The notes beneath the pieces are model-generated. The model had not been told where the DNA came from and did not search any database. It saw nothing but the letters and a program-made list of their open reading frames with translations. A stretch of 64,000 bases of DNA, taken from Desulfobacteraceae bacterium (GTDB lineage: Bacteria; Desulfobacterota; Desulfobacteria; Desulfobacterales; SURF-7). Position numbers and translations under genes: made by a program. The DNA lies in the NCBI GenBank assembly GCA_003599865.1, contig QZKS01000028.1, forward strand, positions 1 to 64,000. The letters run 5' to 3'. This document shows positions 1 through 64,000 of the stretch, piece after piece; position 1 is the stretch's first letter; each line of letters begins with the position of its first letter.

Positions 1-44
1 CATGGAAAAACAAAGAAGGAAAAACGCTTAAAGAGCTTGAATCC

Positions 45-105
45 ATATAACCTCCGCGTCCAAGGGTCGGCGATCGGCATGCCGCTCGTAACGCGGGCGT
101 TGGGC
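45..105 (+). other. attC-like recombination site (candidate)
   Basis: ATATAAC (45-51) ... GTTGGGC (99-105, matches GTTRRRY); internal complementary arms CCGCGT (54-59)/ACGCGG (91-96) and a CGGCATGCCG central hairpin; about 61 bp, just upstream of an ORF. Confidence 0.45.
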
Positions 106-157
106 TTTTTTCTCGCAAGTTGAAAACTGAAATGTTTGGATTTAAATAGGAGGGCAA

Positions 158-1396
158 GTGTTTTCGTCGTATGATGTAATAGTGCAGTGGAAATCTGATT
201 CCATCTCAAAAAAATGGTTACCTACTACCTTGCAGCAGGTAGGATGGTCTGAAGAACAGTTTGAAGCAGTTCTATCTGACAATCCACAACTATTAGGGCT
301 GGAATCGAGGCGTTCAGGGATTAGAGGTCCTTATGCATCTTTTCGTCAGCTTCATCTGAGGACACCACAAGGCCGTCCAGTAATACCAGATATCGTATTC
401 CTTACAGCTAGTGGTCATGTCGTTATTGTAGAAGTTAAACGGCATGGCAACGAAGAATTAAAAGACCGAAGGGTAATTGCACAGGCAATCGATTATGCCG
501 CTTCGTTCTCTGCCCTAAATGAAAACCAAATCATAAGGTTATTTAATCCTGGGCATAGCCCAAACTGTAGTTGGCCTGAACTAATTCAAGAACTTTTTCC
601 CTTAGAGCCTGAATATGACGAATTAGCCTTTGAACTCTTATCTCGCTTTTCTTCGGGCAATTTGAATATTGTAATTGCGTGTGATAAGGCACCGTTCGGC
701 CTGAATGAGCTGGTAAAGGGTGTGGCCAAACAATCCTCCCTTGAATTTGATTTAAATCTTGTAGAAGTAGCACCCTATGTCAAGGAAAACTCTCCACCAA
801 CAGAAATATTTTTTATTCCAAAAACCCGTCTACTTACTGAAATTGTTGCGCGAACGGCCGTTACCGTTAAATACCTTCCAAGCGACACTGAGCCGTCCGT
901 TGAAATTCAAATGACTGACATTGAAGATATTGAAGAGAATATTCGAGCAAATGAAGCTCGACAAACCAGGAGTGGGAAAATTTGGAATGATGAAGAAATA
1001 TTTGAGGCGTTCACAAATGATGAAAATGATGCTGCCAAAGAACTTTTTATGTTTGCAAAACAGAACAGTGCAGAAGGTAGGATTACAAGCACTGGTAAGA
1101 AAATAAAACCTTGTTTTGGCTTTTATGTCAGTGGATCTTCCGGGCGCGGGGCCGAACGTGCCTTACAGATATTTCGATACGATTATGGGTCCATAAATTT
1201 ACATTTTTACCTTAATTTCGCCAGAACGCTCGCATCTGAACAAATATTTCAGGAATTTATCGACCGCTTGAATAATATTTTCGGCAATGAAATTGAAACA
1301 ACCTTAAAAGAACCATCAATTGCGTTGTCAGTCGTTTACGGGAAAATACAGGAATTCAAGGAGTTGATGCTTTGGTTTAAAGGTGCTGTTCGGTAG
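158..1396 (+). CDS. PD-(D/E)XK nuclease-like protein (NucS/DUF91-like N-terminal domain)
   Basis: Motif RPVIPDIVFLTASGHVVIVEVKRHGNEEL (PD...EVK) typical of PD-(D/E)XK nucleases; intact 412-aa ORF. Confidence 0.7.
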   Translation: MFSSYDVIVQWKSDSISKKWLPTTLQQVGWSEEQFEAVLSDNPQLLGLESRRSGIRGPYASFRQLHLRTPQGRPVIPDIVFLTASGHVVIVEVKRHGNEELKDRRVIAQAIDYAASFSALNENQIIRLFNPGHSPNCSWPELIQELFPLEPEYDELAFELLSRFSSGNLNIVIACDKAPFGLNELVKGVAKQSSLEFDLNLVEVAPYVKENSPPTEIFFIPKTRLLTEIVARTAVTVKYLPSDTEPSVEIQMTDIEDIEENIRANEARQTRSGKIWNDEEIFEAFTNDENDAAKELFMFAKQNSAEGRITSTGKKIKPCFGFYVSGSSGRGAERALQIFRYDYGSINLHFYLNFARTLASEQIFQEFIDRLNNIFGNEIETTLKEPSIALSVVYGKIQEFKELMLWFKGAVR

Positions 1397-1417
1397 CAGC
1401 AAAATCTCTATGACCGG

Positions 1418-1573
1418 TGGGGACGTTGTTGACAAATTATACAAAATACAAAAACCAGGCAGTTAAGAAAATTCTCTTCAAAATCATAGTCCGCCCCAAA
1501 AAAAACCGGACACCCGTTTAAACCGATTTTTCCCGAATTCGAAAATCCCTGGATCAAAATGAACACGTCCCCA
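1418..1573. repeat. Inverted-repeat-bounded non-coding segment (MITE/REP-like remnant?)
   Basis: TGGGGACGTTGTT (1418-1430) and inverted ...AACACGTCCCCA (ending 1573); internal GTCCG...CGGAC hairpin. Confidence 0.4.
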
Positions 1574-1596
1574 TTGATGTAAGGAGGTCGGGCTTT

Positions 1597-1827
1597 ATGA
1601 AAGCAAAAGAATTAGATAAAAAATTTGAAGAAGGAAAGAGCGTGTTAGAAAATTGTGACTTATCAAAAGCGAGACGGCCAAACCATGAACAAAAAAGGGT
1701 AAACGTCGATTTCCCACAATGGATGATTCAGTCATTGGATAAAGAGGCCAAGCGCCTTGGTGTCCCTCGTCAATCCATTATTAAAATGTGGCTTGCAGAA
1801 AGATTAAACAAATCCCCCCAAGTGTAA
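1597..1827 (+). CDS. CopG/BrnA-family antitoxin-like protein (orphan)
   Basis: SKARRPNHEQKRVNVDFPQWMIQSLDKEAKRLGVPRQSIIKMWLAERL is typical of the BrnA/CopG ribbon-helix-helix family; RBS aaggagg upstream; no toxin ORF adjacent. Confidence 0.75.
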   Translation: MKAKELDKKFEEGKSVLENCDLSKARRPNHEQKRVNVDFPQWMIQSLDKEAKRLGVPRQSIIKMWLAERLNKSPQV

Positions 1828-1833
1828 ATATTC

Positions 1834-1878
1834 GAACCGGCCAACCGGCAACCGGCAACGGGCAAACCGGCCAACCGC
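1834..1878. repeat. Short degenerate tandem repeat (AACCGGC-type units)
   Basis: aaccggccaaccggcaaccggcaacgggcaaaccggccaaccg. Confidence 0.7.
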
Positions 1879-1887
1879 CCTTCCCCC

Positions 1888-2706
1888 CTACCCTTTCGGC
1901 CCCTTGTAGCATTGCCGGATAATCAGATCCGATGTCCAGCGGGTCAGGGACGGGAAATACCGGTTCAGGATTTCAAAAAGCCGTGTGATTGCTCCGGGGA
2001 TGATCAGGTATTTGTCCTTTTCGATTCCGCGGATAATCTCATCAGCGACCTTTTCAAGACTGAGCACGGGGATGGTCTGCACGATTTTTCGGTTTTCGGC
2101 TGTCCGGTAGGTGTTTAACTGATCCACCATGGGCGAGGTGAATTCCGCGGGGCATACCAGATGGAATCGGATGTTCTGCGGTTTCAGTTCCACCCGGAGG
2201 GATTGGGTCAGCCCGGTGACCGCATGCTTGGAAGAGCAGTATGGGCTGTATCCGAAGGTTCCCATCAGTCCGGCCATGGAACAGATATTGACAATCCGGC
2301 CCTGACCTTTCTTCTGAAAATACGGCAGGACCGCCTTGATCCAGTACAGGGTTCCGAAAAAATTGGTATCCATGACCTTTTGGAATGTTTCAAGCGGGAG
2401 TTTCTCGAAATAATTTTCACTGATGATTCCGGCGGAGTTGATCAGGATATCCGGAATGCCGATGGTTTCGACGATCCGGCGGCCTGTCTGTTCAACCGAA
2501 GAAGGATCGCATACATCGCTTTGAAAGGCTTCAACCCTGACCTTATGGGCGGTGGCTGACGGAATGTTTTTGACGACGGATTGCAGCCTTGCCTGATCCC
2601 GCGCAACCAATGCCAGGTTGGCGCCTTTTGCCGCCAGACGGTATGCCAGCTCTTCGCCAAGACCGGATGAGCCGCCGGTGATGATGATGTTTTTCCCTTC
2701 AAACAT
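1888..2706 (-). CDS. SDR family NAD(P)-dependent oxidoreductase
   Basis: IITGGSSGLGEELA (TGxxxGxG), YSPYCSSKHAV (YxxxK). Confidence 0.9.
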   Translation of the reverse strand: MFEGKNIIITGGSSGLGEELAYRLAAKGANLALVARDQARLQSVVKNIPSATAHKVRVEAFQSDVCDPSSVEQTGRRIVETIGIPDILINSAGIISENYFEKLPLETFQKVMDTNFFGTLYWIKAVLPYFQKKGQGRIVNICSMAGLMGTFGYSPYCSSKHAVTGLTQSLRVELKPQNIRFHLVCPAEFTSPMVDQLNTYRTAENRKIVQTIPVLSLEKVADEIIRGIEKDKYLIIPGAITRLFEILNRYFPSLTRWTSDLIIRQCYKGPKG

Positions 2707-2739
2707 GAGACTGTTCTCCTGTGATCCACCCTCTTTCCA

Positions 2740-3462
2740 CTATGGCGTCAGCATAAAAACCGGCGGGTCCAGATATTTCGGATCTTCCTTTTCCATGGCG
2801 TCGGTGATGTGCCTGTAGGTCCGTATTTTCATTTCCTTCAATGTCTTTCGGGGTTTGTGAAACTGCTTGGCAAACCCGATGGCTTCCTGAAGCGTGCTTT
2901 CCGCACTGTCGCAGGCCTTGACCAGAACGTTGTGTTTTTCCAGCTCGGCTGCCCCGACCCTGCGGCCAGACCATTTCATGTCGATAAACAGATGATAGGG
3001 CATGGCTTTTTTCATCCACTGGATCATGGAGGGGGAAAACTGAATGTTCAGATCCACCTCCGGCAGGCACATATAGCCCCTGTCGGACCGCATGAACCGG
3101 AAATCGCAGGCACCGGCCAGCATGGCGCCGTTGCCAAAGGCATGGCCGGTAATGGCGGCGACGGACGGGAACGGGCACATGATCAGGAAACGGAAGATCT
3201 CGTTCATCTCGTACAGCCATTTGCTGACCGCTTCCATATCCCTGGCCTGAAACCGTTCCATCATCCACATGACATCCACGCCCAGGCACCAGTTTTTGGG
3301 ATCATCGGAGGCCAGCACCAGGGCATGCACATCCGTGTCCTCCATCATTTCATCAAAAGCGGTTTTCATGGCGGTTGAAAAGGCCGGGTTATGGCGGTTT
3401 TCGCCGTTGGTCATTGTCAGGACAGCCACATTTTCCTGTTTTTCCCATTTTACAATCGACAT
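2740..3462 (-). CDS. Enoyl-CoA hydratase/isomerase family protein
   Basis: MSIVKWEKQENVAVLTMTNGENRHNPAFSTAMKTAFDEM..., crotonase fold; track ORF extends further upstream but MSIVKW is the likely start. Confidence 0.85.
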   Translation of the reverse strand: MSIVKWEKQENVAVLTMTNGENRHNPAFSTAMKTAFDEMMEDTDVHALVLASDDPKNWCLGVDVMWMMERFQARDMEAVSKWLYEMNEIFRFLIMCPFPSVAAITGHAFGNGAMLAGACDFRFMRSDRGYMCLPEVDLNIQFSPSMIQWMKKAMPYHLFIDMKWSGRRVGAAELEKHNVLVKACDSAESTLQEAIGFAKQFHKPRKTLKEMKIRTYRHITDAMEKEDPKYLDPPVFMLTP

Positions 3463-3571
3463 ATCTTTTCCTTTCCAGATTTTTATAAAGAGATGGTTGG
3501 CCTGTTTGCCGGTTATCGTGAAAATTTCATTAGCACATATGGAACGGGGAGTAAACAGGGCAGACGCATCT

Positions 3572-5161
3572 TCACTGGTCACTGATTTCCCGGGTTTTGT
3601 GGAAGATGATATCCGGCCACTGTTCCATGCAATAGCCAAGCTGCCAATCACTGGTTGTGAGATACGCAAGGGTTCCTTCCGCATCCAGGGCGATATTGGA
3701 ACGATTTTTCTGCCGGAACTCCAATAGCTTTTTGGAATCATCGCACGTTACCCACCGGGCCACATTATAGTGAACCGATTCATAGACCGCATCCACACCA
3801 TACTCGGTCCGGAGGCGCTCCATGGTGATATCGAACTGCAGAATTCCCACTGCGCCCAGGATATATTCGTTATGGACAACCGGCCGGAAAAATTGCACAA
3901 CCCCTTCTTCGGCAAGCTGTGTCAGCCCTTTTTGAAGATGCTTCATCTTCAGGGGATTTTTCAGAATGACCTTTTTGAAAAATTCCGGGGCAAAGTTCGG
4001 TATCCCGGTAAACTGAAGCGGTTCTTTTTCCGAAAACGTATCCCCGATTTTGATGGTGCCGTGATTGTGAATCCCGATGATATCCCCCGGGTAGGCCTCG
4101 GTTACGTTTTCCCGTTCGTTTGCCATGAATATGGTGGCATTGGCCAGGGTGACTTCCTTGCCGATGCGATGGTGGAAGGCTTTCATGCCTTTGGTGAATT
4201 TTCCGGAACAGATTCGGAAAAAGGCGATCCGGTCCCGGTGGGCAGGGTCCATGTTGGCCTGGATTTTAAAGGTAAAACCGGAAAACGCCTCCTCATACGG
4301 GGAAACCATCCGGGTAACCGTCTGCCGGGGAACCGGGGACGGCGCCATCTCGATAAACGTATCCAGGAGTTCCTGAACACCGAAATTGTTGATGGCGCTT
4401 CCGAAAAATACCGGGGTCTGGTTGCCCTTCAGGTAATGATCCAGATCAAACGGATCGGCAGCCCCCTCGATCAGATCAATGTCTTCACGCAGTTCGTCTG
4501 CCTGACTGCCGAGAACCTCGTCAAGCTTTGTATCCGACAGATCCTTGATCAGGATTCCGTCCGCGCTTCCGGTTACCTTGCCCGGATTAAACAGATGCAG
4601 TTCTTTTTTATACAGGTTATATACACCCTTGAATCGTTTGCCCATTCCAATGGGCCATGAAAGCGGGGTGCATTCAATCTGCAATTTCTCTTCGATATCG
4701 CCCAGAATATCCAGAGGCGCCATCCCCTCGCGATCCAGTTTGTTGATAAAGGTCATGATCGGGGTGTTGCGCATCCGGCATACGGCCATCAGTTTTTCGG
4801 TCTGGGTTTCCACACCCTTGGCACTGTCGATCACCATGAGGGCGCTGTCGACAGCCGTAAGCACACGATAGGTGTCTTCGGAAAAGTCCTGATGCCCGGG
4901 GGTATCCAGCAGGTTGATCTGAAAATCCTTATATTCGAATTTCATCACCGATGTGGTGACGGAAATGCCGCGTTCCCGTTCGATTGCCATCCAGTCACTG
5001 ACAGCGTAGCGTCCTGCTTTCCGGGCTTTTACCGCACCGGCCTGCCGAATCGCACCGCCATATAACAGCAGTTTCTCGGTCAATGTCGTCTTGCCGGCAT
5101 CCGGATGACTGATAATCCCGAAGGTTCTTCTCTTGTCGATCTCTTTTTTATGCGTATTCAT
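3572..5161 (-). CDS. prfC: Peptide chain release factor 3
   Basis: [61 protein letters not shown]; full length. Confidence 0.96.
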
Positions 5162-5411
5162 ATTCCGTTTTTCTTCCGTTTATAGCCTTTCCGATCTTCG
5201 TTGCCATGAGGCTCTCATGGACAAACCCGATACGGAAACGATCCTGCGAATATAACCAATCTGATTTTTCTTGCAAGCGTTAAATGCGGATAGAACAGGA
5301 TCACGGATCAAACCGCAACCCGGCCCGAGAGGGATGAAGCATCACGACAACGTATCCGAAAATACGAGCGCAAAACAGATACATCATGAAGGATGGGATT
5401 TGTTTAGAGGA

Positions 5412-5570
5412 TTACTTGATCTCTCTGTCCGGCAATCCCTTGCGGCGGCGAATCACTTTGACGCCGCTGGATCGTTCCTCTGCCGTATAATGATTATTCT
5501 GCAACTGATCCTCGTTAACACACATCTGACGCAGTCGGGCTTCCAGTTTTTTTCTTTTGCTCTCGTCCAT
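5412..5570 (-). CDS. Small basic protein, 52 aa (not in ORF track)
   Basis: Own translation: MDESKRKKLEARLRQMCVNEDQLQNNHYTAEERSSGVKVIRRRKGLPDREIK; AAGGA-like RBS just upstream. Confidence 0.5.
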   Translation of the reverse strand: MDESKRKKLEARLRQMCVNEDQLQNNHYTAEERSSGVKVIRRRKGLPDREIK

Positions 5571-6138
5571 TATTCCTTTTACCTAGTATTTTGAAATGTT
5601 GCCATGCGCAATCGTTACGCGGGTGAAAATGTATCCGTAGAATGATCCATACGTGGAACTGCTGTGCGCAAATTCATGATTTTCAACGAATCAGAAAGAA
5701 GACTTGTTTCGTAATCGGTGTTCGACCGGGGATGAAATCAGACAAAGATGCAGTCAGCAGCTTTTCTTTCCAAAACAATCTGAAAAAATCATACAAAAAA
5801 ACGGGGCACAATCGCAAAAACAGATGTCAAGTCGAGCAGTAGACCAGATGGAGAATAAACAGCACAGAGCAGGCGAACCCAGATTCTGTTTTGCGACTGA
5901 TACCCGATTTGAGGAAATCTCTATATTAGATTTTCCGGATATGCAAGGAAAAACGAACGGCCTCTGTTTTTTTCCGGATCTTTCCATCCGGCGGTGTCCC
6001 GTTTGCCGGGTTCACATTCCGGCGTCAAGCAAATAGGAATTCATCCATGCCATGATCCGGTCTGCATCCGACATGGTTGACACTTTTCCGGCAGTATGCA
6101 AAAGTCAGCAGGATGCTTTATTCAAGGAGGAAAGCCTG

Positions 6139-7335
6139 ATGGGATTCTTATCGTTGTTTACGGGAAAATCACCGGAACAGATTGAAGAAAAAGCGGACTC
6201 GCTGTTTCATGACGGGGAATACGGGCCGGCGAAAATAGAATATGAAAAAGCCCTTGCCCGGCTTGAGAAACAGCCTGATCCGGACCCGGAAAGCAAGCGC
6301 CGGATGGAAGAAAAAAGAGTTCAATGCAAAGAGCAGCTGGCGTCAAACCATCTTCACCATGCAAAAGAGCTGATCGAGTCGGATTGCCGAAACGATGCTG
6401 CGGAACTGCTGCAGCTTGCCCTGGAACTGACGGCAGATGAGAAACTGACGGCAAGGATACGGGAAGCCCTGAACCGGCTGGCTGATGCAAAACCCCGCAC
6501 CGAAAATGAATATGCCGATCCAACCGAAGAGGACGCTCCCTGGGAAGATGATGAATATTTTACAGCGCTCGTAAACCCCCTTTCCCCGGCGGAACAGGAT
6601 GCTTACCTGGGGTATGGAAAGGAATTCAAAACCGGTTTCATTGCCCTGAATCAGGGGGATTTCAAAACAGCCGTGCAAAATCTCACGGCTGCCCTGAAAA
6701 CGCATTCCTCCCAGAAAACTTTTATTCCCCTGGAGCTTGCCACAGCACACCTGAACCAGGGCGATTACGGCAGGGCCGAATCGTTATTGACCGGATTTTT
6801 AAAAGATTTTCCGGAATCCGTCCGGGCATACCAGCTGCTGTGTGAAATCCTGTGGGAGAACCAAAAATTTCAGGATGCGGAAGCCCTGATCCGGACCTGC
6901 CCGGAAAAACCATCCCAAACCCTTCCCATCCAACTCCTGCTGGGGGAAACCTATTTTCTGTCCGGGGATATGGAAAAAGCCATTGCGTTTTACCAGGATG
7001 TTCTGCAAAAAAGGGAATGGGACAATCTCGTTGCCCAGTCCCTGGCCAGAACGTATGAGGCGGTTGGCCGGAATGCGGAAGCCCGGGATGTATACGGTCA
7101 GATTATCGGAGCCTGTCAGGGGTGCGGACGAAAGATCGATCCCCATGTCAAACAGCGATACGCTGAAACCAGTTTTGAAGCCGGAGACTTCTCCACAAAA
7201 CTTCTGGAGCTGTATTTCAGCCTGACCCAGGAAGATCCGGAAAACCGGTCACACTATTATCGAAAAATCAGCCAAATCTATTCCATGCAGGGCAATGAAA
7301 AGGAAGCCGGGCGGTTTTTGTCTCTGGCAACATAA
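6139..7335 (+). CDS. Tetratricopeptide repeat protein
   Basis: Start MGFLSLFTGKSPEQIEEKADSLFHDGEY preceded by aaggagg (6124-6130); repeated TPR-like helices. Confidence 0.8.
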   Translation: MGFLSLFTGKSPEQIEEKADSLFHDGEYGPAKIEYEKALARLEKQPDPDPESKRRMEEKRVQCKEQLASNHLHHAKELIESDCRNDAAELLQLALELTADEKLTARIREALNRLADAKPRTENEYADPTEEDAPWEDDEYFTALVNPLSPAEQDAYLGYGKEFKTGFIALNQGDFKTAVQNLTAALKTHSSQKTFIPLELATAHLNQGDYGRAESLLTGFLKDFPESVRAYQLLCEILWENQKFQDAEALIRTCPEKPSQTLPIQLLLGETYFLSGDMEKAIAFYQDVLQKREWDNLVAQSLARTYEAVGRNAEARDVYGQIIGACQGCGRKIDPHVKQRYAETSFEAGDFSTKLLELYFSLTQEDPENRSHYYRKISQIYSMQGNEKEAGRFLSLAT

Positions 7336-7341
7336 CATGAT

Positions 7342-8646
7342 TTACCGGTAGGCGCTCAGATCCAGGCTGGTTCCGGAAAGATTACGCTGAAAGGTGATTC
7401 CGGCTGTCCGGTCAATGGACAAAAACAGGGCGTCGTTGTTGAATTCCAGGGTCGTGGTTCCAAGGTTGACCCGTGTGACAGACGCTGAATCCGGACTGAT
7501 TGTCCCGGTAAAGCTGTTCATATCCGCGGTAATGGTTCCATTGACATCATAGGAACCCATGGAGAATGTCACCAGCTGACGGTTATCGTTGTCTTCCATA
7601 TTTTCAAATGCAAACTGGATGGTGATGCCGGTAACCACCAGGGGCTCCTGGGATGACGAGCCAATGGAAACATTCTCCCAATCCTGATCCCATCCATACC
7701 CGTTGCCGTTGTCATAATATCCCATCTTGATGCTGTCCACCGTAGCATAAGTTTCAACCGCAATTCCCAGATTGATGGTCACAGTATTTTCATCCACCAG
7801 ATACTCAAACGTCTCGTCATTGTTCGGAATGGTGATATTGCAGACCGGCATATTCAGATTGTCGATGAGCATTGGGCCGAAATCATTTCCTCCGATTCCG
7901 ATATTTTCCATCCCGATATCTCCCTGCATGGGAAGACTGAGGCCGATTCCGTCCGGCAGGATATCGATTGCAGCCGGATTTCCGGCTTCATAAAAACCCA
8001 CCCTGAATTCACCGTTGGATTCCCAGGTAACCGGATTGGCCGGATCACCGGTGATGGTTTCCGACAGCATCATGCCGGAAAAAGAGAGCGAATCCCCTTG
8101 AGAATTATAGGTATAGCAAATCTGTTCAATGGTTGTCTCCATCCCGAAATCAAACGCCAATCCGCCATTCAATTGGGAACCCGTGTTCAGGAAAAAACCC
8201 GGAATTTTCATACCCTCGATTGAAAGAGAACCGATCTCCTGATCATTGACCAGGATCTGATCCACCGCAAGATCCATTCCCTGCTCCATGGATTCGCGAT
8301 CATCATACTCAAACGCTTCGTTTACAAAAGACAGATAGGTTTTCCCATAATAAGGACTGGCAGGGTCGGTTACGGTTTTGATGTCCATGAGTGTGAGCGA
8401 AGACAAGGTAAAGGCCAGTGAAAACCCGTTCAGGGTGATGGAGTTTTGGGTATCCGGATCTATAAACCGCACCTGTTCGGTCTGATTCCGGATATGCATC
8501 CCCTCCACCAGTATGGTGATGCCGGACTGCCCTTCCACCCTTGCCATATCGTCATCGGAGAGCTGTTCCAGGGCCATGCAGGACGGCCCCCCATACAGGC
8601 AAAGCATTCCTGCGGATAGGACAATGACGATGAGCTCTTTGATCAA
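7342..8646 (-). CDS. Exported DUF6160-like protein
   Basis: Signal peptide followed by LEQLSDDDMARVEGQSGITILVEGMHI, characteristic N-terminal motif. Confidence 0.6.
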   Translation of the reverse strand: MIKELIVIVLSAGMLCLYGGPSCMALEQLSDDDMARVEGQSGITILVEGMHIRNQTEQVRFIDPDTQNSITLNGFSLAFTLSSLTLMDIKTVTDPASPYYGKTYLSFVNEAFEYDDRESMEQGMDLAVDQILVNDQEIGSLSIEGMKIPGFFLNTGSQLNGGLAFDFGMETTIEQICYTYNSQGDSLSFSGMMLSETITGDPANPVTWESNGEFRVGFYEAGNPAAIDILPDGIGLSLPMQGDIGMENIGIGGNDFGPMLIDNLNMPVCNITIPNNDETFEYLVDENTVTINLGIAVETYATVDSIKMGYYDNGNGYGWDQDWENVSIGSSSQEPLVVTGITIQFAFENMEDNDNRQLVTFSMGSYDVNGTITADMNSFTGTISPDSASVTRVNLGTTTLEFNNDALFLSIDRTAGITFQRNLSGTSLDLSAYR

Positions 8647-10118
8647 ATCCGGTTCTCCCTGTTCTTATTCTTTATTCTGATTGGAGCAGGTTGATTCTGC
8701 TTTTGAAAAATTCCGACAATCAGAGAAAAGATGCCGGTGACGGAAAAGATCAATGCCCATGATGTAATCAGCATGCCGGTCTGATCCATCTTCGAAATCA
8801 TGTTTCCGACAAAGCATCCGAGCCCGCTGTCATCTTCCTCGTCATCCGTATGGGCGTATACCGGGCTGTAAAAGGAAGAGTTCGAGGCTTCGTTATAGGA
8901 CTGGATAATATACCGGTAATAGGTATTCTTTTCCAAACCGGTATCGCTGTATGTGGTAATATTGGGGCCGACTGTCGCCACCAGGGTAAAGGTATCCTCG
9001 GCATCCAGTCTTCGCTTGATCTTGAATCCAAGCTCATCAAACGACGTATCCACCCAGGAGAGATCGATCTGGGTTGTCCCGGTCTCTTCCACCGCAAGGT
9101 CTTCCGGTACTTTGGGCGGACGCCCGCCGATAAAATGCCCGAACGCAATCAGTGAAGCATTTTCAACCGGTTTATATTCCGTTACCGAATAGTCTTCCGT
9201 ACTGATGATCGATATGGTCTCGCCGGCGCCCGGCACATATACGAAATTGCCGTTCATGGGTGCGGAAACCCCATATGGATTATCGTTGACCGCGATGGTC
9301 TGTACTACCGTGTTATCGGATGTCTGAATCACGGAAACCGTATCATCCGCGCTATTGGCGACAAAAACATAGGCGCCCTCGCCAACCACCGCAATCCCGG
9401 TGGGATTGTTGCCCACCGGAACGGTTGCCGCAAAGGTATGGTCCTTGATGACCAGATCATCATCGTCATCATTATCAACCGCATGGATCACGGATACGGT
9501 GTTGGAATCGCTGTTGGAAAAATACAGATATTTCCCGTCCGGGGATGCGGCAATGCCGGTCGGACTGATCCCGAGGGAATCCATGGCCGTATAATCATCG
9601 GTCCGGATAATCGAAAGGGAATGATCCAGGGTGTTGGTCACATAGATATAGGCGCCGTCGACACCGGCCTCAACGCCGTAGGGACCGGCGCCGACCGGAA
9701 TGATTGCACTGACCTCATTTTCATCATCGTCAAAAGTGGTGATGACAGACAGGGTATTGTCCGCATAATTGGCCACATATACATAAACATCATCCGGGTC
9801 CACGGCAATTCCCCTGGGGCTGTTTCCAACCCTGACCGTATCGCTTACCGTGTGATCGCTTGTCCTGATGACCGAAACGGTTCCGTCCGCTTCGTTGGCC
9901 ACATAGACATTGTTGCCCTGAGGGCTGACCGCGATGCCGCGGGGTGAATTTCCAACAGGAATGCTTTTGATGATGGCCCGGTCCGAGGTCCGGATCACGG
10001 TTACGGTATTGGCAATGCTGTCGGCGATATAGGCATAAGTCGTTGCCTGAACAATCCGATCGGCGGACAATATTACGCCGAAACAGATAAAAGCCCCTAT
10101 CAGATTCATTTTTTTCAT
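8643..10118 (-). CDS. YVTN-type beta-propeller protein with fibronectin-III-like domain and C-terminal TM anchor
   Basis: Repeats VGNSPRGIAVSPQGNNVYVANEADGTVSVIRTSD; FN3-like PPKVPEDLAVEETGTTQIDLSW; C-terminal TM plus basic tail. Confidence 0.85.
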   Translation of the reverse strand: MKKMNLIGAFICFGVILSADRIVQATTYAYIADSIANTVTVIRTSDRAIIKSIPVGNSPRGIAVSPQGNNVYVANEADGTVSVIRTSDHTVSDTVRVGNSPRGIAVDPDDVYVYVANYADNTLSVITTFDDDENEVSAIIPVGAGPYGVEAGVDGAYIYVTNTLDHSLSIIRTDDYTAMDSLGISPTGIAASPDGKYLYFSNSDSNTVSVIHAVDNDDDDDLVIKDHTFAATVPVGNNPTGIAVVGEGAYVFVANSADDTVSVIQTSDNTVVQTIAVNDNPYGVSAPMNGNFVYVPGAGETISIISTEDYSVTEYKPVENASLIAFGHFIGGRPPKVPEDLAVEETGTTQIDLSWVDTSFDELGFKIKRRLDAEDTFTLVATVGPNITTYSDTGLEKNTYYRYIIQSYNEASNSSFYSPVYAHTDDEEDDSGLGCFVGNMISKMDQTGMLITSWALIFSVTGIFSLIVGIFQKQNQPAPIRIKNKNRENRI

Positions 10119-10393
10119 GTACATCTCCAGATTGTGTCCGGCATCGGCCGTCAGATTCAAATGATGACCGCCAACCCCGGCTTTGTGTTTTCTTAAACCA
10201 ATTCCATTCCGTTGCCCGCTTTGGATCCTCTCATGCCGGTAAGTCGGAGCTTTTTTAAAAAGGTTACAAAAAAAATAATCCCGTTGTCATAAAGAAAATG
10301 TAACCGGGGAAAAGGATCAGACGAATCAGACAGCAAACAAGGGGAAAAAACTGTTTTATCCATTAACAACCAGAGCATTCCGGATGTAAAAAA

Positions 10394-10840
10394 ATGGTTC
10401 ATACCAAAAGCAGGACGCAATATGAGCCCACGATGGACAGGGGTATCGCGCCAAACCAACACTTCCCTGTCAGCCAAAGCGATACCCCTGTTTCCTGGGT
10501 GGATACCGGTCCGTTAAAAAAATTTTTATTCATAACGCTCCAGATTCAGGAAAAAGATCTGCCTGACACCCGATTGTTTGGGAAAAAATATGTGAAGGCA
10601 ATCGGTGAAGAGCTTTTCGATCCGGCCGAACTGTTGGAATCAGCTCCTGTCTGTTTAAGGAATATTGCGGATGAGTCAGGCATATGCCTGCTTGACGTAT
10701 TGACAGAGCTTCCTGAATCATGCTGGCTGCTGATTACGGAACTGAGACTCTACGAAGGATTTGGGAGTTCATGGCTCCAGCGGTCAAAACCCCAAATAAT
10801 CTCAAAATTTATTTGTGATTTCATGAATTTCAATGAATAG
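10394..10840 (+). CDS. Hypothetical protein
   Basis: 148-aa ORF; no recognised domain. Confidence 0.3.
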   Translation: MVHTKSRTQYEPTMDRGIAPNQHFPVSQSDTPVSWVDTGPLKKFLFITLQIQEKDLPDTRLFGKKYVKAIGEELFDPAELLESAPVCLRNIADESGICLLDVLTELPESCWLLITELRLYEGFGSSWLQRSKPQIISKFICDFMNFNE

Positions 10841-10875
10841 TGCCCATCCACCAAAAACACAAAAGGAGAAAACCG

Positions 10876-11364
10876 ATGATGTCAAACCAAAGAAAAATCA
10901 TGCTGGGTATTGTTTGCTGCACATTTTTGTTCCTATCGGAAACCCTTGCAATGGACGGTAACTTCATACCTCCGGGACATCCCGGAGAAGGCGGACAGCT
11001 GATGGACGCCATCCGAAGCCTGGGGCTTTCAGATAGCAGGAAAACGGCGATTTCAACCATTATCTCAAATTACCAAGGTGAAATGACAACTTATATGGAC
11101 ACGATACCGGAATTGAAAAAAGAGATGGTCCTGAGCGTTTTTTCGGAAGAACCGGATGAAGAAAAAATAAGGCAGTATTGCCGGGATATCTCGGCAAACA
11201 TTGAAGAGCTTGAGTTGCTGAAGATGAAAATGCTTGTGGAGATCAAGGCGGTGCTGTATCCTGAACAGGTCAAACAGCTGCAGGCAGAACTCACGGGTAA
11301 GCTCAATTTCCTGGAAAAACAGAGAGATCACAGAGATGAAATGATGAAGGAATGCCTGGAGTAG
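10876..11364 (+). CDS. Spy/CpxP-like periplasmic protein (possible CnrX-like sensor)
   Basis: Signal peptide, then helical LxLxxxRKxxIxxIIxxY... ALYPEQVKQLQAEL; RBS aaaaggagaa before MMSNQRKIM. Confidence 0.65.
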   Translation: MMSNQRKIMLGIVCCTFLFLSETLAMDGNFIPPGHPGEGGQLMDAIRSLGLSDSRKTAISTIISNYQGEMTTYMDTIPELKKEMVLSVFSEEPDEEKIRQYCRDISANIEELELLKMKMLVEIKAVLYPEQVKQLQAELTGKLNFLEKQRDHRDEMMKECLE

Positions 11365-11449
11365 ATCGTCTGCAAGATCCGGACAACATCACGAACATGC
11401 TGTCCGACCGTCCAGGAGCCACTGAATTTGTGAGAGGAATACCCGATAG

Positions 11450-12043
11450 TTGATATCCGATGCAACGAGCATATCTCATGATCTTGAAGTCATCCGGCGA
11501 GTGCTGAGCGGAGAGGTGAATGCATACGAGTCCCTGATGACAAAATATTTAAAACATGTTACGAGTATTGTATATAAGCACATACCGCCACAGGAAGTTG
11601 AAGAGGTCGCCCAGGATGTTTTCATACGGGCATACCGGTCCCTGAAAACGTTCAAGCAGAAAAGCGAATTCAAACCATGGATCTCTTCGATTGCGGTCCG
11701 GGCATGCTGTGACCATTGGAGAAGGGTATACCGTTCAAAGGAAATCCTGCTGAGTTCGCTGCCGGAAAATTACCGAGAACGGATGGAAGCAATTCTTTCC
11801 GAACAATCCGGTGCGCCGGATGACCGGGAAAGACAACAGAAAAAAGCCCGGGAATTGCTGGACTGGGCCCTTAATCAGTTGTCCCCGGAAGACAGAATGG
11901 TCGTGGAACTGGTCTATCTGGAAGGGCTTTCCGGAAAAGAAGCGGCAACGCTTCTTGGGTGGAGTGTGGCCAATATCAAAATACGATCCTTCCGGGCCCG
12001 GAAAAAGCTCTACAGGCTGTTATCCCGGCTCGACCGGTCATAA
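11450..12043 (+). CDS. RNA polymerase ECF sigma factor
   Basis: Region 2: VEEVAQDVFIRAYRSLKTFKQKSEFKPWISSIAVRACCDHWRR; region 4: LSPEDRMVVELVYLEGLSGKEAATLLGWSVANIKIRSFRARKKL; TTG start. Confidence 0.93.
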   Translation: MISDATSISHDLEVIRRVLSGEVNAYESLMTKYLKHVTSIVYKHIPPQEVEEVAQDVFIRAYRSLKTFKQKSEFKPWISSIAVRACCDHWRRVYRSKEILLSSLPENYRERMEAILSEQSGAPDDRERQQKKARELLDWALNQLSPEDRMVVELVYLEGLSGKEAATLLGWSVANIKIRSFRARKKLYRLLSRLDRS

Positions 12044-12049
12044 AAGGAA

Positions 12050-12379
12050 ATGAACATGCGTTTTGCCAAAGATGAAAAAAAGAAGATCCGGGACGCATTC
12101 ATAAACGCTCATCACCAAAAAGAACCTGTTCCCGTTTCCCGGGATTTTCCGCAACAGGTGATGAAACGTATCCGGAAAATGGAAATTGATGACAACGCCC
12201 CTTCGTATACCATCCGGTTTGAACGGCTGGTCTGGCGAATGGCGCCGGCAGCTTTCTGTGCGATTCTGGTCCTGTGCCTTTTCATCATGAACATGAATCC
12301 GACGCCGGAATATGAAATTGCGCAACTGGTCGGCAGTGACCCGATAACATATGACTTTTTACAACTTTACGGAAAATAA
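12050..12379 (+). CDS. Single-pass membrane protein, putative anti-sigma factor
   Basis: Position directly after ECF sigma; one TM helix (MAPAAFCAILVLCLFIM). Confidence 0.55.
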   Translation: MNMRFAKDEKKKIRDAFINAHHQKEPVPVSRDFPQQVMKRIRKMEIDDNAPSYTIRFERLVWRMAPAAFCAILVLCLFIMNMNPTPEYEIAQLVGSDPITYDFLQLYGK

Positions 12380-12391
12380 AGGGGACACAAA

Positions 12392-13117
12392 ATGAGCAGA
12401 CTCAAACTATGGCTCGGTGTTCTCATGGTTTTTATACTGGGCGCAGCGGCAGGCTCTTTTGGGATCATCCAATACCATCAGCACCGGTTTGGTCATATCA
12501 TGGGAGTCCCCGGGGAGGGCCCTGTCATGCCCTTTCCCCCCAAAGTCATGCTTCCCAGGCTGTTGGACAGGCTGGATCAGGAACTGAACCTGACCGCTTC
12601 CCAAAAAAAGAAGATCCGGATCATTCTGGAAGATGCCATGAATTCATTTGAAACATTCCGGGCGGAATATCATCCCCAAATGATTGCCATCAAGGAAAAA
12701 GCCGATGCCCGGATCAAGGCTTTGCTGCAGCCGGATCAGATCGGGAAATTCAATGACATGACAAAACGTTTTAGAAAACATCCACCCCCTCCCCCACCCA
12801 TGTCCGGCTTCCAAGGTGAAATGATGGACGGACCTCCTCCTGAGTTCATGATGGGAGGAATGGAAAGACAGCTGCATCTGAAGCCGGAGCAAAGGGAAAA
12901 AGTCCGTGCCATACTGGATGAAAATTTTTCACAACGAAGAGAAGCGCTCATGAAACTGAAGCTTGGGGAAACCGGAACGCACGGGGGCATCAAACAGAAA
13001 ATTTCCGAACTCAATAAGGAAACCGAAAAAAAATTGCAGCCGATACTGGATGCCGACCAGTTGGGCATCCTTCGGAAAATCATGGATGAAAATACGGAAC
13101 CGAGGCATGACTGGTAA
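12392..13117 (+). CDS. Spy/CpxP-like periplasmic protein with two LTxxQ-type segments
   Basis: LNLTASQKKKIRIILEDAM and LHLKPEQREKVRAILDENF; N-terminal membrane anchor. Confidence 0.75.
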   Translation: MSRLKLWLGVLMVFILGAAAGSFGIIQYHQHRFGHIMGVPGEGPVMPFPPKVMLPRLLDRLDQELNLTASQKKKIRIILEDAMNSFETFRAEYHPQMIAIKEKADARIKALLQPDQIGKFNDMTKRFRKHPPPPPPMSGFQGEMMDGPPPEFMMGGMERQLHLKPEQREKVRAILDENFSQRREALMKLKLGETGTHGGIKQKISELNKETEKKLQPILDADQLGILRKIMDENTEPRHDW

Positions 13118-13270
13118 AAATAAGGATACCCAAGTCTGTCGAACACCAATCAGAAAACTTTCCGATATGTTCAAATTGTGAAGTGTGGTTTCAATATACG
13201 CATCCTGAAAGAATTTCACAAAGGAAAATTGATGACCCCGTAAGTAGTCCTGTTTCCGCCACTCCGGTTT

Positions 13271-14548
13271 CTATTGCAGCAATGCATCGACATCCATGGA
13301 AATCCGGTTTTCCAGAAAATAGAGCCGCAGAAGATTGAACCGGGCTTCTGCAAACAAAAGGTTGAATTCCCCCAGCCGGGTCATGGTCATGGTCCCCTGT
13401 CCATAAAGGCCCCTGGCATCCTCATAATTTTCGTGAGACAGGGTAACCGTCTGTTCCTGCATCTGAATTCGTCTGTTCAACCGGTCCACTTCGGTTTTTA
13501 ATTTGTTGATGGTCCCGGAAAGCTGTTTCCCGGTCCGGTTCAGCATGGCCTGGTCATTTCGCATATCCGCCCTGGCCGAAGCTTTTCTGGATGCCACGGT
13601 TCCGCCGTCATAGAGGTTCCATTTGAGTTGCACGCCGGCGTTCCAGGATTCCTCCATCTCGGAACGCTCTTCTCCGCTGTATTCTCCTCCTGCGACCAGA
13701 AGCAATACAGGCCACCTTTCTCCATTTGCCATCGCCAGGTTCATTCGGGAGGATTCCAGCTGATGCCTGGCCATTTTCAGATCCCGTTGTGCCCCTTTTT
13801 GATAAAGCTCTTCCAGTTGCAGCAGCTTTTCATCAAGCGTCCCTGGCCGGATCAGTTTCCCTTCCGGCTGCAGCAGTTCTTTTTCCGCAGGCCGGCCCAT
13901 CACCAGATTGAAATCAACCAGTGCCGTATGAGATTCGCTTTCTCCGGAACGAAGATCATCCATGGCGACATGAAGGTTCAACTGCGCTTCGCGGACATCC
14001 AGGTTGGTCACCACACCGGCTTCCAGAAGATCCGAAGCATCCTGCAGTTCATCCTTCCGCTGGGCAACGCGATCCTCCAGCACCGCAAGACGCGCCTGCT
14101 GATACAGACAGGTGATAAATGCATAGGACACCTGCCGGGTCAGTTCCGTTTTCTGGGAAGTTTCCTGAAGCTGGGACAAGGTCATGAGTTCATGCTTCAA
14201 ATCATAGCTGTTCCAAACGCGGCCGCCGGACCACAGAACCTGACTGGCTTCCAGCCGGGCGGCAATCCAGCGGTCCGGTGGCGCCAGTTCGCGGTCCAGC
14301 GCCGGGAAACCGGTATTGACCTCCTCGCCCGATCCCATTTCCAGATAGGATGCGGTGGCATCGATCTGCGGCAGGGTAAACGCTGTTACCTGATCTGCAC
14401 CGGCCTCGGAACGGATTCTGGTTTCCTGAATGATCAAAGCCTGATCCGAATGCTCCAGCGCCTGCCTGACAGCCTGTTCCAGGGTGATGGAAAAAGCGCT
14501 GGTGATTCCCATATACCAGATAAGTATTACAAAAAAAAAGGTACGCAT
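13271..14548 (-). CDS. TolC family outer membrane efflux protein
   Basis: Signal peptide, paired repeats SYAFITCLYQQARLAVLEDRVAQRKDELQDASDLLEAGVVTNLDVREAQLNL. Confidence 0.9.
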   Translation of the reverse strand: MRTFFFVILIWYMGITSAFSITLEQAVRQALEHSDQALIIQETRIRSEAGADQVTAFTLPQIDATASYLEMGSGEEVNTGFPALDRELAPPDRWIAARLEASQVLWSGGRVWNSYDLKHELMTLSQLQETSQKTELTRQVSYAFITCLYQQARLAVLEDRVAQRKDELQDASDLLEAGVVTNLDVREAQLNLHVAMDDLRSGESESHTALVDFNLVMGRPAEKELLQPEGKLIRPGTLDEKLLQLEELYQKGAQRDLKMARHQLESSRMNLAMANGERWPVLLLVAGGEYSGEERSEMEESWNAGVQLKWNLYDGGTVASRKASARADMRNDQAMLNRTGKQLSGTINKLKTEVDRLNRRIQMQEQTVTLSHENYEDARGLYGQGTMTMTRLGEFNLLFAEARFNLLRLYFLENRISMDVDALLQ

Positions 14549-14551
14549 GGT

Positions 14552-17500
14552 TTATGGATTCCCTCCGGTCGGTTTTCTGTTTTTCCGTTTCCGCATGTAA
14601 GTGATAAACCGTTCCTTCCACTGTTCCGTCAGTTCATATTCCACCGGTATGATCAGCAGTGCCAAAACGGTTGCGCTGAAAAGTCCGGTGGAAAATGCTG
14701 TGGCCATGGGCGCCCAGGTAATGGATTTCTGGGGGATACCGACGGCCATGGGAAGCATTCCCAAAACCGTCGTTATCGTCGTGATAAGAACAGGCCGCAT
14801 GCGTTCACTGCAGGCGGTCACAACAGCATCACGCAGCTCCAGCCCTTTTTGCTTTTGTTTGTTCATAAAATCAATCAATATCAGGGAGTCATTTACGGCG
14901 ACCCCGGACAATCCGACCACAGCCATAAAACTGCCGATGGTAAACAACGACCGGGTAAGAAACATGCCGAACACCACACCGATAAAAGCAAAACCGATTG
15001 CAGACAGGATGATCATGGGCTGGAAATAGTCATTGAACTGGGAGGAAAGAATCAGATAGATCGCCATGACAGCAATCAGGAATGCGAATGACAGTGATGT
15101 ATACGCGCGTGAAGTGCTTTCATATTCTCCGCCATAGTGAATCGTTACACCGGGATACCGGGAGGAAATTGTATCAAAAAACCGGGAAGTCAGCAACATG
15201 ACCCGGCCGGCGGAAAGTTTGGAGCCATCCCGGATATCCGCCGTAATGGTAATGGTCGGTTTGCCTTTGTAGCGGTTCCGGATATCCGGCTCCTTTACAT
15301 AATCAATGGCTGCGATGTCACCAATATAAACCGGGGCGGCGCTGTGCTCCACAATGGGAACCTCCAGTATGTCTGCAGGATTCCCCAGCCCCACACCGAC
15401 TTTGTTCATGGCATCCTCCTTTCTGGCCAGCCGGACCAGCAGGTCAATCTCCTCCCCCTGGGTCCTGTATGCGCCGACCGCAACACCATTGAGGGTACCG
15501 GCGATCAGTGCGGTAGCCATCCGGGAATTCAGACCGTATTCCAGCGCCTTTTCCTGGTTCACAACCTGCCTGATCACGGTCTGCATGTCTGCCCGGTCAT
15601 CAGCCAGATTCACCAGATCCGCATAGGAGGAATCGGTTTGCAAATGATTCAGCATCTGATCCGACACCTTCCCGGCATCTTCAATGGAATTGGCTGATAT
15701 TCTGATATTGACTGCTTTTCCGGTAGGAGGCCCGGTATTCTCGCCGAAAATATCCAGCACCGGTCGAGCGCCCCATTCCGGAGACATGCCCTCCACATAT
15801 TTAATAACCTTCTCCCGGACAAGATCCAGATAGGCGGAAACATCGTCTCCTTCCACTCCAGGCAGATCCTGCTCCCTTTGCGGAGGGAGTTCTACAACCA
15901 CCTGGCCATAATGCTGCGCCCGGTGAATGGCATAATCCTTGGTTTCCAGCATACCGGCTGACCCGCTCACGGTTCCGACCTCTTTTGGACCGAAAGACAT
16001 GACAAACCGGGAAATATCCCGCACCACCCTGTCCGCTCCTTCCACGGAAGTTCCGGGAGGCAGTCTGAAGGCAATATGGTACCGGAGATAACTGTCCTGA
16101 AAAAACTTCATCTTGATCAACGGAACCATGCCGGTTGCCGATAATATCATCATGGTCAATGCAATGATAAAAAGCCCGATGACCCCGGCCAGACTGATGC
16201 GTTTATGGTTCAGTAACAATCCAAGCAATGAGTGGTAGATCCGCCATAAACGGGCAAATATCATCCTGCTGAATCCGCCAAAGGCCTCTTTCTTCATTTG
16301 AGAAGAATGGGAAGACCCGCTGTCTGCTGTCGGCCCCCAGTCCAACACATGTGTGGGCAGAATGATCAATGCCTCCATCAGGGAGGCGGCCAGGGCAAAA
16401 CTCACGGCTTTTGGAATAACGCTGAAAAATTCTCCGGTAGAACCGGTCATGATCAGCATGGGCAGAAATGCCAGGATGGTGGTCAGCGCGGAACTGATGA
16501 CCGGAAGAAAAACCTCCGCGGTTCCGTCGATCACGGCATCGGTCCTGGTTTTCCCCATTTCAAGGTGCCGGAAGATGTTTTCCACAATAATGGTGGCATC
16601 ATCCACAATGATTCCGGATACCAGCACAAAGGAAAACAGGCTGATGGTGTTGATGGATTGGCCGGTATACTTGACGGCAATCAGCGTTACCAGAAAGGAA
16701 AACGGAATCCCGATGGCCGTAAGCATGGCATTGCGAAATCCAAGGGTTATCCACAGAATCAGGGTTACCAGCACCATTCCCAGAACCAGATTTCCGCCGA
16801 GAATTTTCACCGAATCATTGATTTCAATCGTCGAATCATAGGTCATCACAACGGAGAGCCCGTCTTTTTGATGGGACTTTTCATAGACAGATGAGATTTC
16901 TTTGACCTTTTCCGCAATGGTAACCGCATTGGCGCTGTCCTGCTTCTTCACAAGCAGTTTTATGGTACTCTGGGCGTTCACCGTTGAAATGGTATCCGGA
17001 TCCCGGTGGCTGATGCCGGCTGCGATGGCCAGATCCCGCACATGAATAAAATTCCCGTCTCCGTCTTTCCGGACAACAATATCCAGGACTTCCCGCTGGG
17101 ACGAAATTGTATTCCCGGTATCCAGCATGAAATTTTTCCCGCCTTTCCGGAAACGCCCGGTGGGAACTTTCGTATTGTAGGCACGTATGGCTTCCGTCAC
17201 TTCGCTGAAGGATACGCCGACATCCCTGAGTTTATCCGGATCGATGGTGACGTGAAATTCCTTGTGGTACTCTCCGGACAGGGTTATTTCCTGAACCCCT
17301 GGAATTTTAATCAGGTTGCTCTTCAGTTCTTCGGCAAGCAGTTTCAGTGTGTTGTTGGACAGATCTCCGATCAGGTTCACCACAACCACCGGTATCCAGA
17401 CCTTGGTGTCGATATACACAAAAATCGGGTCATCCACGCCTTCCGGCAACTGATTCTTGATATTCAGGACCCGGAACCGCAACTCATCATACTGCTTCTC

Positions 17501-17806
17501 ATAATCCGTATCGTCAATAAACTTTACCTGAACGGTAGAGACGTTTCGCCGGGAGCGGGATTGGATATATTCAACATTTTCCAGCCCGTCCAGGGCATCT
17601 TCTATTTCATTGGTAACCAGATTCTCCACATCGTCTGCTGAGGCACCATAATAGACCGTGGTAATAAAAACCTCTCCGATATCCACAGGAGGCATATTCT
17701 CAACCGGAGTGGTGAGCATGCAATAGACTCCGGCCACAGTCAGAATAATGAAAACCACATTGATGAAAACCTTCTGCTTAAGGGTAAACCGCACAAATGA
17801 TTTCAA
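14552..17806 (-). CDS. Efflux RND transporter permease subunit
   Basis: 1084 aa; GVAVNDSLILIDFMNK, GIIVDDATIIVENIFRHLEMG, AcrB-like. Confidence 0.95.
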   Translation of the reverse strand: MKSFVRFTLKQKVFINVVFIILTVAGVYCMLTTPVENMPPVDIGEVFITTVYYGASADDVENLVTNEIEDALDGLENVEYIQSRSRRNVSTVQVKFIDDTDYEKQYDELRFRVLNIKNQLPEGVDDPIFVYIDTKVWIPVVVVNLIGDLSNNTLKLLAEELKSNLIKIPGVQEITLSGEYHKEFHVTIDPDKLRDVGVSFSEVTEAIRAYNTKVPTGRFRKGGKNFMLDTGNTISSQREVLDIVVRKDGDGNFIHVRDLAIAAGISHRDPDTISTVNAQSTIKLLVKKQDSANAVTIAEKVKEISSVYEKSHQKDGLSVVMTYDSTIEINDSVKILGGNLVLGMVLVTLILWITLGFRNAMLTAIGIPFSFLVTLIAVKYTGQSINTISLFSFVLVSGIIVDDATIIVENIFRHLEMGKTRTDAVIDGTAEVFLPVISSALTTILAFLPMLIMTGSTGEFFSVIPKAVSFALAASLMEALIILPTHVLDWGPTADSGSSHSSQMKKEAFGGFSRMIFARLWRIYHSLLGLLLNHKRISLAGVIGLFIIALTMMILSATGMVPLIKMKFFQDSYLRYHIAFRLPPGTSVEGADRVVRDISRFVMSFGPKEVGTVSGSAGMLETKDYAIHRAQHYGQVVVELPPQREQDLPGVEGDDVSAYLDLVREKVIKYVEGMSPEWGARPVLDIFGENTGPPTGKAVNIRISANSIEDAGKVSDQMLNHLQTDSSYADLVNLADDRADMQTVIRQVVNQEKALEYGLNSRMATALIAGTLNGVAVGAYRTQGEEIDLLVRLARKEDAMNKVGVGLGNPADILEVPIVEHSAAPVYIGDIAAIDYVKEPDIRNRYKGKPTITITADIRDGSKLSAGRVMLLTSRFFDTISSRYPGVTIHYGGEYESTSRAYTSLSFAFLIAVMAIYLILSSQFNDYFQPMIILSAIGFAFIGVVFGMFLTRSLFTIGSFMAVVGLSGVAVNDSLILIDFMNKQKQKGLELRDAVVTACSERMRPVLITTITTVLGMLPMAVGIPQKSITWAPMATAFSTGLFSATVLALLIIPVEYELTEQWKERFITYMRKRKNRKPTGGNP

Positions 17807-17808
17807 TG

Positions 17809-18822
17809 CTACCGTCCTTTGGGTTCCGTTAAAATCGTACCGATGGGCAATCCTGGATCATTCGCTATGGTTACGTTTGAATCCGAAGCATCCAGCACTG
17901 TGACAGGTATAGCCTCTTTGCTTCCCTTGATCAAAACCTTCGGGTTCTCATACCGGTTGGTTAATGCAGCGGCCGGGATTCTGAGACCTTCCGATTCAAC
18001 AACAACCGGCAGCACGAAACCAAGTCCTCCCCGATGGGTTTCCGGATAATCATGTATCCGTAACTGAATATGAATTTTGCGTGTCTGTTCATTGAAATCC
18101 GGATTCACGTAGTGGATAGAAGCCTGAACCTTCCGGCCTTCCAGGACAGCTTCAAATCTTTCGCCTTTCTTGCGTATGCCCTGCAACTCTTCATTGGACA
18201 GAGACAGAGGGACAACCATCTGCCGGAAGTCCTGAATCACGGCCATCGGCATTCCCGGCTGTACGATTTCACCGGCCTCAACCATTTTTTGGGTGACAAT
18301 CCAGTCCGCAGGGGCTGTAACCGCGTGCCGTTCCTTTTTCTCCTGCAATTGCTGATCGCGTACATTCAGGGTCTGCTTTTCCTGTTGTATGGATTCTTCC
18401 TCCAGCCTCGCCTGATCCAGCTCCTGCAAAGCTGCATCCCGGATCACTTCTGTTGCACGGCCCTTGGTAAACAGCTGTTCCTTGCGCTGAAATTCCTTGG
18501 CCAGGTACGAAATTCTGGATTGAATTTTCTGCAGCTGGGTATCCACCCCGGACAGTGCGATACGCGTGCTTTGGATGTCCAGATCAATGAAGGTGGGATC
18601 AATGGCGGCAAGAGGTTCACGGGAAATCGTATCCCCGATCTCATAGGATACTTTTATGATCCTGCCGGACACCTCGGATGATATGGTTGCTGTTTTGATG
18701 CTGCGGGTATACCCCCGCAATACAACTTCCTTTACCGCCTTTTCCACCCGCATTTCGTCCGCAAAAACCTGTCCGCTCATGGCCATGAGGATAGCGTACA
18801 TGAAGAATATTTTTTGTTTCAT
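17809..18822 (-). CDS. Efflux RND transporter periplasmic adaptor subunit
   Basis: Likely start MKQKIFFMYAILMAMSGQVFADE; SGRIIKVSYEIGDTI lipoyl-like motif, coiled-coil hairpin. Confidence 0.9.
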   Translation of the reverse strand: MKQKIFFMYAILMAMSGQVFADEMRVEKAVKEVVLRGYTRSIKTATISSEVSGRIIKVSYEIGDTISREPLAAIDPTFIDLDIQSTRIALSGVDTQLQKIQSRISYLAKEFQRKEQLFTKGRATEVIRDAALQELDQARLEEESIQQEKQTLNVRDQQLQEKKERHAVTAPADWIVTQKMVEAGEIVQPGMPMAVIQDFRQMVVPLSLSNEELQGIRKKGERFEAVLEGRKVQASIHYVNPDFNEQTRKIHIQLRIHDYPETHRGGLGFVLPVVVESEGLRIPAAALTNRYENPKVLIKGSKEAIPVTVLDASDSNVTIANDPGLPIGTILTEPKGR

Positions 18823-18917
18823 TTTCCCTGCCCTGGTAAATTCCGTATTTTCGGTTTGATGGATTTCATTCCAATGATGTTCCGGATCAAGAGGTCTATT
18901 CCGTATTGATAACAAAG

Positions 18918-19034
18918 CTAAATCGAGCCGTAAGATGCTCCGGAAAAGAAGGTGAAAGACTTGAGCTGTTTGATCTCATACCCGGTCATGGGCTTGATTT
19001 CAATCATGCCGAGAATGATGTGATTGATGTCCAT
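18918..19034 (-). pseudogene. Truncated PadR-family transcriptional regulator (N-terminal 38 aa)
   Basis: MDINHIILGMIEIKPMTGYEIKQLKSFTFFSGASYGSI then TAG, exactly where PadR proteins continue with YPxLKRLE; downstream frame does not resume PadR. Confidence 0.65.
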
Positions 19035-19322
19035 TGTATCTCCCCAATATATATTGAAGTGATATATAAACAGGACAGCGCCTTGTCAAACGGAATAATT
19101 TGAAAAATTTTACAATTTTGATGAAACCGTAAAAAGACAGGCTAATGCGTTCCCCGTTGCCGGCAAAGCAAATACATTCTGAATTTGAATACGAAAGCCG
19201 TTGGATGACACACCACAATCAAGGTGTGTCAATAAGATGATCTGGTGTCAGGCGGGTTTCAAATAACGATGCAAAAAAACAGTTTATTTCAAATTTTACG
19301 ATGTTGATGGCTGTGATGTGAT

Positions 19323-19451
19323 TCAGCCGATTTCAACATCTTCAATATCCGGCAATACATTCTCCTGGGATGCTGCAAGGAGGCAGGCAACCGTCAGATA
19401 GAGGCAAAACAATCCGCCGATTCCGAATAAAATGAGCAATACGTGTATCAT
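19323..19451 (-). CDS. Small single-pass membrane protein, 42 aa (not in ORF track)
   Basis: Own translation: MIHVLLILFGIGGLFCLYLTVACLLAASQENVLPDIEDVEIG; strong RBS aggtggag. Confidence 0.6.
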   Translation of the reverse strand: MIHVLLILFGIGGLFCLYLTVACLLAASQENVLPDIEDVEIG

Positions 19452-19543
19452 AATCTCCACCTTTTTTTTAAAGTGTATAAGAATATGGTTCGATTGGACA
19501 TTTACATAGCAATTATCATACCCTACATTAAAAAAGGTAAATT

Positions 19544-19557
19544 ATGATCAATATCAA
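19544..19557. promoter_or_regulatory. FNR/CRP-like box candidate
   Basis: Reverse strand TTGATATTGATCAT versus TTGAT-N4-ATCAA; 93 bp upstream of the 42-aa ORF. Confidence 0.3.
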
Positions 19558-19732
19558 TTTGTTATCAAGATAGCCTTTTGGATGGGAACGTCATTGGATA
19601 CAATAATAAATAAGCGGATATGTAATATATTACAGAATTCAGGAGTCTGGAAGTTGATCTCCTGCAACTTACGGCAGCAGTCATGGGGAGATATCTTCAT
19701 GAAACTGCTGTCCCCCTTCTTGGCCCTGACAC

Positions 19733-20140
19733 TCAATGACAGCCGCAGCCGCCATCGCCTCCGCAGCCGCAGCTCCCTTCCTTGAGTCCGGCTATGGCCC
19801 TGACAACATCCCGGTTGCCGACCGGCTCGATTTTTTCAATCCATGCGGTCAGGCGGACATCTTGGTCAGGCCTGCAAAGGGATGCGACATGGGATGCCAG
19901 GTGTTCAAACACCCCATGAACCGTTTCAGGACGAACGGCCAGGGTCAGGGAATCCCCTGCGGCTTTCCTGGATAGCGCCAACTCAAAATCGGTCAGGCCG
20001 TTCAGGCCGATTCCCCAGATAAAATCAAAATGAACCGGCCGGCCTGATCCTCCCTGCAATGCATCACCCTGATCAATCGTCATGGCAATCGTAACCCTGG
20101 ATGGAAAATCGATTTCTAATGTTTTCATACGCAATCTCAT
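19733..20140 (-). CDS. FKBP/SlyD-like peptidyl-prolyl isomerase-like protein with Cys/His-rich tail
   Basis: MKTLEIDFPSRVTIAMTI..FDFIWGIGLNGLTDFELALSRKAAGDSLTLAV..; C-terminus SCGCGGDGGCGCH. Confidence 0.5.
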   Translation of the reverse strand: MRLRMKTLEIDFPSRVTIAMTIDQGDALQGGSGRPVHFDFIWGIGLNGLTDFELALSRKAAGDSLTLAVRPETVHGVFEHLASHVASLCRPDQDVRLTAWIEKIEPVGNRDVVRAIAGLKEGSCGCGGDGGCGCH

Positions 20141-20173
20141 CCTTTTCAAATCCTTGTACATTTCAAATAATGC

Positions 20174-20704
20174 TCAACAAGCGCCCGGATCCCCCTTGCC
20201 GGTATCCTGAATCTGCCGGAGATAGGCAAAAAGATTTCTGGCTGATTTTTTGGATCTGTTTTTCTCTTTTTCCTTCTGTGCGCTCCTCACCAGTTGGGTC
20301 AGACGCTGCCGTTCGGTATTCGGATACTCTATGATAATTTCTTCCAGCAGGGCATCATTGCCAGTGATCAGTTCATCCCGCCAATATTCCAACTGATGAA
20401 ACATCCTTGCCTTTTTATAATCACCACCCTCGATCACCGACAGTGCCTGCGACACCGGTTCCGGATCAATCTCCCTCATTAATGCCCCGATATACTGCAT
20501 CTGCCTTCGATATGCGCCGTGTTGGGTAAGTGTTTTTGCAAACCGGATTTCTTCGGATATCTCCTTGGGAAGACCGATGGTCTCAAGCTGTTGAGACGAC
20601 AGTTTTACCAGTCTTTCCCCGAGTTCCTGAAGCAAAATGGCTTCTTTCTTTTTCTGTGTCCTGCTTTTTGGTTCCACGTTTTGGCCCTTATCATGTGTGT
20701 TCAT
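20174..20704 (-). CDS. darP: Ribosome biogenesis factor DarP/YjgA (DUF615)
   Basis: EPKSRTQKKKEAILLQELGERLVKLSSQQLETIGLP..AYRRQMQYIGALMRE. Confidence 0.85.
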   Translation of the reverse strand: MNTHDKGQNVEPKSRTQKKKEAILLQELGERLVKLSSQQLETIGLPKEISEEIRFAKTLTQHGAYRRQMQYIGALMREIDPEPVSQALSVIEGGDYKKARMFHQLEYWRDELITGNDALLEEIIIEYPNTERQRLTQLVRSAQKEKEKNRSKKSARNLFAYLRQIQDTGKGDPGAC

Positions 20705-21812
20705 GGATGTTTTGGAATCTCTTCATAAATTTCCGATCAATATAATCCTTTAAACAAAACGCAATCTTACCATGAAGGGTAAACCAGTTTTTCTGAAGCA
20801 CGCCGATGCCGCCTCCCATGTTGAAAATCAGAAGATAACTCCCTCCGGTTTCAAATGGTTTCAGCGGTTTTCCGTCAAGCGCCGCCATCAGGTTGTGGTA
20901 CAGAACAGGATTCTCCCGGACTGCGTATACACCGACCTTGTCAAGAGGATTATCCTCAAAAAAAATACAGTCCCCTCCTCCAAAAATTTCCGGATAGGCC
21001 TTGCTTTGCAGATACCGGTTCACCAGCAATCCGCCGTCCGGTCCAACCGGAAGTCCGGATTGCTGAAATATGGAAGACGGTTTCACCCCGGTGGCAAGGA
21101 ACATGATATCCGCATCATGGACCACCCCGGAATCCAGGATGATCTTTCCGGTTTCAACCTTCCGGACAGAACTGTTTTCATGAATTTCGATTCCCCTGGC
21201 GGTCAGAATGTTTTTTATCAGAATTCTGACTTTCCGTGAAAACCGGGACATGAATTCATGGCTTGCGAACAGCCTGATGATGGGAAGATTTGCCCCCTGC
21301 CGTTGACCGATCTGCCATATATTTCCGGCAATCTCCGCAGATGCAGGACCTCCTCCGATAATCGCAATAATCGCCTGTTTTCCGGAGAGGAGTTCCTGAA
21401 TTCGATGTTTGGCGACCATCAGTTGCTCAATCGGTTTTACCGGATAGATATCCCCATCGTTTTGACCGACGATATCCTTTGATACATAACTGCCGGTGTT
21501 AAAGGATATCACATCATATCCCACAACCGCTCCTGAAGACAGAACAACCTTCTTTTGATCCGGAATCACATATTGGACCTGATCCTCAAGAAATGCCCCT
21601 CCTTTGGCTTCCACCTGCTGCTTGATCGAAAAACGAATCTCCTCCGGCCTATAGGTTCCGCCAAGCATTCCAGGTCCCATCCCTGAATAATAATGGTATG
21701 GAGAAGGCCCGACTACCGTCAGCCGGTGACCGGCATCCATGAATTTTTTCAGGCCGGCAATGGTGACCATATGCGCGTGTCCGCCGCCCGCCAGAACAAG
21801 ATGTTTTCCCAA
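20691..21812 (-). CDS. FAD/NAD(P)-dependent oxidoreductase (NDH-2-like, similar to the SelD-fused flavoprotein domain)
   Basis: KHLVLAGGGHAHM, AIIAIIGGGPASAEIAGN, VNRYLQSKAYPEIFGGGDC. Confidence 0.8.
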   Translation of the reverse strand: MGKHLVLAGGGHAHMVTIAGLKKFMDAGHRLTVVGPSPYHYYSGMGPGMLGGTYRPEEIRFSIKQQVEAKGGAFLEDQVQYVIPDQKKVVLSSGAVVGYDVISFNTGSYVSKDIVGQNDGDIYPVKPIEQLMVAKHRIQELLSGKQAIIAIIGGGPASAEIAGNIWQIGQRQGANLPIIRLFASHEFMSRFSRKVRILIKNILTARGIEIHENSSVRKVETGKIILDSGVVHDADIMFLATGVKPSSIFQQSGLPVGPDGGLLVNRYLQSKAYPEIFGGGDCIFFEDNPLDKVGVYAVRENPVLYHNLMAALDGKPLKPFETGGSYLLIFNMGGGIGVLQKNWFTLHGKIAFCLKDYIDRKFMKRFQNIHEHT

Positions 21813-22077
21813 AACAATCCGCCTTTTTTCATTCGTTTTTCGTCAGGAATTACCTGTTTCCGCCCTATACTACAGACTCTGCGGAAAACTGCAACATTCC
21901 GACTGAAAAATTCAATTGTTCCTTGCATTTCCGACTGAATTTTCATATAGGATTAGTTCAGTTTCATATAGCAATATCCTTACGATTGTCCATCTAATAA
22001 TCGAAACAGGCAAACCACATGGAAGATCAATTTCGTTTTTTTCTTAATTATCGATCAGGTGCAGGAGGAGAAAATAC

Positions 22078-23847
22078 ATGAAAAAGACCGTAATGGAAGT
22101 CATGAAGACCACAGCAGACAAATTCGGCGGCAAGGTTGCATTGAAGTTCAAGGTAGGCGGAGACTGGAAAGAAACGACATGGAAGGATTATTATGATCAG
22201 GTATTGGTCGCGGCAAGAGCATTCATGGCGCTTGGCCTGGAAAAAGGAAAAGCGGTAAGCATTCTGGGTAACAATTGCCCGCAATGGTTTATCAGCGATC
22301 TGGCCGCTATTTTTGCCGGAGCGGTTCCCGGCGGTATCTACACAACCAACAGTCCGGAACAGTGCCACTATATTGCAGAGCACAGTGAAGCGAACATCGC
22401 CATTGTCGAGGACGCCGAACAACTGAAGAAATTCAAACAGATCCGTGACCGCCTGCCGGACCTCAAGGCCATTGTCCTGATGAATGGCTCAGACAGTGAC
22501 GACAAGGTATATTCCTGGAAAGATCTGCGCAAACTTGCCGAAAAAGTTCCACAATCCGAGCTGGACAAACGAATCAAATCCCAAAATCCGGACGATTGCT
22601 GCACATTGATCTATACATCCGGCACAACCGGAAATCCCAAGGGAGTCATGATCACCCACGACAATATTACCTGGACGGCAAATCAGGTGATTGATACGGT
22701 GAATGGAGGCCCGGAAGATCAGATCATCAGCTATCTGCCCCTCAGCCATATTGCAGAACAGGTTGTCAGCCTGCATGGTCCCATCAACATGGGAGCAACC
22801 ACATGGTTTGCGGAAAGCCTGGATAAACTCGGTGAAAATCTGGCCGAGGTTCGGCCCACCATTTTTGTCGGCGTTCCCCGTGTCTGGGAAAAAATACAGG
22901 CCAAGATGCTGGCTGCCGGAGCTGCCAACCCCTGGCTGCTGCAAAAAATCGCAGCCTGGGCCAAAAAGAAGGGAAAAATAGCGGGCTATGCATTCCAGGA
23001 AGAGAAACCAATGCCGCCGCTGTTCAATCTTGCCAATAAAGTGGTGTACTCCAAGGTTCGGGCCAAGCTCGGTCTGGATCGATGCCGGATCTTCATCTCA
23101 ACGGCGGCACCGATCAGCATGGATACACTGGAATATTTCATGAGCCTGAACATCCCGGTTACCGAAGTATATGGAATGAGTGAATGCACCGGTCCTGCTA
23201 CCGTATCACTGCCCGAACCCTTTAAATACAGAACCGGTTGGGCCGGGCCTGTCTTGCGGGGAGCTGAAATGGACATCGCGGAAGATGGCGAGGTACTCAT
23301 GCGCGGAAGGCATGTCTTCAAGGGCTACTTTAAAAATGAAGCCGCTACTAAAGAAACCATTGACAAGGATGGATGGCTCCATTCCGGTGATGTGGGAATT
23401 ATCGATGGAAAAGGCTTCCTGAAAATTACCGACCGGAAAAAAGAACTGATCATCACCGCCGGTGGTGAGAATATTCCGCCACAGGTACTGGAAGGAAAAC
23501 TCAAAGCCATTCCGATTATCAATCAGGTTGCCGTGATTGGTGATAAACGGAAATACATGACGGCATTGTTTACGCTGGACCCGGATAAGGTTGAGGCAGA
23601 AGCGATTGCTGCCGGAAGTGATGCCAGGGATACGGCATCTGCCGCCAAATGTGCAAAATTCAGGGCCCACCTGCAAAAACAGGTGGATGAAGTCAACGCA
23701 ACCCTTGCCAGGGTGCAGACCATCAAAAAATTCATTATCCTTCCGGAGGAATTCACGGTTGAAGGTGGAGAACTTACACCAACCATGAAAATGAAACGAA
23801 GAATCATCAATGAAAAATATGGAAAAGAAATTGAGGGTATGTACTAG
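22078..23847 (+). CDS. Long-chain acyl-CoA synthetase (AMP-binding)
   Basis: TLIYTSGTTGNPKGVMITHDN, VTEVYGMSECTG, DKDGWLHSGDVG. Confidence 0.95.
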   Translation: MKKTVMEVMKTTADKFGGKVALKFKVGGDWKETTWKDYYDQVLVAARAFMALGLEKGKAVSILGNNCPQWFISDLAAIFAGAVPGGIYTTNSPEQCHYIAEHSEANIAIVEDAEQLKKFKQIRDRLPDLKAIVLMNGSDSDDKVYSWKDLRKLAEKVPQSELDKRIKSQNPDDCCTLIYTSGTTGNPKGVMITHDNITWTANQVIDTVNGGPEDQIISYLPLSHIAEQVVSLHGPINMGATTWFAESLDKLGENLAEVRPTIFVGVPRVWEKIQAKMLAAGAANPWLLQKIAAWAKKKGKIAGYAFQEEKPMPPLFNLANKVVYSKVRAKLGLDRCRIFISTAAPISMDTLEYFMSLNIPVTEVYGMSECTGPATVSLPEPFKYRTGWAGPVLRGAEMDIAEDGEVLMRGRHVFKGYFKNEAATKETIDKDGWLHSGDVGIIDGKGFLKITDRKKELIITAGGENIPPQVLEGKLKAIPIINQVAVIGDKRKYMTALFTLDPDKVEAEAIAAGSDARDTASAAKCAKFRAHLQKQVDEVNATLARVQTIKKFIILPEEFTVEGGELTPTMKMKRRIINEKYGKEIEGMY

Positions 23848-23897
23848 ACAGGCGATAGTCGCTGTCCCGCCTGCTTTTTAGGGTTGGACGACCGCTT

Positions 23898-23943
23898 GAA
23901 AACCCGGTTACGCATGGATGTCCTGCTGACCGGGTTTTTCCTT
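23898..23943 (+). terminator. Rho-independent terminator (probable)
   Basis: AAACCCGGT ... ACCGGGTTT followed by T-rich tail. Confidence 0.6.
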
Positions 23944-23947
23944 TTTT

Positions 23948-24613
23948 CTACTCAAACTGTTTTCTGAATTCTAAAAATTCCGTCTTCAGGTCCAAAAGTT
24001 CCGTTTCCAGGCTTTCCACCCTCTCTTCCAGACGATTCAGGCGATCCGGATCATCGTACTCAACCGGTTTTGCCGGAGATGATGAATCCGGGTCCGCTAT
24101 CGGTTCATCCGGTCCAACCGGGCAGAAGAGCTGCACATATCTGCTTTCTTTCTGGCCGGTCATGCGCATCCGTTTTTCGGCAAACGGACCTTTTTCATGG
24201 CTCATCAATTTTTGCAATGTATGTTCGACCGCTGCCAGTCCGTGAAATTCCACCATCCGAGCTGTCCGGGATTTCAGCTCACCGGCTGTCTGCGGGCCAC
24301 GCAATAACAATGTGCAGAGAATCCCCAGTTCACTTGTTGAAAAATCAGCAACCTCTTTCATATTATGTTCAAATTTGGCAGCCCGGCTGCCATGGGTTTT
24401 GACCTGCCAGACAAGATGCCGGTTCCTCAGGTTCTGCAGCGCATTTTCCACTTCAGCTTCACTCCAGTTTGTTACCGGATAACGGTTTGATTTCTGGTTG
24501 CACCCATTGACCAGTGCATTCAGGGTCAGGGGGTAATAATCCGGTGTCGTCATCTGCTTTTCGATCAGCACGCCCAAAACACGCGCTTCTGTTTCATTGA
24601 GCGAATATTCCAT
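23948..24613 (-). CDS. YceH family protein (DUF480)
   Basis: LNETEARVLGVLIEKQMTTPDYYPLTLNALVNGCNQKSNR. Confidence 0.93.
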   Translation of the reverse strand: MEYSLNETEARVLGVLIEKQMTTPDYYPLTLNALVNGCNQKSNRYPVTNWSEAEVENALQNLRNRHLVWQVKTHGSRAAKFEHNMKEVADFSTSELGILCTLLLRGPQTAGELKSRTARMVEFHGLAAVEHTLQKLMSHEKGPFAEKRMRMTGQKESRYVQLFCPVGPDEPIADPDSSSPAKPVEYDDPDRLNRLEERVESLETELLDLKTEFLEFRKQFE

Positions 24614-24832
24614 AATGATATCCCCTTTTTTATCGGCTATTTTCTTCTCTGTTTCCCGGTTGTCGGCATATCCGAAAATGCAATCAATGCCGGGCCATTC
24701 CGAGATTGCGCCTTGACAATATCATTCCCGGCATTACGTTGAAGTTATCATAAACAAAACCAGAATCCATTCTATTTCCGACCGGAATGATGCAGTTGAC
24801 CCTATCATATCATCAGAACAGGGGGTGACACC

Positions 24833-25030
24833 ATGAAAAACAATTTCTGCCTTTTTGAAAGATTTTCAAAACTGAGCATTGCCATAACGTTATTGGCTTT
24901 TTCCGCAATCCTGGCCATCAGCGGATTCACGGTATTTCCGTTTTTCGGAATGCTGATTGCGGTTCCTTTTTTTCTTGTTTCCGTATACTTTTTCCGCGCC
25001 CATATGAGTGGAGCGTGTGAACTTGAATAA
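24833..25030 (+). CDS. Small membrane protein, 65 aa
   Basis: Two hydrophobic helices; upstream gggggtgacacc. Confidence 0.5.
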   Translation: MKNNFCLFERFSKLSIAITLLAFSAILAISGFTVFPFFGMLIAVPFFLVSVYFFRAHMSGACELE

Positions 25031-25039
25031 CCACCCTTT

Positions 25040-25083
25040 CCTGAATCCGGTTTGCTTCTCCAACAGGAGACACCGGGTTCAGG
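25040..25083 (+). other. Conspicuous 12-bp hairpin without U-tract
   Basis: CCTGAATCCGGT ... ACCGGGTTCAGG with nested TCTCC-AACA-GGAGA. Confidence 0.5.
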
Positions 25084-25300
25084 GATGAAAACTCCTGCCG
25101 GCTTCCTTTCTGATCATAAATTTCCCTGGTGTATGGCTGAACGTATCCGCATAAAACATTTCTGATTTAAACCGCATTGATTTTTCGGCATTATGAATTA
25201 CTGTTAGAGTTACGATACATAAAAAAAGTTAGTCATTCCTTACATCAACCGTCTGAATATCAACGTATTCACCGGTGAGGAATATCCGAGGAGAAAGCCA

Positions 25301-26419
25301 ATGAAAATCAGAATCTTCTTATTGTTGACAACATTGTTTATCGCTATTTTTGGAGCATACCATATAAAATCCATAACCCATGCGGAGTCCAATAAAATGA
25401 ATACCCATATTACAGGAACCAAAATCGAGACAGCAACATTTTCCGGGGGTTGTTTCTGGTGTTCGGAATCCGATTTTGAAAAAGCAGAAGGCGTTATCAG
25501 TGTCATTTCCGGTTTTACCGGTGGAACGGAAAAAAATCCCTCATACAAGGATGTGTCTTCCGGCAAGACATCCCATCTGGAAGCCGTGCAGATCCGATAT
25601 GATGCGGACAGGATTACCTATAGAGAGCTATTGGAACTATTCTGGAAACATATTGATCCGACCGATCCGGGAGGCCAGTTTGTAGACCGGGGTTCCCAAT
25701 ACCGGTCAGCCATTTTCTATCACTCCCAGATGCAGCGCCAACTTGCCGAAGAATCCAGAAAGGCACTGGAGGATTCCGGTGTTTTTGATCAACCGCTCGT
25801 AACGGAAATCCTCCCGTACACGGCCTTTTATGAGGCAGAAGATTATCATCAGGACTATTACAAAAAAAATCCGTTGCGATATCAATTTTACCGATATCGA
25901 TCCGGAAGGGATCAGTTTCTGGAAGCCGTATGGAAAGATCGGAAAACAACCCTGCCAAAAGCTGCCGAATCCGGCACATCAAAATATTCAAAACCGGATG
26001 ATGATACAATCCGGAAAAAACTGTCTCCTCTCGAATACGAAGTAACCCGGAAGAACGGAACGGAACCGCCTTTTGACAACGCTTACTGGGACAACCGGAA
26101 AGAAGGGATCTATGTTGACATTGTTTCCGGCGAACCGCTCTTCAGCTCCAAAGACCAATTTAAATCCGGAACCGGATGGCCCAGTTTTACCCGGCCCATT
26201 GAGGCAGGGAATATTATCGAAATCGAAGACAAATCCCTTTTCATGGTTCGGACCGAAGTCAGAAGCAGGCACGGAGACTCCCATCTGGGACATGTATTTA
26301 CAGACGGCCCGGCACCAACCGGACTTCGCTACTGCATCAATTCGGCTTCCCTGAGGTTCATACCCAGAGAAAATATGGCTGAAGAAGGTTATGGAGAATA
26401 TGTAAATCTATTGAAATAA
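25301..26419 (+). CDS. msrAB: Bifunctional peptide-methionine (S)/(R)-S-oxide reductase, exported
   Basis: MsrA motif [15 protein letters not shown]; MsrB motifs [38 protein letters not shown]-terminal hydrophobic signal. Confidence 0.95.
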
Positions 26420-26549
26420 ACCGTATCTTGAAGTATGTGATACAAACATCAACAGAAGATCAACCGGACGACAGACTTGCCAATCATGAAGTGATGTTGT
26501 CAGGCTGCTGAAAAAATCATTTTCTTTGAAAAATGAGAAAGGAGGTCCC

Positions 26550-26786
26550 ATGAACCAAAATCCGGACCGGCCCCCCAAAATACTGCTGGATCTTCAAAAG
26601 CTGAATGAATTGAATTCGATGGGTTATGCCGGAAAATTCTGTCTGGGCGATACGGTCGTAATTGCCTGCGGCGGACCCAGCGGCTGCCCGAAATATATCC
26701 TGGAACGGGATGCGATATATGATAAGAAAACAAATACGTATTGGAAACGGGATGAATACGAAGGAGGGACGAGGACAATTTCATGA
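26550..26786 (+). CDS. Hypothetical protein, 78 aa
   Basis: RBS ggaggtccc; ATGA overlap with the next ORF. Confidence 0.6.
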   Translation: MNQNPDRPPKILLDLQKLNELNSMGYAGKFCLGDTVVIACGGPSGCPKYILERDAIYDKKTNTYWKRDEYEGGTRTIS

Positions 26787-27673
26787 TCACAATCATAAAC
26801 TGGGTAAGAGAGATTGAAAATCTTGCACATGATGTATATCTCCGATCTGCGGAATTCTTCCGGGATGATGAAAAATTATCCGCTTTTCTGAATCATATCG
26901 CAGAAGATGAGGCGTGGCATTATCATGTCATGTCCAGCGCGTTGGAATACTGCAGGAACAGGCCTGTCGGCGTTCCCGAAATCGCTCCTGCCGTCACGAT
27001 CGACAGTGAAACGGATGACGGAATAAAGTCTGCCTTCCGGCAGATATCCGACAAGCTCTCGGCAGAGACACTCACGAAAGAGTTTCTGATCAACCAGATT
27101 CTGCTGACCGAATACTCGGAATGGAACGACATGTTTCAGTACGTTGTCAATACCTTGAAAAAAACCAAACGGGAGTTCCTGTACGCCGCTACGAGAATAC
27201 AGAATCACAAAAAATTCATTGAAGTTTTTCTCGAAAACATCCCCCATATGAATGGTGCTGCCGCCAATTTCAAAACGCTTCCCTCAATCTGGGAGGAAAA
27301 AATCCTCATTATCGAAGATGACGAAAGTTTAGCGCAACTGATCCAGGCCATCCTGGAAAAAGAGGGGAAAATCGACATTGCGTCAAATGGTGCGGAAGGC
27401 CTGCAAAAAATCAAGGAGAACTATTACAAACTGATCATCTCCGATTTTGATATGCCCGAAATGGATGGAATCGTCTGTTACACCCATGCAGCGGAAAGGT
27501 ACCCGAATATCCATGAACGGTTTCTGTTTTTTACGGGAAACCTGTCACCGGAAATCCGGTCTTTTCTGAATCAGAACCATCTGACATTCCTGAAAAAACC
27601 GGAACACATCAAAAAGATCCGGGAGCATGCCCTTCAAATCCTCCTGAAGCCGGATCGGAAAATGATCATCTGA
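26783..27673 (+). CDS. Ferritin-like (rubrerythrin-type) domain fused to response-regulator receiver domain
   Basis: N-terminus EIENLAHDVYLRSAEFF..AEDEAWHYHVM (E, ExxH) and ILLTEYSEWNDMF..; C-terminus ILIIEDDESLAQLIQAIL..LIISDFDMPEMDGI..FFTG..FLKKP. Confidence 0.8.
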   Translation: MITIINWVREIENLAHDVYLRSAEFFRDDEKLSAFLNHIAEDEAWHYHVMSSALEYCRNRPVGVPEIAPAVTIDSETDDGIKSAFRQISDKLSAETLTKEFLINQILLTEYSEWNDMFQYVVNTLKKTKREFLYAATRIQNHKKFIEVFLENIPHMNGAAANFKTLPSIWEEKILIIEDDESLAQLIQAILEKEGKIDIASNGAEGLQKIKENYYKLIISDFDMPEMDGIVCYTHAAERYPNIHERFLFFTGNLSPEIRSFLNQNHLTFLKKPEHIKKIREHALQILLKPDRKMII

Positions 27674-27850
27674 TGTCCACTTTCAGTTGTCTTGACAGGC
27701 TTCTCCTTTATCACTATATTCAGATCACTCCGGATTGTGAAAAAGTAAAGATCTATCTTGTTTTTTTCGTCATATTTTTCATTATGTAAATATTGTCCGT
27801 TTGCCACGTTTGCATCGGGCAGCCAAAACAATTAAAAAGGGAGGTTCATT

Positions 27851-28453
27851 ATGGCAAAGCTGACAATTGGGGGAACCCCGTTCAAAACCAACGGAAATTT
27901 GCCTGTGATTGGAACGCAAGCTCCGGATTTCCTGCTGACCCGGACGGACCTCTCGGATACATCGCTGAAGGATTTCGCGGGGAAAAAAGCCGTACTCAAT
28001 ATATTCCCCAGTATAGACACGCCTGTGTGCTCTGCTTCCGTCAGGCGGTTTAATCAGGAAATCAGCAAATTCCCGGGTGCTGTCGTCCTCTGTGCATCGC
28101 TTGATCTGCCGTTTGCCCATTCCCGATTCTGTGAAACCGAAGGACTGAAAAATGTCATATCCGTGTCGGAAATGCGGACCAGGAAATTTGGTGATGATTA
28201 TGGTCTTCGAATGGTCGATGGCCCCCTTGCGGGATTGCTTGCCAGAGCAGTTGTGGTGATCAATGAAACCGGAAAGGTCATCTATTCAAAAATTGTCGAA
28301 GAACTGAAGCATGAACCCGATTATGAAGAAGTACTCTCTGTCCTGAAAACAGCCGGTGCCGATCATCTTGATGTATGTACGGTCTCCGAAACTGCGGAGC
28401 ATTCCAGGCCGGATGATTCCGACGAACCATGTGATGATGGCCGAGCAGGATGA
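27851..28453 (+). CDS. tpx: Thiol peroxidase with C-terminal extension
   Basis: FPSIDTPVCSASVRRFN, DLPFAHSRFCETEGLKNV. Confidence 0.92.
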   Translation: MAKLTIGGTPFKTNGNLPVIGTQAPDFLLTRTDLSDTSLKDFAGKKAVLNIFPSIDTPVCSASVRRFNQEISKFPGAVVLCASLDLPFAHSRFCETEGLKNVISVSEMRTRKFGDDYGLRMVDGPLAGLLARAVVVINETGKVIYSKIVEELKHEPDYEEVLSVLKTAGADHLDVCTVSETAEHSRPDDSDEPCDDGRAG

Positions 28454-28462
28454 GGTAAAGGA

Positions 28463-29842
28463 ATGGGCAATAACCCGGTAAGGGAAGAAAGAGACTCTCT
28501 GGGAACCGTGCTGGTTCCGAAAGATGCGTATTATGGTGCCGGAACACAGCGGGCGATGGAGAACTTCCCCATCAGCGGAATGGGGATGCCCAAAGTATTT
28601 ATCCATACCCTTGCTTTGATCAAAAAATGTGCGGCCGCTGTAAACCGGGATTTGGGACTGATCGATCCCCAAATCGCCGGAGCCATTGAAAAAGCCGCAC
28701 AGGAAGTGATGGATGGAAATTTTGACGGCCAGTTTGCCGTGGATGTTTTCCAGACAGGCTCCGCCACTTCAACCAACATGAACATGAATGAAGTGCTCGC
28801 ATCCCGAGCCAATGAAATCATGACAGGAAAAAAGGGAGGGAAAGCGCCCGTACATCCCAATGATCATGTCAATTCAGGACAATCCAGTAATGATGTGATT
28901 CCGACCGCAATCCATATATCCGCCGCTGTCGGCATCCGGAAGGATTTAATCCCATCTCTTTCCCTTCTCGGACGGACGCTTACCCAAAAAGCAGATGAAT
29001 TTTCCGATGTATTGAAAATCGGAAGAACGCACCTCCAGGATGCGGTGCCCATATTCCTGGGACAGGAATTTTCCGGTTATGCCCGCCAGACAGAGCTTGG
29101 CATCAGCAGAGTCGAGTCTGCGGCCAGAGAACTGGAAGAACTTGCCCTGGGAGGGACTGCGGTAGGAAACGGCATCAACGCACGCCCGGAATTTGCCGCA
29201 AAAACAATCGGGCTGATATCGCAATATACCGGTATCCCGTTCAAGGAGGCGGTGAATCATTTTGAGGCCCAAAGCGCAAAAGATGCCATTGTCTCGGTAA
29301 GCGGGGCATTGAAAACACTCGCCGTCAGCCTGGTAAAAATCGCAAACGACATCCGCCTTCTCGGCTCAGGTCCGCGATGCGGCCTGGGAGAAATCATGCT
29401 GCCGTCAACCCAGCCGGGCTCCTCGATTATGCCGGGAAAGGTCAATCCTGTCATCCCGGAAGCGCTGATTCAGGCAGCCGCGCAAGTCATGGGTAATGAT
29501 ACGACATTGATGATTTGCGGTCAGGGCGGATATTTTGAACTCAACACAATGATGCCATTGATGGCCCACAATATTTTATACTCCATACGGCTGCTTTCTA
29601 CTTCGACCCGGGTTTTTGCTGAAAAATGTGTAAGCGGCATCGTCGCAGACCGTGCCGCATGCAATGCGTATGTTGAAAGGAGCCTGGCACTTGTGACCTA
29701 TCTGGTGCCGGAAATCGGATATGATCGGTCTGCGGAAATTGCGAAAATTGCTTTTGAAACCGGCAGAACCATCAGAGAGGTAGTGATTGAAAAAAAGCTT
29801 TTCTCCGATGATCAATGCAACGAAATTTTTAAAAATATTTAG
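28463..29842 (+). CDS. fumC: Class II fumarate hydratase
   Basis: GSSIMPGKVNPVIPEA, TNMNMNEVLASRANE, HPNDHVNSGQSSNDVIPTA. Confidence 0.94.
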   Translation: MGNNPVREERDSLGTVLVPKDAYYGAGTQRAMENFPISGMGMPKVFIHTLALIKKCAAAVNRDLGLIDPQIAGAIEKAAQEVMDGNFDGQFAVDVFQTGSATSTNMNMNEVLASRANEIMTGKKGGKAPVHPNDHVNSGQSSNDVIPTAIHISAAVGIRKDLIPSLSLLGRTLTQKADEFSDVLKIGRTHLQDAVPIFLGQEFSGYARQTELGISRVESAARELEELALGGTAVGNGINARPEFAAKTIGLISQYTGIPFKEAVNHFEAQSAKDAIVSVSGALKTLAVSLVKIANDIRLLGSGPRCGLGEIMLPSTQPGSSIMPGKVNPVIPEALIQAAAQVMGNDTTLMICGQGGYFELNTMMPLMAHNILYSIRLLSTSTRVFAEKCVSGIVADRAACNAYVERSLALVTYLVPEIGYDRSAEIAKIAFETGRTIREVVIEKKLFSDDQCNEIFKNI

Positions 29843-29901
29843 ACCGAGAGAGATAACAGCCGTCCTATCCGGTAATGGCTGATTCTTTCTCAGCGCAATA
29901 A

Positions 29902-30825
29902 ATGGAACCGATAAAAATGAAATTTAAAAATTTAAAAATTCTGATCACCGGCGGGACCGGATTTGTGGGAAGCGCGCTGTCAAGATCCCTGCTCGAAAAA
30001 AATCATCAGGTGTCTGCCATCGGGACATCTCCGAGTCATCCGCTTGCCGATCAGGAAAACTTTCACTATGTATCGGCGGATACGACACAAAAAGGGAAAT
30101 GGCAGGATCTGGTTCCGGAATCCGATGTCATCATCAATCTTGCCGGACGGAATATTTTTCATTACTGGACAAAGGCCTACAAGAATCAGATATACGAAAC
30201 CAGGGTACGCACAACCCGAAATCTGGTAGATGCCCTGCCCGGGCAAAATGAAGTGACATTATGCAGTGCATCGGCAGCCGGCTATTATGGTAACAGGTCG
30301 GATCAGATTCTGACGGAAAACACCGAACCGGGCAGTGACTTTCTTGCAACGGTATGTGTTGACTGGGAAAAAGAAGCATTTCAGGCGGAAATAAAAGGTT
30401 CCAGGGTTATTACGATGAGATTTGGAGTTGTCCTTGGGCCAGGCGGCGGTGCTCTCCAGAAAATGGTTCCTGCATACAAAATGTTTGTCGGCGGCCCCCT
30501 TGGAGACGGTGAACAATGGTTCCCCTGGATTCATATCCAGGATCTTATGGCAGCTGTTTCGTTTATCATCCACAAACCGGAAATCCATGGCCCTGTCAAT
30601 TTCACTGCTCCCGGGACGATCCAGAACCATATGTTTGCAAAAGCACTGGCACGTGCGCTGAAAAGACCTTCTTTTTTCAAGACTCCGGCATTTCTGATTA
30701 AAACGGTTATGGGAGAGCTGGGCGAATCGTTTCTGTCAAGCCAGAAAGCCATACCGGAAAAACTCGGCAAACATGGTTTCCATTTTACCTATCCCAATAT
30801 CAGCGCTGCCTTGTCAACCATATGA
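29902..30825 (+). CDS. TIGR01777 family NAD-dependent epimerase-like protein
   Basis: KILITGGTGFVGSALSRSL, SASAAGYYGNRSDQILTEN, RFGVVLGPGGGAL. Confidence 0.9.
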   Translation: MEPIKMKFKNLKILITGGTGFVGSALSRSLLEKNHQVSAIGTSPSHPLADQENFHYVSADTTQKGKWQDLVPESDVIINLAGRNIFHYWTKAYKNQIYETRVRTTRNLVDALPGQNEVTLCSASAAGYYGNRSDQILTENTEPGSDFLATVCVDWEKEAFQAEIKGSRVITMRFGVVLGPGGGALQKMVPAYKMFVGGPLGDGEQWFPWIHIQDLMAAVSFIIHKPEIHGPVNFTAPGTIQNHMFAKALARALKRPSFFKTPAFLIKTVMGELGESFLSSQKAIPEKLGKHGFHFTYPNISAALSTI

Positions 30826-30858
30826 TCAACCGGACTGGTATAGGAGAATTTCCGGTTT

Positions 30859-32946
30859 TTATTTCTTAACCAGAAATTCCAGATGGTTTAAAAACCGATC
30901 GGAGCACTCTGTATTCAGTATCCAGAGATCATACTGCCTGGCAAGACGAATGGCATTTTCACTTGCATAAGAAGCCGGAAACAGCAGAACCGGAATTTCA
31001 CGCTGTCTTATTTTTCGCAAAATCTGGGAGAGCAGTGAAGAAAGGATCTCCTGAGGCAGGTATTCCTGATCCAGAACAAATACCTTTACACAGTTCGTCA
31101 TATCAGACAGGTTCAGGCCCACATCAGACAGGTTGAGAAGCACAACCGCTTTCAGCGTGTCATGTTTTTTGATGGAGAAAAGATATTTTCCCCTCTTTAG
31201 TCCCAGCTTCTCATATTCATCGGACAACTGCCTGCTTTCAGCCGTAATGGGAAGCAAATCAAGGGCTTTGAGCATCAAGCCTTCTGATGATGCACGATAT
31301 GAATTTTTCAGTTCAATCAGGTCCTGCGGCAGGGTTTTGACCATGCTCCATGGGTGACTTAGTCTGGGTTTGTCAAATGTGTCGATCTGGTAGCGAAAAT
31401 AAGCAAAGGAATCCAGGGAACACATCCGGAGGTCGCCGATCTTTTGTGCGCTGCCGCCAAAGACAAGATTGCTGAACTTGTTTTCCCGATCAAAATAGTT
31501 CAGCACGTAATCCATGTGAAGGGAAGAAAACCGGTGTGAATCATGAACAAAACGGGCCACCTGATTCAGGACACCCAGCCGTGCTTCAATGATCGGAGAA
31601 CCGGTTGCCTCATGATGAATCAGCCATGAATTCTCATAGAATCTCACCATGGCCATATGGCCTTTGATCGTGCTGTCTGTCTGATAAATAAAATGTCTGG
31701 CGAGATCAGGGTTGCAATCATACAGTTTTTTATAGCTTTCCCTGATTCTGTCCTTTTCCGCCCGGATCGAGGTATACCGTTCCGGTTTAATCATGCCTGT
31801 TTTAAAAAAGAACCTCCATGCCGCCTCAATGTCAACCTTGTTATCGATATAGGCATGGTCGTTCTCCACCTGACTCAGAATCGAGAGCAGTTTCATATGA
31901 TCCGACGGACTGATGTCAATGATGGCAAGACCGCACTTCACCACATTGCCGATCTTGTCTTTCCCGGAAAGCTTTCGGTATACAACCTGCGAACTGCAAT
32001 ATATTACAAGACCTCCGGCAAAACTCACTTCCAGATTCGGAATCATCATGCCGGTCAACAAAAGGGAATTTTCTTCAGACTCTTCGACGCCGAAACCGGA
32101 TCCGGAAATATCAAACACCTTCCTGTGAATCTTTTCGCCGGTGAACGGGTGCTGAAAGCGGATACCGGGTGTGGGAACCAGCGAATGTCGTTGGCTTCGA
32201 TATGCATTGGGTTTAAACCTTTGGATCTGATGATTGACCGGTTCAAGAATATAACTTCGATCCCGGTGGTTACCGGTTTGCTTTAAAATTTTGCACTCAC
32301 CCGAATACAATGTATCGGTTTCCGAGGACAGAATGATATTCACACGGGAATCCGGATTGATCCCCAAAGTTGTGTGTTGTGAAACCTCTGATATTTTTGC
32401 TTTCATGGTAATGGGAGAAAATTCGGTTAAACTTCCTTCATGAATAGAGCCTTCCTGAATAATCTGAACCTTCACATTGTTGCAGGAATATCTCCTGACT
32501 TTTCGTTTCCCGATTTCCGTATAGGTATCCGGCAGGGTAAAGCTGATTTCATGCTGATCCATGCTGATCACTTCCGGAACCACACACAACAGGTTATTCT
32601 CATCGGTAACCAGAAGATTCTGAAAACGGTAGGTTTTTAAAATTTGCTGTACCCCGGCTGTATTGGACCAGGTACAGTCCAGGCGACTGCCGTGGCAAAT
32701 TTTTGTAAACAGATTGCGCCGGATGGAACGATTGAATTTTACGTGTTTAAAAACAGCCAGTATCGTACTTCCCTGAAAATTGATATAGTTCAGAATATCT
32801 ACCAGCTGTTCCCGGGAACCGACATTCCGTTTTGCGGTCTTATCCACCTTTGACTTTGATCGAACAAGGTGAAACAGTTTTTCTGATTTTGAATTCGCTG
32901 AATTGACCGGCCGATAGATTGTATGTTTTTTTGTAATCGATTCCAT
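30859..32946 (-). CDS. YcgR-like/PilZ domain protein with C-terminal GNAT-like region
   Basis: RSQRHSLVPTPGIRF...KVFDISGSGFGVEE (PilZ RxxR..DxSxxG); C-terminal GNAT-like region is a lower-confidence call. Confidence 0.65.
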   Translation of the reverse strand: MESITKKHTIYRPVNSANSKSEKLFHLVRSKSKVDKTAKRNVGSREQLVDILNYINFQGSTILAVFKHVKFNRSIRRNLFTKICHGSRLDCTWSNTAGVQQILKTYRFQNLLVTDENNLLCVVPEVISMDQHEISFTLPDTYTEIGKRKVRRYSCNNVKVQIIQEGSIHEGSLTEFSPITMKAKISEVSQHTTLGINPDSRVNIILSSETDTLYSGECKILKQTGNHRDRSYILEPVNHQIQRFKPNAYRSQRHSLVPTPGIRFQHPFTGEKIHRKVFDISGSGFGVEESEENSLLLTGMMIPNLEVSFAGGLVIYCSSQVVYRKLSGKDKIGNVVKCGLAIIDISPSDHMKLLSILSQVENDHAYIDNKVDIEAAWRFFFKTGMIKPERYTSIRAEKDRIRESYKKLYDCNPDLARHFIYQTDSTIKGHMAMVRFYENSWLIHHEATGSPIIEARLGVLNQVARFVHDSHRFSSLHMDYVLNYFDRENKFSNLVFGGSAQKIGDLRMCSLDSFAYFRYQIDTFDKPRLSHPWSMVKTLPQDLIELKNSYRASSEGLMLKALDLLPITAESRQLSDEYEKLGLKRGKYLFSIKKHDTLKAVVLLNLSDVGLNLSDMTNCVKVFVLDQEYLPQEILSSLLSQILRKIRQREIPVLLFPASYASENAIRLARQYDLWILNTECSDRFLNHLEFLVKK

Positions 32947-33187
32947 TTGCGCCCATCACCATTTCTGAAAAATAAAAGATTTATTACGGAAATCACAAAC
33001 CAAATCATATCGTTCACGTGTGTTTTGCAAATATTATACCCAAATAATCAAAATTAATTTATCTTTAAATTTCAATAAATTAATTAAAATACTTGATCCG
33101 GTTTCCTTACCGGATATGAAGTATATGTAAGGATATTATGAAAAATATCCTATAATTATCCTGATTGCATCGGCCCAAAGCAAACCT

Positions 33188-33319
33188 ATGAATCATGCAC
33201 GGCGCATGGACCGGCTCCCGATAATCTGTTATGGTATTTTTTTCAATATTCTGTATCTGTTATTTCTGAACCGACCGGTTATAAAAGACATACTGGAAAC
33301 CTTCATTATTCCGGTTTAG
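33188..33319 (+). CDS. Candidate small hydrophobic protein, 43 aa (not in track)
   Basis: MNHARRMDRLPIICYGIFFNILYLLFLNRPVIKDILETFIIPV; no strong RBS. Confidence 0.25.
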   Translation: MNHARRMDRLPIICYGIFFNILYLLFLNRPVIKDILETFIIPV

Positions 33320-33353
33320 TGCAATTTATTTTTTTTTGGGGAGGGCCGCAACA

Positions 33354-34553
33354 ATGGATTATCTTTCACTTCTGTCGGAAAGGACAAAACGAATCAGCGT
33401 CAGCGCCATAAGAGAAATCCTGAAAGCCGCTTCCAGACCGGGGATGATCTCTCTTGCCGGAGGCATCCCTGCACCGGAAAGTTTTCCCATTGAAATCATC
33501 GGCAAACTGTCGGATAAAGTAATCCAAACCTATGGCCCATCCGCATTTCAATACGATCTGACCGAAGGGTTTCCGCCGCTGCGGAAGGTTCTTTGCACAC
33601 ACCTGTCCAGCAAAGATATTTTCGTTACACCGGATGAAATACTGATTACAAGCGGTTCCCAGGGTGCGCTGGACGCCATCGGAAAAATCCTGATCTCACC
33701 AGGAGATGTGGTGGCTGTTGAAGCACCGACCTATCTGGGGGCAATACAGGCGTTTAACCCATACGAACCGCATTATATCAACCTGGAAACAGATGATGAC
33801 GGTCTGATCCCGTCTTCTCTTGAAAAAGCCCTCTCATCACATCGTGTTAAATTTATCTATCTGGTTCCGACTTTTCAGAATCCGACAGGAAGAACCATTT
33901 CTTTGGAACGTCGCAGGGAAATCGCCTCCATCATCATCAGACACAATGTGCTTCTGGTAGAAGACGACCCATACGGAGATCTTCGGTATCGCGGCAAAGC
34001 CATTCCCAGCATCAAAACCATGGCGCCTGACCATATCATCTATCTCAGCACTCTGTCCAAAGTCTTTGCTCCGGGACTGAGAATCGGCTTTTGCCTGGCT
34101 CCGGAGATGATTCAAAAATGGCTCGTGATTGCAAAGCAGGGAGTCGACCTTCACACAAGCACATTTAACCAGGCTCTGGCAGCGGAATATATTGCAGGAA
34201 ACTACCTGGAAAAAACCGTTCCGAAAATTATCCGGATTTATCAGCCCCGACTTGATAAAATGCTGGATGCCCTTGATCGTTATTTTCCGAAAGAGTTTTA
34301 CTGGTCCAGACCGGATGGCGGGATGTTTATCTGGGCGGAAGGACCGGAAGGGATGGATATGCAATCCATTTATCAGGAATCCTTGCGGCAGAATGTCACC
34401 TTTGTTCCGGGCCGGTACTTCTATACTGCCAAAGGACAAGGAATGGCGACCATGCGTCTGAACTTTACCATGGCGGGGGAAGCGGCGATTGATGATTCCA
34501 TTAAAACCATTGCTGCAATACTTAAAAAAAGGATACAGGGCAAGGCTGCCTGA
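33354..34553 (+). CDS. PLP-dependent aminotransferase (class I/II, 2-aminoadipate-transaminase-like)
   Basis: MISLAGGIPAPESFP, YLSTLSKVFAPGLRIGFCLAP. Confidence 0.92.
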   Translation: MDYLSLLSERTKRISVSAIREILKAASRPGMISLAGGIPAPESFPIEIIGKLSDKVIQTYGPSAFQYDLTEGFPPLRKVLCTHLSSKDIFVTPDEILITSGSQGALDAIGKILISPGDVVAVEAPTYLGAIQAFNPYEPHYINLETDDDGLIPSSLEKALSSHRVKFIYLVPTFQNPTGRTISLERRREIASIIIRHNVLLVEDDPYGDLRYRGKAIPSIKTMAPDHIIYLSTLSKVFAPGLRIGFCLAPEMIQKWLVIAKQGVDLHTSTFNQALAAEYIAGNYLEKTVPKIIRIYQPRLDKMLDALDRYFPKEFYWSRPDGGMFIWAEGPEGMDMQSIYQESLRQNVTFVPGRYFYTAKGQGMATMRLNFTMAGEAAIDDSIKTIAAILKKRIQGKAA

Positions 34554-34569
34554 TTCATAATCGAAACCA

Positions 34570-35406
34570 TCAGCGATACACCGCAAAACCAATCCGATAG
34601 AAAGTGTATCGCTGGTCGTAATACAGGAGGGTTTCGCCGTAACCGGAATAAATCTGGGCTTGCAGATAAAAATTCAATATTCCCGTAAACATTTTATTCA
34701 TGGGATAGGTGAAATCCATCTGGATGCTCCCCCTTCCCGAACTGACTCCTTTTCTCAGGTTGGCGGTTCCGAAAAAACCATCCTTTTTGCCATAAGCCAG
34801 GCCCAGATCAAAAAATCCCCTGTAATCCTCGATGTTCTCAGACGGGCTGCCCAGGTGAACCCAGACCTTGGGGGAAAGGATAAAGTGGTACTCATTGAGA
34901 TCACCAAAGGTAAACATAGGCTTGATATAGAAAATATTGACTTCCCGGCTAGCGTCCCCGTCCCGGCCATTGGATTCGTGATGGAAACCGGCCTGAAGAC
35001 CTAAACGTTCGATAGCAGGTATCCAATGCTGAGGAATATCGCTGCAATAAAAAAAAATCTCCGGCTTATAACTGGAGTCCACAAACGGAGCCGAACTGGA
35101 TTCCAAATCCCAATAGGAGGTCTGTGTATATCCGAAATACAGATTTTCAAGCTTATCCCATCGATTGACTGAAGATTCTCCTATATTGAGAAACCGATAC
35201 TTGAAACTGAGCTGAAATTTGGAATGAATGGGATCGGAACCGAACAAGAAGTATACCGGTTCATTTCCGAACAGATTGCCTTCAAAAAGGTCCGGTCTCA
35301 CCCGTTGTTGATTTTCTGCCGCAGAATCGGTTACGGATTCATCCGCTATACCGGAAACGGGAACCAGCATCATAAGGATGAAAAAAAGCCTGAGGAACCG
35401 CATCAA
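34570..35406 (-). CDS. pldA: Outer membrane phospholipase A-like protein
   Basis: GLQAGFHHESNGRDGDASREVN; QIYSGYGETLLYYDQRYTFYRIGFAVYR. Confidence 0.88.
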   Translation of the reverse strand: MMRFLRLFFILMMLVPVSGIADESVTDSAAENQQRVRPDLFEGNLFGNEPVYFLFGSDPIHSKFQLSFKYRFLNIGESSVNRWDKLENLYFGYTQTSYWDLESSSAPFVDSSYKPEIFFYCSDIPQHWIPAIERLGLQAGFHHESNGRDGDASREVNIFYIKPMFTFGDLNEYHFILSPKVWVHLGSPSENIEDYRGFFDLGLAYGKKDGFFGTANLRKGVSSGRGSIQMDFTYPMNKMFTGILNFYLQAQIYSGYGETLLYYDQRYTFYRIGFAVYR

Positions 35407-35421
35407 TACGAACCTCTCTCA

Positions 35422-36027
35422 TTATAACCGTTCATTCAATATGGCTTCCAGTCTTGATGAATGGCCGAAGAAAAAATGATCCCCGCCCTCCATGATTTCC
35501 AGCCGTGCAGTGGGATTCCATGTCGGCAGCAGTTCTCTGATGATTTCGGGCGGGGCATATTCATCTTCGCTTCCACTGACAACCAGAAACAGTCCGGGAA
35601 GTCTTTTAACATCCTTGAAATCAATAAAGGCGACCGGCGGGGCCACCATGATAAGCCTGCCGACATCGATCTCCCTTGAAGAAACAAGGGCATTGACCCA
35701 TGCACCAAATGAGTAGCCGGCCAGATCAATATCATGGATATCATGATGTTCCTTCATCCAGGATATTGCCGACATCACATCCATCTGTTCTCCTGTTCCC
35801 TGATCAAAGCTCCCCTGGCTCTTTCCTGCGCCCCTGAAATTAAACCGAAGCGTTGTAAATCCCTTTTGTTGATAAACCGTTACTAAGGATTCTACAACCA
35901 CATTATACATATCGCCGCCAAAAAGAGTATGCGGATGAGTGATGACGACACCATGCCGGCTGGAACCCTTCCCAAGCAATCCCTCTATTTTCAAATCTCC
36001 GGACTGAAATGATATCTTATCCTCCAT
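35422..36027 (-). CDS. Alpha/beta hydrolase
   Basis: GVVITHPHTLFGGDMYN..LRFNFRGAGKSQG..DLAGYSFGAWVN..GGDHFFFG. Confidence 0.88.
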   Translation of the reverse strand: MEDKISFQSGDLKIEGLLGKGSSRHGVVITHPHTLFGGDMYNVVVESLVTVYQQKGFTTLRFNFRGAGKSQGSFDQGTGEQMDVMSAISWMKEHHDIHDIDLAGYSFGAWVNALVSSREIDVGRLIMVAPPVAFIDFKDVKRLPGLFLVVSGSEDEYAPPEIIRELLPTWNPTARLEIMEGGDHFFFGHSSRLEAILNERL

Positions 36028-36063
36028 GGGGTACGACCTTTCCCGGCATTCTGTTTTTTTCAT

Positions 36064-37227
36064 CTATTTCTGTTGACGCAAAATTTTAATGATCTCTTTT
36101 CCAAACTCCTTCTTCTGCCAGTTGCGAATGCCATCTACCTCCCCCAGACTTTTGAGGTTCTCCGGTTTTTTTGCGGCAATAGCCGTCATCAGGGCCTTAT
36201 TGAACAGCATGGCAGGGTCAATCTGGATCTCTGCGGCCAGCTGATCCCGCCACTCTTTAATGGCTTTCACTCTTTCAGGAATTTCCGGTTCCGGCATCGG
36301 AATCCTTTTTCGCGGATATTTGGGAAGATCTTTTTCAGGCACCGCCATTCCTTGCCGGATGGCGTCAATAATTGATTCCCCGTACATACTGGCCTGTCGG
36401 GGACTTACAACATCCATTTTCTGAAGTTTTCCGATCGATTCCGGCTTTTCCGTGCAGAGCCTCAAGAGAGACCCGCTGGACATGATTTTAAAAACAGGCC
36501 GGTTCTTTTTCTCGGCAAGCCGGGTGCGAAGCTGTAAAAGTTCTTCCAGAACCGACAGGCTTCTGCGATCCAGCCGGCCTGCTCCTTTAAACCTGATAAA
36601 TAACGGCTCATGGCTTGTCAGGGGCGGCCTGACCCGGCTCAAAATCCGGCATTCCTCCATCACCCATTCGTACCGTCCTTTCTGCTTCAGCTCATCATGC
36701 AGCAATTCAGACAAGGCATGCAGGTGGATGACATCACGTGCCGCATATTCAACCATCTCCGGCGATAACGGCCTGTTCGACCAGTCCTTGCGCTGAAAAC
36801 GCTTGTCCAGGTGAATGCCGAATCGATCCGTAAGAACTGCATCCAGGCCGGTTTCATGGATACCCAAAAATCGGCACGCCAATTCCGTGTCAAACAGGTT
36901 ATTGATCTCAAAACCGAAATCGCGATAAAGAGAACGGATATCATAGTCTGCGCCATGCAGTACCTTTTGTGTGTGTTTATTGGAAAACAATGGTTTCAAT
37001 AATTCCAGATTGGACACCTTTAAGGGATCCACAACCAGATTCAAACCTGGAACCGCCAATTGAATCAGGCAGACCTTTTCCCGAAAATTGAACATGGAGT
37101 CCGCCTCCAGGTCCACCGACAGGATGCTGCTCTGCTTCAATACAGGCAGCACCTCTTTCAAACCCTGCTCCGTATCAACGATCGTAAAACTGAACTTTGC
37201 ATTTTCAACCGACATATTCCGCTTCAT
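36064..37227 (-). CDS. rnd: Ribonuclease D
   Basis: SVDLEADSMFNFREKVCLIQLA, LHGADYDIRSLYRDFGF, FDTELACRFLG; HRDC-like C-terminus. Confidence 0.92.
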   Translation of the reverse strand: MKRNMSVENAKFSFTIVDTEQGLKEVLPVLKQSSILSVDLEADSMFNFREKVCLIQLAVPGLNLVVDPLKVSNLELLKPLFSNKHTQKVLHGADYDIRSLYRDFGFEINNLFDTELACRFLGIHETGLDAVLTDRFGIHLDKRFQRKDWSNRPLSPEMVEYAARDVIHLHALSELLHDELKQKGRYEWVMEECRILSRVRPPLTSHEPLFIRFKGAGRLDRRSLSVLEELLQLRTRLAEKKNRPVFKIMSSGSLLRLCTEKPESIGKLQKMDVVSPRQASMYGESIIDAIRQGMAVPEKDLPKYPRKRIPMPEPEIPERVKAIKEWRDQLAAEIQIDPAMLFNKALMTAIAAKKPENLKSLGEVDGIRNWQKKEFGKEIIKILRQQK

Positions 37228-37319
37228 CTTTCTTTTTCACTTGACCAGTCAAACTGTTTCTCTTACACTTGTTGGCCTGAATTATAACAAACCATTAAAA
37301 CAACCTGGTGAACAATTGT

Positions 37320-39230
37320 ATGATTAACATAACACTTCCCGATAAAAGTATAAAGCAATTTGAAACACCCCCGACCGGTATGGAAGTCGCCCAAAGCATT
37401 TCCGAAGGATTTGCACGAAACTGTGTTGCCGTAAAGATCGGCGACGAAATGCTGGATCTGAACAGGGTTATTGATCAGGATGCGGCAATCCGTCTGATCA
37501 CAACCAAAGACAAGGAAGCCATCGACATTCTCCGCCACAGTGCCGCTCATGTAATGGCCCAGGCTGTCCGGAAACTGTATCAAAATGCCCGTCTGACCAT
37601 CGGTCCTACTGTTGAAGACGGCTTTTATTATGATATCGATATGCCGCCGGTTTCCGAAGATGATTTCCCCGCAATCGAAGCGGAAATGGAGAAGATTATC
37701 CAGGCAAAACTCCCGTTTGAACGAAAAGAGGTTTCCAAGCAGGAAGCACTCAAGGATTATGGAAATGAGCCTTACAAGACAGAACTGATCTCGGACCTTG
37801 CGGACGGTACGATTTCATTATATCAACAGGGAGACTTTACCGACCTCTGCCGTGGTCCTCACCTGCCCCATACCGGAATGATCAAGGCGTTCAAGCTGAT
37901 GAAGGTTTCCGGTGCCTACTGGAGAGCCGACCAAACCAAAGCGCAACTGCAGCGGATTTACGGAACCGCATTTTTTGACAAAAAAGAGTTGAAACAATAC
38001 CTTCACATGATTGAGGAGGCCAAAAAACGGGACCATCGGAAAGTCGGCCCGGCACTCGGCCTTTTCAGTTTTCATGAAGAGGCGGCCGGCATGCCGTTCT
38101 TCCATGCCAAAGGAATGGAAGTATGGAATGCACTCCTGGATTACTGGAGGGAAGAACACCGGACTGCCGGTTATGTGGAAACCAAAACACCGATCATGCT
38201 GAATCGGGGGCTATGGGAAAAAAGCGGCCACTGGGAGAATTACCGGGAAAATATGTATACCTCCCGGATCGACGACACCGAGTATGCGATCAAACCCATG
38301 AACTGCCCGGGCGGGATGATGCTGTATGCTGAAAAACCGCATTCCTACAAGGACCTGCCCCTGCGGGCTGCCGAAATCGGTCTGGTGCACAGGCATGAAC
38401 TTTCCGGGGTATTGTCCGGACTGTTCCGGGTCCGTGCTTTTCATCAGGATGATGCCCATATTTTCATGACCCCGGATCAGATTGAATCGGAGATCCTGGG
38501 AGTCCTCAAGCTTGTGGAGAGAATATATGGTACATTCGGGCTTGATTTTCATCTGGAGCTTTCAACCCGTCCGGCCAAATCCATCGGTACGGATGAACAA
38601 TGGGAAAAAGCCACAAACGGTCTTAAGGGAGCTCTTGACGCCTACGGAAGAGAATACCGCGTAAATGAAGGTGACGGCGCATTTTACGGGCCTAAAATCG
38701 ATATCCACATCAAAGACGCGTTGGGCAGAACCTGGCAATGCGGCACGGTTCAGCTTGACATGTCTCTGCCGGAGCGGTTTGATCTCTCCTATGTCGGCAA
38801 GGATAATGAAAAACACCGGCCCATCATGATCCACAGGGTTATCTATGGCTCCATTGAACGTTTTTTCGGTATCCTCACAGAACATTTTGCCGGAAAATTT
38901 CCACTCTGGATGGCGCCCACCCAGGCTGTTCTTCTGGCCATGAATGATGACATGGCCGCCTACACCTTTGATCTTAAAAAACAGTTTGAAGCAAACCGGA
39001 TCCGTACCGAGGTCGATGACAGAACCGAGAGTCTCAAGAAAAAGGTTCGGGACGCCCAGATCAACAAAATTCCGCTGATCCTGACGATCGGTGAAAAAGA
39101 AAAAGAATCCGGAAATCTGTCCATCAGAACACTGGACGGAAATGTGAAATACGGTATCTCCCAGGAGGTTTTTTTTGCACGCGTGCATGAACATATCCGG
39201 AAAAGAAAACTGGAATTGGAGATCTTTTAA
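37320..39230 (+). CDS. thrS: Threonine--tRNA ligase
   Basis: TGS domain, HSAAHVMAQAV, MNCPGGMMLY, RAFHQDDAHIF, APTQAVLL. Confidence 0.97.
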   Translation: MINITLPDKSIKQFETPPTGMEVAQSISEGFARNCVAVKIGDEMLDLNRVIDQDAAIRLITTKDKEAIDILRHSAAHVMAQAVRKLYQNARLTIGPTVEDGFYYDIDMPPVSEDDFPAIEAEMEKIIQAKLPFERKEVSKQEALKDYGNEPYKTELISDLADGTISLYQQGDFTDLCRGPHLPHTGMIKAFKLMKVSGAYWRADQTKAQLQRIYGTAFFDKKELKQYLHMIEEAKKRDHRKVGPALGLFSFHEEAAGMPFFHAKGMEVWNALLDYWREEHRTAGYVETKTPIMLNRGLWEKSGHWENYRENMYTSRIDDTEYAIKPMNCPGGMMLYAEKPHSYKDLPLRAAEIGLVHRHELSGVLSGLFRVRAFHQDDAHIFMTPDQIESEILGVLKLVERIYGTFGLDFHLELSTRPAKSIGTDEQWEKATNGLKGALDAYGREYRVNEGDGAFYGPKIDIHIKDALGRTWQCGTVQLDMSLPERFDLSYVGKDNEKHRPIMIHRVIYGSIERFFGILTEHFAGKFPLWMAPTQAVLLAMNDDMAAYTFDLKKQFEANRIRTEVDDRTESLKKKVRDAQINKIPLILTIGEKEKESGNLSIRTLDGNVKYGISQEVFFARVHEHIRKRKLELEIF

Positions 39231-39244
39231 TTATCGAACCCGTT

Positions 39245-39667
39245 TTGAAGAATCGTTTTGTTGTATACTGGATGCCGGTTATCATGCTCTGCATCCTGAT
39301 CTTTTATCATTCTTCCCAGCCCTACCCGGAGTCGATTCCCCCGATTCCATTTCTGGACAAACTGATTCACTTTCTGGTCTATGGACTGCTTGGTGCCCTG
39401 TTTTTCCGGGCCATCCGGAACAGGGATAACCGCCGCCATGGAAGGATCGGTTTGATCATAATGGGAATCATGTCAGCCTCCCTTTACGGAATCACCGATG
39501 AAATCCATCAATCCTTTATTCCGGAGCGGGTCGCGGATATCTATGATGTCATGGCAGATATCCTGGGAAGCTCGGCCGGTGTCCTGTTGTATCAGTATTT
39601 TATCCGTCGATATTATACATTTTTTCCATACCATTCTCACATTGACAAAATTGAAAACTTTATATAA
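39245..39667 (+). CDS. VanZ family protein
   Basis: FLDKLIHFLVYGLLGALFFRA, GITDEIHQSFIPERVADIYDVMADILGSSAG. Confidence 0.9.
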   Translation: MKNRFVVYWMPVIMLCILIFYHSSQPYPESIPPIPFLDKLIHFLVYGLLGALFFRAIRNRDNRRHGRIGLIIMGIMSASLYGITDEIHQSFIPERVADIYDVMADILGSSAGVLLYQYFIRRYYTFFPYHSHIDKIENFI

Positions 39668-39749
39668 AAAAAATCTTTGCGTTAAACACCGCCAAGCGGA
39701 TTAAAAAAGCATAACTGTGCCGTCACGGACACTATGTAAAGGATGTATC

Positions 39750-42518
39750 ATGACTTTTCAAAACAAAATCTCCATCAACGGAAACACGTTTGCCTTTGAA
39801 CCAGGTGAAACCATCCTGGAAGTGGCACACCGAAACAACATAGATATTCCTTCTCTCTGCCACCTGAAAGGAACCACACCCACAGGCTCTTGCCAAATCT
39901 GTGTCGTCCAGATTGCGGGCAGGCCGGACCTTGCGACCGCCTGTTCAACCCCTGCGGAGAATGATATATCTGTCCTGACAGAATCACCCCGGGTCATTGC
40001 CTCCCGGAAAAACACCCTGAAAACATTTCTGGCCTCAGGCAATCATAATTGTGCCGTAAGCGATTCCTATGGCAAAGACTGGACGGAACTGCAGCTGAAG
40101 GTTCAAAAGGATGATGAGAGCAAAGAGTTGTGTCCGGTGTGGGGTGACTGCAGATTGCAGGACCTGGCCTATCGATACCAGGTTACCGGAAATCGGGAGC
40201 GGATTACGGAATTCCCGTATAAAATGGAAACCGTCAATCCATTCATTGTCCGTGATTTTTCCCGATGCATCTTATGTGGAAGGTGCGTGAAAGCCTGTCG
40301 GGAAATCCAGGTCAATAACGCAATTGACTTTAACACCCCGGAACATCCGTCCAAAATCATTGCCAAAGACGATCAGGCACTGAAAGATTCCGATTGCGTT
40401 TTCTGTGGGGAATGCATTCAGGTCTGCCCGGTCGGCGCCCTGGTGGAAAAGGACATCCGCTATCATGTCCGCCAGTGGGATACCCGGAAGGTCAGAACGA
40501 CATGCAGCTACTGCGGTGTGGGATGCCAGATGTTTCTGCATGTAAAAGACAATAGAATTGTCAAGGTTTCCGGTGTGGAAGGTGTTGAACCCAACCATGG
40601 AAGTCTTTGCGTAAAAGGACGGTTTGGATTCAATTTTGTTCATTCTCAGGACAGGCTGACCATGCCCCTGATCAAGGAAAACGGAAAATTTCGGGAAGCC
40701 TCATGGGAAGAAGCGACAAATCTGGTGGCTGAAAAATTAAAGGCCATCAAGTCGAAAAACGGCCCCGACGCCATCGGTGTTCTCACCTCGGCACGAGTTT
40801 CCAATGAAGAAAATTATATTGCCCATAAGTTTACCAGGGCTGTCTTAAAGACCAATAATATCGATCACTGCGCCCGTCTCTGACATTCCTCCACCGTGGC
40901 CGGTCTGGCCGCAGCTTTTGGAAGTGGCGCAATGACAAACACCATCGCCGATGTTGAAACGGCAGATGCCATTCTGCTGACCGGAACCAACACAACCGAA
41001 AACCATCCGGTCCTGTCCACGTTTATCAAAAGAGCGGTTACCAAACGGGGGGCCAAACTCATTGTCGTGGATCCGAGAAAGATCAAGCTTACCGAATTTT
41101 CCGATCAATGGTTGAGGCCCGCGCTGGGAAGCGATGTTGCCTGGATCAACGGTATGATGCATGTCATCATCAAGGAGGGATTACACGATAAGACCTTTAT
41201 TGAACAACGAACGGAAAAGTTCGAGGAAGTCAAAGCCGTTGTTGAAAAATACAACCCGGAAAAGGTGGAAGAAATCACCGGAATTCCGGCGCAATCCATT
41301 ATCGATGCGGCCAGAACCTATGCATCCGCCAAAGCCGGGGCTATCGTGTACTGCATGGGAATCACCCAGCATACCAGCGGAACCGACAATGTAAAATCCC
41401 TGGCCAATCTGGCCATGCTCTGCGGCAACCTGGGCATTTATGGCGGCGGCGTAAATCCGCTGCGCGGTCAGAACAATGTGCAGGGAGCCTGCGACATGGG
41501 CGGCCTTCCCAATGTGTTTACCGCATATCAGCCGGTCACCAACGACGACGTCCGGAAATCCCTGGAAACCAAATGGGGCGTCACCGGCATGTCGGCCAAA
41601 CCCGGATTGACCGCGACCCAGATGGTGCCCAAAGCCCATGACGGCGAGTTGAAGGCCCTGTATGTCATCGGTGAAAATCCGCTTGTCTCGGACCCGGACC
41701 TCAATCATGCGGAAAAGAGTTTAAAAAATCTTGAGTTTCTGGTGGTTCAGGATATTTTTATGACGGAAACCGCGCAACTGGCCGATGTGGTTCTTCCCTC
41801 CCGATGCTTTGCGGAAAAAGACGGAACCTTTTCCAACACGGAACGAAGGGTCCAGCGGATTCGAAAAGCCGTGGAACCGCCCGGGCAGGCAAAATATGAC
41901 TGGGAGATCATCTGCGACATTGCGACCCGGATGGGATATCCCATGTCCTACAACGACCCGAAACAGATCATGGAAGAAATCGCAAGTGTGACTCCTTCCT
42001 ATGCCGGCATCACCTATGACCGCATCGAAGAGGTCGGCATTCACTGGCCTTGTCCGAATCCCAGCCATCCGGGAACGCCTGTACTTCATACCCAACAGTT
42101 CCCGAGAGGGAAAGGCCTGTTTCATGCCATTGAATACCAGCCGCCGGCGGAAAATACGGATAATGAATATCCCCTGTATCTGACCACCGGACGGGTTATT
42201 TACCATTATCACACCGGTACCATGACCCGGAAAACAGAAGGGTTGAATGAGCGCTCACCGGAAAGCTTTGTCGAGGTCTCCAAACAGGACGCCGATACCT
42301 ACGGCATTCAAGACGGTGCCATGGCGATGGTTTCTTCCAGACGAGGGAAAATCTCCGTCCGGGTAAAAATTTCGGATAAAGCAGTGGACGGAACGGTATT
42401 TATTCCATTCCATTTTGCAGAAGCGGCCGCCAACAAACTGACCAATGCGGCTCTTGATCCGGTTTCCAAGATTCCGGAATTCAAGGTTTGTGCGATCAAG
42501 ATTTCCAAAGCCGCATAA
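39750..42518 (+). CDS. fdhA: Selenocysteine-containing formate dehydrogenase alpha subunit (N-terminal 2Fe-2S/4Fe-4S domains); TGA 40881-40883 = Sec
   Basis: [26 protein letters not shown] across two in-frame track ORFs; upstream TTCSYCGVGCQM; ferredoxin-like N-terminus. Confidence 0.96.
40884..40915 (+). promoter_or_regulatory. Bacterial SECIS element
   Basis: Hairpin immediately 3' of UGA with GGCC (40898-40901)-GGUCU-GGCC (40907-40910) apical stem-loop. Confidence 0.8.
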
Positions 42519-42543
42519 TCTCTGTTTTAAAACATAATAATAC

Positions 42544-42577
42544 AAAAGCCGGATGCCCCACAGCATCCGGCTTTTTT
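42544..42577 (+). terminator. Rho-independent terminator
   Basis: AAGCCGGATGC-CCCACA-GCATCCGGCTTTTTT. Confidence 0.93.
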
Positions 42578-42651
42578 CTCTCTGAATCCCTCTATATGAA
42601 ATCATGCACTACCTATTCCCCATAGACTCATATACTATACCTGAAAATTCT

Positions 42652-42682
42652 CCCCTCGAGGGGGGCGCAGGGGGGTGTAGCA
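42652..42682. repeat. G/C-run palindromic intergenic repeat
   Basis: CCCCTCGAGGGG palindrome followed by ggcgcaggggggtgt. Confidence 0.4.
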
Positions 42683-42787
42683 TATTAAAACCACACTATA
42701 TTCATCACAAAAACTTGCGCCGGACACGACAAAGAAAAAGGTTCTCCCGAGGCGCAACCCCGCTCCATGAATAATTTTAAGACTTCG

Positions 42788-42843
42788 TCGTTCAAACTCG
42801 TGGATAAGGGATAAACCCCTTATCCGACTCAGACAGTGAACGA
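42788..42843. repeat. Long imperfect hairpin repeat-like element
   Basis: Outer arms TCGTTCA/TGAACGA, inner arms GGATAAGGG/CCCTTATCC around ATAAA. Confidence 0.5.
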
Positions 42844-42929
42844 CTTCGCTTTAAAATCATTCATTGCGCTGCAAACCGGAACGCCGGAATCTCGCTTTTC
42901 TTATGTAAACTATTCTTTTCAATTTTATT

Positions 42930-42959
42930 CCGTCATACCGGGCTTGATCCGGTATCCAG
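42930..42959. repeat. Interspersed palindromic repeat of the CCGTCATxCCGG...CCGGxATCCAG type
   Basis: ccgtcATACCGGgcttgatCCGGTATccag. Confidence 0.7.
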
Positions 42960-43235
42960 AAAGAACATACCAGATATCGCGATATTTCAGTTCGTACCTG
43001 TCTTTGGCCGGAATAAACAACCGGTTTCCTTAAATATGTCGGCCCTGAATCACCGATCATTTGGTGTTGACATTATCTGAATAAAATGATTCTTTTGTAA
43101 ATCTTTATACTTGGCAAGATGTGGAGTATATTTTTTCCGTGCATCGCTATTCATGAAACACTCAATAGCTTGCAACCGAATACTTGAAGGAAAATGATTC
43201 CTTTAATATCAGGGTGATCTAATAATCAATGTTAT

Positions 43236-43697
43236 ATGAGAAAGAAAATGGAAAGTGAAATAGATTTCAAATTTCAAAAATGTGGGTATTGTAGATACTT
43301 TCAACCTTGTGGGAAATACGACGAGGGAGCATCGGCGGCGGACGTGGAAAGGGGGCGTTGCCGTCGTTATCCGCCCAAAGTCGACATGAGCTACTATCCA
43401 TATTTTTTGAAACATTTTATGCACATTATGGAAAACTTAGCGCAAGTTGAGCATTCTGGGGAAATTTGGCATGATTCGGATACAGACCTTCATGATATGT
43501 TAAAAACCTGCTCTATACAGCCTTATGTGCAGATGGATGACTTTTGTGGAGAGTTTAAACCTGCCAACGTTATCCAAGTGAAAAATATTGTCGATCTCTT
43601 TGAGGGATATGATTTATCGACAAATAAAATTAGTGAGATGATAGAGTATCTTAAAAGGAGCGGTAAAGGTAAGTCAAAAAAATTTCGTTTGTCATGA
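43236..43697 (+). CDS. Cys-rich hypothetical protein (putative zinc-binding)
   Basis: CGYCRYFQPCG...GRCRRYPP...CSIQPYVQMDDFCGEF. Confidence 0.6.
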   Translation: MRKKMESEIDFKFQKCGYCRYFQPCGKYDEGASAADVERGRCRRYPPKVDMSYYPYFLKHFMHIMENLAQVEHSGEIWHDSDTDLHDMLKTCSIQPYVQMDDFCGEFKPANVIQVKNIVDLFEGYDLSTNKISEMIEYLKRSGKGKSKKFRLS

Positions 43698-43707
43698 TCT
43701 CAATATC

Positions 43708-43770
43708 ATATAACCGCTGTGATCAAGAGCGACGGCAAAAAGCCGCCGCGCATTATGCAGGTTGTTATGC
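43708..43770 (+). other. attC-like site (candidate)
   Basis: ATAAC...GTTAT outer arms, GCGACGGC (43729-43736)-AAAAA-GCCGCCGC (43742-43749) inner stem; begins 11 bp after the stop codon of the preceding ORF. Confidence 0.4.
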
Positions 43771-43780
43771 ATAGGAGGCT

Positions 43781-44320
43781 ATGCTCATGAAATGGCCAGC
43801 GAAAAAAGAGAGAGAAGGCCTCGAAGTGCAGAACTTCATCAAGGAATACCAGAGGCTGGCTCTTGGGAGAAGGTTTGTCGTTGAGGAAGAGCGGGAAAAC
43901 CCGGACCGAGTCTTAAGGGACATAAAAACGAATGAAAAGTTTGGACTCGAACTCACGTCGGTCTACTTAAATAATAGGAGTGTGCCCGATGCTCATATGC
44001 GGCAAGGGAACCGCTCCATTTCTATCAATCCCTCTGAGATTGAACAGTACGAAAGAAGAATACTGAGGAGCGTTGTTGATAAGGTCTGTAAAGCAAGGCA
44101 TCATTACCGACTGGAGTTTCCTCTTATTCTGTCGGTATATGTAAACGAATATGTGTCGCTATTCATGGAGCTTGAATACTGGAAGGCTTTTTCGTCACGC
44201 TATAACCTTCTTTTTGATTGTTTCTCACCTTTCACTGAGATCGTTTTCTGGCCACTACCGAGTGCCGATAGGAATCAACCCCTGGTAGTCTCTGTGAGGG
44301 TAGAGAATTGCAATACATAG
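43781..44320 (+). CDS. Hypothetical protein, PD-(D/E)XK nuclease-like
   Basis: RENPDRVLRDIKTNEKFGLELTSVYL (PD..ExT-type core). Confidence 0.45.
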   Translation: MLMKWPAKKEREGLEVQNFIKEYQRLALGRRFVVEEERENPDRVLRDIKTNEKFGLELTSVYLNNRSVPDAHMRQGNRSISINPSEIEQYERRILRSVVDKVCKARHHYRLEFPLILSVYVNEYVSLFMELEYWKAFSSRYNLLFDCFSPFTEIVFWPLPSADRNQPLVVSVRVENCNT

Positions 44321-44370
44321 CACGTCGTTTCACCGGATTCGCTTCTCTCCCCGGTGAACTTGCCGTTGTA
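44318..44370 (+). other. attC-like site (candidate, degenerate R'')
   Basis: TTCACCGG (44331-44338)/CCGGTGAA (44353-44360), then CTTGC-CGTTG; stop codon of 43781 ORF overlaps the 5' end. Confidence 0.35.
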
Positions 44371-44422
44371 AAAAAATTCTTCATGAAAGGAAAAAATTTA
44401 GCGAAACATGGATGGGAAGGAG

Positions 44423-44758
44423 TTACTCACCGTACATATCCGTTATAAGTTTACGCAACTGGGCCGCCTTGTTGGCAGATAATTTATCGATTTTCTTTTT
44501 TAATCTTTGTTTGCTAATCGTACGAATTTGATCAATGGCAACTTCGGCATTCTTTTTCGCACATTTGATTTGAAGGCGTGTCCTCCATTTCGGGTGCAAT
44601 TTTGATGTTAACGGACAAATCACAACCGTATCCAGATATGTGTTCATTTCATCCTGACTGATTATAACGACCGGACGGATTTTTTGTATTTCTCCCCCTA
44701 TCGTGGGATTGAGGTCAGCGAAATATATTTCGTACCTTTTAATATTCAAAGTTTTCAT
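44423..44758 (-). CDS. Type II toxin, PemK/MazF family
   Basis: KRYEIYFADLNPTIGGEIQKIRPVVIISQDEMN..VVICPLTS. Confidence 0.92.
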   Translation of the reverse strand: MKTLNIKRYEIYFADLNPTIGGEIQKIRPVVIISQDEMNTYLDTVVICPLTSKLHPKWRTRLQIKCAKKNAEVAIDQIRTISKQRLKKKIDKLSANKAAQLRKLITDMYGE

Positions 44759-45011
44759 CCTCTATTCCGTCAAGAAGCGTCGTGTCAAAGTCATCCCATT
44801 GTTCTTTTTCATCAGCCATGGCTTTAAAGGTGTCTTCCCAGGAAAGCTTGCTTTCTTCTTTATTCCGAAGGAGCAGTCCGTTGTCTGTTTCTTCGATTAA
44901 AAGAGAATTTTTCAGGCCATATTTTTGAAGGAGCGTTTTGGGGATGCGAACTCCTTTGGAATTACCGATAGGGACTATTTTTGCATCTCTTGTTCGTAGC
45001 GGATCATGCAT
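44739..45011 (-). CDS. AbrB/MazE-family antitoxin
   Basis: AKIVPIGNSKGVRIPKTLLQKYGL; overlaps toxin start by 20 bp. Confidence 0.88.
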   Translation of the reverse strand: MHDPLRTRDAKIVPIGNSKGVRIPKTLLQKYGLKNSLLIEETDNGLLLRNKEESKLSWEDTFKAMADEKEQWDDFDTTLLDGIEDENFEY

Positions 45012-45040
45012 CAGAAATCTCCTGAAAATGAATATGTTAA

Positions 45041-45062
45041 AATTGTAACTATTGTAATTACA
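45041..45062. promoter_or_regulatory. Putative TA autoregulatory operator
   Basis: aatTGTAActatTGTAATTACA: perfect TGTAATTACA palindrome plus half-site, 30-50 bp upstream of antitoxin ATG. Confidence 0.4.
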
Positions 45063-45240
45063 TTTAAGACGGCTGTCAAGGTTAAACAAAACAGGAAAGC
45101 CTTGCAAAACATGTTGTAAATTTTAGTGAAATCTTAGAGTGTTATGGAATCTAATCTACTGATGATACAGAAAGTCCTTGCCTCTGAACTTTTTGGCTTG
45201 CGCTGCAATAAAGGCAGGATGAAAAAAAACACCCCTTGCG

Positions 45241-46341
45241 CTATTTTATTTTGGAAAACCCGGGAATCAATGTCTTGGTGCTTTTCACGCCCTGAAGCTT
45301 CCGAAAATTCACGTGCACAAACTGGGAAATGACTTCCGCATCTGAGCAAAGCAAATCCCTCGTTAATTCGACTTTCACCAGGATATCCGCATCCCCGTGC
45401 ACCGAATGGACCTCCTTTACTTCTTCCAGGTGAAAAAGCTTCTCCATGATCCTGAACTCCCGGTTGCCGTCCACGCTCATAAGAATAAAGGCCGTTATTC
45501 CCCGCTTCATTTCCGGATAGTCATTATCCTTTATATCCGCCATTTTTTTTCGAAACGCCTCCATGTCCTTGGGAATCAGCTTGTCAATGCCGATCCCGTA
45601 GGCTCGTTTCTGCAGTTTTGTCCATTGATGATAACTGATATAGGCATACAAATCCGCAATCGTCCGTTTCGGAAATTTTTCGATCAGCCGGCTGCGTTTA
45701 ATGATTGTATATAGCGGCCGGTATATTGTCTTATACCAATCCTGGGCAGCATCGCTAAATGTGAACTCTTGATGCTGCTCTTCTTTCAGATATTTTTCAT
45801 GGAAAGCAATCTGGTCCAGCAGGCGAACATAATGACCTGCTTCCGTCAGTCCGATCTCAGACGTCAGCCGGGTTTTGTCTGCGAATTCCGACCGTTCAAA
45901 ATACAGAATATTCTGAAACGTATTCCTGCCGGGTATGAATTCAATGACCTGCGCCAGGATCTCCTCATTCCCCAGTGCTTTTGCCGCCGAAATCCGGTGA
46001 TTCCCGTCTAGAACATAATATTCATCTTTAATCTGGTACAGCTTGACCGGCTCAAATACTTTCCCCTGCTGCATGGCCTCCTTGATCCACTCCAGCCGTT
46101 CGGTAGGGAGATGCTGCCGGGGCTGGAACCTGCTGTCAAAATCCTGGTATCGCCCGACACTCCCAACCACTGCTTTTAGCTGCACGGTCCGAATTCCCCG
46201 ATCCCGATAATCAAAAGCCGACTCCTCCTTCTGGTAGTCATCAAAACACTTTACTCCGGAAGCCGGATCGCATGTCCGGCGGGGGAAAAAGAATGTTTTA
46301 CTTTTCTTGCACGCCTTCGATATCCAGGAAGCAAAACCCAT
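45241..46341 (-). CDS. ParB/Srx-like N-terminal domain protein with C-terminal Lrp/AsnC-type (RAM) domain
   Basis: EPVKLYQIKDEYYVLDGNHRISAAKALG; C-terminus TAFILMSVDG..EVKEVHSVHGDADILVKVELTRDLL..VKSTKTLI. Confidence 0.75.
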   Translation of the reverse strand: MGFASWISKACKKSKTFFFPRRTCDPASGVKCFDDYQKEESAFDYRDRGIRTVQLKAVVGSVGRYQDFDSRFQPRQHLPTERLEWIKEAMQQGKVFEPVKLYQIKDEYYVLDGNHRISAAKALGNEEILAQVIEFIPGRNTFQNILYFERSEFADKTRLTSEIGLTEAGHYVRLLDQIAFHEKYLKEEQHQEFTFSDAAQDWYKTIYRPLYTIIKRSRLIEKFPKRTIADLYAYISYHQWTKLQKRAYGIGIDKLIPKDMEAFRKKMADIKDNDYPEMKRGITAFILMSVDGNREFRIMEKLFHLEEVKEVHSVHGDADILVKVELTRDLLCSDAEVISQFVHVNFRKLQGVKSTKTLIPGFSKIK

Positions 46342-46924
46342 AGGTGTTCACCACTCTTGTTCGTTTCACGGTTGTTATTCTGTCGGAAAAATCTTGAAAA
46401 TCCCGGTGAATATGTCCATGAATGAAATACCTTGGCTGGTATTTATCAATAAGCCGCCGGAAGCTCGCAAAACCAAGATGGCATGGATCCGGTTGGTCAT
46501 GGATACCTTTCGGAGGGGCATGGGAAATCACAATATCCACTCCTTTTTTCATCCACAAGGTAAACCGCAGCCGCCTAATAATGGAGCGCATTTGCATCTC
46601 TTTATATTGATAAGGTCCGCCATTGTACCAGATCGACCCTTCCAACCCGAGAATTCGTATTCCTTTTGTTTTTACCAGCCTGCCATGTATATCCATACAG
46701 CCTTGCGGTTTTTTTTCCATAAAACGAATGTCATGGTTTCCGCATACATAAAACAAAGGCGCCCCAAAAGAAACCGCTAAGGATGTCAGGTATTCCGGGG
46801 GAAGATCACCGCAGGACAGGATCAGATCGATCTCCTGTAAACTCTTTTCATCACCTTTGATCTCCTGAAGGGGCCTTACGACATCAGAAACAGATAACAA
46901 TCGGATTCGTTTTATTTTTTTCAT
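46298..46924 (-). CDS. Metallophosphoesterase
   Basis: DLILSCGDLPPEYL, YVCGNHD, DIVISHAPPKGI, FIHGHIH. Confidence 0.92.
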   Translation of the reverse strand: MKKIKRIRLLSVSDVVRPLQEIKGDEKSLQEIDLILSCGDLPPEYLTSLAVSFGAPLFYVCGNHDIRFMEKKPQGCMDIHGRLVKTKGIRILGLEGSIWYNGGPYQYKEMQMRSIIRRLRFTLWMKKGVDIVISHAPPKGIHDQPDPCHLGFASFRRLIDKYQPRYFIHGHIHRDFQDFSDRITTVKRTRVVNTYGFCFLDIEGVQEK

Positions 46925-47033
46925 AATCAGTTACTGGTTCAGGCTGAATTTTACCGGCAAGTGGAATGGCCCTGTGCTGATTTTAATCAATCATATTTTC
47001 TAAAGCAAATATTGTTTTACACATATGTGGATA

Positions 47034-49829
47034 TCATTCCACTCTCATGATCCAGCTGTCTTTGCTGCGGGATGGATCGGTTCTCACCTCTTTAATCTCC
47101 GCACGTTTATAGTCCTTGTTCAGGATGATCGAAGCATTTTGGCCGAAAATTTTAGTGCCTTCATAAATGCCGCCGCTCACGGAAACACGCGCATCCTGTT
47201 TCTGATTGATGGACCATTGCAGCTTTTCCTGTTTTTCATCCTTTAGATCATTGATGCTTTTCTCAATTTCCATCACACTGGTTTTTAGAGAATTTTTTTT
47301 CTCTTCCAGCTGATCCTGCTGTGCGAACAGCTGATTAATGGTTGCATCCGCATCTTTTGCCTTCTGATCCAGCGCCTGAATATAGGCCTTTATTTTTTCC
47401 ACCGCACCTTTCTCCATATTTCCCGGTGATTCTTTCAGTTTTTTTTCCAGATCCCGCTTCTCAACCATGGAACGATCCTGGATTTGAGCATAATTGGCAA
47501 TATCCAATTGGAGTTGGGAATCCTTTCCTTCCAGCCCCTGCTCCTGAGCAAGCAGTTCTTCCCTGCTTTGCTGCAGTTCTGATATTTTCACATGAAGCTT
47601 TTCGATCTCTTTATCCATGTGGGAATCCACACCGATCCACAAGGTACAAGGCGAGGACATATCCGTTCCAATCTGTTTGGCCAGAATCCCCTTCTTGGCT
47701 GCTATTTCAGAAGAAATAATCTTTCCGCTTTTGACAACACACATCCCGCTGGTATCGATTTTCGAATCTATGATCTCCTTATCGATATCCACATCACCAT
47801 ACGCGGAAATGGTTGCATTTTTTAAATATTTTGCTTTCATGTTTCCGTGTATATGGATTTTCGCGTCATTGACGCCGCCGGTCACCTTTAAATCACCGGA
47901 AAGCTCAATTTCAGCTTCCCCGATCTCGCTTGCAGTCAAGCTGCTGGCCTTGACACGAAAGCCGCTCTGAACAACACCGCTTACATTCACATTTCCATTA
48001 AAATCAATATGGCCGGTTTCATACCCGACATCCCCCTTGATCTTAAGTTCCGACAACACGGAAACTTTTCCGCCAAATTCTGCACCCGGCTGTCCGTCAA
48101 CCTTGGCAAAGGCTTTTTGTCCATCCTCAAACAACTCTACGCCCGGACCGGCTTTCAAGCTGATATCGCGGATCTCTTCCGGATGGATCGGATGCCCGAA
48201 GACATCGATCCCCTGTTCCCCTTCTATCATATGAATTTTTTCCGCCAGAAGGGTTCCCTTCTGAACAAAGGGAATTTCTCCACGGTCCTTGTAATCAATC
48301 TGGCCGCCTTCACCCAGGGCTCCCACCTTCAGGTGTTCGGTATCAAAATAATATTTAATTTTCCCCGGTCTTCCCGTCTTCGGGAATTTTCCCTGTGCAA
48401 TTTTGAATTTCCGGTCAAGATACCCTTCATACCGCAAAAATCCCTCCAGCATGGTATCATCGACCAGTCCATAGACAATTTTATGATCCATTAAAAAATC
48501 CTTGAGGTCATATACATCAAGCGATTCCGGGATTTCCGATTTTCTGCGCAGATATGACCGCAAGCGATCCCTCGAGATAATAATCTCGAATACAATATCC
48601 CGGAATCCAGCCTCCGTAATTGTGGCATCCGGTTCATCATCATCTTCCATCTGTATTAATGCATCGGTTTGGGCTTTTATGATTTCATCCCGCTGATCGG
48701 ATGTCAGTGCCGACATCCGGACCAGAATCTCACCGATTCGTTCAATACTACCCCCCTGCTCTTTTTGGTCTTCCTGCTCCTGCAGCGCCTTGTCGACATC
48801 TTCCTGAATGAGAAATCCTTTTTTGATCCCGATCTGTCCGAATTTTTCCGCAGCCAGGACAAGACGTTCCTGCTTGACAAGCACCGCATCCCGCTGCTCA
48901 GGGGTCAGAATGTTTTCACGCACCAGAATATTGCCGATCAGTATCCGCATTCCGGATGACTGAAATTTTTCCAGCTGCTCCTCCAGTGCCTTGTCAACTT
49001 CCTCTCTGGTTGCCAGGTTGTCATCAATGACCATGTTACCGAATTTTTTATCCAGGTTGCGAATATGAAAAAACTTTTTGTCTTTCAGAACCTCCATCTT
49101 TTCGGACATATCCTGATCCAAGGCAGGGGGTATTTTGTTCAAGGAAGCTGTTTCGGCAGAAGCATGCAACTTTATTTTCAGATCCGGTCCAGGCGGTTTA
49201 TCCATTGTATTGTCCGACGCATTTTTCCGAACTGATTCCCGGCCTGCATGATCAGTTCCTGCGGTTTCAGAGAGACCGGAGGAGATGGCATCCTGATTCC
49301 GACCCTGCTTCATCAGAATCGCATTACACTCCTGCCGGGTAAGGGCACCCGACTCCAAAAGGATGGTTCCCGCCGGAATAGATTCACGACTGTTTTTGAA
49401 TCGTTTTGCCTGCTCATCCAGGGCACGATCCGCCTGTTCCTGAGAAACATTGTACTGGTTTACCGCAATCCGGCAGAACTCTTTATCCAGCTGCCGCATG
49501 ACGGTAATCATTAAAATTGATTTCTTGCTTTCTGAAATGACTCCCTGTTTCAAGAGAATCTCTTCCAGCGGAAGTTCTTTTCCTGTCTTTTCCCTTACGG
49601 CTTTCTGCATGGAAATGGCTTTGATCAAATCCGTTTCCTGAACAAGCCGATTTTCAAGGGCGATCCGGCCAAGGAGAGGATAGCTTTTCGCTGCAGAAAC
49701 TGGTTCAGCCTTGAATTTTTGCCGGCATTTTTTGCAGGTTACCATTTTCCCGAGAATATGATCCGGTATCCGGTACGTCGAGCCGCAAAAAGTACAAGAA
49801 ATCGTTATCTCATTCTTTTCTGGTGCCAT
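47034..49829 (-). CDS. FapA/DUF342 family protein with MJ0042 zinc ribbon and four N-terminal repeats
   Basis: CTFCGSTYRIPDHILGKMVTCKKCRQKF; DUF342 GHIDFNGNVNVSGVVQSGFRVKASS..DLKVTGGVNDAKI..; ILLESGALTRQE, ILVRENILTPEQ, ILVRMSALTSDQ repeats. Confidence 0.85.
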   Translation of the reverse strand: MAPEKNEITISCTFCGSTYRIPDHILGKMVTCKKCRQKFKAEPVSAAKSYPLLGRIALENRLVQETDLIKAISMQKAVREKTGKELPLEEILLKQGVISESKKSILMITVMRQLDKEFCRIAVNQYNVSQEQADRALDEQAKRFKNSRESIPAGTILLESGALTRQECNAILMKQGRNQDAISSGLSETAGTDHAGRESVRKNASDNTMDKPPGPDLKIKLHASAETASLNKIPPALDQDMSEKMEVLKDKKFFHIRNLDKKFGNMVIDDNLATREEVDKALEEQLEKFQSSGMRILIGNILVRENILTPEQRDAVLVKQERLVLAAEKFGQIGIKKGFLIQEDVDKALQEQEDQKEQGGSIERIGEILVRMSALTSDQRDEIIKAQTDALIQMEDDDEPDATITEAGFRDIVFEIIISRDRLRSYLRRKSEIPESLDVYDLKDFLMDHKIVYGLVDDTMLEGFLRYEGYLDRKFKIAQGKFPKTGRPGKIKYYFDTEHLKVGALGEGGQIDYKDRGEIPFVQKGTLLAEKIHMIEGEQGIDVFGHPIHPEEIRDISLKAGPGVELFEDGQKAFAKVDGQPGAEFGGKVSVLSELKIKGDVGYETGHIDFNGNVNVSGVVQSGFRVKASSLTASEIGEAEIELSGDLKVTGGVNDAKIHIHGNMKAKYLKNATISAYGDVDIDKEIIDSKIDTSGMCVVKSGKIISSEIAAKKGILAKQIGTDMSSPCTLWIGVDSHMDKEIEKLHVKISELQQSREELLAQEQGLEGKDSQLQLDIANYAQIQDRSMVEKRDLEKKLKESPGNMEKGAVEKIKAYIQALDQKAKDADATINQLFAQQDQLEEKKNSLKTSVMEIEKSINDLKDEKQEKLQWSINQKQDARVSVSGGIYEGTKIFGQNASIILNKDYKRAEIKEVRTDPSRSKDSWIMRVE

Positions 49830-50121
49830 GGATCTTTTCCTTCATGTAATAAGTACCACTCGCGGCTTTTCGATTGGAATCCGCTTTCGGGTTTTGATAA
49901 TTAGTAATAATTGAGTGGCTGATGAAATGGAACAAACGGGACAAATACGATCCGGTGATAAAACATCATTTGACAGACAATATACTAAAGTATTGAATAC
50001 TTGTCAAATTTAATCAGGATGATTCTGCGGTTCCTGCGATTTAACAATGGTTGCCCCCCATCCTCCAAAATCGGAATGGGAATCGCAATAAGATACGACA
50101 AGGGGATTTTGATCCAGCCGG

Positions 50122-51849
50122 CTATGAATGCCAAAGATAGGTGATCAATCCCGCCAGTACAAAATTCGCCTCCATCCAGAAAACAGAACGAACACCGACA
50201 AACAACTCCATATTCTTATTCGAATACAGCAAAAACCACATCAGGGCCGGTATCAGACAAAGGGATATGGCCAAAGAAAAAACAGAACCCCAAAGACCGG
50301 CTGCAAAAAGAAAAAAAACAGAACCCATCAGGGTTCGTCTCAATAACACCCGTGTCTTTTTTTCACCGATAATAATAGGCAATGTTTTGGTACCGGCAAT
50401 TCGATCTCCCTGCATGGCCAGAATATCAAAAAAGGCTGTCCGGACAAATACAATCCCAATCGTCCAGAAAAACACGAAACCCGACAGAACTGTAATTCTT
50501 CCGTTTTCCGATAATGCCGGGAAAACCGATGTTACAATGCCCCATGCCAGAACAATCAGGATTGTTTTTGAACCTGGGACCTCACTGATTCGATGATACG
50601 GAAACAAGCGAAATCGATCCGGAATCAATTTGATGTTATACAGGAGGCCCATAATGCTCATTGTCGTCAGGAGTAAAAACGGCATCATTCCCATGACACA
50701 TGCGGTAATCAGACCGGTACCCCCTGCAAGACATGCCAGCAGGGCAAGATGGAATTTATGCTTTTCATAAAAATAAGCACGAGCCGGATCATTGAACTGG
50801 TCTGATTTTCTTCCGATCAGGTTATTCAACGTATGCATGGACAGGACATACAGAAAGGAAATAAAAATATAGGAGGCATTATTTTCAACCCCCTGAAGGG
50901 AGGTTGAAGTATATGTCAAACACGATGCCCCGATTGCAACATACAGATTTGTATAGAAAAGAGCCTGCTGAACCGGCTCGATCATCTTTCTCCACTTTTT
51001 TTGATTTTTGTTCTGGAGAGACTCGATCTTTTTCAGGACTCTATTGATGATCCAATTGGGGGTGGAAGCCCCTGCCGTAATCCCGAACGTACGAACCCCT
51101 CGAAAATCCTGCCTATCGAGTTCCGATTCATCTTCGATATGAATCGCCGGTTTTCCGGCCTCTCTTGCCACCTCCACCAATCGTTGTGTGTTCCCGCTGT
51201 TCCGGCCTCCGACAACAATCAGGGTATCTACTTTTTCAGCAAGCGTCTTGACTTCTGCCTGCCGTTTTTCCGTCGAGTCGCAAATGGTGTTATACAGTTC
51301 ATAATGGGGACAATTTTGCTCAGCCCATTTCGTCACTTCTTCAAAAAGCTTTGTGTTCTGTGTGGTCTGAGCCACAACAATGGCCTGACCAAATTTCGGA
51401 AGTGCTTCCAGTTCCGCTATGCTGTTGACGACATACCCTTTTTCGCCTGCATATCCCAGAAGGCCGATCACCTCCGGATGATCATTATCCCCCACGATAA
51501 TCACGGAATAGCCTTTGCCCGCATGTTTTCGAATGATGGTCTGGACTTTGATAACCCGTGGACAGGTGGCATCTTTAACGGTAAAGCCGGCAGCAATCAG
51601 TTTCTTTTTGATTTCCGGAGGAACACCATGAGCTCTGATCAGGATGGTCCCAGAACCATTCTCCGGAATTTCCCGGATCACACGAATCCCTTTTTCCTCT
51701 AACAATGCAAGAACCTGAGGATTGTGAATCAGCGGACCATAAGAACAGATCGGCCCCTGATTGCTGTTGGACGCATCCAGGCTCATTTCAACCGCACGGC
51801 GGACCCCCATACAGAAACCGGATGTTTTGGCGATATGGATTTTCGTCAA
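50122..51849 (-). CDS. ispH: Fusion: 4-hydroxy-3-methylbut-2-enyl diphosphate reductase (IspH) + UbiA-like prenyltransferase
   Basis: IspH: SGFCMGVRRAVEM, TCPRVIKVQ, GGRNSGNTQRL, ITAGASTPNWII; UbiA: NNLIGRKSDQFND and DILAMQGDRIAGTKTLPIIIG. Confidence 0.93.
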   Translation of the reverse strand: MTKIHIAKTSGFCMGVRRAVEMSLDASNSNQGPICSYGPLIHNPQVLALLEEKGIRVIREIPENGSGTILIRAHGVPPEIKKKLIAAGFTVKDATCPRVIKVQTIIRKHAGKGYSVIIVGDNDHPEVIGLLGYAGEKGYVVNSIAELEALPKFGQAIVVAQTTQNTKLFEEVTKWAEQNCPHYELYNTICDSTEKRQAEVKTLAEKVDTLIVVGGRNSGNTQRLVEVAREAGKPAIHIEDESELDRQDFRGVRTFGITAGASTPNWIINRVLKKIESLQNKNQKKWRKMIEPVQQALFYTNLYVAIGASCLTYTSTSLQGVENNASYIFISFLYVLSMHTLNNLIGRKSDQFNDPARAYFYEKHKFHLALLACLAGGTGLITACVMGMMPFLLLTTMSIMGLLYNIKLIPDRFRLFPYHRISEVPGSKTILIVLAWGIVTSVFPALSENGRITVLSGFVFFWTIGIVFVRTAFFDILAMQGDRIAGTKTLPIIIGEKKTRVLLRRTLMGSVFFLFAAGLWGSVFSLAISLCLIPALMWFLLYSNKNMELFVGVRSVFWMEANFVLAGLITYLWHS

Positions 51850-51852
51850 TGG

Positions 51853-52044
51853 TTATTCTTTTGGTTTTATAAAGATATTATGATCGATCAGTGCCAGAGA
51901 ATGAATGGTTCCCTTGACAAATTTCTGTTCACCGAAAATGCTGATCAGTTTTACGCCGTCGCCTTCAGGCTCGACAGTGTCAACCGCTTCCATAACCAGT
52001 TTATTTCCTTCCTTCTCAATAAGATACGCATTTGCTTCACACAT
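51853..52044 (-). CDS. CooT-family small nickel-binding-like protein
   Basis: MCEANAYLIEKEG..VKLISIFGEQKFVKGTIHSLALIDHNIFI. Confidence 0.8.
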   Translation of the reverse strand: MCEANAYLIEKEGNKLVMEAVDTVEPEGDGVKLISIFGEQKFVKGTIHSLALIDHNIFIKPKE

Positions 52045-52082
52045 ATTTGCTCCTTTTTTCATGGCAGAGGCTGTCCTCTGCC

Positions 52083-52493
52083 TTATATGTCCTTTAAACG
52101 TTCCTGCACGAGCTCTTCAATCAAATGCGGCAGAGGCTGCGGAATGAGTCCTGCGATCTCTATGTTTTCCTGTGAAAGCGGAATCAGAATTTTCCTGGCA
52201 GGACTGGAGGCAACCGCCGCTGCAATGGCCGGTGTAACCTCTCCCATCATGGCATTGGCCATGATGATGCCGATCGGACCGATGATGATATCCACTTTTT
52301 GAACGGTCTGAACAATGGCATTTTCTCCGGAGGCCCCCCGGTTTGCTTTTGCTTTGAGCATCTGGGCTGTTGCAATGGCATTGGTACCAAGGGCGGTAAT
52401 ATCTATCGAATCCTCAAAAAAATCCCTTAATTTTTTGATCGTTGCACTGCCGATCCCGCCCCCCTGGCCGTCAATGATACAGATTTGCTTCAT
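52083..52493 (-). CDS. DUF3842 family protein
   Basis: ICIIDGQGGGIGSATIKKLR..ALGTNAIATAQMLKAKANRGASGENAI. Confidence 0.85.
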   Translation of the reverse strand: MKQICIIDGQGGGIGSATIKKLRDFFEDSIDITALGTNAIATAQMLKAKANRGASGENAIVQTVQKVDIIIGPIGIIMANAMMGEVTPAIAAAVASSPARKILIPLSQENIEIAGLIPQPLPHLIEELVQERLKDI

Positions 52494-52501
52494 ACTTGCC
52501 C

Positions 52502-53029
52502 TTAGATTTTTTGAATTTTAACATACTGTTTGCGTTCTTTTTTCGATCGCCGTCGTTTTGGACCTTTTTTACGGGTTGTGGGCTGCCAGCCGGTGTCTTC
52601 ATCCTCAATGGAACCCAATCCCTTACTATTCATGTAGGATGCCATGGTTATCCGGTCCTCAAATTCAACAGAAGCAATGGTTGCAGCCCCGGATGATTCG
52701 GCAGCATTCAGAATCTCATGATCCGAACTGACAATCAGTGCTCTTTCCCGCTCTTTTTCCGCCAGTCCTTTAAGAACGGCATCTGCCGTTTCTCCCTGCC
52801 GGGAAAAAATCACTTTTATGCCTTTCTGATTTTCTGTGTGCCGGGAAATCGCATCAGCATGCATTGCATCAAAAACAACGGTAATCTTATGTCCCTTGAT
52901 CTTTTTATATGCAGCCAGCATATCGACCAACGCCTCTCTTCCCAGCTGCAGGTCAGCCTGATCCAATACACTTAATGAAGGGGATTGCCGTATCAGGTTG
53001 TAACCGTCGATAATAATGTGAAGAGCCAT
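52502..53029 (-). CDS. NYN/YacP-like putative RNase
   Basis: HIIIDGYNLIRQSP, TVVFDA, ALIVSSDHEIL. Confidence 0.88.
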   Translation of the reverse strand: MALHIIIDGYNLIRQSPSLSVLDQADLQLGREALVDMLAAYKKIKGHKITVVFDAMHADAISRHTENQKGIKVIFSRQGETADAVLKGLAEKERERALIVSSDHEILNAAESSGAATIASVEFEDRITMASYMNSKGLGSIEDEDTGWQPTTRKKGPKRRRSKKERKQYVKIQKI

Positions 53030-53061
53030 AACCGTAGCTGCCTGGCGGTATTATATTTTGA

Positions 53062-53952
53062 TCATGCCTGAAGAAGTCCGAATAAACGGTCAAGATCGTC
53101 ATTGCTGTAAAACTCGATTTCAACCTTTCCCTTTTCTCCGTTTTTTTTGATATTGACTTTTGTACCAAAGCGACGGGAAAGATCTTCAGCTACTGTTTGA
53201 AAATAGGATTCATTCGGCTTGGGAGACTTTTCCCTGGGTCTGGATTTCAGTTTTTTCACCAGTGCTTCCGTCTGCCGTACGGACAACCCTTTGGCAATAA
53301 CCGTCTGCCAGATCTTTGTCTGTAATACGGCATTCTCCATACCCAATAAAGCCCTGGCATGACCCATACTCAAAACGTTTTCCATGAGGCTGTCTTTTAT
53401 CTGCCGGGGCAATTGACATAAACGGAGAAAATTCGCCACGGCTGACCGGCTTTTGCTGACACGTTCCGCAACCTGCTGCTGGGTCATCTTGAATTCGTCC
53501 ATCAGACGTTGATAGGCTTCCGCCTCCTCCATTGGATTCAGATCTTCCCGTTGAATATTTTCAACAATGGACGCCTCCAGCAGCTCTGTATCGGTAATCT
53601 CTCTGACCACCACAGGCACCTGGCTTAATCCTGCCATTTTGGAGGCTCTCAGACGCCTTTCCCCGGCGATCAGTTCATATCCGTTACTGTTTCTTCGTAC
53701 CAGGAGAGGCTGCAGAATCCCCTGCTCTTTAATGGAATTGCTCAGGGCGGCAAGTTCCTCTTCGGCAAATTTTCTTCTGGGCTGATATGGATTTGGGCGT
53801 ATCACATCGATATCACACTGGAAAAAATCTCTGGCCTTGGTATCCATGGATCCGATATCCGGAAACAGTGCATCAAGGCCTCGCCCCAGAACTCTTTTTT
53901 TCCGGGCCGATGAAATGGAACCGTCATCGGTTTTGCTGTTTTCATGTTTCAT
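53062..53952 (-). CDS. parB: Chromosome partitioning protein ParB
   Basis: RVLGRGLDALFP, NPYQPRRKFAEEEL, GYELIAGERRLRASKMAGL, KSRSAVANFLRLC. Confidence 0.95.
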   Translation of the reverse strand: MKHENSKTDDGSISSARKKRVLGRGLDALFPDIGSMDTKARDFFQCDIDVIRPNPYQPRRKFAEEELAALSNSIKEQGILQPLLVRRNSNGYELIAGERRLRASKMAGLSQVPVVVREITDTELLEASIVENIQREDLNPMEEAEAYQRLMDEFKMTQQQVAERVSKSRSAVANFLRLCQLPRQIKDSLMENVLSMGHARALLGMENAVLQTKIWQTVIAKGLSVRQTEALVKKLKSRPREKSPKPNESYFQTVAEDLSRRFGTKVNIKKNGEKGKVEIEFYSNDDLDRLFGLLQA

Positions 53953-53989
53953 TTTTTGTATCCACTTAAAAATACAAATACCTGACTTC

Positions 53990-54751
53990 TCAGCAGGCTT
54001 TCATGATCTCTCTTGCCAGCTTCAGATAATTCACCGCTCCTGCTGAAGCACTGTCATAGTGTATAATCGGCTTACCAAAGCTGGGAGCTTCTCCAAGCCT
54101 GACGTTTCTGGGAATTCTGGTTTTAAAAACCAGTTCCTTGAAATATTTTTCCGCATTCTCCGCAACTTGAAATGAAAGGTTGGTCCGTTTGTCGAACATG
54201 GTCAGTACAATACCGGATATGCGAAGGCTTGGATTTAAATTTTCCTTTATTTTTTTGACCGTTTGAAGCAGTTGGCCCAGCCCCTCCAGCGCATAAAATT
54301 CACTTTGCAGAGGAATCAGAATATAATCCGCTGCGGTCATGGCGTTGAGTGTCAGCAGACTGAGGGAAGGTGGGCAATCGATGATAATATAATCATAAGC
54401 GTCGGAGAGAGAGTGAAGCAGATTTTTTAAAATTTTCTCCCGGTTGGGTTGATTCATCATTTCGATTTCAAAGCCGATCAGTTCCACCCGGGAAGGCATT
54501 ATTTTTAATTTTTCCAGGTAGGTATCGACAATAACTTCATGAGCGGCAGCCTCTCCGATCAGGGCATGGTAAAGGGTGCCTTCAAGATTAGACTTGTCAA
54601 TTCCAATACCTGTGGTTGCATTTGCCTGCGGATCGCAATCCACCAGTAAGGTCAATTTACCGGCATCCGCCATCGCTGCTGCAATATTGATCGCTGTTGT
54701 TGTTTTGCCGACCCCGCCTTTCTGGTTGGCTATGCAAATAATTTGTGTCAT
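53990..54751 (-). CDS. parA: Chromosome partitioning ATPase ParA
   Basis: MTQIICIANQKGGVGKTTTAINIAAAMA; track ORF is spuriously extended upstream. Confidence 0.95.
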   Translation of the reverse strand: MTQIICIANQKGGVGKTTTAINIAAAMADAGKLTLLVDCDPQANATTGIGIDKSNLEGTLYHALIGEAAAHEVIVDTYLEKLKIMPSRVELIGFEIEMMNQPNREKILKNLLHSLSDAYDYIIIDCPPSLSLLTLNAMTAADYILIPLQSEFYALEGLGQLLQTVKKIKENLNPSLRISGIVLTMFDKRTNLSFQVAENAEKYFKELVFKTRIPRNVRLGEAPSFGKPIIHYDSASAGAVNYLKLAREIMKAC

Positions 54752-54856
54752 AATGGCAAGCTCTAACACAAATAATAAGGTTTGGAAAGTGCATAGAGAA
54801 GAATGCCCCGGATTTATGAATTCTGATCTGTGGCCACACCGGACAATGGAGTTTTG

Positions 54857-56275
54857 ATGAAAACAGCACAAAAAATGGTTGCGATCTGGGTTTGCATCCT
54901 GATGATTCCCGGTTTCGGACTCCCGGATAACGCTTTTGGCATTACCACTGCCGAGGAAGAAGACCTGACACGTGAATTTCTGTACTACACATTTGAAAAT
55001 TACAAAATAATTCAAGACCCTACAATAGTCGATTATGTGAATCGAGTCGGCTGGAAAATCCTTGCCCAGATGCCTCATCAGCCCTTCCGCTATCATTTCT
55101 ATGTGATCCAGGAAGATGCTTACAATGCCTTTGCCGGGCCTGCCGGTCACATTTTTATCAACAGCGGACTTCTGGAAGCCATGGAAAGCGAGGATGAGCT
55201 GGCCGGGATACTGGCTCATGAAATTTCCCATGTGAACTGCCGTCACATCTCCCATATGATTGAAAGATCAAAAATAACCGGCATGGCAACTTTGGCCGGA
55301 ATCGCTGCCGGTATTCTGCTGGGCATTGGCGGAGCTTCCGAAGCAGCTTCCGCCGTTACCCTCGGGTCGGTCGCTGCCGGTCAATCAGACTTTCTCGCAT
55401 ACAGCCGGGAAAATGAAATGCAGGCAGACCAGGTGGGGCTGAAATATATTGAAAAAGCAGGTTATGATGTGGCAGGCCTTCTGGCGATACTGGAAAAAAT
55501 ACGAAATAAAACATGGTATGGATCAGATCAGATTCCGACCTATCTTGTCACCCATCCGGCAACCGAAGACCGGATCGCCTACATCGGGGCATGGCTTCAA
55601 TCCAGAAAACAACCCGGCCAGCCAACAGGAAAATTACCTGATCATGATTTCAGGATAATGCATAGTCGGATACTGGCCCTGTATACGGAAAAAAGCATGG
55701 CTCTTGCCAAACTGAGAAACAGCATCAAACAGAATACAAAAGATCCTTTTGCACAATATGCCTATGGGCTGATTCTTTCCAAATCCGGTGATCGCAAAAA
55801 CGCAATTGTTCATCTGAAAAATGCTCTGGATCAAAGGCCTTTTGATCAGGTGTTTATCCGGGATCTGGGGCAGACCTGTTTTTTGGACGGACAATACAGC
55901 CAGGCGCTCAAGTTCCTGGAGAGCGCAAGAAGCATTCCTCATTTTGATCCTGAAGGGGAGCTTTATCTTGCCAGAACATTGAAAGAACTCGGACGGCCAG
56001 AGGAGGCCATTCAGGGATATCAGCAGATCCTGGCCCAAAGACCCCAATATTCAAAACCCAATTATTACCTGGGTGAAATTTATGGTGAAATGGGGAAGAT
56101 GGGGGATGCCCATTTTCATCTGGGGCTTTATTATAAACAGGAAAGGAATTATAAAAATGCCATCTTCCATTTAAATAAAGCACTGGACAATCTTTCCGAT
56201 CCGGACAAGAAAAAAACCGCCCAGACCATGCTGGGAAGCGCTATTGAAGAAAAAGAAACCCATCCGGACAAATAA
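54857..56275 (+). CDS. M48 family metalloprotease with TPRs (BepA/YfgC-like)
   Basis: GILAHEISHVNCRH (HExxH), YSRENEMQADQVGLKYI; C-terminal TPRs. Confidence 0.93.
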   Translation: MKTAQKMVAIWVCILMIPGFGLPDNAFGITTAEEEDLTREFLYYTFENYKIIQDPTIVDYVNRVGWKILAQMPHQPFRYHFYVIQEDAYNAFAGPAGHIFINSGLLEAMESEDELAGILAHEISHVNCRHISHMIERSKITGMATLAGIAAGILLGIGGASEAASAVTLGSVAAGQSDFLAYSRENEMQADQVGLKYIEKAGYDVAGLLAILEKIRNKTWYGSDQIPTYLVTHPATEDRIAYIGAWLQSRKQPGQPTGKLPDHDFRIMHSRILALYTEKSMALAKLRNSIKQNTKDPFAQYAYGLILSKSGDRKNAIVHLKNALDQRPFDQVFIRDLGQTCFLDGQYSQALKFLESARSIPHFDPEGELYLARTLKELGRPEEAIQGYQQILAQRPQYSKPNYYLGEIYGEMGKMGDAHFHLGLYYKQERNYKNAIFHLNKALDNLSDPDKKKTAQTMLGSAIEEKETHPDK

Positions 56276-56290
56276 ACTAAGATTACCCTC

Positions 56291-58324
56291 CTATCCGCGT
56301 TGATCAAAATGAGAAAACTGCATGGTAAAGGTCCCTCTGCCCTGGGTGGATGACCTGAGATTGGTTGAATATCCAAACATGCTGGAAAGGGGGACAATCG
56401 CCTTAATCTCCTGAATGTTTGCCTTAGGGTTGATGGATTCGATTTTGCCGCCCCGGGAATTCAAATCACCGATCACATCCCCCATGAAAGAATCCGGGAC
56501 AAAAATCTCAACACTCATGATCGGCTCAAGAAGAAAAGGCTCTCCTTTTGAGAGTGCCTCTTTGCACGCCATTGATGTACTGACGGTATAGGCCAGATCC
56601 GTACCAACGGATTCCTTGAAAGACCCGCCGGTTAATATCGCTTTCACATCCATTACCGGATATCCCATTAATGAACCGCTCTCAAAGGATTCCATCACAC
56701 CCTTTTCAATGGCAGGGAGGAAGACATCCGGAATAATTTCCGCAGACACTTTGGACTGGAATTCATTTCCCTTTCCTCTCCCACGGGGAATCAACTGAAT
56801 TTTGACCTCACCGTAATGGCGTTGCCCTGCCACCTCCCGATCAAATATTGCTGTCGCCTCCGCCTGTTTCCCAATGGTCTCCCGATAAACAACCTGAGGC
56901 CTGCCCACATTCACATTGGTATTGAACTCCCGTCTCATTCTGCTGATGATGATCTCGAGATGAAGCTCGCCCATACCGGACAGGATTGTCTGCCCGGTAT
57001 CCTCATCCTGTTTGACACGGAGAGTGGGATCTTCCGACATATACTTTTCCAGAACCTGCTCCAGTTTTTCCTGATCCCCATGGGTTTTCGGTTCCACGGC
57101 AACGGAAATCACAGGTTCATAAAACTCCATTTTTTCCAGTAAAATCGGATGATCCACATTGCAAAGTGTTTCACCGGTGGAAGAATCTTTCAATCCGACT
57201 ACACCGACGATACTGCCGGCTGCGGCTTCATCGATCCGTTCCCGCTTGTTGGCATGCATCAGAAGAATCCGTGACAATTTTTCTTTCTGTTTGCGTGCCG
57301 GGTTATACACCTCTGAACCGGCTTTTAATATACCGCTGTAAACCCTGACATAGGACAGCTTTCTGCCTTCAATCATGGATACCTTAAAAATTAAGGCTGC
57401 CAGCGGTGCCTTGTCCCTGGGTGGGCATTCCACGACTTCATCCGTATCCGGAACAATCCCCTTGATGGGCGGAACATCCTCAGGACTGGGCAAATAATGG
57501 ACAATCGCATCCAAAAGAGGTTGGATTCCCTTATTTTTCAATGCGCTACCACAAAAAATCGGAACCAGCTTCAATTCCACTGTCGCCTTCCGAATCCCTT
57601 GAACAATCATCTCTTCCGTGATGGGAGATTCAGAAAGATATGCTTCCATGATACTGTCATCATAATCAGAAAGAGCTTCAACTAATTGATCCCGATAGTG
57701 TTTTGCCTCATCCCGAAGATCGTCCGGAATCTCTTCGGTTGCATAATTCGCACCCAGGGTTTCATCATCCCAAACAATCTTTTTCATACCGATGAGATCA
57801 ATCACACCGCTGAATGTATCTTCCTTGCCGACAGGCAATTGAAGAATCAATGGATTTGCATTCAGCCTCTTTTTCATCATCTCGACCGTGCCCGGAAAGT
57901 CCGCTCCGACCCGATCCATTTTATTGATAAAAGCGATTTTCGGAACCTTGTATTTATCCGCCTGACGCCACACTGTTTCCGACTGTGGCTCCACACCGCC
58001 GACCGCACAGAATACACCGATCGCACCATCCAGAACCCGCAGGGAGCGTTCCACCTCAATGGTAAAATCAACATGGCCCGGCGTATCAATCAATTGGATT
58101 TCCCGCTGCTTCCATTGACAGGTGGTCACTGCTGAAGTAATGGTGATGCCCCTTTCCTGTTCATCGGGCATCCAGTCCATCACCGCTTCACCATCATGGA
58201 CCTCGCCAATCTTGTATGACCGCCCTGTATAATAAAGGATCCGCTCGGTCACCGTTGTTTTTCCCGCATCAATATGTGCGATAATTCCGATATTTCGTAT
58301 ATTATTTATTTTCGTTTTTTTCAT
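56291..58324 (-). CDS. fusA: Elongation factor G
   Basis: [45 protein letters not shown]. Confidence 0.95.
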
Positions 58325-58911
58325 CTTACAAGTATCATATCCGCCGATAATGGGCTGGTTAGATCAATATGCCCTGCTAATGTCTGTGACTCACGACCCT
58401 CGATCAATATTTTCACGCGTTCAACCTCATTGATATTCAAAGTAATTGAATTTACAATTGAATATACTGTCAACAATTCCGTCTGACTTCCTCCTGGATG
58501 GTTCTCCCTGATCATATCGGAAAAATCGACAAAAGCCGTACCCTCTTTTGATATATATATAGCATTCAGGGCTGTGCCAACCGGAATGGTTCGCACCAGA
58601 TTTCCATTGGGACCCTGAATCAATTCCTTGATAATCATCCTTCCCATCTCCAAGGGGTCATCCGTTACCAGCAATATCCGCTCCTCTGACATGAGATGAG
58701 AATTTTTTTCATCGGTAAAATAGAGATAGACAGTCTTTTTCTTTTTTTGAGCAAGGTCTGACCGATGTGAAAAATCGTTCGGTATTTCTTTGAAATCTGA
58801 AGGACCTTCCGTGAGAAAACCATCATACAGCAGGTAATATCCTGCTCCTCCGGCAATCAATATCATGACCGCTATGACGGTGGTCCGGAATGGAAAACGA
58901 TTTATTGCCAT
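58321..58911 (-). CDS. GerMN domain-containing protein
   Basis: [59 protein letters not shown]; 4-bp overlap with fusA start. Confidence 0.88.
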
Positions 58912-59313
58912 TATTATCTGTTATTACAATCAATACAAACAGGTTTCCCTGCCTGGAGTCGGTTTTTGGTTTCACAAACAGTCAAAAGATTTGAATTCTT
59001 AAGACAATCCCGGATTGATGTCAAGAAAAGATACAACTCCGCCGATATGCTTCCCATACAGCGGACAGTGGATCCTTGTGGTGAACCCTCTGAAAACAGA
59101 CGAAAAGAAACTCTTGGCTTTCATCGGAACTCATGATAGATGTAATTTTAGGTCGGACATGATCATGAGTTGATGATCATTTTACAAAAACGTCAAAATG
59201 TTCGAACAGATATCATAATGACCCTGAATCAATACCATAACAGACATAAATGGTCTGCCATCCATCGTTCTTTGTCTTTAGGTCTCCAATAAGCTGAATC
59301 AAAAAATAACCAA

Positions 59314-60954
59314 ATGGAAAAAAAAACATCCTCCGAAAAAAGCACAAACCTGATTGCAGACTGGCAAACCCTGCAAAGGATATTCATTCGACCGGAAAAC
59401 GATGCCACCCAGGCCACCCTTCTCAAATATATGGATCAGATCCTGTTCGGGCTTCAGGATTTTCTCAAAAAAAATGTTGGAATTACAGAAGAAATCAGCC
59501 TGAAGGAGCTGTCTGACCATTATAAGGATACAAAGATCAGTAAAAATCCGGAGAAAAAACTCGCAGAGGTTATTACGGATCTGATTAAAAACATTGCACC
59601 AAACGCGGTCAATGTCGCATCCCCATACTTCATCGGCCACATGACTTCCGCCATTCCTTTTTTTATGGTTCATCTGAAAACCATTGTCGCGGCTCTGAAC
59701 CAGAATGTCGTCAAACTGGAAACGTCCAAGGTGGTTTCGATTATTGAAAAACAGGTGCTGGCAAAAATTCACAGGCTTATATACAATGAATCGGATGAAT
59801 TCTACGAGAAGCATGTCCAGAATACCGGCACCACCCTGGGCGCCTTTGTCGAGGGCGGGACAGCAGCCAATTTGACGGCATTATGGGTGGCAAGAAACAC
59901 CGCGCTTTCTCCCCGAAATCATTTTTCAGGAGTTGAGAAGGAAGGATTGCCCGCAGCCTATTCTGAATATGGTATTCAAAACAGTGTCATTCTCGTCTCA
60001 AGGAGAGGCCATTACTCGTTGCGCAAGGCAGGCGGCATCCTTGGAATCGGAAATCAGAATATCATTCCCATCAATGTTGACGAACATCAAAAAATCGATC
60101 TCAACGTCCTTCAACAGACCATCCGGGACATCCGAAAAAAGGGAACGATTAAAATCCTGGCCATCATCGGTATTGCCGGGGCCACGGAAACAGGAAGCGT
60201 CGATCCCTTGCGCAAAATAGGTGAAATCTGCCGGGAAAACCACATCCATTTTCACGTTGATGCCGCCTGGGGAGGACCGGTATTGATGTCGGACAAATAC
60301 CGGCATTATCTGGACGGGATTGAGCTGGCCGATTCTGTCACCATAGACGGACATAAACAGTTTTATATGACAATGGGCTGCGGCATGGTGTATTTTAAAG
60401 ATCCCCAAAAAATGGATGCCATTGCCTATCATGCAAATTACGTCAACCGGCCGGGATCGGTGGATTTGGGAATCAAATCCCTTGCCGGATCGCGGGAAGC
60501 AGCCTCGCTTATTCTTGATAGTGCACTGAAAATAATGGGGACCAATGGATATGCCCTGCTGCTGGAACATGGCGTCGAAACTGCCAAAGCATTTGCCGAG
60601 GAGATTCAAAAAAGGGATCACTTTGAACTGGTAACGCCTCCGACATTAAATATTTTGACATATCGTGTCTGCCCGGCTAACATGCAAAAAGCGCTTGCGA
60701 CAGGGAATGCGGAACAGAAAAAAAACATCAATAAAAAACTCAATGCCATCAACAGAACCGTCCAGAGGATTCAGAGAGAGGCCGGTCTCAGCTTTGTCTC
60801 CAGGACGACATTATACCTCAACAACACACCGGACGGAGAAGTAGTGGTTCTTCGCTGTGCCATCATGAACCCGATGACGGATATCAAAATATTGAACAAG
60901 ATACTGGATGAACAGGAAGAAATCTATCAGAGCCGTTTTACGCCTGATACATAA
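59314..60954 (+). CDS. PLP-dependent decarboxylase (glutamate decarboxylase-like; PanP-type aspartate 1-decarboxylase candidate)
   Basis: SPYFIGHMTSAIP, FVEGGTAANLTALWVAR, HVDAAWGGP, DSVTIDGHKQFYMTMGCGM. Confidence 0.88.
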   Translation: MEKKTSSEKSTNLIADWQTLQRIFIRPENDATQATLLKYMDQILFGLQDFLKKNVGITEEISLKELSDHYKDTKISKNPEKKLAEVITDLIKNIAPNAVNVASPYFIGHMTSAIPFFMVHLKTIVAALNQNVVKLETSKVVSIIEKQVLAKIHRLIYNESDEFYEKHVQNTGTTLGAFVEGGTAANLTALWVARNTALSPRNHFSGVEKEGLPAAYSEYGIQNSVILVSRRGHYSLRKAGGILGIGNQNIIPINVDEHQKIDLNVLQQTIRDIRKKGTIKILAIIGIAGATETGSVDPLRKIGEICRENHIHFHVDAAWGGPVLMSDKYRHYLDGIELADSVTIDGHKQFYMTMGCGMVYFKDPQKMDAIAYHANYVNRPGSVDLGIKSLAGSREAASLILDSALKIMGTNGYALLLEHGVETAKAFAEEIQKRDHFELVTPPTLNILTYRVCPANMQKALATGNAEQKKNINKKLNAINRTVQRIQREAGLSFVSRTTLYLNNTPDGEVVVLRCAIMNPMTDIKILNKILDEQEEIYQSRFTPDT

Positions 60955-61040
60955 CCGATAACAAGGGTTTATACAAAAATATCCACAAGTGCCATGGCCA
61001 TCGATCTTGTAACGGATTGATGCGGATCAGGAGACTTTAA

Positions 61041-61469
61041 ATGAAAAATAAAAATGCCGTCGTGAAAACAGCTTGCCTTGCCGTTGTCTTTGGTTTTTTG
61101 ATATTCTCAATCACCATCCCGGTATGCAGTGCAAACAGCCCGCCTGAATGCAGCAACAGAAAAATTGTGAGTGGATTTGCAGAAGATGTAGGCTCTCAGA
61201 AGAATGAGAATGTACTGATCAATACCGTTCCAAAAGGAAAAATATTTATCCTCACCGATATCGTTGCGGACCGCGCTTACGGCACCTTTAGTTTTAATAT
61301 CTCCAATAAGATCAGCCTGAGTATCAACATCAAAGAGTATGTGATTGATGAGAGCCCTTCCTGGCACTTCTATTCGGGTATTCCATTTAAATCCGGCGAT
61401 CAGATTATGGTCAACAAGGTGGAAGGAAGAGGAAATGTGTTCATATCCGGCTATCTGATTGACGAATAG
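61041..61469 (+). CDS. Secreted hypothetical protein
   Basis: N-terminal signal peptide; no known domain recognised. Confidence 0.6.
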   Translation: MKNKNAVVKTACLAVVFGFLIFSITIPVCSANSPPECSNRKIVSGFAEDVGSQKNENVLINTVPKGKIFILTDIVADRAYGTFSFNISNKISLSINIKEYVIDESPSWHFYSGIPFKSGDQIMVNKVEGRGNVFISGYLIDE

Positions 61470-61518
61470 CTTTTTCTTTCAGATTAACCGATTGATCTTT
61501 TTGAGGGAGTTAAAAAAA

Positions 61519-61576
61519 CATGCCGGACAGGTAAAACAGGCAAACTGAAAATTTTTTTATTACTATTCCGGCATGT
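61519..61576 (-). terminator. Terminator-like hairpin whose 5' arm lies in the end of the FKBP CDS
   Basis: On minus strand ACATGCCGGA (61567-61576) ... TCCGGCATGT (61519-61528) followed by TTTTTTT. Confidence 0.6.
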
Positions 61577-62288
61577 CAACGATTTCAATGAGCTCAACCT
61601 CAAAAACAATCGTACTGTTTGGGCCGACGATTCCACCCGTTCCGGAGTATCGAGGACCATATGCCAGATGAGCCGGCAGGAAGATCCTGAATTTGCTTCC
61701 TGCATTCATTTTCTGCAATGCTTCCGCCCATCCGGGAAGCACTTCATTTACGCGCACCTTGGTTGGTCCTCCGCGTCTGTAAGAACTGTCAAATTCCTTG
61801 CCATCGATTAAAAAACCCCGATAGTGAACCACAACCTCATCATCCTCTTTTGGAAATTTTCCTTCCCCTTCTTTGATGATCTGATATTGCAGACCGCTCT
61901 GGGTAACTATCACTCCTTCCTTTTTGCTGTTTTCCTTTAAAAAAGCTTCGCCTTCCCGGATATTCCTGTCAGCGATCTCCGCCACCAAGTCTTTTTGTTT
62001 TTCTTTGACACTTCTGGAAATCTCCTTTTTCACCGCATCAATCTCTTCCTTTGAAATTTTTGGCGCTTTATCATGATAGCAATCTTCCGCACCCAGGATA
62101 AAGGCATCCAGATCGATTTCCGTATTCAATTTTTTTAATGCCGTAATGACGTCCTTCCCCATAACGTAACTGAACTTTTGGGAGGTTGTCCAAAGATTCG
62201 GATTCTCCTTTTTTGCTTCTTCTGCAATACCGGTTTGAGGGGACAAAAATATGGAAATTAAACAGCAAATAAACAATAATATTTTCAT
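61563..62288 (-). CDS. FKBP-type peptidyl-prolyl cis-trans isomerase (Mip/FkpA-like)
   Basis: VVVHYRGFLIDGKEFDSSYRRGGPTKVRVNEVLPGWAEALQKM..; N-terminal helical dimerisation domain. Confidence 0.94.
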   Translation of the reverse strand: MKILLFICCLISIFLSPQTGIAEEAKKENPNLWTTSQKFSYVMGKDVITALKKLNTEIDLDAFILGAEDCYHDKAPKISKEEIDAVKKEISRSVKEKQKDLVAEIADRNIREGEAFLKENSKKEGVIVTQSGLQYQIIKEGEGKFPKEDDEVVVHYRGFLIDGKEFDSSYRRGGPTKVRVNEVLPGWAEALQKMNAGSKFRIFLPAHLAYGPRYSGTGGIVGPNSTIVFEVELIEIVDMPE

Positions 62289-62299
62289 TCAGAAACTCC

Positions 62300-63028
62300 T
62301 CAATGGATCCGTTGCACTTTTTCCTGGTATGCTTTCATCACAAGCTTCATATCCTCCCATACATCCCTTTTCCGGTCGGCTTCTTTGAGCAGAAGAGCCG
62401 GATGATAGGTCGGCATTACCAAAATCCTGTCATATTGGTGAAAACTGCCTCTCAGAGCCGACAAAGGCTCAGACGTATTCAGCAACGCTTTTGTCGATAT
62501 CGGGCCGAGTGTGCAGATGATCTCCGGTTGAACAATCCGGATCTGCCGCTGTAGTAAATAACGGCAAGCATCCATCTCTTCCTGCAATGGCTCCCGCCCT
62601 TTGGGGAGGGTGCATTTTACGGCATTACACATGTAAATGTTTTCTCTCGTGAAACCCATTGCCTGGATAATTCTGGTGAAAAGGTCACCGGTTTCCCCTG
62701 CAAAAGGAAGGCCCTGTTCTTCATCTCCCGCATCGGGATAATCACCGATAAACATCAACTTGGCTTTCGGATCACCGCTGCCGAATACCACCTTCCTCCT
62801 GCTGCCGGATAACCGACAGCGGCGGCAAGTCCCGGCCATCTCCTCCAAACCGATGATTGTCTCATGATCAAAACAAACCCCGCTCCCCCATCGCTGCATC
62901 CTCTCCATTGTTTCTACGGAACAATCAAATCCCCGGCAACCCATTGAGGCCAAAAAATAGAGATAATTTTGAATTTCATGGATCATTTTATCGAGAGAGT
63001 CGTTTGGACTTGAATTATCTGTCGTCAT
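62300..63028 (-). CDS. Type-4 uracil-DNA glycosylase
   Basis: CRRCRLSGSRRKVVFGSGDPKAKLMFIGDYPDAGDEEQGLPFAG; CNAVKCTLP; MPTYHPALLL. Confidence 0.93.
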   Translation of the reverse strand: MTTDNSSPNDSLDKMIHEIQNYLYFLASMGCRGFDCSVETMERMQRWGSGVCFDHETIIGLEEMAGTCRRCRLSGSRRKVVFGSGDPKAKLMFIGDYPDAGDEEQGLPFAGETGDLFTRIIQAMGFTRENIYMCNAVKCTLPKGREPLQEEMDACRYLLQRQIRIVQPEIICTLGPISTKALLNTSEPLSALRGSFHQYDRILVMPTYHPALLLKEADRKRDVWEDMKLVMKAYQEKVQRIH

Positions 63029-64000
63029 CCGTCATGACCTTTCCGGCAATATGATCAAGCAGGATATTTGCCACTTCATCTTTTCCCATGATCGGCAGTG
63101 ATTTCTTTTCTCCGTTTGGAAAGTAGAGAGTAACCTTGTTTGAATCGCTTCCAAAAGCGGAAGCCGTGCTTCCTACAAGATTTCCGACAATCAAATCGAG
63201 ATTTTTTTCCCGAAGTTTTTTCTGCGCATTGTTATCAAGTTCCTGTGTTTCCGCTGCAAAACCAACCAGTATTTGTTGTTTTTTTCGTTCACCAAGAACC
63301 TTTAAAATATCGATATTTTTTTCCAGGTGCAAAGAGAGTCGTTCATCTGTTTTCTTGATTTTGTGCTCTGCCCGGACAACAGGCTTGTAATCCGCAACAG
63401 CCGCGACCTTGATAATGATATCCGATTGTTCCATATTTCCAAGCATGGATTCAGCCATCTCATCCGCCGTTTTCACATGAACCACACGCACCCCGATTGG
63501 CGGACAGAGTGAAGTCGGACCGGATACCAGCGTGACTTCCGCCCCCCGGTACTCTGCCGCCTTGGCAATGGCATATCCCATTTTTCCGGATGAATGATTG
63601 CTGATGAATCGAACCGGATCAATGGGCTCGATGGTTGGTCCGGCGGATATCAGAATCTTTTTATTCAGAAGGTCTTTGTCATACAGCAATTTTTGAAGCC
63701 GGTCGGCAATAAACTCGGGAGACGGCAAACGGCCGGCCCCGGTCACACCGCATGCGAGTTCTCCGGCATCCGGCTCAATCACGGTATACCCATCGGATTC
63801 CAGAATATCAATATTCCGCTGAACCGCCCTGTTCTCGTACATATTGGTATTCATTGCCGGGCAGATCATCCTCGGCGAGGTAACCGCCAGCATGAAAGTA
63901 CTCAGCGCATCGTCTGCAATTCCGTTTGCCAGCTTCCCGATCATATTGGCGGTTGCCGGTGCCACAATGACGGCATCCGCCTCCTGTGCCCAGGAAATAT
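63015..64000 (-). CDS. coaBC: Bifunctional phosphopantothenoylcysteine decarboxylase/PPC synthetase, 5'-partial at window edge
   Basis: AQEADAVIVAPATANMIGKLANGIADD, CPAMNTNMY, SAGPTIEPIDPVRFISNHSSGKMGYAIA; frame open to base 64000. Confidence 0.95.
   Translation of the reverse strand, partial: ISWAQEADAVIVAPATANMIGKLANGIADDALSTFMLAVTSPRMICPAMNTNMYENRAVQRNIDILESDGYTVIEPDAGELACGVTGAGRLPSPEFIADRLQKLLYDKDLLNKKILISAGPTIEPIDPVRFISNHSSGKMGYAIAKAAEYRGAEVTLVSGPTSLCPPIGVRVVHVKTADEMAESMLGNMEQSDIIIKVAAVADYKPVVRAEHKIKKTDERLSLHLEKNIDILKVLGERKKQQILVGFAAETQELDNNAQKKLREKNLDLIVGNLVGSTASAFGSDSNKVTLYFPNGEKKSLPIMGKDEVANILLDHIAGKVMTDDDR

Follow-up and report, generated by a model that had tools for sequence, protein, structure and literature searches.

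The window, meaning the whole 64,000-nucleotide stretch of DNA analyzed here, comes from a sulfate-reducer-type bacterium and encodes a protein in which a predicted ferritin-superfamily domain of the diiron type precedes a canonical response regulator receiver (REC) domain. This assignment is supported by ligand conservation, fold searches, and Pfam. The protein, here termed ND-REC for its N-terminal domain (N-domain) and REC, belongs to a conserved, apparently undescribed family that reaches at least six bacterial phyla and may link the chemistry of oxygen or peroxide to signaling by phosphorylation. We give a probability of roughly one half to the reading that ND-REC is a stand-alone response regulator, whose diiron (or related dinuclear) ferritin-like input for O2, peroxide, or redox state is coupled directly to a phosphorylatable REC.

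Gene and domain layout

The gene runs from an ATG at 26783 to a stop codon ending at 27673, and its start codon shares the sequence ATGA with the stop of the preceding 78-aa gene. The product of 296 aa is the reading frame given in the preliminary description, and all motifs quoted there, including REIENLAHDVYL, LLTEYSEWNDMF, and RIQNHKKFIEVF, were found in its translation. The gene is present once in its own genome. The protein consists of an N-terminal helical domain (residues ~1-151) and a C-terminal REC (residues 171-288), with the following features:

26783..27673, plus strand: gene of the ND-REC protein, including stop codon (open reading frame; Pfam REC; 73-member family)
26783..27235, plus strand: N-terminal helical domain, predicted to be of the ferritin superfamily, residues 1-151 (AlphaFold2 and PDB fold matches)
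26816..26839, plus strand: helix A motif E12-xx-A15-xxx-Y19 with predicted Fe ligand E12 (E12 and Y19 in 45/45 sequences)
26909..26920, plus strand: helix B ExxH with predicted Fe ligands E43 and H46 (44/45 each)
27110..27127, plus strand: helix C motif E110-x-S-E113-W-N115 with predicted Fe ligands E110 and E113 (all 45/45)
27197..27208, plus strand: helix D I139-x-x-H142 with predicted ligand H142 (45/45) and a hydrophobic residue at 139
27272..27295, plus strand: short linker with conserved P167 (33/45) and W170 (41/45)
27293..27646, plus strand: REC receiver domain, residues 171-288, with E178/D179, D221, T251, and K272 (Pfam PF00072; fold matches of the CheY/RR468 type)

The receiver and its phosphorylation residues had been recognized correctly. 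Residues 174-282 match PF00072 with an E-value of 1.6e-14 and 54.4 bits (gathering cut-off 30.2), and the site is complete, with the acidic residues E178/D179/D180, the phospho-acceptor D221 in SDFDMPEMDG, T251, and K272. In the alignment of 45 family sequences, D221 is found in 42, T or S at position 251 in 43, and K272 in all. When the full-length model was used as the query, all listed fold matches were to REC domains. The reported lack of a DNA-binding output also holds: REC is the sole Pfam domain recognized, and searches of Pfam and NCBIfam revealed no output domain that would bind DNA or act as an enzyme. For the N-terminus, no family of either collection passed the cut-off.

Fold of the N-terminal domain

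The N-terminal part had been described as a rubrerythrin- or ferritin-like bundle of four helices. The AlphaFold2 model of the N-domain (pLDDT 94.9, pTM 0.89) is indeed a helical bundle, apparently of the ferritin superfamily, but it has five long helices instead of four (residues 2-25, 30-58, 75-93, 99-126 with a break at 111-112, and 131-151), with the extra helix 75-93 lying between helices B and C. All of the top 50 fold matches in the PDB belong to the ferritin superfamily (ferritins, bacterioferritins, nigerythrin, and rubrerythrin). Their Foldseek probabilities are mostly >0.9, yet TM-scores are 0.3-0.55, rmsd values 8-18 Å, and E-values >0.05. Because superposition onto PDB structures is poor, the helix arrangement of the N-domain differs from known structures.

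Profile searches link the N-domain to the same superfamily. Rubrerythrin and ferritin chains in the PDB were matched over helices A-B (2fzf, E 3e-6), and stand-alone ferritin-like proteins, which retain E, ExxH, and ExxE, were matched across helices A-C with E-values down to 4e-10. A profile of the C-D half did not detect rubrerythrins, and hhalign found no significant match between the N-domain and rubrerythrin; the equivalence of helices C and D is thus at motif level only. The REC-free stand-alone proteins (L077-L085), where scanned, have no Pfam family above cut-off and are a possible sister family.

Predicted metal site

Ligand conservation was assessed in the alignment of 45 sequences, in a family whose N-domains share a mean identity of only ~30%. 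Nine N-domain residues are invariant (E12, Y19, E110, S112, E113, W114, N115, F118, and H142), and the ExxH residues E43 and H46 are missing only from L035. The putative ligands fall in the motifs quoted earlier, E12 in REIENLAHDVYL, E43 and H46 in AEDEAWHYHVM, E110 and E113 in LLTEYSEWNDMF, and H142 in RIQNHKKFIEVF, and they lie near mid-helix of A, B, C, and D, respectively, in the secondary structure of the model. Judged from this secondary structure, they are also about equally far from the turns A-B and C-D, which a dinuclear site in an antiparallel bundle would require. In sequences this divergent, an invariant E/ExxH/ExxE/H set would be difficult to account for if no metal were bound, and the N-domain probably holds two iron atoms.

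The closest known relatives of this predicted site are those of rubrerythrin and sulerythrin (PF02915), which resemble ND-REC in its predicted ferritin-superfamily bundle and, by motif, in ExxAxxxY in helix A, ExxH in B, ExxE in C, and a His in D. The rubrerythrin of the same genome (L086) reads GESQARNRY, ANQEKEH, GEHHEWTDMY, and AEKQHEKRY in helices A-D, and ND-REC reads IENLAHDVY, AEDEAWH, TEYSEWNDMF, and RIQNHKKFI. In this motif-level comparison six of the seven iron ligands correspond. The seventh in rubrerythrin is a bridging Glu, the one in ExxH on helix D (EKQH in L086), whereas the ND-REC family has a hydrophobic residue in its place: position 139 is I in 28, M in 7, V in 5, and L in 4 sequences (44/45), and F in L033. 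The rubrerythrin-like site proposed in the preliminary description therefore stands in its conserved ligand motifs but, with the bridging Glu absent, is not a plain rubrerythrin site. ND-REC further differs in the extra B-C helix and in lacking a C-terminal rubredoxin domain, the position of which is taken by REC. The window protein does not match PF02915, and weak matches occur in 16 of 44 members (best E 7e-5).

Removal of the bridging Glu has been studied in sulerythrin, where the E126A variant opened coordination sites on both irons and stabilized a cis-mu-1,2-(hydro)peroxo ligand (PMC12851003). By analogy, the ND-REC family seems to have a naturally occurring counterpart of this site, which would suit a sensor better than a turnover enzyme, and its natural loss of the bridging carboxylate offers a comparison for the engineered sulerythrin variants.

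Distribution and age of the fusion

Within the window's order, Desulfobacterales, 9 of 194 genomes carry a homolog fused to REC, and the full reading frames of these homologs have the same two-domain layout. A scan of GTDB-species genomes yielded 46 loci in Desulfobacterota-type bacteria, MAGs labeled "Deltaproteobacteria" and Myxococcales, Nitrospirota, Spirochaetota, Holophagaceae (Acidobacteriota), and Verrucomicrobiota. A profile search of 396 genomes across the window's phylum found clear members (E <1e-10) in 20, some with two to four copies. Pooling gave 73 distinct proteins with N-domain and REC, the majority of them from sulfate reducers and further "Deltaproteobacteria". Because these relatives share both domains, a chance reading frame is excluded. 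The fusion had been regarded as an unusual architecture, and the domain-architecture search shows that it is not common (20/396 genomes of the phylum); it is, however, no peculiarity of a single genome but defines a conserved family that spans several phyla. No relatives were found on viral contigs and no matches on plasmids.

All N-domain matches with E <1e-10 from intact genes are fused to REC; one further copy (L046) is frameshifted and keeps REC in its second half. Distances among N-domains correlate with those among the attached RECs (Mantel r 0.58, permutation maximum 0.25). Both observations, drawn from sequence comparison, are consistent with one old fusion. Phyla are mixed in places on the family tree, and since branches are long and labels MAG-based, no transfer is claimed. 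Three genomes (G384, G466, and G557; L092-L099, L107, and L108) contain three to four paralogs each, some of which have lost ligands or REC residues, and this looks like lineage-specific expansion and divergence.

Joint loss of putative metal ligands and receiver residues

Both sites are kept in 57 of the 73 proteins, only REC residues are lost in nine, only ligands in two, and both in five. The two kinds of loss, of ligands and of residues for REC phosphorylation, are thus associated (Fisher p 0.002, or 0.025 with sister copies merged), a test that is weakened by shared ancestry. Together with the short linker and its conserved Trp (41/45), the joint loss suggests that the N-domain is coupled to REC. 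Of the 66 proteins that keep the predicted metal site, nine have a degenerate REC, so that not every family member needs phosphorylation. The related paralogs L095, L097, and L099 keep E43, E110, and H142 and have lost E12, H46, and E113. In L008/L035 (Olavius algarvensis associated Delta 3), the ExxH ligands and the REC phosphorylation residues are both lost, and msrAB adjoins the gene.

Gene neighborhood

The surroundings of ND-REC genes vary and are mostly unconserved. No conserved operon partner was found across the loci inspected, and histidine kinases are close by at only a minority of them. Within its own genome the best other match of REC is only 31% identical, so that no cognate paralog points to a partner kinase. 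The neighbors recognized by eye or BLAST are redox-repair genes (msrA, tpx, thioredoxin, and rubrerythrin) and not iron uptake genes. In the window, tpx lies 180 bp downstream of ND-REC, and msrA is located within 1.5 kb of the locus in four lineages (the window, L035, L042/L049/L111, and L101), compared with an expectation of ~0.04 for 60 loci, based on 54 msrA copies in 57 genomes. Since the link was noticed before it was tested, and two of these lineages may be related by descent, it is treated as suggestive, hinting at a redox role of ND-REC.

The 78-aa gene at 26550-26786, a homolog of which lies near L015, was considered as a partner and rejected, because it occurs in 65 of the 194 order genomes compared with nine that have ND-REC. 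Its product contains a GDTVVIACGG-type motif and belongs to no Pfam or NCBIfam family. MsrA matches in eight genomes (G016, G033, G037, G040, G051, G053, G056, and G008) contain one in-frame TGA each and are possibly selenocysteine-containing MsrA proteins.

Proposed function

If ND-REC is a diiron-input response regulator, the N-domain would fold as a ferritin-superfamily bundle, as predicted by the model, and would bind two irons through E12, E43, H46, E110, E113, and H142, as their invariance and motif equivalence suggest. Because a hydrophobic residue replaces the bridging Glu of helix D, coordination positions could be open, and by analogy a diiron-(hydro)peroxo or hydroxo state could be stabilized rather than turned over. 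The oxidation state may then reach REC via the short Trp-containing linker and alter its phosphorylation by, or its binding to, histidine kinases encoded elsewhere. In a chain that has no dedicated output domain, whether DNA-binding or enzymatic, the output would consist of contacts with other proteins, as for CheY and CheV. A more specific form of this mechanism, proposed by analogy and tentatively, is that ND-REC proteins constitute a distinct signaling class, in which the bridge-deficient diiron site forms a stable peroxo adduct that switches the phosphorylation or partner binding of the attached receiver. If true, a single chain would provide an O2 or peroxide input to two-component signaling in anaerobes.

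Alternatively, the direction of control might be reversed, and the ferritin-like domain would be the output, i.e., a diiron module of the peroxidase or oxidase type whose activity or interactions are switched by REC phosphorylation. Catalysis would equally explain the conserved ligands, peroxide reduction is an activity of rubrerythrin-type proteins, msrA and tpx lie nearby, and REC occupies the place held by rubredoxin in rubrerythrin. However, the chain has neither rubredoxin nor another electron donor, and none of the aligned members has the Glu that serves as bridge in the peroxidase site. The domain order also argues against this model, since most response regulators have an N-terminal REC and the output after it. 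On balance, an enzymatic output appears somewhat unlikely.

The two remaining explanations concern the metal itself. The N-domain might sense the availability of Fe(II) or another metal (apo versus metal-loaded) instead of O2 or peroxide and report it via REC. The ligand set, which predicts metal binding, and the association between ligand loss and REC-site loss would agree with such a role, but the neighbors recognized are redox-repair rather than iron uptake genes, and we consider it unlikely. Less probable still is a purely structural or partner-binding helical domain, in which the ferritin-like residues are kept without metal binding. The poor fold superposition and the three paralogs that have lost only half of the ligands are in its favor; the exact E/ExxH/ExxE/H invariance among divergent sequences is difficult to reconcile with it.

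Relation to known signaling systems

The diiron-input reading of ND-REC has precedents. ODP of Treponema denticola has a fold that differs from that of the ND-REC N-domain. It is likewise a diiron oxygen sensor for a phosphorelay, and according to the title of the paper cited for it, an iron-peroxy species is stabilized, but it is a separate protein that works with a receptor homolog and is not fused to REC (cited in PMC7666581). Bacteriohemerythrin sensors such as DcrH also use a diiron domain as O2 or redox sensor inside a signaling protein, but the DcrH-type site has five His, one Glu, and one Asp as ligands, and the domain is attached to chemoreceptors and other outputs, not to REC (PMC9388753). 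Hemerythrin-type sensors and ODP both exemplify diiron input to signaling, and a fusion of a ferritin-like domain with REC is not described in the passages of the two papers considered here. Nor was a ferritin-like or rubrerythrin fusion to a response regulator found in the open-access literature searched. In their REC half, ND-REC proteins resemble CheY- and CheV-type regulators, which have a canonical REC and no DNA-binding output; as in CheV, an input or scaffold domain precedes REC. In contrast, the N-domain of CheV is CheW and that of ND-REC is ferritin-like, and the ND-REC loci inspected are outside chemotaxis operons.

How oxygen or peroxide exposure is transmitted to two-component signaling in strict anaerobes such as sulfate reducers is only partly known. 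The ND-REC family would unite metal chemistry and a phospho-switch in one soluble chain of ~300 residues and is therefore directly testable. Desulfogranum marinum DSM 2058, a strain available in culture, carries one member (L013).
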